Below are positions 1-38,649 of a DNA stretch of 38,649 nt, piece after piece. Source of the stretch: Alphaproteobacteria bacterium (GTDB taxonomy: Bacteria; Pseudomonadota; Alphaproteobacteria; Bin95); the NCBI GenBank assembly GCA_022826185.1, contig JAJDVH010000186.1, positions 1 through 38,649 of the forward strand. The letters are read 5' to 3'. Made by a program: the position numbers and the translations under genes. The first letter of the stretch is position 1, and each line of letters starts with the position of its first letter. The notes beneath the pieces were generated by a model. That model saw only the letters and a list, made by a program, of their open reading frames with translations, had not been told where the DNA came from and did not search any database.

Positions 1-146
1 CAGGCAAAGGGCGGGACGGGTCCCTGTTTTGCGCGCGTTTCGCGTGGGCGCGCGTGCGGGCGCGGGCGGGTGTCGGCGCCGGCGCGGTTCGCGCACCTGA
101 TTGCGCGCGCGAGACGGCGCACGCACCTCTCGCGCTTGCTCGCGCC

Positions 147-165
147 GGGGGCTTTTTCGGCCCCC
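147..165. repeat. GC-rich hairpin
   Basis: GGGGGC at 147-152 pairs with GCCCCC at 160-165 around a seven-base, T-rich loop. No T tract follows on either strand, so terminator function is doubtful. It lies 30 bases before a second hairpin, and together they may mark the 3' end of a transcript that begins left of the window. Confidence 0.4.
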
Positions 166-194
166 AGCCGGTCGCTTTCTGCAGAAACGCCGAA

Positions 195-230
195 AGGCGG
201 CCCCGGGAGCCGCCTCTCTCTACTTTCATT
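195..230 (+). terminator. Possible rho-independent terminator
   Basis: AGGCGGC at 195-201 pairs perfectly with GCCGCCT at 209-215 around a seven-base loop. The bases after it (216-230) are a pyrimidine-rich stretch with several T residues rather than a pure T run. The orientation would end a plus-strand transcript entering from the left edge. The weak T tract limits confidence. Confidence 0.4.
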
Positions 231-464
231 CTACACCATACCGCCAAATGTCAAGCCCATACAGGAACAAAAAATGAAACTATCGGGGAAATTTCATCGA
301 ATGCCCGCGGCGAGGATAGAGCAGAGTCCTCTCTGAGCGCCCGGTATTTCGGGCCGGGGCGACGGCTGAGGCTATGTGGACGAGGCCGTTTCAACACCAA
401 CGGATCATGCGCCAACTCGTTGCTCATACCAACGGCCTCGATCTGGGACTCATGTCTTCTTCTC

Positions 465-484
465 GTCATGCCCGGACTTGTTCC
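465..484 (+). repeat. Partial copy of the extragenic repeat
   Basis: The 20 bases GTCATGCCCGGACTTGTTCC are identical to the first 20 bases of the left arm at 601-620. The copy then diverges, so only a half-element is present. A separate small inverted repeat, CTGTCCG at 489-495 with CGGACAG at 508-514, follows directly. Confidence 0.75.
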
Positions 485-600
485 ACTGCTGTCCGGTTTG
501 GATTTTGCGGACAGGGCGCATGGTCTGGATTCAACAGGATTTCAAAGGGTTCCGTCGGATCGGGACACGGATCAGCGCCCGGCGTCCCAACCCACTCCTC

Positions 601-686
601 GTCATGCCCGGACTTGTTCCGGGCATCCCCTTCCACCGCTTCCGCTGCACGGCCGCATGGATGCCCGGAACAAGTCCGGGCATGAC
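601..686. repeat. Extragenic palindromic repeat, 28-bp perfect arms
   Basis: The left arm (601-628) is the exact reverse complement of the right arm (659-686). The 30-base spacer is 629-658. Each arm is itself partly palindromic around CCCGGACTTGTTCCGGG. Repeats of this general type, built on CCCGGA and TCCGGG with a short centre, are scattered through many alphaproteobacterial genomes. Here it lies 79 bases past the nrdJ stop codon, where the RNA would fold into a very long stem and could end or stabilise that transcript. A partial copy is at 465-484 and a diverged relative at 26080-26096. Confidence 0.85.
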
Positions 687-765
687 GGAAGAGCCTGTCG
701 CGAAGGAGGGCGATCCGGCGGCGGGCGTCGAACCCGTCATGGGTTCCGGTCAACGACCGTCGGTA

Positions 766-3700
766 TCAGCTGCACCCGTCCGTATGGCCGCAGGTCATGC
801 ACTTCATGCAGGTGCCGTTGCGGACCATGGTGAAATTGCCGCAGCTGCCGCAGGCGTCGCCCTCATAGCCGAGCATCCGCGCATGGCGGATGGCCGCATC
901 TTGCGAGCCGCCTGCCGCCGCTGCCACCGCCGGCATCGGCGCTGCCGCGAGCGACGCCTCCACGGTCTCCTGCACGGCCGACGCGGTTTCGGTGCGGCCG
1001 CCCGAGAGCACATAGAGGTTGTCGCGCACGAAGCCGCGGCTGGCGGCGGTCGGGATCGGCTGGCCCATCTCGCGTTCCGCCAGCGCGGCCTCGTTCTCGC
1101 CGGCGCCCAGGCTGTCGGGGCGCAGGTCGTCCGACATGACGTGGCTGAGGTCGCCGCGCCCGAGATAGGAGATCGCAAGCTCGCGGAAGAGATAGTCCAG
1201 GATCGAGGTGGACATCTTGATCGCGTCATTGCCCTCCACGATCCCGGACGGCTCGAAGCGGGTGAAGGTGAAGGCCTCGACATATTCCTCCAGCGGCACG
1301 CCGTATTGCAGGCCGATGGAGATGCCGATGGCGAAATTGTTCATCAGGCTGCGGAAGGCCGCGCCCTCCTTGTGCATGTCGATGAAGATCTCGCCGAGCT
1401 TGCCGTCGTCATATTCGCCGGTGCGCAGATAGACCTTGTGGTTCCCGACCGTGGCCTTCTGCGTGTAACCCTTGCGGCGGTCCGGCAGGCGTTTGCGTTC
1501 GATCAGGCGCCGCTCGACGATGCGTTCCGCCAGAACCGTAGCGCGGCCCGCGGCCGGTTCGTCCGCGATGTCCTCCGCAAGGTCGCCGCCGAGCGCCGTC
1601 GCCGCGAGCGGCTGCGAGAGCTTCGAGCCGTCGCGGTAGAGCGCGTTCGCCTTGAGCCCGAGGCTCCAGGACAGCAGGTAGGCGTCGATGCAGTCCTGCA
1701 CGGTCGCGCCGTTCGCCATGTTCACGGTCTTGGAAATCGCGCCCGAGATATAGGGCTGAACGGCCCCCAGAATCCGGATGTGGCTCTCGGTCGAAAGGTG
1801 GCGGGTGCCGTTCCGCCCGCAGGGGTTGGCGCAGTCGAACACCGGCAGGTGCTCCTCGCGGAGGTCCGGCGCGCCCTCGACCGTCATCGCGCCGCCGCAC
1901 CAGAGGTTCGCCGCCTCGATCTCCGCCTTCGAGAAGCCAAGCGCGCCCAGCAGGTCGCCGCTCTCCAGCTCCTCGTCCGTCAGGCCGAGCGCTTCGCGGC
2001 AGGCCGCCTCGCCGAGCGTCCATCGGTTGAACACGAAGCGGATGTCGAACGCGCTGGGCAGCGCGGCCTCCACCGCCTCGATCATCTCCGGCGTGAAGCC
2101 TTTCGCCGCCAGCGCCTCGTGGCCGATGGCGGGCGAGCCTTCCAGAGTGCCCCGGCCGACGGCATGGCGCTCGATGGCCTCGATCCGCTCCCCGTCATAG
2201 CCGAGCGCAGCCAGCGCTTCCGGCACCAGGCTGTTGATGATCTTGAAATAGCCGCCGCCGGCGAGCTTCTTGAACTTCACCAGCGCGAAATCCGGCTCGA
2301 TTCCCGTGGTGTCGCAGTCCATGACCAGGCCGATCGTGCCGGTGGGCGCGATGACGGTAGCCTGCGCATTGCGGTAGCCGTGCTTCTCGCCGGAGGCCAG
2401 GGCCTCGTCCCAGGCGCCTCGCGCGGCGTCCGCCAGGCCCTCGAAGGGGCAGGCATCGGCGTCGAGCGGCTGCGGATCGGTGTTCAGCCCTTCATAGCCC
2501 TCCGTGCAACCATGCGCCGCGCGGCGGTGATTGCGGATGACCCGCAGCATGGCCCCGGCGTTGGCGGGATAGCCTTCGAACGGGCCGAGTTCGCCGGCGA
2601 TTTCGGCCGATGTCGCATAGGCCGTGCCGGTCATCAGCGCGGTGATGGCGCCCGCCGTCGCGCGGCCCTCGTCGCTGTCGTAAGCGATGCCCGACGCCAT
2701 CAGCAGGCCGCCGACATTGGCGTAGCCCAGCCCGAGCGGGCGGTAGCGGTAGGACCTCTCGGCGATGCGCCGCGACGGGAACTGCGCCATCGATTCCGAG
2801 ATTTCGAGCGCGACCGTCCACAGCCTGACCGTGTGCCGGAAGCCCTCTATGTCGAACTCGCCCTCCTCCGTGCGGAACGCCATCAGGTTCAGCGACGCCA
2901 GATTGCAGGCCGTGTCGTCCAGGAACATGTATTCCGAACAGGGGTTGGAGGCGTCGATCCGTCCTTCCGCCGGGCAGGTGTGCCAGTCGTTGACGGTGGT
3001 GTCGAACTGGACGCCGGGGTCCGCCGAGGCCCAGGCGGCATGGGCGATCCTGTCCATCAGGCCGCGCGCCTCTACGGTGCGCGCCACGGCGCCGTCCGTG
3101 CGCCGCGTGAGCGCCCAGTCGTCCCCGGTTTCGACGGCGCGCAGGAACTCGTCCGTCAGCCGCACGGAGTTGTTGGAATTCTGGCCGGCGACCGTGCGGT
3201 AGGCCTCGCTGTCCCAGTCGGTGTCGTAGGTGCGGAAGGCGATGTCGGTGAAACCCTGGCGGGCGAACTGGATCACCCGCTGGATGTAGCCTTCGGGAAT
3301 CGCGGCCTCCCGCGCGTCCGTCACCGCCTTGCGCAGCGCCCGGTTCCGCCTTGCGTCGAAGCGGTCGGCCCCGTCGATCTCGCCCGCGCCGGGCCCGCCC
3401 GGAGCGCAGGCGGCGATCACGCGGCCCAGGTGCTTCTCGCAGGCCTTCGAGCCGGCCACCAGCGCGGCGACCTTCTGCTCCTCGACCACCTTCCAGTCGA
3501 TATAGTCCTCGATGTCCGGGTGGTCGATGTCGAGCGTGACCATCTTGGCGGCGCGCCTCGTGGTGCCGCCCGACTTGATGGCGCCCGCCGCCCGGTCGCC
3601 GATCTTCAGGAAGCTCATCAGCCCGGAGGAGCGCCCGCCGCCGGAGAGCGGCTCGCCTTCCGCGCGCAGCTTCGAGAAATTGGTGCCGGTGCCGGAGCCG

Positions 3701-4389
3701 TATTTGAACAGCCGCGCCTCGCGCAGCCAGAGGTCCATGATCCCGCCTTCGTTCACCAGGTCGTCGGAGACGGACTGGATGAAGCAGGCATGGGGCTGCG
3801 GGCGCTCATAGGCGGATTCGGACGCGCGGCATTCGCCCGTGGCGGGATCGACGAAGTAATGCCCCTGCGCCGGCCCGTCTATGCCGTAGGCCCAGTGGAG
3901 GCCGGTGTTGAACCATTGCGGCGAGTTCGGCGCCGCCATCTGCCGGGCGAGCATGGCGCGCATTTCATCGTAATAGGCGCGCGCGTCCTCCTCGGCGGAG
4001 AAATAGCCGCCCTTCCATCCCCAATAGGTCCAGGCGCCGGCGAGCCGGTGGAAGACCTGGCGGGCGTCGCGCTCGGCCCCGAGGGTTGCGCCCTCGGCCG
4101 GCCGGCGGCGCTGCAGCCAGTCCGGCACGCCGTCCTCGGCGACCGGCTCCGTCAGGTCGGGAACGCCGGCCTTGCGGAAATATTTCTGCGCCAGCACATC
4201 GACGGCCACCTGCGACCATCCCTGCGGCGCCATGATGTCGTCGGCAATGAAAACGGGGGTGCCGTCGGGATTGCGGATTTCGCTGTTTCTGCGGACGAAC
4301 GCAACGCCATCATAGGCCGAGGCGCATCCGCCGGTGTGGTGACGCTGGAAATGCAAGCGAGCTATCCTCGAAACGGTTAAGCCGCACAC
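766..4389 (-). CDS. nrdJ: Vitamin B12-dependent ribonucleotide reductase
   Basis: Class II ribonucleotide reductase, which uses adenosylcobalamin to make a thiyl radical and reduce ribonucleotides to deoxyribonucleotides. The 1207 residues match the long proteobacterial form. Visible landmarks are NSPQWFNTG near residues 155-163, the NPCSEY motif with the likely thiyl cysteine C484, and C202 and C495 in the positions of the family's redox pair. The motif [13 protein letters not shown] comes later. The C-terminal tail from C1180 has six cysteines, the usual redox tail. Family similarity begins around residue 30, so the start is uncertain. The GTG at 4389 lacks a clear Shine-Dalgarno sequence, and a TTG at 4356 is an alternative. 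Two NrdR-box-like sites lie upstream. The gene is single and monocistronic as far as seen. Confidence 0.96.
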
Positions 4390-4412
4390 AGAAAAACCAG
4401 CTTAACCGAAAT

Positions 4413-4428
4413 TCGCAGGATTTTGTAG
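4413..4428 (-). promoter_or_regulatory. Candidate NrdR box 2, proximal to nrdJ
   Basis: The 16 bases TCGCAGGATTTTGTAG match the published NrdR consensus ACACWATATATWGTGT at 9 of 16 positions. The match includes the core C-W at positions 4-5 and W-G at positions 12-13. The site lies 24-39 bases upstream of the nrdJ GTG. It would be weak alone; the argument is its 31-bp spacing from the site at 4444-4459. Confidence 0.45.
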
Positions 4429-4443
4429 TTATCCTTAAGGAAA

Positions 4444-4459
4444 ATACTATCAGCAGTAT
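4444..4459 (-). promoter_or_regulatory. Candidate NrdR box 1, distal to nrdJ
   Basis: ATACTATCAGCAGTAT is a dyad with 5-bp perfect arms (ATACT and AGTAT). It matches the 16-bp NrdR consensus at 10 of 16 positions, including the C-W and W-G core. Its centre is 31 bp from the centre of the second site, leaving a 15-bp linker, which is the phasing known for NrdR box pairs. NrdR is the ATP/dATP-sensing repressor of ribonucleotide reductase genes. No nrdR gene is in this window. Confidence 0.5.
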
Positions 4460-4587
4460 CTGGAGATCGCGACGCGCTAAGCGAAGCGGCGCCGGGAGCC
4501 GGGGATAGCCATGCGCTTCCGCCGGGGCAACGAAGGGCCCGCCGACGGTCGATCCGGCCCGATTCTTTTACAATTGGCCTGCATTTC

Positions 4588-4646
4588 ACTTTCAATCGGT
4601 CACCTGTTTACTTTCAATCGGTCATCCATAATCTTTCAATCAGTCA
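4588..4646 (+). repeat. Three direct repeats at 22-bp period
   Basis: ACTTTCAATCGGTCA occurs at 4588-4602 and 4610-4624, and the variant TCTTTCAATCAGTCA at 4632-4646. The start-to-start distance is exactly 22 bp, two helical turns, and the 7-bp spacers differ in sequence. The last copy ends 18 bases before the GTG of the DUF4143 gene. The local sequence is much more AT-rich than its surroundings. It may be an operator array for the downstream gene. It may instead be the remnant end of an IS21-family element, since ends of that family carry multiple short repeats. Confidence 0.85.
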
Positions 4647-4664
4647 AACCGTCGGAGCAGTGTC

Positions 4665-5888
4665 GTGTATCCCCGTTTCATCGAACGGCAGGTCCGGGAA
4701 GCCCTGGCTGACACCAGGGTCGTACTGCTTTGCGGTCCCCGGCAATCGGGAAAGACCACGCTGGCGCAGCGAATTGCGGGCGAGGCCTTTCCCTTCTTCA
4801 CCCTCGACGACGCCACGACGCTCGACGCCGCATTGTCCGATCCGGTCGGCTTCCTGCGCGGCCTCGACCGCGCCGTCATCGACGAAATCCAGCGCGCGCC
4901 GGAACTCATTCTGGCCATCAAGGTCGCCGTGGACTCCGACCCGCGCCCGGGGCGGTTTCTGCTCACCGGCTCGGCAGACCTGATGACCCTGCCCCGCGTC
5001 GCGGATTCGCTCGCCGGCCGTATGGGCATCGTTCGCTTGCTGCCCCTGGCCCAGGCGGAGTTGCGCGGCGCGGGCCCGCCATCCTTTCTCGACATGGCGT
5101 TCGCCGGGGAGATTCCGGCAGTCCGGGCTCCGGCCGCCGGCGGCAGCCTCGTGGAGACGGTTCTCGCGGGAGGCTACCCCGAGGCGTTGACGCGCTCCGG
5201 ATGGCGGCGGCGGCAGAACTGGCACCTGGACTATGTCGAAGCCATCGTGCAACGGGATGTCCGCGACATCGCCCGGATCGACCGCCTGGCCTCGATGCCG
5301 CGCCTGCTGCGCGTGCTCGCCGAACAATCGGGCCAGCTCGTCAACTATTCAGGGTTCGGCGCGCCGCTCGGCATGAGCCACGTTACCACCCGCAAATATC
5401 TGGATATCCTCGAGAGCCTGTTCCTCGTCTACACGCTGTCGCCCTGGTACTCCAACACCCTGAAGCGTCTCACGAAATCCCCCAAGCTGCATTTTCTGGA
5501 CGCCGGACTGCTGGCCGCGCTCAGGGGACTCACGCCGGACCGCCTGCGCCGCGACCGGACGCCGTTCGGACCGTTGCTGGAAACCTTTGTGCTGGGCGAG
5601 CTTCTGAAACTCGCGACCTGGACCGACGACCGTTATGCGTTTTCGCACTTCCGCAACAAGCAGCGGAACGAAGTGGATATCGTCATCGAAAACGGGCGCG
5701 GCGAGATCGTCGGGATCGAGGTGAAAGCGTCGGCGACCGTTTCCACGAAGGATTTTTCCGGACTGCGCTATCTTGCGGCGGACGCCGGCGAGCGGTTCGT
5801 GATGGGGCTTGTCCTCTACGACCATGAGAGCAGTATTGCTTTCGGCCCGCGGATGGCCGCCGTTCCGGTCCCGGCGCTATGGTCCTGA
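4665..5888 (+). CDS. AAA-type ATPase with DUF4143 domain
   Basis: Putative ATP-binding protein of 407 residues, of the AAA_14/DUF4143 family. The Walker A motif GPRQSGKTT is at residues 24-32, Walker B with D73-E74 (VIDEIQ) follows, and LLTGSAD at 99-105 is the sensor-like strand. DUF4143 covers roughly 190-355 and ends in a nuclease-like signature, with E336 and D338 followed by E352-V-K354, reminiscent of the PD-(D/E)xK fold. The biochemical role of the family is not established. The GTG start is supported by GGAG at 4654-4657. The gene stands alone between nrdJ and the complex I/mla block, behind an unusual repeat array, and looks like an accessory acquisition. Family call is firm; function unknown. 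Confidence 0.92.
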   Translation: MYPRFIERQVREALADTRVVLLCGPRQSGKTTLAQRIAGEAFPFFTLDDATTLDAALSDPVGFLRGLDRAVIDEIQRAPELILAIKVAVDSDPRPGRFLLTGSADLMTLPRVADSLAGRMGIVRLLPLAQAELRGAGPPSFLDMAFAGEIPAVRAPAAGGSLVETVLAGGYPEALTRSGWRRRQNWHLDYVEAIVQRDVRDIARIDRLASMPRLLRVLAEQSGQLVNYSGFGAPLGMSHVTTRKYLDILESLFLVYTLSPWYSNTLKRLTKSPKLHFLDAGLLAALRGLTPDRLRRDRTPFGPLLETFVLGELLKLATWTDDRYAFSHFRNKQRNEVDIVIENGRGEIVGIEVKASATVSTKDFSGLRYLAADAGERFVMGLVLYDHESSIAFGPRMAAVPVPALWS

Positions 5889-6032
5889 CGCCGCCGGCCG
5901 GCCGGCCCTGCGATCGCTCAGGCAAACCGCTACAGGCGGCCGCCGGGCCGCTCCTTCCCTCCCGTCGCCGCGGGGCTGCGCCAGCCCATCAGGTCCAGGT
6001 CATGGCCCCTTTGCTCCGTTGGAGATTATTTG

Positions 6033-6047
6033 GAACATATATGGAAC
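6033..6047 (+). promoter_or_regulatory. Candidate alphaproteobacterial LexA (SOS) box
   Basis: GAAC at 6033-6036 and GAAC at 6044-6047 are separated by exactly 7 bases, which is the GAAC-N7-GAAC form of the alphaproteobacterial LexA site. It sits in an AT-rich patch 84-98 bases before the NDUFA12 start. No DNA-repair gene is adjacent. One such 8-base match is expected by chance in a window of this size, so the call is tentative. Confidence 0.3.
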
Positions 6048-6115
6048 AATGGAGCGGAATGTCAAGCGCCAGGTTTGACCGGCGGGCGGAGCGGTGCGAT
6101 AAGGGCTCGAGTTCT

Positions 6116-6120
6116 GGAGG
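6116..6120 (+). promoter_or_regulatory. Ribosome binding site setting the NDUFA12 start
   Basis: GGAGG at 6116-6120 lies 10 bases before the GTG at 6131. It favours this start over the in-frame ATG at 6041, whose extra residues do not resemble the family. Confidence 0.6.
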
Positions 6121-6130
6121 GACCCGGCTC

Positions 6131-6487
6131 GTGACTTCCATCGGAACGCGGCTTTACACCTGGATGCAGGGCGAGTTCGTCGGCGAGGACGAGCAGGGCA
6201 ACCGCTATTTCCGCAGCCGCCGGGGCCGCCTGCACGGGCGCGAGCGGCGCTGGGTCGTCTATGACGGACCTGTCGAAGCCTCCCGCGTGCCGCCGGAATG
6301 GCATGCCTGGCTGCACCGCATGGCCGATGCGCCGCCGGCGGCGGACCGCCCGCGCTATCCCTGGCAGCTGCCGCACGAACCGAACCTGACCGGCACGCCG
6401 CAGGCCTACCGCCCGCCGGGACACGATTTCGCCGGCGGGCGCCGCGCGGCGGCGACGGGCGACTACGAGGCCTGGACGCCCGAGTGA
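6131..6487 (+). CDS. NADH:ubiquinone oxidoreductase subunit NDUFA12-like
   Basis: Homologue of the mitochondrial complex I accessory subunit NDUFA12 (B17.2), found in alphaproteobacteria as a peripheral complex I subunit. It has 118 residues, near the usual family length. Family hallmarks are GTRLYTW near the N terminus, GEFVGEDEQGNRYF, the RRWVVYDG segment, EASRVPPEWHAWLH, and the C-terminal GTPQAYRPPG and TGDYEAW. The GTG start is chosen from its Shine-Dalgarno sequence; an ATG at 6041 is in frame but adds atypical sequence. The stop overlaps the mlaD ATG by one base (TGATG), so translation is probably coupled. The order NDUFA12-mlaD-DUF2155 is common in alphaproteobacteria. Confidence 0.93.
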   Translation: MTSIGTRLYTWMQGEFVGEDEQGNRYFRSRRGRLHGRERRWVVYDGPVEASRVPPEWHAWLHRMADAPPAADRPRYPWQLPHEPNLTGTPQAYRPPGHDFAGGRRAAATGDYEAWTPE

Positions 6488-6942
6488 TGCGGCGCAGCCT
6501 GCTCGAAACGATAACGGGCGCCGCAGTGCTGCTGGCCGCTGCCGCGTTCGTGTTCTTCGCCTATTCGACCGCCGATCTCGGGCGCGGCGGCGGATATGAG
6601 GTGGTCGCCGAGTTCGACAATATCGGCGGGCTGGCGGTCGGCGCCGACGTGCGGATGAGCGGCATCAAGGTCGGCACCGTCTCCGGCCAGCGGCTCGACA
6701 GGGAGACCTTTACCGCGCTGGTCACCTTTTCCATCGACCCGTCGGTCAAGCTGCCGACCGACAGCTCCGTCAAGATCGCGAGCGAAAGCCTGCTCGGCGG
6801 CAAGTATGCGCAGCTGACGCCCGGCGCCGAAGACGACGCCATTCCGCCGGGCGGCCGCATTCACTTCGCGCAGTCCTCCGTCAGCATCGAGGACCTGATC
6901 GGCCGCTTCCTGTTCAGCGGCGCCGATGACAAGAAGAAGTAG
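6487..6942 (+). CDS. mlaD: Outer-membrane lipid asymmetry protein MlaD
   Basis: Periplasmic, membrane-anchored substrate-binding subunit of the Mla phospholipid transport system, which moves lipids between the outer and inner membranes. The 151-residue protein has a short basic N terminus, one membrane segment at about residues 9-27, and an MCE/MlaD domain from about 35 to 115. That domain includes YEVVAEFDNIGGLAVGADV, GIKVGTV and ASESLLGGKYAQL. The rest of the mla operon is not here; a detached mlaD beside NDUFA12 is usual in alphaproteobacteria. It overlaps the NDUFA12 stop by one base and the next gene by 17 bases. Confidence 0.94.
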   Translation: MRRSLLETITGAAVLLAAAAFVFFAYSTADLGRGGGYEVVAEFDNIGGLAVGADVRMSGIKVGTVSGQRLDRETFTALVTFSIDPSVKLPTDSSVKIASESLLGGKYAQLTPGAEDDAIPPGGRIHFAQSSVSIEDLIGRFLFSGADDKKK

Positions 6943-7393
6943 CCGGCTTCGGGGAAGACGGCCGGGCTGCTGCCGCATTGCTCCCGCTTCGTGGCGCCTG
7001 GGCCTCTGCCTGGCGCTGCTTCCGGCGCTGATGTTGATGGCCGGGCCTGCAGCGGCCCAAAGCGGGCAGACCTTCACCTATCGCGAGATGGGGATGGCGG
7101 TGCTCCAGGGGCTCGACAAGGTCACCGCGCGAATCTCCACCCTGACGATGCCGCTGGAGCAGACGAAGCGCTTCGGCACGCTGGAGGTCACCGTCTGGGC
7201 CTGCCGGAAGCGGCCGCCGGAGGAACCGCCGGAAAGCGCCGTGTTCCTCACCATCGTCGAGCGCAAGCGGGGCGCCCCGCCGGCGCGCCTGTTCCAGGGA
7301 TGGATGTTCGCGTCGAGCCCCGCCATGTCGGCGCTGGAGCACCCGGTCTATGACATCTGGGCGCTGGACTGCGTCGACAGCCCGGTGGAATAG
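6926..7393 (+). CDS. DUF2155 domain-containing exported protein
   Basis: A 155-residue protein of the DUF2155 family, function unknown, which regularly follows mlaD in alphaproteobacteria. The basic N terminus, the hydrophobic stretch at about residues 25-40 and the AAAQS sequence indicate a signal peptide and periplasmic location. The conserved core includes a long Q-T-K-R-F-G-T-L-E-V segment, a W-A-C-R-K-R motif and the FLTI...LFQGWMFASSPAMSALEH region near the C terminus. The start overlaps the end of mlaD by 17 bases, so the two are one transcript. It converges on gltD with only 12 bases between stops. Confidence 0.9.
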   Translation: MTRRSSRLRGRRPGCCRIAPASWRLGLCLALLPALMLMAGPAAAQSGQTFTYREMGMAVLQGLDKVTARISTLTMPLEQTKRFGTLEVTVWACRKRPPEEPPESAVFLTIVERKRGAPPARLFQGWMFASSPAMSALEHPVYDIWALDCVDSPVE

Positions 7394-7405
7394 CGCCCGA
7401 AAGGC

Positions 7406-8842
7406 TCAGCGCGGCAGTTCGGAGGGGCGGCCGGTCAGGTAGGCATCGACGGCATGGGCGCACTGGCGGCCTTCGCGGATCGCCCAGACGACCAGGGATT
7501 GGCCCCGGCGCATGTCGCCTGCGGCGAACACCTTGTCGCGCGAGGTCCGGTAGCTCTCCGTGTCGGCCTCGACATTGCCGCGCGCATCGAGCGCAATGCC
7601 AAGCCGGTCGATCATGCCGGCGCGGACGGGGCCCGTGAAGCCCATGGCGAGCAGCACGAGGTCGGCCTCGATCTCGCCCTCGGAGCCGGGGACCGGAACG
7701 AATCCCTTGCCGGGCTCGAAACGCACCTCCCGTGTCTCCAGCGCGCGCACACGGCCGGCCTCGTCACTGAGGAACGCCGTGGTCTCGATCTCGTAGCGCT
7801 GCTCGGAGCCCTCTTTCTGGGAGGATGAGATGCGCAGCCGGCGCGGCCAGTAGGGCCAGACGAGGCTGAGGTCCGGGTCCTCCTCGGGCTCGTCGAAGAT
7901 CTCCAATTGCACGATCCGCTCCGCCCCCTGCCGGGTCGAGGTGCCGATGCAGTCCGAGCCGGTGTCGCCGCCGCCGATCACGACGAGCTTGCGCCCGGCA
8001 GCGTCGATCCTGCCCGCCGGCGCGGGGTCGCCCGCATTGATGCGGTTCTGCTGCGGCAGGAAGTCCATCGCGAAATGGATGCCGTCCAGGCCGCGTCCGG
8101 GCGTGCCCGCAAGGTCGCGCGGCGCCTCGGCGCCGCCGGCCAGCACGACGGCGTCATGGGCGGCGACCAGCTCCTCGACATCGACATTGACGCCGACATG
8201 CGCGCCGGTGCGGAAGGTGACGCCTTCCGCCGCCATCTGTTCCATGCGCCGGTCGATCAGGTGCTTCTCCATCTTGAAGTCCGGAATGCCGTAACGCAGC
8301 AGGCCGCCGATGCGGTCTTCCTTTTCCATCAGCACGACACCGTGGCCGGCCCGGGCCAATTGCTGCGCCGCCGCCATGCCGGCCGGACCCGAGCCGACGA
8401 CGGCGACGCGCTTGCCGGTGCGCATGGCGGCCTTCTGCGGCCGGACCCAGCCTTCTTCGAAGCCCTTGTCCACGATGGCGCATTCGATGGTCTTGATGGT
8501 GACCGGGTCGTCATTGATGTTGAGGACGCAGGCTTCCTCGCAGGGGGCCGGGCAGATGCGGCCGGTGAACTCCGGGAAGTTGTTGGTGGAGTGCAGGTTT
8601 ACCAGCGCGTCCTGCCAGTCGTCCCGATAGACCAGATCGTTCCAGTCGGGGATCTGGTTGTTGACCGGGCAGCCGTTGTGACAGAACGGGATGCCGCAAT
8701 CCATGCAGCGCGCCGCCTGCCTGCGGGTGTCCTCGTCGCCGAGCGGAACGACGAACTCCCGCCAGTGCCGGACGCGCTCCTCGACCGGCCGGTAGGGGCG
8801 TTCGCTGCGTCCGTGCTCCAGGAAGCCCGTGACCTTACCCAT
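7406..8842 (-). CDS. gltD: Glutamate synthase (NADPH) small subunit
   Basis: Beta subunit of NADPH-dependent glutamate synthase. It takes electrons from NADPH through FAD and iron-sulfur clusters to the large subunit during ammonia assimilation. The 478-residue protein has the N-terminal cysteine sets [14 protein letters not shown] and CPAPCEEAC for 4Fe-4S clusters. An FAD dinucleotide-binding motif [10 protein letters not shown] lies near residue 150, and an NADPH-binding motif GGGDTGSD near 290. The [14 protein letters not shown] motif near the C terminus is typical. The ATG lies within the end of gltB, giving an 8-base overlap and probable translational coupling. Confidence 0.97.
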
Positions 8843-11800
8843 GCGCCTCGGCCCCCTGCGCGGCGGCCGCCAGTTCCATCAGCGCACGGCGGTAGTCCAC
8901 GGGCATGACCTTGACGAATTTGGCGCGGGCGGCGTCCCAGTCCGCCAGCATGGCGGCGGCGACGGCGCTGCCGGTATAGCGGCGGTGGCGCTCCACCATG
9001 CGGTAAAGCCGCGCCTCGTCATGGTTCATCATGTCCTGCAGGTCGCCCGCCTCCCGTCCCGTGGCGGCGACCGCCTCCAGCGTTGCCGCAGCAAGGTTGC
9101 ACCGCTCTTCGAAGCTGCCGTCCGGGTCGTAGACATAGGCGACGCCGCCGCTCATGCCGGCGGCGAAGTTCCGCCCCGTGGGACCGAGCACGGCGACACA
9201 GCCTCCGGTCATGTATTCGCAGCCATGGTCGCCCACGCCCTCGACGACCGCCCAGGCGCCGGAGTTGCGCACGGCGAAGCGCTCGCCGGCAACGCCGGAG
9301 AAGTAGCATTCGCCCTCTATGGCCCCGTAGAGGACAGTGTTGCCGACGACGATGTTCTCGTTCGGCGCATAGGGCGTTGCCGGGTTCGGATAGATGACCA
9401 GCCGCCCGCCGGAAAGGCCCTTGCCGACATAGTCGTTGGCGACGCCCTTGAGGTGAATCGCCATGCCGCGCGTGGACCAGGCGCCGAAGCTCTGCCCGCC
9501 GGTGCCTTCCGCCTCGATGACGATGGTGTCCTCGGGCAGGCCCGCATGGCCGCGGCGTTTGGCGACCTCGCCCGCCAGCATGGCGCCGACCGTGCGGTTC
9601 ACATTGCGCACCTCGGCCCGGATCTTCACCGGGCGGCCTTCGTCCAGAGCCGGCGCGGCCTCTGCGATCAGGCGGTTGTCGAGCGCACGGTCGAGGCCGT
9701 GGTCCTGCCGCTGGCTGTTGTGGATATCGACGCCCGGCCCGACCTCCGGCTTGAACAGCAGTCGCTTCAGGTCCACGCCATGCGCCTTCCAGTGGTCTTG
9801 CGCGCGGCGCATGTCGAGCCGGTCCGAACGCCCGATCATCTCGTGGAAGCGCCGGAAGCCCAGCCTTGCCATGATCCGCCGCACTTCCTCGGCGACGAAG
9901 AAAAAGAAGTTGATGACATGCTCGGGCGCGCCGGCGAAGCGCTGCCGGAGCTCCTCGTCCTGGGTGGCGATGCCGACCGGGCAGGTGTTCAGATGGCATT
10001 TGCGCATCATGATGCAGCCCATCGCGATCAGCGGCGCGGTCGAGAAGCCGAATTCGTCCGCGCCCAGCAGCGCGCCGATGGCCACGTCGCGCCCGGTGCG
10101 CAGGCCGCCGTCCACCTGCACGGCAATGCGGGTGCGCAGGTCGTTGAGCACGAGCGTCTGGTGCGTCTCGGAGAGGCCGATCTCCCAGGGCGAGCCCGCA
10201 TGGGTGAGCGAGGTGACGGGCGAGGCGCCCGTGCCGCCCTCGAAGCCCGAGATCGTGACATGATCGGCCTTGGCCTTGGAAACGCCGGCGGCGACCGTGC
10301 CGACGCCCACTTCCGAAACGAGCTTCACGCTGATCCGGGCCGCCGGGTTCACGTTCTTCAGGTCGTGGATGAGCTGGGCCAGGTCCTCGATCGAATAGAT
10401 GTCGTGATGCGGCGGCGGCGAAATGAGGCCGACGCCCGGCGTCGAGTGCCGGACCCGCGCGATGTTGCGGTCCACCTTGTGGCCGGGAAGCTGGCCGCCT
10501 TCGCCGGGCTTTGCGCCCTGGGCCATCTTGATCTGGATGTCGCTGGAATTGGCGAGATATTCGGCCGTCACGCCGAACCGGCCGGACGCGACCTGCTTGA
10601 TCGCCGAGCGCATGCTGTCGCCGTTCGCCATCGGCTGGAAGCGGTCGGCCTCCTCGCCGCCTTCGCCGGTGTTCGACTTGCCGCCGATGCGGTTCATCGC
10701 AATGGCCAGCGTGGTATGCGCCTCGCGCGAAATGGAGCCGAACGACATGGCCCCGGTGGCGAACCGCTTCACGATCTCGGAGGCCGGCTCCACCTCTTCA
10801 AGCGGCACGCCGTTGCCGTCCTCGCGGAACTCGAACAGGCCGCGCAAGGTCATCAGCCTGCGGCTCCGGTCGTTCAGGATGGCGGCGTATTCCTCGTAGC
10901 TGGAGGCATTGTCGGCGCGCGCGGCATGCTGAAGCTTGGCGACCGAGTCCGGCTCCCACTGGTGGCGTTCGCCGCGCAGCCGGTAGGTGTATTCGCCGCC
11001 GACATCGAGCATGTTGCGGTAGATCGGCGCGTCGCCCCAGGCGGCCCGGTGCCGGGCCACCGTCTCGGCCGCCACTTCGGCGAGCGAAGCGCCCTCGACG
11101 GTGGTCGCGGTGCCGGTGAAATAGCGGTCGACGAACTCGCTCGCGAGGCCGACGGCGTCGAAGATCTGCGCGCCGCAATAGGACTGGTAGGTCGAGATGC
11201 CCATCTTGGACATGACCTTGAGCAGGCCCTTGCTGACGGCCTTGATATAGTTCTTGCGGACCTTTTCGCTCGTGTAGCCGGCCGGGAAGGCGCCGTCCTC
11301 GTGGAGCGCATCCAGCGTCTCGAAGGCGAGATAGGGGTTGACCGCCTCCGCACCGTAACCCGCCAGCACGCAGAAATGATGCACCTCGCGCGCCTCGCCG
11401 GTCTCCAGCACGAGGCCGGCGCCGGTGCGCGAGCCTTCCAGGATCAGCCGGTGGTGCACCGCCGAACAGGCCAGCAGCGCAGGCAGCGCGACCCGGTCCG
11501 GCCCGACCGCGCGATCCGAGAGGATGAGGATGTTGAAGCCCTGTTCGACCGCCCGCTTCGCCTCGTCGCAAAGCCGCTCCAGCGCCGGGCCCATGCCGTC
11601 GGCGCCCTCGGCGGCGTCCCAGGTGGTGTCCAGCGTTTCGGTCAGGAACGCCCCGCCCGCCAGGTCGGCCACATGGCGGATCTTGTCGAGGTCGGCGTCG
11701 GTCAGCACCGGCTGCGAGACCTCCAGGCGGCGATGCGCGCCGCCGCTGTCCAGGTCGAGCAGGTTCGGCCGCGGCCCCACCATCGAGACCAGCGACATCA

Positions 11801-13421
11801 CCAGCTCCTCGCGGATCGAGTCGATGGGCGGGTTGGTCACCTGCGCGAACAACTGCTTGAAATAGGTGTAGAGCAGCTTCGGACGCTCGGAGAGCACGGA
11901 GATCGGCGTGTCGGTGCCCATCGACCCGACCGGGTCGTCGCCGTCCGCGCCCATCGGCTGCAGGAAGACCTCAAGGTCCTCACGGGTGTATCCGAAGGCC
12001 TGCTGGCGGTCGAGCAGGTCTCCCGCCGGGGGCCGGTTGCTGGCCGCGCGCGGCGGCGCCTTCAGGTCGTCGAGCCGGAAGCGGGTGCAGGCGAGCCACT
12101 GTCCGTAGGGATGCGAGCGCGCCAGTTCCGCCTTGAGCTCGCCATCGTCCACGATGCGCTGCTGTTCCAGGTCGATGAGGAACATCCTGCCCGGCTGGAG
12201 CCGCCATTGCCGGGCGATGCGCTCCGGCGGGATGTCGAGCACGCCGACTTCGGACGCCATCACCACGAGGCCGTCCGTCGTCACCAGGTAGCGGGCCGGG
12301 CGCAGGCCGTTGCGGTCGAGCGTGGCGCCGATCTGCCGTCCGTCGGTAAAGGCGACGGCCGCCGGCCCGTCCCAGGGCTCCATCAGCGCGGCGTGATACT
12401 CGTAGAAGGCGCGGCGCTCCTCGTCCATCAGCGGGTTGCCGGCCCAGGCTTCCGGAATGAGCAGCATCATCGCGTGGGCGAGCGAGTAGCCGCCGCGCGT
12501 CAGAAGCTCCAGCGCATTGTCGAAGCAGGCGGTGTCGGACTGCCCGGCCGGGATCAGCGGCCAGAGTTTCTCCATGTCGTCGCCGAACAGCTTCGAGCTG
12601 GTCGCGTGCCGGCGCGCGGCCATCCAGTTGTAATTGCCGCGCACCGTGTTGATCTCGCCATTGTGGCAGATCATCCGGTAGGGGTGCGCCAGCCGCCAGG
12701 AGGGGAAGGTATTGGTGGAGAACCGCTGGTGGACGAGCGCCAGCGCGGACTCGATCCGCTCGTCCTGAAGGTCGAGGTAATAGTCGGCCAGCTGCGGCGC
12801 AAGCAGCATGCCCTTGTAGACGATGGTCCGGCAGGAGAGCGAGGCGATGTAGAAGTCGTCGAGACCGGGCGCCTCCTCGGCGGCGGCCTCGTTCTCGATC
12901 CGCTTGCGGATGACGAACAGTTTGCGCTCGAAGGCGTCGCCCGGCTCCGTATCGCCGCCCCGTCCGACGAAGATCTGGCGCACGACCGGCTCCGTGGCGG
13001 AAACCGTGGGGCCGAGGATTTCGCTCGCGACCGGCACCGTCCGCCAGCCGGCGACCCGCTGGCCTTCCTCGGCCACGATGCGCTCGACCAGCACCTCATA
13101 GACGGCGCGCGGCGCCTCGGCCCGCGGCAGGAAGACGGAGCCCGCCGCATAGTCCGGCTCGTCCGGCAGGTCGATGCCGGCCTCCGGCGCGACGGCGCGG
13201 AAGAGCCTGTCGGGCTTCTGCAACAATATGCCGGAGCCGTCCCCGGCCAGCGGGTCCGCGCCGACCGCGCCCCGGTGGTCCAGGTTCAGGAGAATCTCCA
13301 GACCCTGCCGGATTATGCGGTGGGACTTGCGGTTTTGGATATCGACGACGAAGCCGACGCCGCAGCTGTCATGCTCGTTGCGGGGGTCATAGAGTCCCTG
13401 CTTGGGTGGCAACGCAGACAC
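8835..13421 (-). CDS. gltB: Glutamate synthase (NADPH) large subunit
   Basis: Alpha subunit of glutamate synthase, making two glutamates from glutamine and 2-oxoglutarate. The 1528-residue length is normal. A 19-residue propeptide precedes C20 in EHDSCGVGF, the expected N-terminal nucleophile of the class II glutaminase domain after processing. Later come the central domain, the FMN synthase domain ([24 protein letters not shown], and the EGGTGASP region), then the 3Fe-4S cysteines in [12 protein letters not shown], and a C-terminal beta-helix (GXXG-rich) domain. The start is GTG with a strong GGAGGTGA ribosome binding site 9 bases upstream. It forms the gltBD operon with the next gene. Confidence 0.97.
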
Positions 13422-13625
13422 GATATGTCACCTCCGCAGGTTTCGTTGGCAAAGAGCCGCAGCCTCTCCAGCCGGGCGGGCGCCGCCCAAGGGAAAGCCG
13501 ATATAGAGTATTGCAGGGCCAGGTAGAAGACGGCGGGACGGTTGGTCGCAACGATTCTGCGGCCCGGAGCGCAGGCATTCCGATGCGGCTAGGATGGGCC
13601 GGGTTCGACCGGCCGGGACAGGGGC

Positions 13626-14345
13626 ATGGCGGAACGCATTCTGATTACCGGCGGCGCGCGGCGCCTGGGCCTGGCGCTTGCCCGCGCGATGCTGGCGGCC
13701 GGCCACCGGGTCGCCGTCCACACGCGCATGACCCGGCCGCCGGCGGACCTGGGTGCCGTGGTCCTGCAGGGCGACCTGGACGATCCGTCGGTTCCGGCGC
13801 GGGTCGTCGGCGAGGCGCATGCGCGGCTTGGCGGGCTTTCGGTGCTGGTCAACAATGCCGCGCGGTTCGAGCCGGACCGGATCGGCACGCTCGACGCCGC
13901 CTCCTTCGACGCGCACATGGCCACCAACCTGCGCGCGCCGCTGCTTGCGATCCAGGCCTTCGCCGCCGCGCTCGGGGAAGACGGGACGGGGCTCGCGGTC
14001 AATATCGTGGACCAGAAAATCCGCCATCCGGGGGCGGGCTACCTTTCCTACACACTCAGCAAGATCGCGCTGGAAGGGGCGGTGCGAACGCTCGCGGCGG
14101 CGCTCGCCCCCCGGCTCCGGATCGCGGCGATTGCGCCCGGCATCGTCTATGAGAGTACGGGCATGAAGCCCGGACGGCTGGAGACGCTGGGCGAAAGGCT
14201 GCCGCTCCGGCGCGCGGTCCGGCCGGAGGAGGTCGCCGCCGCGCTCACCTATCTCATCGAGACGCCCTCGGTCACCGGCGAGACGCTTTTCGTCGATTCA
14301 GGCGAAGCCTTGCGCGCGCGTTCGGTTATTCTCGGGGCAAGCTGA
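13626..14345 (+). CDS. SDR family oxidoreductase, pteridine reductase-like
   Basis: Short-chain dehydrogenase of 239 residues. The nucleotide-binding motif TGGARRLG near residues 8-15 has the Arg-Arg typical of pteridine reductase/FolM-like members and suggests NADPH preference. VNNAARFEPD is the NNAG-equivalent motif, and YLSYTLSK supplies the catalytic Tyr and Lys. A C-terminal VTGETLFVDSG segment fits classical SDRs. The substrate cannot be assigned; dihydropteridine reduction is one possibility and a catabolic ketone another. It leads a plus-strand gene set, 17 bases before the dihydropyrimidinase gene, and diverges from gltB across about 200 bases. Confidence 0.85.
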   Translation: MAERILITGGARRLGLALARAMLAAGHRVAVHTRMTRPPADLGAVVLQGDLDDPSVPARVVGEAHARLGGLSVLVNNAARFEPDRIGTLDAASFDAHMATNLRAPLLAIQAFAAALGEDGTGLAVNIVDQKIRHPGAGYLSYTLSKIALEGAVRTLAAALAPRLRIAAIAPGIVYESTGMKPGRLETLGERLPLRRAVRPEEVAAALTYLIETPSVTGETLFVDSGEALRARSVILGAS

Positions 14346-14362
14346 AGGCGGGAGGCGCGCAC

Positions 14363-15823
14363 ATGGCGGCATATGACACGGTGATTCGCGGCGGCACGGT
14401 GGTCACGGCGTCAGACATGGTCCGGGCGGACATCGGCATTACCGGGGGGCGCATCGCAGCGCTCGGCGAGACCCTGGAGAGCGGCGCGCATGAAATCGAC
14501 GCCGGCGGCCGGCTGGTCATGCCGGGCGGCGTGGACAGCCATTGCCATATCGAGCAGCCGGGCTCCACCGGCGGCACCAATGCCGACACCTTCACCAGCG
14601 GCTCGATCTCGGCCGCCTGCGGGGGCACCACCACCACGATCAGCTTTTCGCCGCAGGTCCGGGGCCGGGGCGTCAGGGAGGCGATGGACGGCTATGCCGC
14701 GCTCGCGCGCAAGTCGGTCATCGACTACTGCTTCCACATCATCGTCAACGACCCCTCCGAGGCGGTGATCGAGCAGGAGTTGCCGGAGCTGATCGCCGAG
14801 GGCCACCGCTCGATCAAGGTCTTCATGACCTATCCGTCGAACCGGATGGACGATGCGCAGCTGCTCAAGGTGTTCGCCTGCGCGAAGAAGCACGGGGCGT
14901 TCGTCTGCGTCCACGCCGAGAACCACGACGCCATCATGTGGATGACGGACCGGCTGCTGGAGGCGGGACTGACCTCGCCGCGCTACCACGCCTGGTCCAA
15001 GCCGCCGGTCGTCGAGCGCGAGGCCGTTCACCGGGTCATCGCGCTCGCCGAGCTTCTGGACCTGCCGATCCAGGTCTTCCACGTCACCAGCGCCGAGGCG
15101 GCGGAGGAAATCCGCCGGGCGCAGGCGCGCGGCATCAAGGTGTTCGGCGAGACCTGCCCGCAATATCTGACGCTCACCGCCGACGACATGGACCGGGACG
15201 GCTTCGAGGGCGCCAAGTTCATCTGCTCGCCGGCGCCGCGCACCGAAGCCGACCATGAGGAGATCTGGCGCGCGCTCACCGACGGGACGCTCGGAATCGT
15301 GAGCTCGGACCATGCGCCCTACAGCTTCGACGATCCGAGGGGCAAGGCGCTGCACGGCGCCAATGCGCGCTTCAGCGAAATCCCGAACGGCGTGCCGGGG
15401 CTGGAGACGCGCCTGCCGCTGGTGTTCTCCGAGGGCGTCTCGGCCGGCAGGATCGGTCCGTGCGAGTTCGTGGCGCTGACATCCGCCAACCCGGCCCGGC
15501 TGTTCGGCCTCTACCCGAAAAAGGGCACGATCGCCGTCGGCTCCGACGCCGACATCGCGATCTGGGATGCGGAGCGGGAGGTCACGATCCGCAGCGAGGA
15601 CCTGCACACCCTGACCGACTACACGCCCTATGAAGGCATGTCGGTCACCGGCTGGCCCGTGATGACGCTCTCGCGCGGCGAGGTGATCTGGAACGACGGC
15701 GAGGTGACGGCGGAGCCGGGGCGCGGCCGGTGGCTGAAGCGCGGGCCCTACGACTTCATCCGCCCGACCGGCCGCTTCACCGCCCCCTTCGACCCCATCG
15801 CGCTCCGGAAGCTGGAGGAGTGA
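14363..15823 (+). CDS. Dihydropyrimidinase / D-hydantoinase
   Basis: Cyclic amidohydrolase of 486 residues that opens dihydropyrimidine or hydantoin rings. The binuclear metal site is complete: H60 and H62 in DSHCHIEQ, the carboxylatable K152 in SIKVFMTYPS, H184 in VHAEN, H240 in FHVTSAEA and D316 in SSDHAPY. The G-x-R-G-x-V pattern at the N terminus and the GSDADIAIWD segment near the C terminus are typical. The ATG at 14363 has GGGAGG at 14350-14355. Neighbours are two SDRs and a cupin-like protein rather than the usual pyrimidine-catabolism genes (no beta-ureidopropionase or PreTA), so the natural substrate may be another cyclic amide. Confidence 0.93.
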   Translation: MAAYDTVIRGGTVVTASDMVRADIGITGGRIAALGETLESGAHEIDAGGRLVMPGGVDSHCHIEQPGSTGGTNADTFTSGSISAACGGTTTTISFSPQVRGRGVREAMDGYAALARKSVIDYCFHIIVNDPSEAVIEQELPELIAEGHRSIKVFMTYPSNRMDDAQLLKVFACAKKHGAFVCVHAENHDAIMWMTDRLLEAGLTSPRYHAWSKPPVVEREAVHRVIALAELLDLPIQVFHVTSAEAAEEIRRAQARGIKVFGETCPQYLTLTADDMDRDGFEGAKFICSPAPRTEADHEEIWRALTDGTLGIVSSDHAPYSFDDPRGKALHGANARFSEIPNGVPGLETRLPLVFSEGVSAGRIGPCEFVALTSANPARLFGLYPKKGTIAVGSDADIAIWDAEREVTIRSEDLHTLTDYTPYEGMSVTGWPVMTLSRGEVIWNDGEVTAEPGRGRWLKRGPYDFIRPTGRFTAPFDPIALRKLEE

Positions 15824-15834
15824 GGTCGCCGGGC

Positions 15835-16485
15835 ATGCCGTGCGAAATCCGGCTGTTCGAGGATGTCCTGTTCGGCAACGAGGAGGTTCGGTTCGACGAT
15901 CCCGCGCCGAGGGCGCTCTATGTCTCCGCCGGCGGGGTATCTGTGAACGGGGAGGAGGTTCCGGCTGACGGAGGCGTTGTCCTGGCGGAGCCACTGCGGC
16001 TCTGCGCCACCGGCGGCGGCGCTGCGGTCTGGCGTTGGGAGTTGGCGGCCTCCGATGCCGACACCGCCGCTTACGGCCATCGGACGAGCCTTCGCCTCGC
16101 CGGGCGGATCGACCTTGCCGCCATCGCCGATGAACTGCTGCTCCGGCTCGACAGCGTCGCCTTCCCGCCCGGCGGAACGGCGCTGCTTCACACGCACCAG
16201 GGCCCGGGAATCAGATGCCTGCGGGAAGGGGAGATCAGGATCGACACGGAAGGCCGCTCCTCATCCTACGGCCCCGGCGGCGCCTGGTTCGAAAGCGGAC
16301 CGGAACCCGTCTTCGCGCAGGCTTCGCCCGATGTTCCGAGCCGCTTCATCCGCGCGATGGTCCTGCCGCGATCCCTGCTCGGCGCCTCGTCCATCCGCTA
16401 TGTCAGGGACGAGGACCGGGACCGACCGAAATCGCAGAGCTACCGGGTGTTCGCCGAGGCGCCGATAAGCATGCATCCGGCATAG
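15835..16485 (+). CDS. Cupin-like protein of unknown function
   Basis: A 216-residue protein with no closely recognised family. The second half has a cupin-like pattern: GGTALLHTHQGPGIRCLREGE carries two histidines and a glutamate, followed by GPGGAWFESGPEPVF and then SRFIRAMVLP. These suggest a small metal-binding beta barrel. The first half has beta-rich sequence that might be a second, degenerate barrel. No signal peptide is visible. It starts 11 bases after the hydantoinase stop, so it is probably co-expressed and may act on the same compound as a dioxygenase, isomerase or sensor. Confidence 0.75.
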   Translation: MPCEIRLFEDVLFGNEEVRFDDPAPRALYVSAGGVSVNGEEVPADGGVVLAEPLRLCATGGGAAVWRWELAASDADTAAYGHRTSLRLAGRIDLAAIADELLLRLDSVAFPPGGTALLHTHQGPGIRCLREGEIRIDTEGRSSSYGPGGAWFESGPEPVFAQASPDVPSRFIRAMVLPRSLLGASSIRYVRDEDRDRPKSQSYRVFAEAPISMHPA

Positions 16486-16515
16486 AGGACTCGGTGGGCC
16501 GGCGTGTGGACAAGC

Positions 16516-16521
16516 GGGAGG
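16516..16521 (+). promoter_or_regulatory. Ribosome binding site setting the second SDR start
   Basis: GGGAGG lies 9 bases before the ATG at 16531. It favours that start over the in-frame GTG at 16504. Confidence 0.6.
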
Positions 16522-16530
16522 AAACGGGAC

Positions 16531-17286
16531 ATGCGTTGCAAGGGAAAGGTCGCAATCGTCACCGGCGGGGCCATGGGTATCGGGCGGGCCGTTGCGGAAG
16601 GCCTCCTCGCGGAAGGCGCGAATGTCGTCATTGCCGACCGGGCGGGCGCGGCGGACGCCGCAAGGGCGCTCGACAATGCGGGGAACGCGGTCATCGGCGT
16701 CGCCTGCGACGTGTCGAGCCGGGACGACACCGAGGCCATGGCCGACGCCGCGCTGGAGGCGTTCGGCCGCATCGATGTGCTGGTCAACAATGCGGGGATC
16801 TACTCTTCGCTGAAGACCGGGCCCTTCGAGGATCTGGACATCGAGGAGTGGCGGCGCATCCTCGACGTGAACGTCATCGGGCAGGCGATGGCGACCCGCG
16901 CGGTCGTCCCGGCCATGCGCCGGCAGGGCGGCGGCGCGGTCGTCAACTTCTCGTCGGGCACGCCGTTCAAGGGGGTTCCGTTCCTGCTGCACTATGTGGC
17001 GAGCAAGGGCGCCGTGAACGCGATGACCAAGGCCTTGGCGAAGGAACTCGGCGGCGCGGGCATACGGGTCAATGCGGTGGCGCCCGGATTCACGCTCTCC
17101 GACGGCGTGCTCGCCAATTCCCACCAGCTCGAAACGCTCCGGGACATCTCGCTTCAGGCGCGCGTCCTCCAGCGCGACCAGCACCCGGAAGACATTGTGG
17201 GCGCGGTGGTCTTCTTCGCGTCGGAAGACTCAGCCTTCGTCACCGGGCAAACCCTCGTCGTGGACGGCGGCGCCTACTTCCACTGA
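16531..17286 (+). CDS. SDR family oxidoreductase
   Basis: Classical short-chain dehydrogenase of 251 residues. It has the Rossmann motif TGGAMGIG near residues 10-17 and an acidic residue in VIADRAG after the second strand, which suggests NAD preference. It also has CDVSSRDD, the NNAG motif, NFSSGT with the catalytic Ser, and YVASKGAVNAM with the catalytic Tyr and Lys. The C terminus FVTGQTLVVDGGAYFH is standard. The gene is 45 bases after the cupin gene and likely ends that transcript. The substrate is unknown; its position suggests oxidation of an alcohol released in the same pathway. Confidence 0.9.
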   Translation: MRCKGKVAIVTGGAMGIGRAVAEGLLAEGANVVIADRAGAADAARALDNAGNAVIGVACDVSSRDDTEAMADAALEAFGRIDVLVNNAGIYSSLKTGPFEDLDIEEWRRILDVNVIGQAMATRAVVPAMRRQGGGAVVNFSSGTPFKGVPFLLHYVASKGAVNAMTKALAKELGGAGIRVNAVAPGFTLSDGVLANSHQLETLRDISLQARVLQRDQHPEDIVGAVVFFASEDSAFVTGQTLVVDGGAYFH

Positions 17287-17381
17287 CCCACGACCCGAAC
17301 CGGCCGGGAAGGGGCATGCACCGGAAGTCCGGGCAGGCCTTCGAATGCATCCCGGACGGCGCTCGTTCGTCGTCGCCGTCG

Positions 17382-17777
17382 TCAGCCTTCCGCGCTTGTC
17401 AGTCGCCGCCGGACTTCTTCGAGCAGCGTGTTCACCTCTTCGACGATCCTTTCGCGGTCGAGCGATCCAGCGGGTGCATCTTGCGGGACATAGCGGAAGC
17501 GGGCGGCGTAGGAGGTCATGTCCGTCAACGCTTCGAAGCGGCCGGCCTCCGGCTCTCGTGCTATGAGCATCTCCAGCAGGCGCTGGAGATCGTGCGTCAA
17601 TGGATAAATCTCGCCCAGAAGCGCAAGCCACGCCTTGAACGACTTCTCCGCCGCCTGCTGCGCATGAAAACCGAAGATTTCGTCCGCAAAAATGGCGGCG
17701 TCGCCCATAGAGCGAAGGGCCGCCATATCCTTGTCGGCCGCCTCAATGAGAATTCGCGCACATTTAAGGTCGCTCAT
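17382..17777 (-). CDS. HEPN domain protein
   Basis: Small helical protein of 131 residues of the HEPN family (PF05168 type). The pattern FHAQQAAEKSFKAWL at about 37-51, followed by THDL at 61-64 and a TSYAARFRY segment near 88-96, is typical. HEPN partners of minimal nucleotidyltransferases act as toxins in several systems, usually as RNases with an R-x4-6-H motif. No arginine stands 4-6 residues before H62, so the canonical RNase motif is not visible here. The ATG lies inside the nucleotidyltransferase gene (14-base overlap), showing a coupled two-gene unit. Toxin function is inference. Confidence 0.88.
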   Translation of the reverse strand: MSDLKCARILIEAADKDMAALRSMGDAAIFADEIFGFHAQQAAEKSFKAWLALLGEIYPLTHDLQRLLEMLIAREPEAGRFEALTDMTSYAARFRYVPQDAPAGSLDRERIVEEVNTLLEEVRRRLTSAEG

Positions 17778-18120
17778 AGAGCACCTTGCCTTCCCGGAGG
17801 GCGCGGGCGAGCACATGGTTGAGCGAGTCGCGCCAGTAGTCCACGTCATCGCGGCTGAAGACGAGAATGTCCACGGAAACGTCGAAACTTGGAAGCGCTC
17901 GGCGCAGCCGCGCTTCCTCCAGACGGACGTTCCGCTCCGGCCCGAACGGCTCGGCCTCGACCACAATCAGATCGACGTCCGAGTCCGGTCCGGCCTCGCC
18001 GCGCGCGTGGGAGCCGAAGAGGATGACCTGCTCCGGGTCCGCCGCCTCGACAAGGGCGGTCGTCATCCGCTGCAGCAGCTCATCGTCCACCTGCGCCGCG
18101 CGGCTGCCCGGATTCCGCAT
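17764..18120 (-). CDS. Minimal nucleotidyltransferase (MNT), HEPN partner
   Basis: A 118-residue MNT-type polymerase-beta-fold nucleotidyltransferase. The GSHARGEAGPDSDVD motif at 36-50 supplies the GS and the two metal aspartates D48 and D50; D84 in VSVDILV is the third. In related systems MNT proteins neutralise HEPN toxins by adding nucleotides to them. The ATG at 18120 has GGCGGAG just upstream. An in-frame ATG at 18135 would add five residues. It overlaps the HEPN gene by 14 bases. The pair interrupts an otherwise plus-strand catabolic region. Confidence 0.9.
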   Translation of the reverse strand: MRNPGSRAAQVDDELLQRMTTALVEAADPEQVILFGSHARGEAGPDSDVDLIVVEAEPFGPERNVRLEEARLRRALPSFDVSVDILVFSRDDVDYWRDSLNHVLARALREGKVLYERP

Positions 18121-18170
18121 CGCTCCGCCTGTCATCCCGGCCAGCCTTTCGTCGTTCGCAATGCCACCAT

Positions 18171-18187
18171 AACGGAAATTCCCCGTT
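18171..18187 (-). promoter_or_regulatory. Possible operator of the MNT-HEPN pair
   Basis: AACGG at 18171-18175 is the inverse complement of CCGTT at 18183-18187, with a 7-base AT-containing centre. The dyad lies 51-67 bases upstream of the MNT start, where an autoregulatory operator would be expected. It is short, so the call is tentative. Confidence 0.3.
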
Positions 18188-18292
18188 TGCGCGCCGCCAA
18201 CGCACGGCAAGCGGATGTCGGCAGGCTGGCGGGAGCGCCGCCGCGTGTGCTTGAATGACGCCTGTTTCCCCGGAACGAAAGCCCGAGCCGCC

Positions 18293-19483
18293 ATGTCCGC
18301 GACGCTGCCTCTCGCCCATATCAGGGTCCTCGACCTTACCCGCGCCCGGGCCGGGCCGACGGCGGTGCGCCAGCTAGCGGACTGGGGCGCCGACGTGGTC
18401 AAGATCGAAGCGCCGCCCGGCGGGGACGCGCGCTCGGTGGTGTCCGGGGCCCGGCACGGCTTCGACTTCCAGAATCTCCACCGCAACAAGCGGTCGATGA
18501 CGCTCAACCTCAAGGCCGACAAGGGCCGCGGGATCTTCCTGGAGATGGCGAAACATGCCGATGTGGTGGTCGAGAACTACCGCGCGGGCGTGAAGCACCG
18601 GCTCGGCATCGACTACGAGGCCGTCAAGGCCGTCAATCCGCGCATCGTCTATGGCTCCATATCGGGTTTCGGCCAGTCCGGCCCCTACCGCGACCGGCCG
18701 GGCGTGGACCAGATCGCGCAGGGCATGGGCGGCCTCATGTCGATTACCGGCCTGCCGGGGCAGGGGCCGGTCCGGGTCGGCATCCCGATTGCGGACCTGA
18801 CGGCCGGGCTGCATCTGGCGCAGGGCATATTGCTGGCGCTCTACGAACGGGAGCGCTCCGGGGAGGGGCAGTGGGTGCATACCTCGCTGCTGGAAGCGCA
18901 GATCATGATGCTGGACTTCCAGGCGGCGCGCTGGACGGTCTCCGGCGAGGTGGCCCCGCAGGCCGGCAACGACCATCCGACCTCGATCCCGACCGGCGTG
19001 TTCCCGACCTCGGACGGGCATATCAATATCGCGGCTTCCGGCAATACCATGTTCGAGCGGCTCTGCGGCGCGCTCGGCTGCCCGGAGCTCGTCTCCCATG
19101 CTGACTATGCCGACGACGAAAGCCGGTCGAAGAACCGGGCCGCGCTCAACAGGGTGCTCGGCGAATACACGGCGAGGCGCCCGAGCGAGGAGTGGGTGGT
19201 CGCGCTGAACGAGGCGCGCGTCCCCTGCGGGCCGATCAACAGCATCGACAGGACGATGACCGACCCGCAGGTGCGCCATCTCGGCATCGAGAAGGTCATG
19301 GCCCACCCGGAACTCGGCGATGTCGGCGTTGTCGGCCAGGCCGCCACCCTGTCCCGCAGCGGCGGCCGGCCCGACGTCCGCCTCCACACCCCGGACCAGG
19401 GCGAGCACACGGCAGAGGTGCTGGCCGCGCTCGGCTATGACGGCGCGGCGGTCGAGGCGCTTCGGGCGGAGGGAGTGATTTAG
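18293..19483 (+). CDS. CaiB/BaiF family (class III) CoA-transferase
   Basis: Moves CoA between an acyl-CoA donor and a carboxylic acid. The 396-residue protein begins with HIRVLDLTRARAGPTAVRQLADWGADVVKIE, the usual N-terminal Rossmann segment, and has the GYE-equivalent YGSISGFGQSGPY. The catalytic aspartate is probably D139 in RPGVDQIAQGMGG. The C terminus has the expected GPINS and P-x-LG segments. Its acid substrate is not evident. It lies 16 bases before an iron alcohol dehydrogenase gene, so the two are likely one transcript. Confidence 0.93.
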   Translation: MSATLPLAHIRVLDLTRARAGPTAVRQLADWGADVVKIEAPPGGDARSVVSGARHGFDFQNLHRNKRSMTLNLKADKGRGIFLEMAKHADVVVENYRAGVKHRLGIDYEAVKAVNPRIVYGSISGFGQSGPYRDRPGVDQIAQGMGGLMSITGLPGQGPVRVGIPIADLTAGLHLAQGILLALYERERSGEGQWVHTSLLEAQIMMLDFQAARWTVSGEVAPQAGNDHPTSIPTGVFPTSDGHINIAASGNTMFERLCGALGCPELVSHADYADDESRSKNRAALNRVLGEYTARRPSEEWVVALNEARVPCGPINSIDRTMTDPQVRHLGIEKVMAHPELGDVGVVGQAATLSRSGGRPDVRLHTPDQGEHTAEVLAALGYDGAAVEALRAEGVI

Positions 19484-19499
19484 CCGGGAGGCGCACCCG

Positions 19500-20675
19500 A
19501 TGGACAGGCCGACGGACCCGGTTGGCAACTGGAGCTTCCCTGCTCCGATCCGTTTCGGCGCAGGCCGCATAAGCGAGCTTCCCCAAGCATGCCTCGAACT
19601 CGGCATCCGCCGGCCCCTGCTGGTCACGGACCCCGGGCTGGCGGCGCTGCCCATGGTGGGCGACGCGGTGGAGTCCTGTACACAGGCGGGCCTCGCATGC
19701 GCGGTGTTCTCGGACGTGCGCGCGAACCCGGTCGAGGCCAATGTCCATGACGGGGTAGCGGCGCTCCGGGAGGGAGGTCACGACGGGATCATTGCCTTCG
19801 GGGGCGGCAGCGCCCTGGATACCGGCAAGGCGATCGGCTTCATGGCGGGTCAGTCGCGCCCTATCTGGGACTTCGAGGACCGCGAGGACTGGTGGACCCG
19901 GGCCGAGGAGGACGGCATGGCGCCGGTCGTCGCCGTCCCCACCACCTCGGGCACGGGTTCGGAGACGGGGCGCGCCTCGGTCATCACCGACGCCCGCGCC
20001 GAACACACCAAGCGGATCATCTTCCATCCCCGGATGATGCCGGGCCGCGTGATCCTGGACCCCGAACTTACCGTGGGGCTTCCCGCCCACCTCACCGCGG
20101 CGGTCGGCATGGACGCGCTCTCCCACAGTCTCGAAGCCTATTCGAGCCCCGTCTTCCATCCGCTGGCGCAGGGTATCGCGCTCGAAGCGATGCGGCTCGT
20201 CCGCGGCGCGCTTCCCGTCGCGGTGAAGAACCCCTCCGACCTTGCCGCGCGGAGCCGCATGCAGGTGGCGGCCGCAATGGGCTCGACCGCCTTCCAGAAG
20301 GGGCTGGGCGCCATGCACGCCCTCAGCCATCCCTGCAGCTCGCTGCTCGACACGCACCACGGGCTGACGAACGCGGTGGTCATGCCCTATGTGCTCGTCT
20401 TCAACCGGGCGGCGATCGAGACGAAAATGGCGGCCCTCGCGCGCTACCTCGACCTGCCGGACCCGTCCTTCCCGGCCGTCCTCGACTGGATTCTTGCCCT
20501 GCGCGGGGAAATCGGGATTCCGCACACGCTCAGGGACATCGGCGTGGACGCCTCGTTCGCAAGGCGCATGGCGCCGATGGCGGCGGAGGACCCGTCCGCC
20601 GCGACCAACCCGATTCCCCTCGATACGGGCGCGTTGGAGCGTCTCTACCTTCGGGCAATCGACGGCGTGCTGTAG
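19500..20675 (+). CDS. Iron-containing alcohol dehydrogenase
   Basis: Group III alcohol dehydrogenase of 391 residues, which interconverts alcohols and aldehydes or ketones with NAD(P). The nucleotide-binding GGGSALDTGK is at 101-110 and PTTSGTGSE at 147-155. Probable Fe ligands are D205 and H209 in MDALSH, H273 in MHALSHP and H287 in THHG, and H277 matches the catalytic histidine. A GGGAGG-type ribosome binding site precedes the ATG. Gene order places it after the CoA-transferase. It converges with the hydroxyacyl-CoA dehydrogenase gene across only 10 bases. Confidence 0.94.
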   Translation: MDRPTDPVGNWSFPAPIRFGAGRISELPQACLELGIRRPLLVTDPGLAALPMVGDAVESCTQAGLACAVFSDVRANPVEANVHDGVAALREGGHDGIIAFGGGSALDTGKAIGFMAGQSRPIWDFEDREDWWTRAEEDGMAPVVAVPTTSGTGSETGRASVITDARAEHTKRIIFHPRMMPGRVILDPELTVGLPAHLTAAVGMDALSHSLEAYSSPVFHPLAQGIALEAMRLVRGALPVAVKNPSDLAARSRMQVAAAMGSTAFQKGLGAMHALSHPCSSLLDTHHGLTNAVVMPYVLVFNRAAIETKMAALARYLDLPDPSFPAVLDWILALRGEIGIPHTLRDIGVDASFARRMAPMAAEDPSAATNPIPLDTGALERLYLRAIDGVL

Positions 20676-20685
20676 CCGGTCTGCC

Positions 20686-21588
20686 CTACCGTGTCGGGAC
20701 CGGGTGTTCGCCGGAATAGTCGTAGAAGCCGCGGCCGGCCTTGCGGCCGATCCAGCCCGCCTCGACATATTTCACCAGCAGCGGGCAGGGGCGGTATTTG
20801 CTGTCCGCGAGCCCGTCATAGAGCACCTGCATCACCGCGAGGCAGGTGTCGAGGCCGATGAAGTCCGCCAGCTCCAGCGGCCCCATCGGGTGGTTGGCGC
20901 CGAGGCGCATGCCGGTGTCGATGGCGTCGACCGAGCCCACGCCCTCATAGAGCGTATAGACGGCCTCGTTGATCATCGGCAGCAGGATGCGGTTGACGAT
21001 GAAGGCCGGGAAATCCTCCGCCGCCACAGGCGTCTTGCCGAGCGAGAGGGCGAACTGCTTCACGTCGTCGAAGGTCCGGTCCTCGGTGGCGATGCCGCGG
21101 ATGAGCTCCACCAGGGTCATCATCGGCACCGGGTTCATGAAATGCAGGCCGATGAACCGCTCCGGCCGGTCGGTCGTGGAGGCGAGCCGCGTGATCGAGA
21201 TCGAGGAGGTGTTGGACGCGACGATGGCGCCCTCGGCGAGATGCGGCAGCAGCGCCTTGAACACCTCGCGCTTCACCGCCTCATTCTCCGTGGCGGCCTC
21301 GATCACGATGTCGCAATCCCGGAAGGCGGCATAGTCGGTGCCGGTGCCGATCCGCGCCAGCGCCCCGGCCTTCGCCGCCTCGTCGAACAGGCCCCGGCGC
21401 AATTGCCGGTCCATATTGCCGCCGATGACCGCGAGGCTGCGTTCCAGCGCCGTATCCGCGATATCCACAAGGCGCACATCGAAGCCGGAAAGCGCGGCGA
21501 CATGCGCGATGCCGCTGCCCATCTGCCCGGCGCCGATGACGCCGACCTTGCGGATGCCGCTGTCGAGACCTCTGGGCATGGCGGTCAA
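20686..21588 (-). CDS. 3-hydroxyacyl-CoA (3-hydroxybutyryl-CoA) dehydrogenase
   Basis: NAD-dependent oxidation of 3-hydroxyacyl-CoA to 3-oxoacyl-CoA. The 300-residue protein has the Rossmann motif [17 protein letters not shown], then the NTSS motif and HFMNPVP with the catalytic His. The C-terminal domain has [14 protein letters not shown] and [24 protein letters not shown]. The start used is TTG at 21588, which overlaps the etfA stop as TTGA and has a weak GGAA upstream. ATG at 21579 is an alternative. It is the last gene of etfB-etfA-hbd, a common alphaproteobacterial operon. Confidence 0.93.
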
Positions 21589-22538
21589 TCGTTTTCCGTC
21601 TTGTATTCTTCGATCGCGCCGGTCAGCTCCGGCACGGCCTTGAACAGGTCGGCGACGAGGCCGTAATCGGCGACCTGGAAGATCGGCGCTTCCTCGTCCT
21701 TGTTGATGGCGACGATCACGCGGCTGTCCTTCATGCCGGCAAGATGCTGGATGGCGCCGGAAATGCCGACCGCGATGTAGAGCTCGGGCGCGACCACCTT
21801 GCCGGTCTGGCCCACCTGGTAGTCGTTCGGCACGTAGCCCGCATCGACCGCCGCGCGCGAGGCGCCGACCGCCGCGCCCAGCCGGTCGGCCAGCGCTTCC
21901 AGGATGTTGAAGTTCTCGCCCGAGCCCATGCCGCGTCCGCCGGAAACGACAATGCCGGCGGTGGTGAGTTCCGGGCGCTCGGACTTGGTGAGTTCGCGTC
22001 CGACGAAGCTGGAAAGCCCGACGCTGCCGGCGCCCGACGCCGCCTCGACCGGCGCGGAACCGCCCTCTGCGGGAGCCGCATCGAACGCTGTCATGCGCAC
22101 CGTGATGAGCTTGACGGGGTCGGCGGACTGCACCTTCGCCATGGCGTTGCCGGCATAGATCGGACGCACGAAAGTGTCGGCGGAGACGACCTCGGTGATG
22201 TCCGAAATCTGCGCCACGTCGAGCAGGGCCGCGGCGCGGGGCAGGATGTTCTTGCCGTTCGCTGTGGCCGGCGCGAGCACATGGCTGTAGCTGCCGGAGA
22301 GATCGACCACCAGCTTCGCGACATTCTCCGCGAGCGCGTGCTCATAGGCCCCGTCCTCGGCGACGAGGACCTTCGCGACGCCCGCAACCTGGGCGGCCGC
22401 CTCGGCGGCCGGCCCGCAGCCCTGGCCCGCGACCAGCACATGCACGTCGGCGTCGATCTCGGCCGCTGCGGCGACGGCGTTGCGCGTGGCCGCCTTCAGG
22501 GTGGCGTTGTCGTGTTCGGCGATGACGAGAACGCTCAT
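21585..22538 (-). CDS. etfA: Electron transfer flavoprotein alpha subunit
   Basis: Alpha subunit of ETF, which collects electrons from acyl-CoA and other dehydrogenases and delivers them to ETF-quinone oxidoreductase. The 317-residue protein has the N-terminal [11 protein letters not shown] fold. The C-terminal FAD-binding signature runs through [22 protein letters not shown] and [25 protein letters not shown]. The gene starts 4 bases after the etfB stop and overlaps the next start. Confidence 0.97.
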
Positions 22539-22542
22539 GGGA

Positions 22543-23292
22543 TCAGATCACCTTCGCTTCGGTGGAGAGCTTCTGCACGAGCTCCTCGACGGTCTCGACC
22601 TTGACGCCGCCGGCGCGCTTCTCCGGCTCGCCGACATGCAGCACCGTGAGGCGCGGCGCGGTGTCCACGCCGAGGTCGGCCGGCTCCATGCGGTCGATGG
22701 GCTTGCGCTTGGCCTTCATGATGTTCGGCAGCGAGGCGTAGCGCGGCTCGTTGAGGCGCAGGTCCACCGTCACCACGGTCGGCAGCGTGACTTCGACCGT
22801 TTCCAGCCCGCCATCGACTTCGCGGGTGACGCGGGCCTTGCCGCCGTCTATCGCGACCTCGGAGGCGAAGGTTGCCTGCGACCAACCGAGCAGGGCGGAG
22901 AGCATCTGGCCCGTCTGGTTGCAGTCGTCGTCGATGGCCTGCTTGCCCAGAATGACCATGCCCGGCTCTTCCTTCTCGCAGATCGCCTTCAGCATCTTGG
23001 CGACGGCGAGCGGCTCCACCTCGTCCTCGGTGACGACCAGGATGCCCCGGTCCGCGCCCATGGCGAGCGCGGTGCGGATGGTCTCCTGACACTGCTGCAC
23101 GCCGATGGAAACCGCGACGATCTCCTCGGCCGAACCGTTTTCCTTCATCCGGATGGCCTGTTCGACGGAAATCTCGTCGAACGGGTTCATCGACATCTTC
23201 ACATTCCGGGTCTCGACGCCGGTGCCGTCCGGCTTCACCCGGATCTTCACATTGTAGTCGATGACGCGCTTGACGGGGACGAGGACCTTCAA
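22543..23292 (-). CDS. etfB: Electron transfer flavoprotein beta subunit
   Basis: Beta subunit of ETF, 249 residues. It begins [16 protein letters not shown] and has [17 protein letters not shown], the AMP-binding [11 protein letters not shown] region, and [21 protein letters not shown], the ETF-beta signature. The start is TTG at 23292; no ATG or GTG in frame would preserve the conserved [15 protein letters not shown] is 4 bases upstream. It heads the etfB-etfA-hbd transcript. Confidence 0.96.
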
Positions 23293-23296
23293 GGGG

Positions 23297-23302
23297 ACCT
23301 CC
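23297..23302 (-). promoter_or_regulatory. Ribosome binding site of the etfB TTG start
   Basis: GGAGGT on the minus strand lies only 4 bases before the TTG at 23292, a slightly short spacing. It supports this non-ATG start. Confidence 0.5.
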
Positions 23303-23408
23303 GCAGGCTCGGGTTGAAGGGCAAGGGCGGCTTTTAGGGTTCGCGCGCCCGGCAAGTCAAGCCGCGCGGGCCTTTTTGCGGTGCAGCATTCCGCCGCGCC
23401 GCAGAGTG

Positions 23409-24272
23409 TCAGGCGCGCTCGGCCCCCGGCAGGTTCTCCGGCCAGATGGCGGCGGGTCCCGTGCCGGGCCAGCCGATCGGCCCGCCGGCGTTCATGGCGG
23501 AGTCCACGGGCGCGATGCGCTTGTCCCAGAGCGCGGCGACGATCCGCCGGCCGGTGAAGCCGTCGGAAATCTCGGAGGCGAGGAAGCGGATCGGCGGGGC
23601 CATCACCGCGGGGGAGAGCAGGGCGCTCCTGTCCGGCGCGCTCTCCTCCGTCACCATCGGCGTGTCGGTCGGGCCGCCGGGCGTGAGCACATTCACGGTG
23701 ATGCCGCTGCCTTCCAGCTCGCCGGCGAATTGGGACGACATCGCCTCGAGCGCGGCCTTCGATGCGCCGTAGGGAAAGAACTGCGGCCGGAGCATGGTCG
23801 AGAGCGAGGTGGTGACATTGACGATCCGGCCCCAGCCGCGCTCCTGCATGAAGGGCGCGGCGGCGCGCATGAAGGCGAAGGGCGCGGTGGCGTGGACGGC
23901 GACGAAGCGCCGCCAGTCCTCGACCGATACCTCGCTGAGGGCGGCGAGCGGGCGCAGATGATAGTCGGGGCGCAGCGTGCTCATGCCGATGCCGGCATTG
24001 TTCACCAGCATGTCGAGCCGCCCGAAATGCTCCGCAGCGCGCCCGACCGCCTCCGCGCAGGCCTCCTCGTCGGCAAGGTCGAGCGCCAGCGGCAGCAGCA
24101 CGCCCTCGCCATATTGCTGCCAGAGCCGCTCGGTCAGCGCCTGCAGGCGTTCTTCGTCGCGGTCCACCAGCGCCAGCCGGTGCCCGTCGCCGGCGAGCGC
24201 CTCGGCCATCGCCGCGCCGAGCCCGCCGGCCGCGCCGGTCAGCAGGACCGCCTTGGCGAAGGCCGGGTTCAC
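23409..24272 (-). CDS. SDR family oxidoreductase
   Basis: Short-chain dehydrogenase of 287 residues. It has TGAAGGLG near residues 12-19, an acidic residue in LVDRDEE that suggests NAD preference, [12 protein letters not shown] and [11 protein letters not shown] with the catalytic Tyr and Lys. It is longer than the 250-residue norm because of a C-terminal tail rich in Pro and Gly. The GTG start overlaps the dioxygenase stop by 4 bases (GTGA), so it is translationally coupled. The substrate is unknown, perhaps an alcohol made in the same pathway. Confidence 0.88.
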
Positions 24273-25117
24273 TCAGGCCGCTCCCCGAACGAGATCGTGC
24301 GCAGCATGATCCGGCGTTCCGTAGGCGCATAGTCGCCGGCGCCCCGGTGCATGGTGGCGCGTTCGTCCCATATCACCACGTCGCCGTGGCTCCAGCGGTG
24401 GTGGTACACGAACTCGTCCCGCGTGGCGTGGTCCAGCAGGCCGTTCAGCAGCGTCTCGCCTTCCTCGCCGTCGAGTTCCACGAAGCCGAATGTGTGGATG
24501 TCGTTCACATAGAGCATCTTGCGTCCGCTCTCCGGGTGCGTGCGCACGACCGGGTGATGGACCTCCGGCAACGTCCCCTTCTGGTAGTCCTTCAGCGGGA
24601 CGGTCTCGTTGCCGCCGCGGCCGGCCGCGTAGAGGTGGCGCCCGGTCAGGCCCCGGATGCGCTCCCGCGTCTCGTCGGGCAGCGTCTCATAGGCCTGGAT
24701 CATGTTGCAGAACAGGGTGCCGCCGCCCCTGGACGGGATTTCCTTGGCGTGCAGGATCGCCACGGCGGGCGGGTGTTCCTCGAAGGTGCCGTCGGAATGC
24801 CAGCTCGTTGCGCGCTTGTAGCCCACCTCGTCGACCGAGCCGTCCTTCTTCACATTTGTGAGCCAGGAAACCTCCGGCACCTCCTCGTGGCGGTAGTCCA
24901 CCAGCACATGGAGCTGCAGCGGCCCGAACCGCCGGCCGAGCGCCGCCAGGCTGTGCGCGTCGAGGTCCTGGTCGCGGAAGACAAGAACCGGGTTCCGCCA
25001 GAAATTCTCCTTGATCTCGTCGAAAACCTCGTCGGCGATCGGCCTCGAGAGATCGACTCCGGTCACTTCGAGGCCCAGCGCGCCGCCGAGCGGGCGGGTC
25101 TGAAGCTGCTCTGCCAT
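24269..25117 (-). CDS. TauD/TfdA family Fe(II)/2-oxoglutarate dioxygenase
   Basis: A 282-residue dioxygenase coupling 2-oxoglutarate decarboxylation to substrate hydroxylation. The metal triad is visible as H107 and D109 in WHSDGTF and H257 in MHRGAGDY; the 2-oxoglutarate-binding arginine is likely R268 or R269 with R273 nearby. The family acts on sulfonates, aryloxyacetates, quaternary ammonium compounds and others, so taurine should not be assumed. No sulfonate transporter is adjacent. It is 41 bases after the hydratase-like gene and overlaps the SDR. Confidence 0.92.
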
Positions 25118-25158
25118 GTTGCTCTCTCCCGGTCGTTCCTCGTTCCTCTCGCCGCGCC

Positions 25159-26013
25159 TCAGGCGAAACCCGCCGTTGCGCTCATCGCGATGGTTCCCTC
25201 CGGCGTCACCGCCCAGACCTCGCAGCCGCCGTCCACCGGCTTGCCGACCAGCCGCACCGGCCCGTCGATGAAGAGCGGCGCGCGCGCCCGCATGTCGAAG
25301 GAAGTCATGCGTTTCGGGGCCATGCAGTCGCGGGCGAAGTTCATCAGGTAGGACTGCGACAGCGGCCCGTGGACCACCAGCGCCGGATAGCCCTCCACCT
25401 CCTTCGCCCAGACGGCGTCATAGTGGATGCGGTGGGAATTGAAGGTAAGCGCGGAGAAGCGGAAGAGCGTGACCTCGTCCGGGCGCTCTTCCGCTTCCCA
25501 GACCGTGTCCTCGGGCGGCGCGGCGCGCTTGGGCGCCCTGTTCGCGGCGCCGGCGGGCGTCTCCTCGCGATAGACCGTGTCGCGCTGCTCGACCACGGCG
25601 AGGCCGCGCGGCGTCGAGATGCGGCTCTCGACCGTCGCGAAGGCGAGGCGCCCGGTGCTGCCGTCCTTCACGGTGAGATCGACCAGTTCCGTTTCCCGGT
25701 GCAGCCGGTCGCCGATGCGGATCGGCTCGTGGAAGGCAAGGCGCGCGCCGGCATACATGCGGCGCGGAAACGGCATTTCCGGGATGACGCCGGAGGAGGC
25801 GGGCGCGCCGTCCGGCCCCAGCTCCGCCTGCTCGAAGCGGGGCAGGAAGTAGAGCATGTGCCAGCCGGCCGGGATCGCGGCGCCCTCCTCCGGCTCCAGG
25901 TCGCTGCGCCCGAGCGTTTTCTGGAACAGCAGCACAGGTGCGGCGGTCGCGACATCGCCATCGGCCTGCCGGGTGCCGATATGGCTGCGGATATCCGCAA
26001 GATCGTCGGGCAT
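25159..26013 (-). CDS. MaoC/HTD2-like acyl-CoA hydratase
   Basis: Hot-dog fold hydratase of 284 residues, resembling mesaconyl-CoA/itaconyl-CoA hydratases and the eukaryotic HTD2 dehydratase. An N-terminal FAS1-like dehydratase half has RMYAGARLAFHEPIRIGDRL. The C-terminal half has the active-site-like FSALTFNSHRIHYD around residue 195 and YPALVVHGPLSQSYLM. The likely reaction is reversible hydration of an unsaturated acyl-CoA; the exact substrate is open. It is the first gene of a minus-strand set with the dioxygenase and the SDR. Confidence 0.85.
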   Translation of the reverse strand: MPDDLADIRSHIGTRQADGDVATAAPVLLFQKTLGRSDLEPEEGAAIPAGWHMLYFLPRFEQAELGPDGAPASSGVIPEMPFPRRMYAGARLAFHEPIRIGDRLHRETELVDLTVKDGSTGRLAFATVESRISTPRGLAVVEQRDTVYREETPAGAANRAPKRAAPPEDTVWEAEERPDEVTLFRFSALTFNSHRIHYDAVWAKEVEGYPALVVHGPLSQSYLMNFARDCMAPKRMTSFDMRARAPLFIDGPVRLVGKPVDGGCEVWAVTPEGTIAMSATAGFA

Positions 26014-26079
26014 GGGTCGCGTTTCCCCCGTCTCTCGTTTCCCGCAGCGACTGTATCACAGCGACCGCAGGGCGGGGGT

Positions 26080-26096
26080 CCCGGATCAAGTCCGGG
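26080..26096. repeat. Diverged copy of the extragenic palindromic repeat
   Basis: CCCGGA at 26080-26085 and TCCGGG at 26091-26096 flank the 5-base centre TCAAG. The family resembles the elements at 465-484 and 601-686, which have the centre CTTGT or ACAAG. It lies in the gap between the hydratase start and the MBL hydrolase stop. Confidence 0.6.
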
Positions 26097-26183
26097 TTGA
26101 CGAACGAGGCGCGGCCGGGTCGGCGGGCGCATCGCAGACAAGCCGGAACGGACCGTGCACCGAGGCCGCCGGCGCCCGGCGCC

Positions 26184-27011
26184 CTACAGGCTCAGCACCA
26201 TGCCTTCCCGCGCGGCCTGCGTGCCCGGCCGGCATTCGGCCGCCTCCGCCGCCAGCCGGTCCACCGCCTCGTCGTCGCGGCGCGGGTCGTGGTGGAACAG
26301 CACCAGCCTGCCCGCTCCCGCCGCGTCGCAGAGCCTCACGCCCTCGTTCCAGGTCGAATGCCCCCAGTGCGGATGGCGCGCAAATTCCTCCTCGGTGAAT
26401 GCGGCATCGTAGATGACGACATCCGCGCCTTCGATGAGGCCCAGAATGTCCCGGTTGGGCTCCCCGGCCTTATGGCCCGTATCGCTGACATAGCAAACGG
26501 ACCGCCCGCCATATTCCACCCGGTAGCCCGTCGCGCCGCCCGGGTGGTCGAGCGGCGCGGTGCGGACATGAACGCCGCCCTCGAGCGCGAAAACCTCTCC
26601 GGCGTGGAAGTCCATGCAGCGCAATTCGGCCGCGAAGCCGTCCAGCGGGACCGGGAACAGTTCCGGCGACAACATCCGCTCCAGCACGGGACGCACGCCG
26701 CCCCGGTCCGCCAGGTGGCCGGCGCGCAGCGCGAAGCTGTTGCGGGCATCGAAGAGCGGCGTGAAGAAAGGCAGGCCGATTATGTGGTCGAGATGGGTGT
26801 GGCTCAGCAATATGTCGGCTTCGAGCGGCCCCTGGCCGGCCAGTTCCGCGCCCAGCTCCCTCAAGCCCGTCCCGGCATCGATGACTATGAGCCGGTCCGC
26901 GCAGCGCAATTCGACGCAGGCCGTATTGCCGCCATAGCCCGCCGTCGCCGGACCTGGACAGGCGATGCTCCCTCGCACGCCGCGGAAGCGGACTTCGAAA
27001 GGCTCCGTCAA
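26184..27011 (-). CDS. MBL-fold hydrolase, class II phosphodiesterase-like
   Basis: Metallo-beta-lactamase-fold hydrolase of 275 residues. The metal-binding motif HTHLDH is at 71-76, followed by H156, D177 and H240. H-x-H-L-D-H-x-x-G resembles the class II cyclic-nucleotide phosphodiesterase signature, but RNase Z-like or other MBL functions are possible. The N-terminal FRGVRGSIACPGP and GGNTACVE are typical of a bacterial subfamily often annotated only as MBL fold. The TTG start at 27011 sits one base after the response regulator stop, which implies strong translational coupling. Confidence 0.9.
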   Translation of the reverse strand: MTEPFEVRFRGVRGSIACPGPATAGYGGNTACVELRCADRLIVIDAGTGLRELGAELAGQGPLEADILLSHTHLDHIIGLPFFTPLFDARNSFALRAGHLADRGGVRPVLERMLSPELFPVPLDGFAAELRCMDFHAGEVFALEGGVHVRTAPLDHPGGATGYRVEYGGRSVCYVSDTGHKAGEPNRDILGLIEGADVVIYDAAFTEEEFARHPHWGHSTWNEGVRLCDAAGAGRLVLFHHDPRRDDEAVDRLAAEAAECRPGTQAAREGMVLSL

Positions 27012-27012
27012 C

Positions 27013-27696
27013 TCAGGACGCCAACCGGTAGCCGCCGGGCTCCGTCACCAGGAGCCGCGTATGGGGCGGTCCGCGCTCGATCTTCTGCCTCAACCGGTAG
27101 ATATGGGTTTCCAGCGTGTGCGTGGTCACGCCCGGGCGATAGCCCCAGACCTCCCGCAGCAGCGTCTCCCGGCTGACGGTCGCTCCGCCGGCCCGGTAAA
27201 GATATTGCAGGATTGCCGTTTCCTTTTCGGTCAGGCGCACCGTCTTGTCGTTATCCGGGTCGAGAAGCTGCTTGTAGGCGGGCCGGAATTTGTATCCGCC
27301 GATATCGAGCGAGGCGTCATGGCTCTGCTGGTACTGGCGCAGATGCGCCCTCAGCCGGGCCCGAAGCACCTCGAACCTGAACGGCTTGGCAACATAGTCG
27401 TTTGCCCCCGCATCGAAGCCGAGAACGGCGTCGGCATCCGTGTCCACCCCGGTCAGCATCACGATGGGAATCCTTACGCCCCGGCTCCGCATCGCCCGGC
27501 ACAGCTCGCGGCCGTCCATGTCCGGCAGGCCAACGTCCAGAATCACGGCGTCGAACTGTCCCGAACCCATGGCGGCGAACGCCTCTCCCGCCGTGCCGGC
27601 TTCCTGCGTCTCGAATTCGCCGTGAAACGACAATTGCTCCGCGAGCACGTTGCGCAGCGTTTCGTCGTCGTCCACGAGCAGAATCGTGCGCGGCAT
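27013..27696 (-). CDS. OmpR/PhoB-type response regulator
   Basis: Two-component regulator of 227 residues. The receiver domain at 1-120 has the acidic pair D10-D11, the phosphoacceptor D54, T82 and K104. The winged-helix DNA-binding domain at about 130-227 has EKETAILQYLY, EVWGYRPGVTTHTLETHIYRLRQKIE and the C-terminal LLVTEPGGYRL. No histidine kinase gene is adjacent, so it is an orphan whose kinase is elsewhere. It is directly upstream of the MBL hydrolase and probably co-transcribed. Confidence 0.95.
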   Translation of the reverse strand: MPRTILLVDDDETLRNVLAEQLSFHGEFETQEAGTAGEAFAAMGSGQFDAVILDVGLPDMDGRELCRAMRSRGVRIPIVMLTGVDTDADAVLGFDAGANDYVAKPFRFEVLRARLRAHLRQYQQSHDASLDIGGYKFRPAYKQLLDPDNDKTVRLTEKETAILQYLYRAGGATVSRETLLREVWGYRPGVTTHTLETHIYRLRQKIERGPPHTRLLVTEPGGYRLAS

Positions 27697-27791
27697 CCGC
27701 GTCTCCGGGAGGGAATTTCCGTGCGGACCGTATCACAACTCCGTGATCGAGGCGATGCCGGCAAGCCCCCGAAGACCCCCGACAACCGCCG

Positions 27792-28469
27792 TCAGCCGCG
27801 CGCGCCGAAGACGGCGCTGCCGATTCGCACGTGGGTTGCGCCGAAGCGGATCGCCGTCTCGAAATCGGCGCTCATGCCCATCGACAAACCTGCCAGCCCG
27901 TTGCGCCGCGCCGCCTCCCGCAGGAAGGCGAAATGCGGTCCCGGCGGATCCTCGGCAGGCGGGATGCACATCAGCCCGACCACATCCAGGCCGTATTCCG
28001 TCCGGCACCGGTCGAGGAAGCTGTCGAGCCCGGCCGGGGCCACGCCGCCCTTCTGCGGTTCGTCCCCGGTATTGACCTGCACGAAGCAGGGGAGCGCCCT
28101 GCCCGTCCGCTCGAACTCGCGCGCCAGCGCGGCTGCGAGCCGCGGCCGATCCACCGTTTCGATGACGTCGAACAGCTTCACCGCCGCCCGGACCTTGTTG
28201 GTCTGCAATCCGCCGATCAGGTGCAGCGCGATATCGGGGAACCGCTCCCTGAACGCCGGCCAGCGCGCTTCCGCCTCCTGCACGCGGTTCTCGCCGAACA
28301 GCCGGTGCCCGGCATCCAGCGCCCCGGCTATGCGTTCCTCCGGCTGCAGCTTCGAAACGGCCACCAACCGGACCGAGCCGGCGTCACGCCCGGCGGCGCC
28401 GGCCGCCGCCGCAATGCGGCCCATCACAACTGCCAGGCGTCCGGCGGCGCTGCTTTCCGGCGTTTCCAT
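27792..28469 (-). CDS. YggS/PLPBP family pyridoxal phosphate homeostasis protein
   Basis: Non-catalytic pyridoxal-phosphate-binding protein involved in vitamin B6 homeostasis, 225 residues. The likely PLP lysine is K40 in LVAVSKLQPEE. FGENRVQEAEAR, HLIGGLQTNKVRAAV, CFVQVNTGDEPQKGG and the C-terminal LSMGMSADFETAIRFGATHVRIGSAVFG are all family hallmarks. It is 95 bases upstream of the response regulator on the same strand and diverges from the TRAP operon. Confidence 0.95.
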   Translation of the reverse strand: METPESSAAGRLAVVMGRIAAAAGAAGRDAGSVRLVAVSKLQPEERIAGALDAGHRLFGENRVQEAEARWPAFRERFPDIALHLIGGLQTNKVRAAVKLFDVIETVDRPRLAAALAREFERTGRALPCFVQVNTGDEPQKGGVAPAGLDSFLDRCRTEYGLDVVGLMCIPPAEDPPGPHFAFLREAARRNGLAGLSMGMSADFETAIRFGATHVRIGSAVFGARG

Positions 28470-28683
28470 GCCCGAACGCTACCAAAGCGCGCTGCCCGGG
28501 TTAACCCGCCCCGATAACAGGCTGGGCGCCGCTCTCGCGAGGCCTGCGTCCGACCGGGTTGCGAGTCTGCGGGCGCTCTTGCTATGTTTGGGGATTGACG
28601 GGTTTGGAGGCCCGTTCAAGCATCAGGCCGGCACGGGTTGCCGGTCCTGGGGGATTCAAACAACGACCGATGGGAGTGCAAAC

Positions 28684-29718
28684 ATGAAGATCGTGCGTCT
28701 GGCATGCGGCGTAGCCGCTGCGGCCATGGTGGGAGGCGTCGCCATGTCCGCTTCCGCCGCAGATGAGGTGCTCTGGAACTTCTCCGCCTGGGGCAAGCCG
28801 CGCGCCTTTACCAAGGGCATCGACGCGATGAGCGAGTACCTTGCCGAGAAATCGGGCGGCAACTTCAAACTCAAGATCCATTACGGCGAGGCGATCTCGC
28901 CCTCGAAAGAGAACATCGACGGCATCAAGATCGGCAGCCACGAATCCGCGATGATGTGCACCTCCTACCATCCCGGCAAGAACCCGGCCGGCACGGTGCT
29001 GGACCTGCCCTTCCTGCCGATCTCCGACCTGACGGTGCAGGCGAAGGTGCATGAGGACTTCATCGGGCATCCGGAGTTCAAGAAGGAGATGAAGCGCTGG
29101 AACGCGATCCCGATCTTCTCCGGCATCCTGCCGCAATATGAGGCGATGGGCGTGGGCGACCCGCCGAAGAGCGCGGCGGACTTCAAGGGCCTGCGGGTCC
29201 GCGGCCTCGGCGGCATCGGTCAGTTCTTCGACAAGCTGGGCGCGGTGCCGACCACGGTGACAGCGTCGGAAAGCTACACGGCGCTCGAGCGCGGCACCAT
29301 TCAGGTGATGACCTTCCCCTACAGCTTCGCCTTCGGCGCCTACAGGCATCACGAAGTCGCCAAGTGGTACACGGAAGGCATGGCGCTGGGTTCGGTCTTC
29401 TGCCCGCAGATCATGAGCGTCACCGCCTACAACGCGCTGCCGGACGAATACCGGGCGCTGTTCAACGACGAGATGAAGTGGAACTCCTACGACGCGCTGA
29501 TCTCCGCTTACGTGGAGGCCGACAAGAAGTGGATCCCGATCTACGAGAAGGCCATGACCAGGGTGGAATTCACCAAGGAGCAGCACGCCGAGTTCGTGAA
29601 GATCGGAGCGCAGCCCGTTTGGGACGAGTGGGTGGCAGACAACCAGGACAAGCTCCCTGCTCAAGAGCTCCTCGACTTCGTTCTGGAGCGTGCGGCGCAC
29701 CATAACAAGGCGGCATAG
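28684..29718 (+). CDS. dctP: TRAP transporter solute-binding protein (DctP family)
   Basis: Periplasmic binding protein of a TRAP transporter, 344 residues. The signal peptide covers about residues 1-25, with ASAAD as the likely cleavage region. The mature part has the DctP pattern, with KGLRVRGLGG carrying the usual carboxylate-binding arginine and a W-Y-T-E-G segment. The substrate is likely a carboxylate or a related acid but cannot be named. The ATG at 28684 is preceded by GGGAG. A weak promoter-like TTGACG at 28595-28600 has only a poor -10 partner. Confidence 0.92.
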   Translation: MKIVRLACGVAAAAMVGGVAMSASAADEVLWNFSAWGKPRAFTKGIDAMSEYLAEKSGGNFKLKIHYGEAISPSKENIDGIKIGSHESAMMCTSYHPGKNPAGTVLDLPFLPISDLTVQAKVHEDFIGHPEFKKEMKRWNAIPIFSGILPQYEAMGVGDPPKSAADFKGLRVRGLGGIGQFFDKLGAVPTTVTASESYTALERGTIQVMTFPYSFAFGAYRHHEVAKWYTEGMALGSVFCPQIMSVTAYNALPDEYRALFNDEMKWNSYDALISAYVEADKKWIPIYEKAMTRVEFTKEQHAEFVKIGAQPVWDEWVADNQDKLPAQELLDFVLERAAHHNKAA

Positions 29719-29744
29719 GCGCCGGAGTCCTCATAAGTCTGGGT

Positions 29745-29780
29745 GGGGCCGTTCCGTTACGAACGGCCCCATTCTCTTGT
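29745..29780 (+). terminator. Hairpin between dctP and dctQ
   Basis: GGGGCCGTTC at 29745-29754 pairs perfectly with GAACGGCCCC at 29761-29770 around a 6-base loop. The following bases (ATTCTCTTGT) are only moderately T-rich. A partial terminator or 3'-stabilising stem after the binding-protein gene would give more DctP than membrane subunits, the usual stoichiometry. Confidence 0.65.
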
Positions 29781-29807
29781 TTGCAATAAGGGGAGGAAGC
29801 GAACTCT

Positions 29808-30464
29808 ATGGCTCAAACTCAGTCACAGAACGGGCGCCAGAGCGGCGCTTTGTCGGCTATAGATCGCGCCTTCAGCCGCATAGAAGATGCTGTCACGCTT
29901 TTCGCGGCGGGATTTATCTTCTTATTGATGCTGTTTGTCGTCTGCGAAGTCATCGGCAGATACGTATTCAACAGGCCGATTCCGGGAGCGATCGACTGGA
30001 TTGAAGTCTATATGGCGATCTTCGCCTTCCTTCCCGCCGCTTACGCGCAGAGGCTGGGCGTGCATGTCCGCATGGAACTCGTCGTCGCGAAGATGCGCGG
30101 CAGACTGCTGTGGGGCGTCGAATGTTTCGCCGTATGCATCGGCGTGGTCTATTGCCTCATCATCATCGACAAGAGCTGGGAGCACTTTCTGAGGTCCGTC
30201 ATCGAGGGAGACAGCACGATCGACGTGCAGCTCCAGACCTGGCCCGGAAAGCTGGTCGTCCCCGTTGCGCTCGTGCTGCTTTGCATACGGCTGATTATCC
30301 AGGTGTGGGGCTACGGGCGACTGGCTCTCGATCCCGACAGGGCCCCCGTGGCGGTGCCGGTGATATTGGATGCCGCGGAGCATGCGAGAGCCGAGATCGA
30401 AGAGGTCATGGGAAGAGAAACCGACGATTCGACGGATCCGCCCGACGGCGGCTCGAAGGCATAG
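29808..30464 (+). CDS. dctQ: TRAP transporter small permease (DctQ family)
   Basis: Small membrane subunit of the TRAP transporter, 218 residues with about four membrane segments. AAGFIFLLMLFVVCEVIGRYVFNRPIPGAIDWIEVYMAIFAF is the typical first half; a later hydrophobic segment is near LVVPVALVLLCIRLIIQVW. The C-terminal tail is hydrophilic and longer than the family minimum. GGGGAGG precedes the ATG. It follows dctP after a hairpin and is 13 bases before dctM. Confidence 0.92.
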   Translation: MAQTQSQNGRQSGALSAIDRAFSRIEDAVTLFAAGFIFLLMLFVVCEVIGRYVFNRPIPGAIDWIEVYMAIFAFLPAAYAQRLGVHVRMELVVAKMRGRLLWGVECFAVCIGVVYCLIIIDKSWEHFLRSVIEGDSTIDVQLQTWPGKLVVPVALVLLCIRLIIQVWGYGRLALDPDRAPVAVPVILDAAEHARAEIEEVMGRETDDSTDPPDGGSKA

Positions 30465-30477
30465 AGGGGGCGCAGTC

Positions 30478-31794
30478 ATGGATCCGTTCAATGCAGGTCT
30501 TGTATCGGTCGCGGTCATCATCGGGATGGTGGTGCTCGGCGTCCGCGTCGCCTACGCATCCGGAATTGCGGGCGTGGTCGGGCTCATCATGCTGCGGGGT
30601 TACGACCCCGGCGCCGGCCTCGCGGGCCTGCTCGCCCATTCGCAGGTCAGCCATGTCACGCTTTCCGTGCTGCCGATGTTCATCCTCATCGGCTTTCTGG
30701 CCTTCTATGCCGGGCTGACGCGAAGCGCGTTCTACGCGGCCCGATGCTGGCTGGGCACCTTGCCCGGCGGCCTCGCCGTCGCGACCGTGTTTGCGACCGC
30801 CGGCTTCGCAGCGGTCTCGGGAGCCTCGACGGCAACGGCGGCCGTGTTCAGCCGCGTCGCCATCCCCGAGATGCTGAAATACGGCTATGAGCGCAGCCTC
30901 GCCGCCGGCGTGGTCGCCGCCGGCGGCACGCTGGCATCGCTCATCCCGCCGAGCGCCATTCTGGTGATCTACGCCATCATCGTCGAGGAATCGGTCGGCG
31001 CCCTGTTGCTTGCAGGGTTCATACCGGGCGCCCTTTCGGCGGTCATCTACGCGGTGCTGATCATCTTCCGCTGCAAGCTGAACCCCTCCCTGGGCGCGCC
31101 GGTCTCGGCGGTGCCGACGGCCGAGAAGTTCCGGTCCCTGATCGGGGCGTCCGGCATCTTCTTCGTGATCTTCATCATCCTGGGCGGCATCTACACGGGC
31201 GTGATGACCCCGACCGAGGTCGGCGGCGTCGCCGCATTCGTGATCTTCCTGATCGCGCTTGCGAAACGGAATATGAGCCTCGCCAACCTGCGCGAGTCGC
31301 TCATGGAAACCGCGAAGCTCACGGTTTTCATCTTCACGATCATCTGGTCGATCCTGATCTATGTGCGGTTCCTCGGCTTCTCGGGACTGCCGGAGGCGTT
31401 CGCCACATTCATCGTCAGCATCGACGTGCCGCCGCTCGTCGTAATGATCCTGATCCTGCTCGCCTATGTCGTGCTCGGCATGTTCATGGACGGCATCGGG
31501 ATGCTGCTGCTGACGCTGCCGGTCGTCTATCCGGCGGTCACGGCGCTCGGCTACGACCCGGTCTGGTTCGGCATCATCATCGTGAAGATGGTGGAGGTCT
31601 GCCTGGTCACGCCGCCTATCGGGCTCAACTGCTTCGTTGTGAACGGCGTGCGCCCGGACATTCCGCTGGAGGAGGTCTTCAAGGGCATCTGGCCGTTCTT
31701 CGTGGCGGACATCATCACGGTCGCCGTGCTCGTCGCCTTCCCGGGCATCGTGCTCTGGCTGCCGCGATTGATGATCCAGAACATCACCGCATAA
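30478..31794 (+). CDS. dctM: TRAP transporter large permease (DctM family)
   Basis: Large membrane subunit that carries substrate with sodium, 438 residues with roughly 12 hydrophobic segments. Family hallmarks include GFAAVSGASTATAAVFSRVAIPEM, AAGGTLASLIPPSAILVIYAII, TEVGGVAAF, and near the end MFMDGIGMLLLTLPVVYPAV and VCLVTPPIGLNCFVVNGV. The ATG at 30478 has GAGGGGG upstream. It completes a three-gene dctPQM unit and converges with the CoA-transferase over 24 bases. Confidence 0.95.
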   Translation: MDPFNAGLVSVAVIIGMVVLGVRVAYASGIAGVVGLIMLRGYDPGAGLAGLLAHSQVSHVTLSVLPMFILIGFLAFYAGLTRSAFYAARCWLGTLPGGLAVATVFATAGFAAVSGASTATAAVFSRVAIPEMLKYGYERSLAAGVVAAGGTLASLIPPSAILVIYAIIVEESVGALLLAGFIPGALSAVIYAVLIIFRCKLNPSLGAPVSAVPTAEKFRSLIGASGIFFVIFIILGGIYTGVMTPTEVGGVAAFVIFLIALAKRNMSLANLRESLMETAKLTVFIFTIIWSILIYVRFLGFSGLPEAFATFIVSIDVPPLVVMILILLAYVVLGMFMDGIGMLLLTLPVVYPAVTALGYDPVWFGIIIVKMVEVCLVTPPIGLNCFVVNGVRPDIPLEEVFKGIWPFFVADIITVAVLVAFPGIVLWLPRLMIQNITA

Positions 31795-31818
31795 CCTCCG
31801 GCCGGCGCGGTTTTCCGC

Positions 31819-33375
31819 TCAGGAAAGCCGCGCCGCCAGCCCCATCGGCTCGTCGCGGAACAGTGCGGCCGGCATCTCGCGAAGGTCGCCGGACACGCGG
31901 GGCCGGAACGCCATCCGCGCCAGCACATCGCGTTCGAGATCGATGCCGGGCGCGATTTCCACCAGCATCGGCCCGGCTTCCTCGATGCGGAAGACGCAGC
32001 GCTCCGTCACCGCGAGGATCGACTGCCCGCGCTCCAGGCCTGCGCGGGCATTGAAGCTCACCTGCTCCACCGCCTCGACGAACTTGACCGGCTCGCCGTC
32101 CTGCCGGATGTCGAGCCGGCCGCCGCCCACGCGGATGTCCGCCTCCCCGGCCGAGAACTGGCCGCAGAACACCACCCGCTTCGCGCCCTGCGTCACATTG
32201 AAGAAGCCGCCTATGCCGGGGATGCGCGTCCTGAGCTTCGACACATTGACATTGCCTGCCGCATCCAGCTCCGCCATGCCGACGAAGGTGATGTCCAGCC
32301 CGCCGCCGTCGTAGAAGTCGAACTGGTAGGTGTTGTCGATGACCGAACTCGGATTGATCGCGGCGCCGAAGGAAAGCCCGTAAGCGGGATAGCCGCCCGT
32401 TGCGCCGGACTCGACCGTGAGCGTGAAGGCGTCGCCGCAGCCCTCCTCGCCGGCGACGGTCGCCACATATTCCGGCGCGCCGACGCCGAGATTGACCACA
32501 TCGCCCCGCTGCAATTCCATGGCCGCGCGCCGGCCGATGAGCTTCTTGACCGACAGCGGCAGCGGCCGCCGCCCGCTCATGTCCGCGCGCACCTCGCCGG
32601 AAAAGACCGGGTCGTAGGCGGTGGCGAAGGTCTGCGGATGGTTTTCCGGCCGCGCGACGACGACGCGGTCCACGAGATGGCCCGGAATCACCACCCGCCT
32701 CGGATCGAGCGAGCCGCGTTCGGCAATGCGCTCGACCTGCGCCAGCACGGTCCCGCCGGAGTTGCGCACCGCCTGCGCGAAGCTCGGACCCTGGAAGGTG
32801 CCGATCTCGCGCTCCATGGTGATGTTGCCGTCCGGGTCCGCCGTCGTGCCGCGCAGGAGGCCGGCGTCGAGCTGCATGGACGGGTAGAACAGCCAGTCGC
32901 GGCCCTTCAGGCGCACGCGCTCGACATAGTCCTCGACCGTGCGCGCATTCACCCTGCCGCCGCCATGCTCGGGATCGACGAAAGTGCCGAGGCCGACATG
33001 GGTCACGAGGCCCGGCCGCCCCGCCGCAATCTCCCGGTAAAGCTGGACGATGACCCCGAGCGGCAGCAGATAGCCCTCGATTTCATTGTCGATCAGCCGT
33101 CGCTGGAGCATGCGGTTGAGGTTGAGATAGGAGGTGACGAGCCGGCGGATCATGCCGTCATGGCGCAGGCGGTCGAGCCCGCGTCCGCGCGTGTCGCCGG
33201 AGCCGGTCGACGCGATGACGGTCAGTTCGCGAGGCTCGCCGGTCTCCAGGAAGCGGGCTTCCAGGGCCAGCAGCAGCTCTTCCGGACACACCGAGCCGAC
33301 GAACCCGTCCACGCCCAGCACCGCGCCGGAAGGCACCAGCGCCGCCGCCTCCGCAGCCGTCACGATCTTGCTCAT
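31819..33375 (-). CDS. Acyl-CoA:acetate/3-oxoacid CoA-transferase (fused)
   Basis: Class I CoA-transferase of 518 residues that fuses the alpha and beta halves, like propionate/acetate CoA-transferases. The N-terminal half begins VTAAEAAALVPSGAVLGVDGFVGSVCPEEL. The second half has VVNLGVGAPEYVATVA and the catalytic glutamate E322 in TVESGATGG. The C terminus includes VTERCVFRIEEAGPMLVEIAPGIDLERDVL. It is convergent with the TRAP operon and could activate the imported acid, but donor and acceptor are not determinable. Confidence 0.93.
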   Translation of the reverse strand: MSKIVTAAEAAALVPSGAVLGVDGFVGSVCPEELLLALEARFLETGEPRELTVIASTGSGDTRGRGLDRLRHDGMIRRLVTSYLNLNRMLQRRLIDNEIEGYLLPLGVIVQLYREIAAGRPGLVTHVGLGTFVDPEHGGGRVNARTVEDYVERVRLKGRDWLFYPSMQLDAGLLRGTTADPDGNITMEREIGTFQGPSFAQAVRNSGGTVLAQVERIAERGSLDPRRVVIPGHLVDRVVVARPENHPQTFATAYDPVFSGEVRADMSGRRPLPLSVKKLIGRRAAMELQRGDVVNLGVGAPEYVATVAGEEGCGDAFTLTVESGATGGYPAYGLSFGAAINPSSVIDNTYQFDFYDGGGLDITFVGMAELDAAGNVNVSKLRTRIPGIGGFFNVTQGAKRVVFCGQFSAGEADIRVGGGRLDIRQDGEPVKFVEAVEQVSFNARAGLERGQSILAVTERCVFRIEEAGPMLVEIAPGIDLERDVLARMAFRPRVSGDLREMPAALFRDEPMGLAARLS

Positions 33376-33441
33376 GCTTGCATCCGCATCGACTCAATCT
33401 TCCAGGGAGACGGGGTCGGCGCTCCGGTGCGGCGTCCCCGC

Positions 33442-33867
33442 TCAACCACCGCCGCGGAACGGGTCAACGATTTGCAGGTCGTCAATCCGCTGGCCGTGCT
33501 GGAGGTCTTCCGTGAAGAGCACACCCGCACCAGCACTCAACGCCGCCTCGATGATCAGAGAGTCCCAATAGGACAGTCGCGCATAGCGGCTCCGGCGGAT
33601 AGCGGCGTTCACGGTCTCGGGATGGACCGGTTGGACACGGAACCGGCTGAACGCATCGACGGCGCGCGCTGCGGTTTCGAGGCTCACCGATTCGGCAAAC
33701 TTCCGCGTCACCGTTACATAGAACTCGCCGAGGACCTGTATACTGAGAACAATGCAGTCCCTTTCCGCGCGCAGGAGTTCTTGCGCGCGTGTCCGCTTTT
33801 CCGGCGCATCGGCGTCGAACAGATAGACCAGCACGTTCGTGTCTATGAACTTCCACTCAACGCTCAT
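33442..33867 (-). CDS. vapC: PIN domain toxin (VapC type)
   Basis: PIN-domain ribonuclease of 141 residues, toxin of a type II toxin-antitoxin pair. Acidic residues of the PIN active site are visible as D9 (FIDTNVLVYLFD), E48 (LGEFY), D102 (YWDSLII) and E120-D121 (LFTEDLQHG). The start overlaps the vapB stop by 11 bases, showing coupling. The target RNA is unknown. Confidence 0.92.
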   Translation of the reverse strand: MSVEWKFIDTNVLVYLFDADAPEKRTRAQELLRAERDCIVLSIQVLGEFYVTVTRKFAESVSLETAARAVDAFSRFRVQPVHPETVNAAIRRSRYARLSYWDSLIIEAALSAGAGVLFTEDLQHGQRIDDLQIVDPFRGGG

Positions 33868-34084
33868 GGAGTTCGCTGCGCGTCCAAACCGCGCCGCCGC
33901 GCCGCGAACCACTCGATTGCGATAAGGCCAGCAGCGAATCGCAGGCTTCGACGCGCTGGCGGTCGATCCCTGCGTAAGCATGCAGATATTCCCGCACGAC
34001 CGCATTTACGGACGTCCTTTCCCGAATCGCCCGGATCCTGGCATGTTCGAGAACATCGTCGTCGATGGAAACTGTCAGGTTCAT
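33857..34084 (-). CDS. vapB: VapB-type antitoxin, ribbon-helix-helix-like
   Basis: A 75-residue small protein preceding the PIN gene. The N terminus MNLTVSIDDDVLEHARIRA is like a ribbon-helix-helix DNA-binding domain, followed by RERTSVNAVVREYL. The C-terminal region, rich in Ser, Arg and Gly and ending SELHER, probably wraps the toxin. A palindrome 30-46 bases upstream fits an autoregulatory operator. Position, overlap and size support the antitoxin call. Confidence 0.88.
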   Translation of the reverse strand: MNLTVSIDDDVLEHARIRAIRERTSVNAVVREYLHAYAGIDRQRVEACDSLLALSQSSGSRRGGAVWTRSELHER

Positions 34085-34113
34085 CTTCGAGCCCTTTCGC
34101 ACGGATTGCACAC

Positions 34114-34130
34114 TACACGGGATCCGTGTA
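34114..34130 (-). promoter_or_regulatory. VapBC operator palindrome
   Basis: TACACGG at 34114-34120 and CCGTGTA at 34124-34130 are perfect inverted 7-bp arms with a 3-base centre. The site is 30-46 bases upstream of vapB, overlapping where its promoter should be. Ribbon-helix-helix antitoxins usually repress their own operon at such palindromes. Confidence 0.6.
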
Positions 34131-34173
34131 TGAATCCATCGGAGTAATTCCGCTTGGCTGCATTTTTGAAGAC

Positions 34174-34947
34174 CTATGCCGGCACGGCTGTGAAGCCGAC
34201 CCGCCCGAGCGGGCCGAAGTCCGCCAGCACGCGGGCGCCGGGCCGGATCGCGGCGACGCCGGTGCAGGTGCCGGTGGTCACGCGGTCGCCGGCGCGCAGG
34301 CCGTCGCCGCGCTCGCGCAGATGGTTGGCCAGCCAGAGCAGCACCAGCGCCGGATCGCCGAGCGCCAGGGCCCCGGTTCCCTCGGCGACCATCTCTCCGT
34401 CCACCGAAAGCGCCACGCCGGCATCCCGCAGGTCCCGGTCCCGCCAGTCGGGCCTGGCCTCGCTCTCGACGAAAGCAATATTGGCGCCGAAATCGGCCGT
34501 GACGCCCTTCCGGCCGAGCCCGGCGAGCCCGCCCTCGAAGCGCGAGCCGACGACTTCGATGCCGCCGGCGACGCCCATCACCGCAGCCAGCACCTCGGCG
34601 CGCTCGAACGGCGCCTCGCGCGGCGGCAGGCCCTCGCCCATGACGAAGACGAACTCGCCCTCCACGGCCGGAGCATGCGCGGCGAAGACGGGCACTTCCG
34701 CGCCGTGTCCGAAGCAGAAGGGCTCGAGCAGCGCGCCCGCGCCGGGCCTGTCGGTGCCGAGCTTGCGCCGGGCTTCGGCGCTGGTCGATCCGACCTTCCA
34801 GCCGGCGCGCGCATGGCCCGACGCCTGCACCGCCTTTTCCTGGACCCGGTAGGCGTCGTCCAGACCGGCAAGGTCCCGCCTCGCCGCCGCCTCGACCAGG
34901 GTTCCGCCCTGCCGGGCCTCCCACAAGCGTTGCGCCAGATCGGCCAT
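34174..34947 (-). CDS. 2-keto-4-pentenoate hydratase-like (FAH fold) protein
   Basis: Fumarylacetoacetase-fold hydratase or decarboxylase of 257 residues, of the 2-oxopent-4-enoate hydratase/2-oxohepta-3-ene-1,7-dioate hydratase group. GWKVGSTSAEARRKLGTDRP, PAVEGEFVFVMGEGLP with acidic metal ligands, VVGSRFEG, and GDRVTTGTCTG are the recognisable segments. Such enzymes act in meta-cleavage pathways of aromatics, but the cognate dioxygenase is not in view. The ATG at 34947 is chosen; an upstream start would add 14 basic, non-family residues. Confidence 0.87.
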   Translation of the reverse strand: MADLAQRLWEARQGGTLVEAAARRDLAGLDDAYRVQEKAVQASGHARAGWKVGSTSAEARRKLGTDRPGAGALLEPFCFGHGAEVPVFAAHAPAVEGEFVFVMGEGLPPREAPFERAEVLAAVMGVAGGIEVVGSRFEGGLAGLGRKGVTADFGANIAFVESEARPDWRDRDLRDAGVALSVDGEMVAEGTGALALGDPALVLLWLANHLRERGDGLRAGDRVTTGTCTGVAAIRPGARVLADFGPLGRVGFTAVPA

Positions 34948-35097
34948 CCGGTGCCTGCCTTTCTTCCGTTTCGACGAAGGGCGCCGCAACCCTATCCCGC
35001 CCGACTGTCCTGCGAAAGGACGTCCCTGTTCCGCCCGGGGTCTTTTCCCGCGCCTGAATCCCGTTAGGCTTCCCGGGCGTCACGAAGGGGGGCGGCG

Positions 35098-35926
35098 ATG
35101 AAGCTCGGCATTTTCAGCTACAACACCGAATACGGGACCCGGCCCGACGAGCTGGCGAAGGCCGCCGAGGAGCGGGGCTTCGAGTCCTTCTGGGTCGGCG
35201 AGCACACGCACATTCCGGCGAGCCGCGACACGCCCTATCCGGGCGGCGACCCGCTGCCCAAGCCCTACTACCACATGGCGGACCCGTTCGTGTCGCTCAT
35301 GGCGGCGGCGGGCGCGACCTCCACCATCAGGGTCGGCACGGCCGTCTGCCTCGTCATCGAGCGCGACCCCATCGTGCTGGCGAAGGAGGCGGCGACGCTC
35401 GATTACCTCTCGAACGGCCGCCTGCTGCTCGGCATCGGCGGCGGCTGGAACGCGGAGGAAATGGCCAATCACGGCACCGACTTCACGCGCCGCTGGCAGG
35501 TGCTGCGGGAGCGGGTCGAGGCCATGAAGGCGATCTGGACGGAGGAAGAGGCAAGCTATGAGGGCGAGTTCGTCCGCTTCGAGCGCATCGTCTCCTTTCC
35601 GAAGCCCGTACAGAGTCCGCATCCGCCGATCATCTATGGCGGGGCCACGCCACTCGGCCTGAAACGCACCGTGCGCTATTGCGACGGCTGGATGCCGATC
35701 GACGTGCTGCTGGCCGACTTCCCCGCCGCCGTCGCCGACCTCGACCGCCAGGCCGAGGAGGCCGGCCGCGATCCCGCCTCCATTTCCGTCTCGGTGTTCG
35801 CCTTCAACGGCGCCAACGAGGAAGCGCTGCGTCGCCTCGCGGAGAACCCGCGCATCGAGCGCGCCGTGCTGGTGGCGCCCCGCTACACGGAGAAGGCCTT
35901 GCCCTTCCTGGACAGTTTCGGCGCGC

Positions 35927-35946
<20 letters not shown>
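35098..35946 (+). CDS. LLM class F420-dependent-type oxidoreductase
   Basis: Luciferase-like flavin or F420-dependent oxidoreductase of 282 residues. It begins MKLGIFSYNTEYGTRPDELAK and has FWVGEHTHIPASR, TAVCLVIERDPIVLAKEAATLDYLSNGRLLLGIGGGWNAEEM, and HPPIIYGGATPLGLKR, typical of the family. Cofactor cannot be decided from sequence alone (F420 or FMN). The 3' end overlaps the acyl-CoA synthetase 3' end by 20 bases on the opposite strand. Confidence 0.92.
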
Positions 35947-37570
<1,624 letters not shown>

Positions 37571-37683
37571 CGGCGCTCCCCGATAGCCGTGAATGGCATC
37601 CCTCGCATCGTCGAATCCTTCCCCGAATGCCGGGCCGCTCGCTTGACCCGCCGGCGCGGAGCGGCTAGAAGCCGCCCCTTATC

Positions 37684-37759
<76 letters not shown>

Positions 37760-37787
37760 TTCCCTTCCCTGTTGTCGCCCCGTGCTG

Positions 37788-38099
37788 TCAGGCGTCCGTC
37801 AGCACGTGGATCGTCCGGTTGGCGAGCAGGTCCTTCACCTTCGCCGCATAGGCGGCCATATGGGCGGACGCGCCATGCGCGCGGAGCGCATCCAGGCTCG
37901 CCCATTTCTCCACCACGACAAAGGTGTCCTCGCCGTATTTCGTCTGGATCGCGCCCGCCTCGGCATCCACGGCCGCGCCGTATTCGATGCAGCCGTCCTC
38001 CGCATGCACCGCCGGCACATTGGCGTTGAAGGCTTCGAGGACCTCGGCCCGGCGGCCGGGCTTGGCCTGGATGACGGCGATGACATGGACCCTGGACAT
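37788..38099 (-). CDS. Antibiotic biosynthesis monooxygenase-like (YgiN type) protein
   Basis: Small ABM-domain protein of 103 residues, similar to quinol monooxygenase YgiN. It has VIAVIQAKPGRRAEVLEAF at the N terminus, a GCIEYGAAVD segment and the FVVVEKWASLDALRAHGASAHM motif typical of the dimeric alpha/beta barrel. These proteins act on quinols or electron-rich aromatics without cofactors, though many are of unknown function. A purine-rich GGAGAGAGGAG precedes the ATG. Confidence 0.88.
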   Translation of the reverse strand: MSRVHVIAVIQAKPGRRAEVLEAFNANVPAVHAEDGCIEYGAAVDAEAGAIQTKYGEDTFVVVEKWASLDALRAHGASAHMAAYAAKVKDLLANRTIHVLTDA

Positions 38100-38214
38100 G
38101 GGCGTTCTCCTCTCTCCGCCGCCCCTCCGGCGGCGCTTGTCCCGGCGTTATTGACCGTTTTCGGCCTCCGGGGTCAAGATGGCGCCGTTCCCCGACCGTC
38201 CGGAGGTCCGGCCC

Positions 38215-38565
38215 ATGCCCGAGGCGCGCGCGCTCTGCTCGTCCTGCGACATCTATTGCCAGGTTACGGTCGAGACCGAGGGTGGGCAGGTGACCCGCGT
38301 CAAGGCGATCGACCCGAGGCCGGGTCGGGCCAATATCTGCATGAAGGGCGTCCATGCGCCCTCCGGCTTCGCCCATCCGGATCGGGTGCTGCATCCGCTC
38401 CGCCGCAAGGGGCCGCGCGGGTCCGGGGAATGGGAACGGGTCGGGTGGGACACGGCGCTCGACGACATCGCCGAACGCCTTCAGCGGGTTGTCGACCGCT
38501 ACGGGCCTGAGAGCCTGACTCGAAACTCGATCAACGGTTACAAGGCCTTGCGAGCCTTCGTGTAG
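38215..38565 (+). pseudogene. Molybdopterin oxidoreductase, interrupted 5' fragment
   Basis: First 100 or so residues of a molybdopterin-bis-guanine-dinucleotide oxidoreductase, normally over 600 residues. The 4Fe-4S motif is complete: C-x2-C-x3-C at CSSCDIYC, then C in ANICMKG. Family sequence continues through EWERVGWDTALDDIAERLQ to YGPESL. After base 38517 the frame gives TRNSINGYKALRAFV, unlike the family, and stops at 38565. The ATG at 38215 has GGAGG at 38202-38206; ATG 38179 is an alternative. An insertion is the simplest explanation; an assembly join is the other. Confidence 0.75.
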
Positions 38566-38649
38566 TGAGTCGTATGTGTGCGATGTCGACCCAAGCCTGG
38601 CTGGAAGCGATGGATTTCTCCCAGTCTTTTGCCAGCCTGCGACAACGCC
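38518..38649. mobile_element. Possible left end of inserted element at window edge
   Basis: The sequence from about 38518 departs from the molybdopterin gene and has a lower GC content than its surroundings. A plus-strand frame beginning ATG at 38574 (alternative ATG at 38583) stays open for 25 codons to the end of the window; its product is not recognised. A terminal inverted repeat cannot be confirmed because the other end is missing. The repeated ACTCGA at 38518-38523 and 38525-38530 is a small direct repeat near the join. Confidence 0.35.

What the first reader, a model, noticed from the sequence alone, without database searches (positions are those of the whole stretch)
4588..4646. Three 15-bp direct repeats with an exact 22-bp period in front of a DUF4143 ATPase gene
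Two perfect copies and one variant (two mismatches) are spaced at exactly 22 bp, two helical turns, and the last ends 18 bases before the start codon. Such phased sites usually bind one protein cooperatively on a single DNA face. DUF4143 proteins have no settled role, and an operator array would imply autoregulation or a partner regulator. The alternative is a solo end of an IS21-family element, whose ends carry multiple short repeats.
Basis: partly seen in the sequence, partly recalled or inferred. Interest (0 to 1): 0.6.

Follow-up and report, generated by a model that had tools for sequence, protein, structure and literature searches.

The report
Co-evolving operator array of defence-candidate ATPase gene
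Three short DNA repeats set exactly two helical turns apart in front of a suspected anti-phage gene are a conserved feature of that whole gene family, change sequence together with the protein's DNA-binding part, and most likely let the protein switch off its own gene.

Summary
The repeats are real and not chance. Three copies (4588-4602, 4610-4624, 4632-4646) have an exact 22-bp period, with a decayed fourth in phase at 4566-4580. The gene behind them (4665-5888) encodes an AAA_14-DUF4143 protein. PADLOC calls it PDC-S01, a very common anti-phage candidate that the literature describes as experimentally unvalidated. The 14-mer core occurs nowhere else in this genome. However, 91 of 97 relatives, and 39 of 52 relatives collected afterwards, carry a phased array of 22 or 23 bp just upstream, against 6 of 388 control gene starts (one of those is itself a DUF4143 gene). 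The repeat sequence differs between subfamilies and follows the paralogue, not the host. Its divergence tracks the protein's winged-helix domain and first nuclease strand, not the ATPase. The array overlaps promoter-like sequence, and no neighbouring gene is conserved. Best reading: a self-encoded operator, bound by the DUF4143 protein through its winged helix, probably for autorepression. Binding itself is inferred. The IS21-end alternative is not supported. Gene and array lie in a segment absent from sister species. Unexpected: some viral contigs carry orphan arrays with the same phasing and no detectable DUF4143 gene, suggesting phages may exploit or evade the system.

The parts
4566..4580 (+). 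decayed fourth repeat unit in phase with the others (TTTTACAATTGGCCT)
   Evidence: the intact counterpart is in relative L011
4588..4602 (+). repeat unit 1, ACTTTCAATCGGTCA
4610..4624 (+). repeat unit 2, ACTTTCAATCGGTCA
4632..4646 (+). repeat unit 3, TCTTTCAATCAGTCA
4607..4634 (+). putative promoter overlapping units 2-3 (TTTACT, 16 bp, TAATCT); weak by consensus in this copy, stronger in relatives (TTGACT within the array)
   Evidence: inference; (no consensus promoter called in the window)
4665..5888 (+). AAA_14-DUF4143 ATPase gene (407 aa), PADLOC PDC-S01
5277..5498 (+). codons of the winged-helix domain (residues 205-278), whose divergence tracks the repeat sequence
5613..5684 (+). codons of the first strand and active-site approach of the PD-(D/E)XK domain (residues 317-340), the strongest covarying stretch
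4491..6074 (.). segment holding array and gene that is absent from same-genus genome G402; the left edge is approximate

Best explanation
The array is a dedicated operator of the DUF4143 (PDC-S01) gene. Shown: an array of two to eight units phased at 22 or 23 bp is conserved in front of this gene family across phyla, overlaps promoter-like sequence, follows the paralogue, and diverges in step with the protein's winged helix and first nuclease strand. Inferred: the DUF4143 protein itself binds each unit as an asymmetric site through its winged helix plus the nuclease-domain strand. Several molecules line up on one face of the DNA and block the promoter (autorepression). A trigger such as infection, or a change of nucleotide state in the STAND-like ATPase, releases the protein, raises expression and frees the nuclease.
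For: Lag-22 identity upstream is 0.48 against 0.26 background, with a second peak at 44. Array present in 91/97 and 39/52 loci against 6/388 controls. Information is confined to about 15 bp of the 22-bp unit, with spacers near zero bits. Same-genus paralogues at about 50% identity carry a different 22-bp repeat, TTCCGAATTGGACG, so the array follows the gene, not the host. Partial Mantel on 64 representatives: wHTH 0.21 (0/300 permutations), nuclease domain 0.32 (0/300; best window, residues 321-332, 0.40), AAA domain -0.21. Model pLDDT 91 with a clear winged helix at about 205-278. Invariant E336, D338, E352 and K354 fit a PD-(D/E)XK site. No conserved neighbour: the largest cluster spans 5 of 84 loci. 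Promoter-like sequence scoring 9/12 or better in 27/64 loci against 12% of shuffles; 30 of 47 candidates scoring 8 or more lie within the array. Paired sites in 16 carrier genomes lie almost only at DUF4143 genes; one exception is a downstream ankyrin gene in Opitutaceae with its own two units.
Against: No binding or expression data. Residue-level covariation (K240 with CC in the repeat) was the top column in the first set but rests on about three changes on the tree, weakened with more data, and did not pass an independent-pairs test. Mantel tests do not fully remove shared ancestry. The promoter in this window is weak by consensus. In the STAND and NLR proteins of similar fold, the winged helix is known for autoinhibition rather than DNA reading (own knowledge). 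About a quarter of the more distant relatives lack the direct array; some of these have a palindrome instead.
Confidence: 0.7

Rival explanations
1. The protein binds the array but to assemble or store an active ATPase-nuclease (a loading or licensing site) or to activate transcription, not to repress its own gene.
For: Covariation with the nuclease strand as well as the winged helix; AAA+ ATPases that assemble on DNA are known (MuB filaments appear among the weak fold matches); arrays of up to eight units exist (L057).
Against: The array overlaps promoter-like sequence and its last unit lies a median of 27 bp from the start codon, the usual place for a repressor.
Confidence: 0.15
2. A separate host regulator binds the array and controls the DUF4143 gene.
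For: Direct repeats over a promoter are bound by a dedicated repressor in the RptR island (PMC12255303).
Against: No neighbour is conserved; the repeats differ between paralogues of one genus and follow the DUF4143 protein across phyla, which a host factor would not explain.
Confidence: 0.08
3. The repeats are one end of a transposable element (IS21-like or other) or its target site.
For: The gene and array segment is missing from sister genomes, so it is mobile in some way; Opitutaceae copies have direct arrays on both sides of the gene.
Against: No terminal inverted repeat or target duplication seen; no transposase linked to the gene; own-unit scans find almost nothing beyond the upstream array; the Opitutaceae 3' units precede a further gene.
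Confidence: 0.04
4. Chance or simple tandem duplication without function.
For: Each array is short.
Against: Conservation over phyla with diverged spacers and conserved cores, and 94% against 1.5% in controls.
Confidence: 0.01

Closest known systems
RptR repressor and its three direct repeats in a phage-defence island promoter (PMC12255303)
   Same: Direct repeats overlapping the promoter of defence genes; autorepression by their binder.
   Different: RptR is a separate repressor with 9-bp repeats and a palindromic TAGCTA core. Here no regulator gene is present, the units are asymmetric 15-mers at 22-23 bp, and the presumed binder is the ATPase-nuclease itself. Homology between the two proteins was not tested.
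PDC-S01 (PADLOC candidate defence gene)
   Same: The protein matches the PDC-S01 model at 4e-171 over its whole length; ATPase plus PD-(D/E)XK, as described in PMC12988326.
   Different: No regulatory array is mentioned in the passages read on this family, and anti-phage activity is described there as awaiting validation for most PDCs.
STAND/NB-ARC-like ATPases (2qen, 2fna SSO1545; RPP1, CED-4, Apaf-1)
   Same: Fold of residues 1 to about 288: Z 15.3 (rmsd 4.8, 252 aligned) and 14.0 (rmsd 4.6, 243 aligned) to 2qen and 2fna, then NLR and CED-4 structures at Z about 13.
   Different: Carries a PD-(D/E)XK domain instead of sensor repeats, and its winged helix appears to read DNA.
Plasmid iterons (own knowledge)
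   Same: Phased direct repeats of about 22 bp bound by a winged-helix protein that can repress its own gene.
   Different: No Rep protein or replication origin; found beside chromosomal and plasmid genes alike.

Membership tests
PDC-S01 | full-length match to the PADLOC profile | tested here: met
   residues 1-407, E 4.2e-171
PDC-S01 | ATPase domain plus PD-(D/E)XK domain | tested here: met
   Pfam AAA_14 and DUF4143; invariant E336, D338, E352, K354; the nuclease fold was not searched alone
PDC-S01 | anti-phage activity | not testable with these tools
   described as awaiting experimental validation for most PDCs in PMC12988326
autoregulatory operator | site overlaps the promoter of the regulated gene | tested here: inconclusive
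   one search supports it across relatives; one search finds no consensus promoter in the window
autoregulatory operator | conserved with the gene and co-diverging with its DNA-binding domain | tested here: met
autoregulatory operator | the gene product binds the site and represses | not testable with these tools
   needs binding and reporter assays
IS21 family end | paired ends with terminal inverted repeats and target duplication | tested here: not met
   none found; empty site compared in L125 and L126
IS21 family end | istA/istB genes in the element | tested here: not met
   neighbours are nrdJ, NDUFA12, MlaD and DUF2155
STAND/NB-ARC-like ATPase | NTPase followed by a helical domain and a winged helix in NB-ARC arrangement | tested here: met
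   similarity of fold only

The most novel reading that the evidence does not exclude
A STAND-type ATPase-nuclease of a very common candidate defence family reads a family-specific phased DNA code through its winged helix and nuclease strand, and phages carry orphan copies of that code in their own promoter regions to hijack, titrate or disarm it, so the array is the recognition element of the defence itself.
Probability: 0.25. Interest if true: 0.85.

Novelty: new variant of a known kind. Interest (0 to 1): 0.66.

Why it matters
[quoted passage not shown] A conserved operator that co-diverges with the protein says what DNA the protein probably reads, gives a ready reporter and binding probe, and predicts that each subfamily has its own specificity. 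The held library holds one paper with the word DUF4143, and none of the papers found describes such arrays. Orphan arrays in viral contigs would open the question of how phages deal with this family.

Tried and rejected
IS21 or other element end: no terminal repeats, target duplication or transposase; rejected (no IS database was on hand). Genome-wide regulon: the 14-mer does not recur in the own genome and paired sites in 16 carrier genomes sit almost only at DUF4143 genes. Phylum scan of 398 genomes with a strict paired pattern found only the own genome, because the pattern fits one subfamily. Residue-level code (K240 with CC, N335 with GTC): looked striking in the first set, but the tree gives only about 3 to 8 independent contrasts and the enlarged set weakened it; kept as a lead only. 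Conserved partner gene: none. Solved structures by sequence: no full-length relative. Literature searches on the fold family and on autoregulated defence ATPases found nothing.

Full report
Observation. A decayed fourth unit lies in phase at 4566-4580; the close relative L011 keeps it intact. The 14-mer core has no other exact copy in the 4.48-Mb genome.

The gene. Window 4665-5888 encodes 407 aa with Pfam AAA_14 and DUF4143. PADLOC places it in PDC-S01 with E 4e-171. [quoted passage not shown] An AlphaFold model from 46 relatives has pLDDT 91 and pTM 0.92, with a winged helix at about 205-278. The ATPase-to-winged-helix part resembles 2qen and 2fna, then NLR, CED-4 and Apaf-1 structures, a STAND/NB-ARC-like arrangement. 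Residues E336, D338, E352 and K354 are invariant, as expected of a PD-(D/E)XK site.

Conservation of the array. Eighty relatives were fetched by protein similarity alone. The DNA in front of them shows identity at lag 22 of 0.48 against about 0.26 background, and again at 44; 75 of 81 loci reach p <= 0.01 by shuffling at lag 22. With a test that allows periods of 21 to 24, 91 of 97 loci pass z > 3, against 6 of 388 starts of neighbouring genes, one of which is itself a DUF4143 gene. A later set from other Alphaproteobacteria and from the phylum of the Opitutae relative gave 39 of 52. Periods are 22 or 23. Within the 22-bp unit about 15 bp carry information and the spacer carries almost none. 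Caveats: the shuffles keep base but not dinucleotide content, though the neighbouring-gene control shares the genome's composition; many Rhizobium loci are near duplicates, but 64 representatives below 80% identity remain among array-bearing loci.

It follows the paralogue. Same-genus genomes that hold a second DUF4143 protein at about 50% identity have TTCCGAATTGGACG repeats in front of it, still with a 22-bp period. Gammaproteobacterial-type loci of one family (f39) have TTTACAATTGGACG at 23 bp. Some more distant relatives without a direct array have a palindrome in front of the gene: 9 of 30 pass an inverted-repeat test, against 1 of 26 array loci.

It tracks the DNA-binding part. On 64 representatives, divergence of the repeat correlates with divergence of the winged helix (partial 0.205, 0 of 300 permutations as high) and of the nuclease domain (0.317, 0 of 300), not of the ATPase (-0.21). 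The best 12-residue windows are 317-336 and 253-268, with the start of the recognition helix also positive. The same peaks appeared in the first 39 representatives. A residue rule (Lys240 with CC in the repeat) looked strong at first but has too few independent changes to count and weakened in the larger set.

Promoter and neighbours. Promoter-like sequence scoring at least 9 of 12 is found in 27 of 64 array loci against 12% of shuffles; of 47 candidates scoring 8 or more, 30 lie within the array. The array ends a median of 27 bp before the start codon. In this window no consensus promoter is called. No neighbouring gene is shared by more than 5 of 84 loci, so the binder is most simply the DUF4143 protein itself. 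In three Opitutaceae contigs a second two-unit array stands before a downstream ankyrin-repeat gene, which would put that gene under the same control.

Mobility. Same-genus genome G402 runs through window 3074-4490 and 6075-7403 without the gene; G398 shares the right edge. In L011 similarity to the window starts at 4539 on the left, just in front of the array. So array and gene travel together. No terminal repeats or target duplications were found, and the flanking genes are nrdJ, NDUFA12, MlaD and DUF2155. The IS21 reading is not supported.

Viral contigs. A scan of 2.9 million viral contigs with a paired pattern at 22-bp spacing hit five contigs (four distinct sequences), one of which has a DUF4143 gene behind the array. 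The same pattern over 21 other spacings hit one. For GCAATTGGACG pairs, all three hits over 26 spacings lie at exactly 23 bp. No DUF4143 gene is detectable in the other contigs, which may be fragments. Several of these arrays stand just before an open reading frame; in L220 the following two frames look like a small and a large terminase subunit by position and length only (not tested). The phase specificity argues against chance; the meaning is open.

Mechanism. Shown: conservation, phasing, co-divergence, promoter overlap across relatives, co-mobility. Inferred: binding by the DUF4143 protein, cooperativity, autorepression, release on infection. The closest regulatory parallel is RptR, which binds three direct repeats over a defence-island promoter (PMC12255303). 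There the repressor is a separate protein; here it would be the ATPase-nuclease itself.

Noticed in passing
L216, L217, L218, L219, L220, L221, L223 (IMG/VR contigs): Orphan paired arrays with the family's exact 22- or 23-bp phasing in viral contigs without a detectable DUF4143 gene; control spacings are almost empty.
   Followed up: partly
L041, L042, L047: about 1260-1297 bp after the gene start: A second two-unit array in direct orientation stands just after the DUF4143 gene, before an ankyrin-repeat gene.
   Followed up: partly
L161:1990-2023: Rhizobium leucaenae has an orphan array about 155 bp beyond the 3' end of a different DUF4143 gene, probably the remnant of a lost copy.
   Followed up: partly
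window 4491-6074; L011, L124, L125, L126: The nrdJ-NDUFA12 intergenic region differs between sister species: empty in G402 and G398, other extra sequence in L124, and extra sequence between gene and NDUFA12 in L011; it looks like an insertion hot spot.
   Followed up: partly
L149, L158, L160, L150, L199 upstream regions: Distant DUF4143 subfamilies without the direct array have palindromes next to the start codon, suggesting a second operator architecture.
   Followed up: partly
Thermus thermophilus TT_P0211: An AAA_14-DUF4143 gene appears in a table of genes with changed expression in the presence of plasmid DNA in a Thermus Argonaute study (PMC4406477).
   Followed up: no
genomes G416 and G422: Two class relatives with genomes under 2 Mb give dozens of DUF4143 matches (42 and 28 matched stretches).
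   Followed up: no
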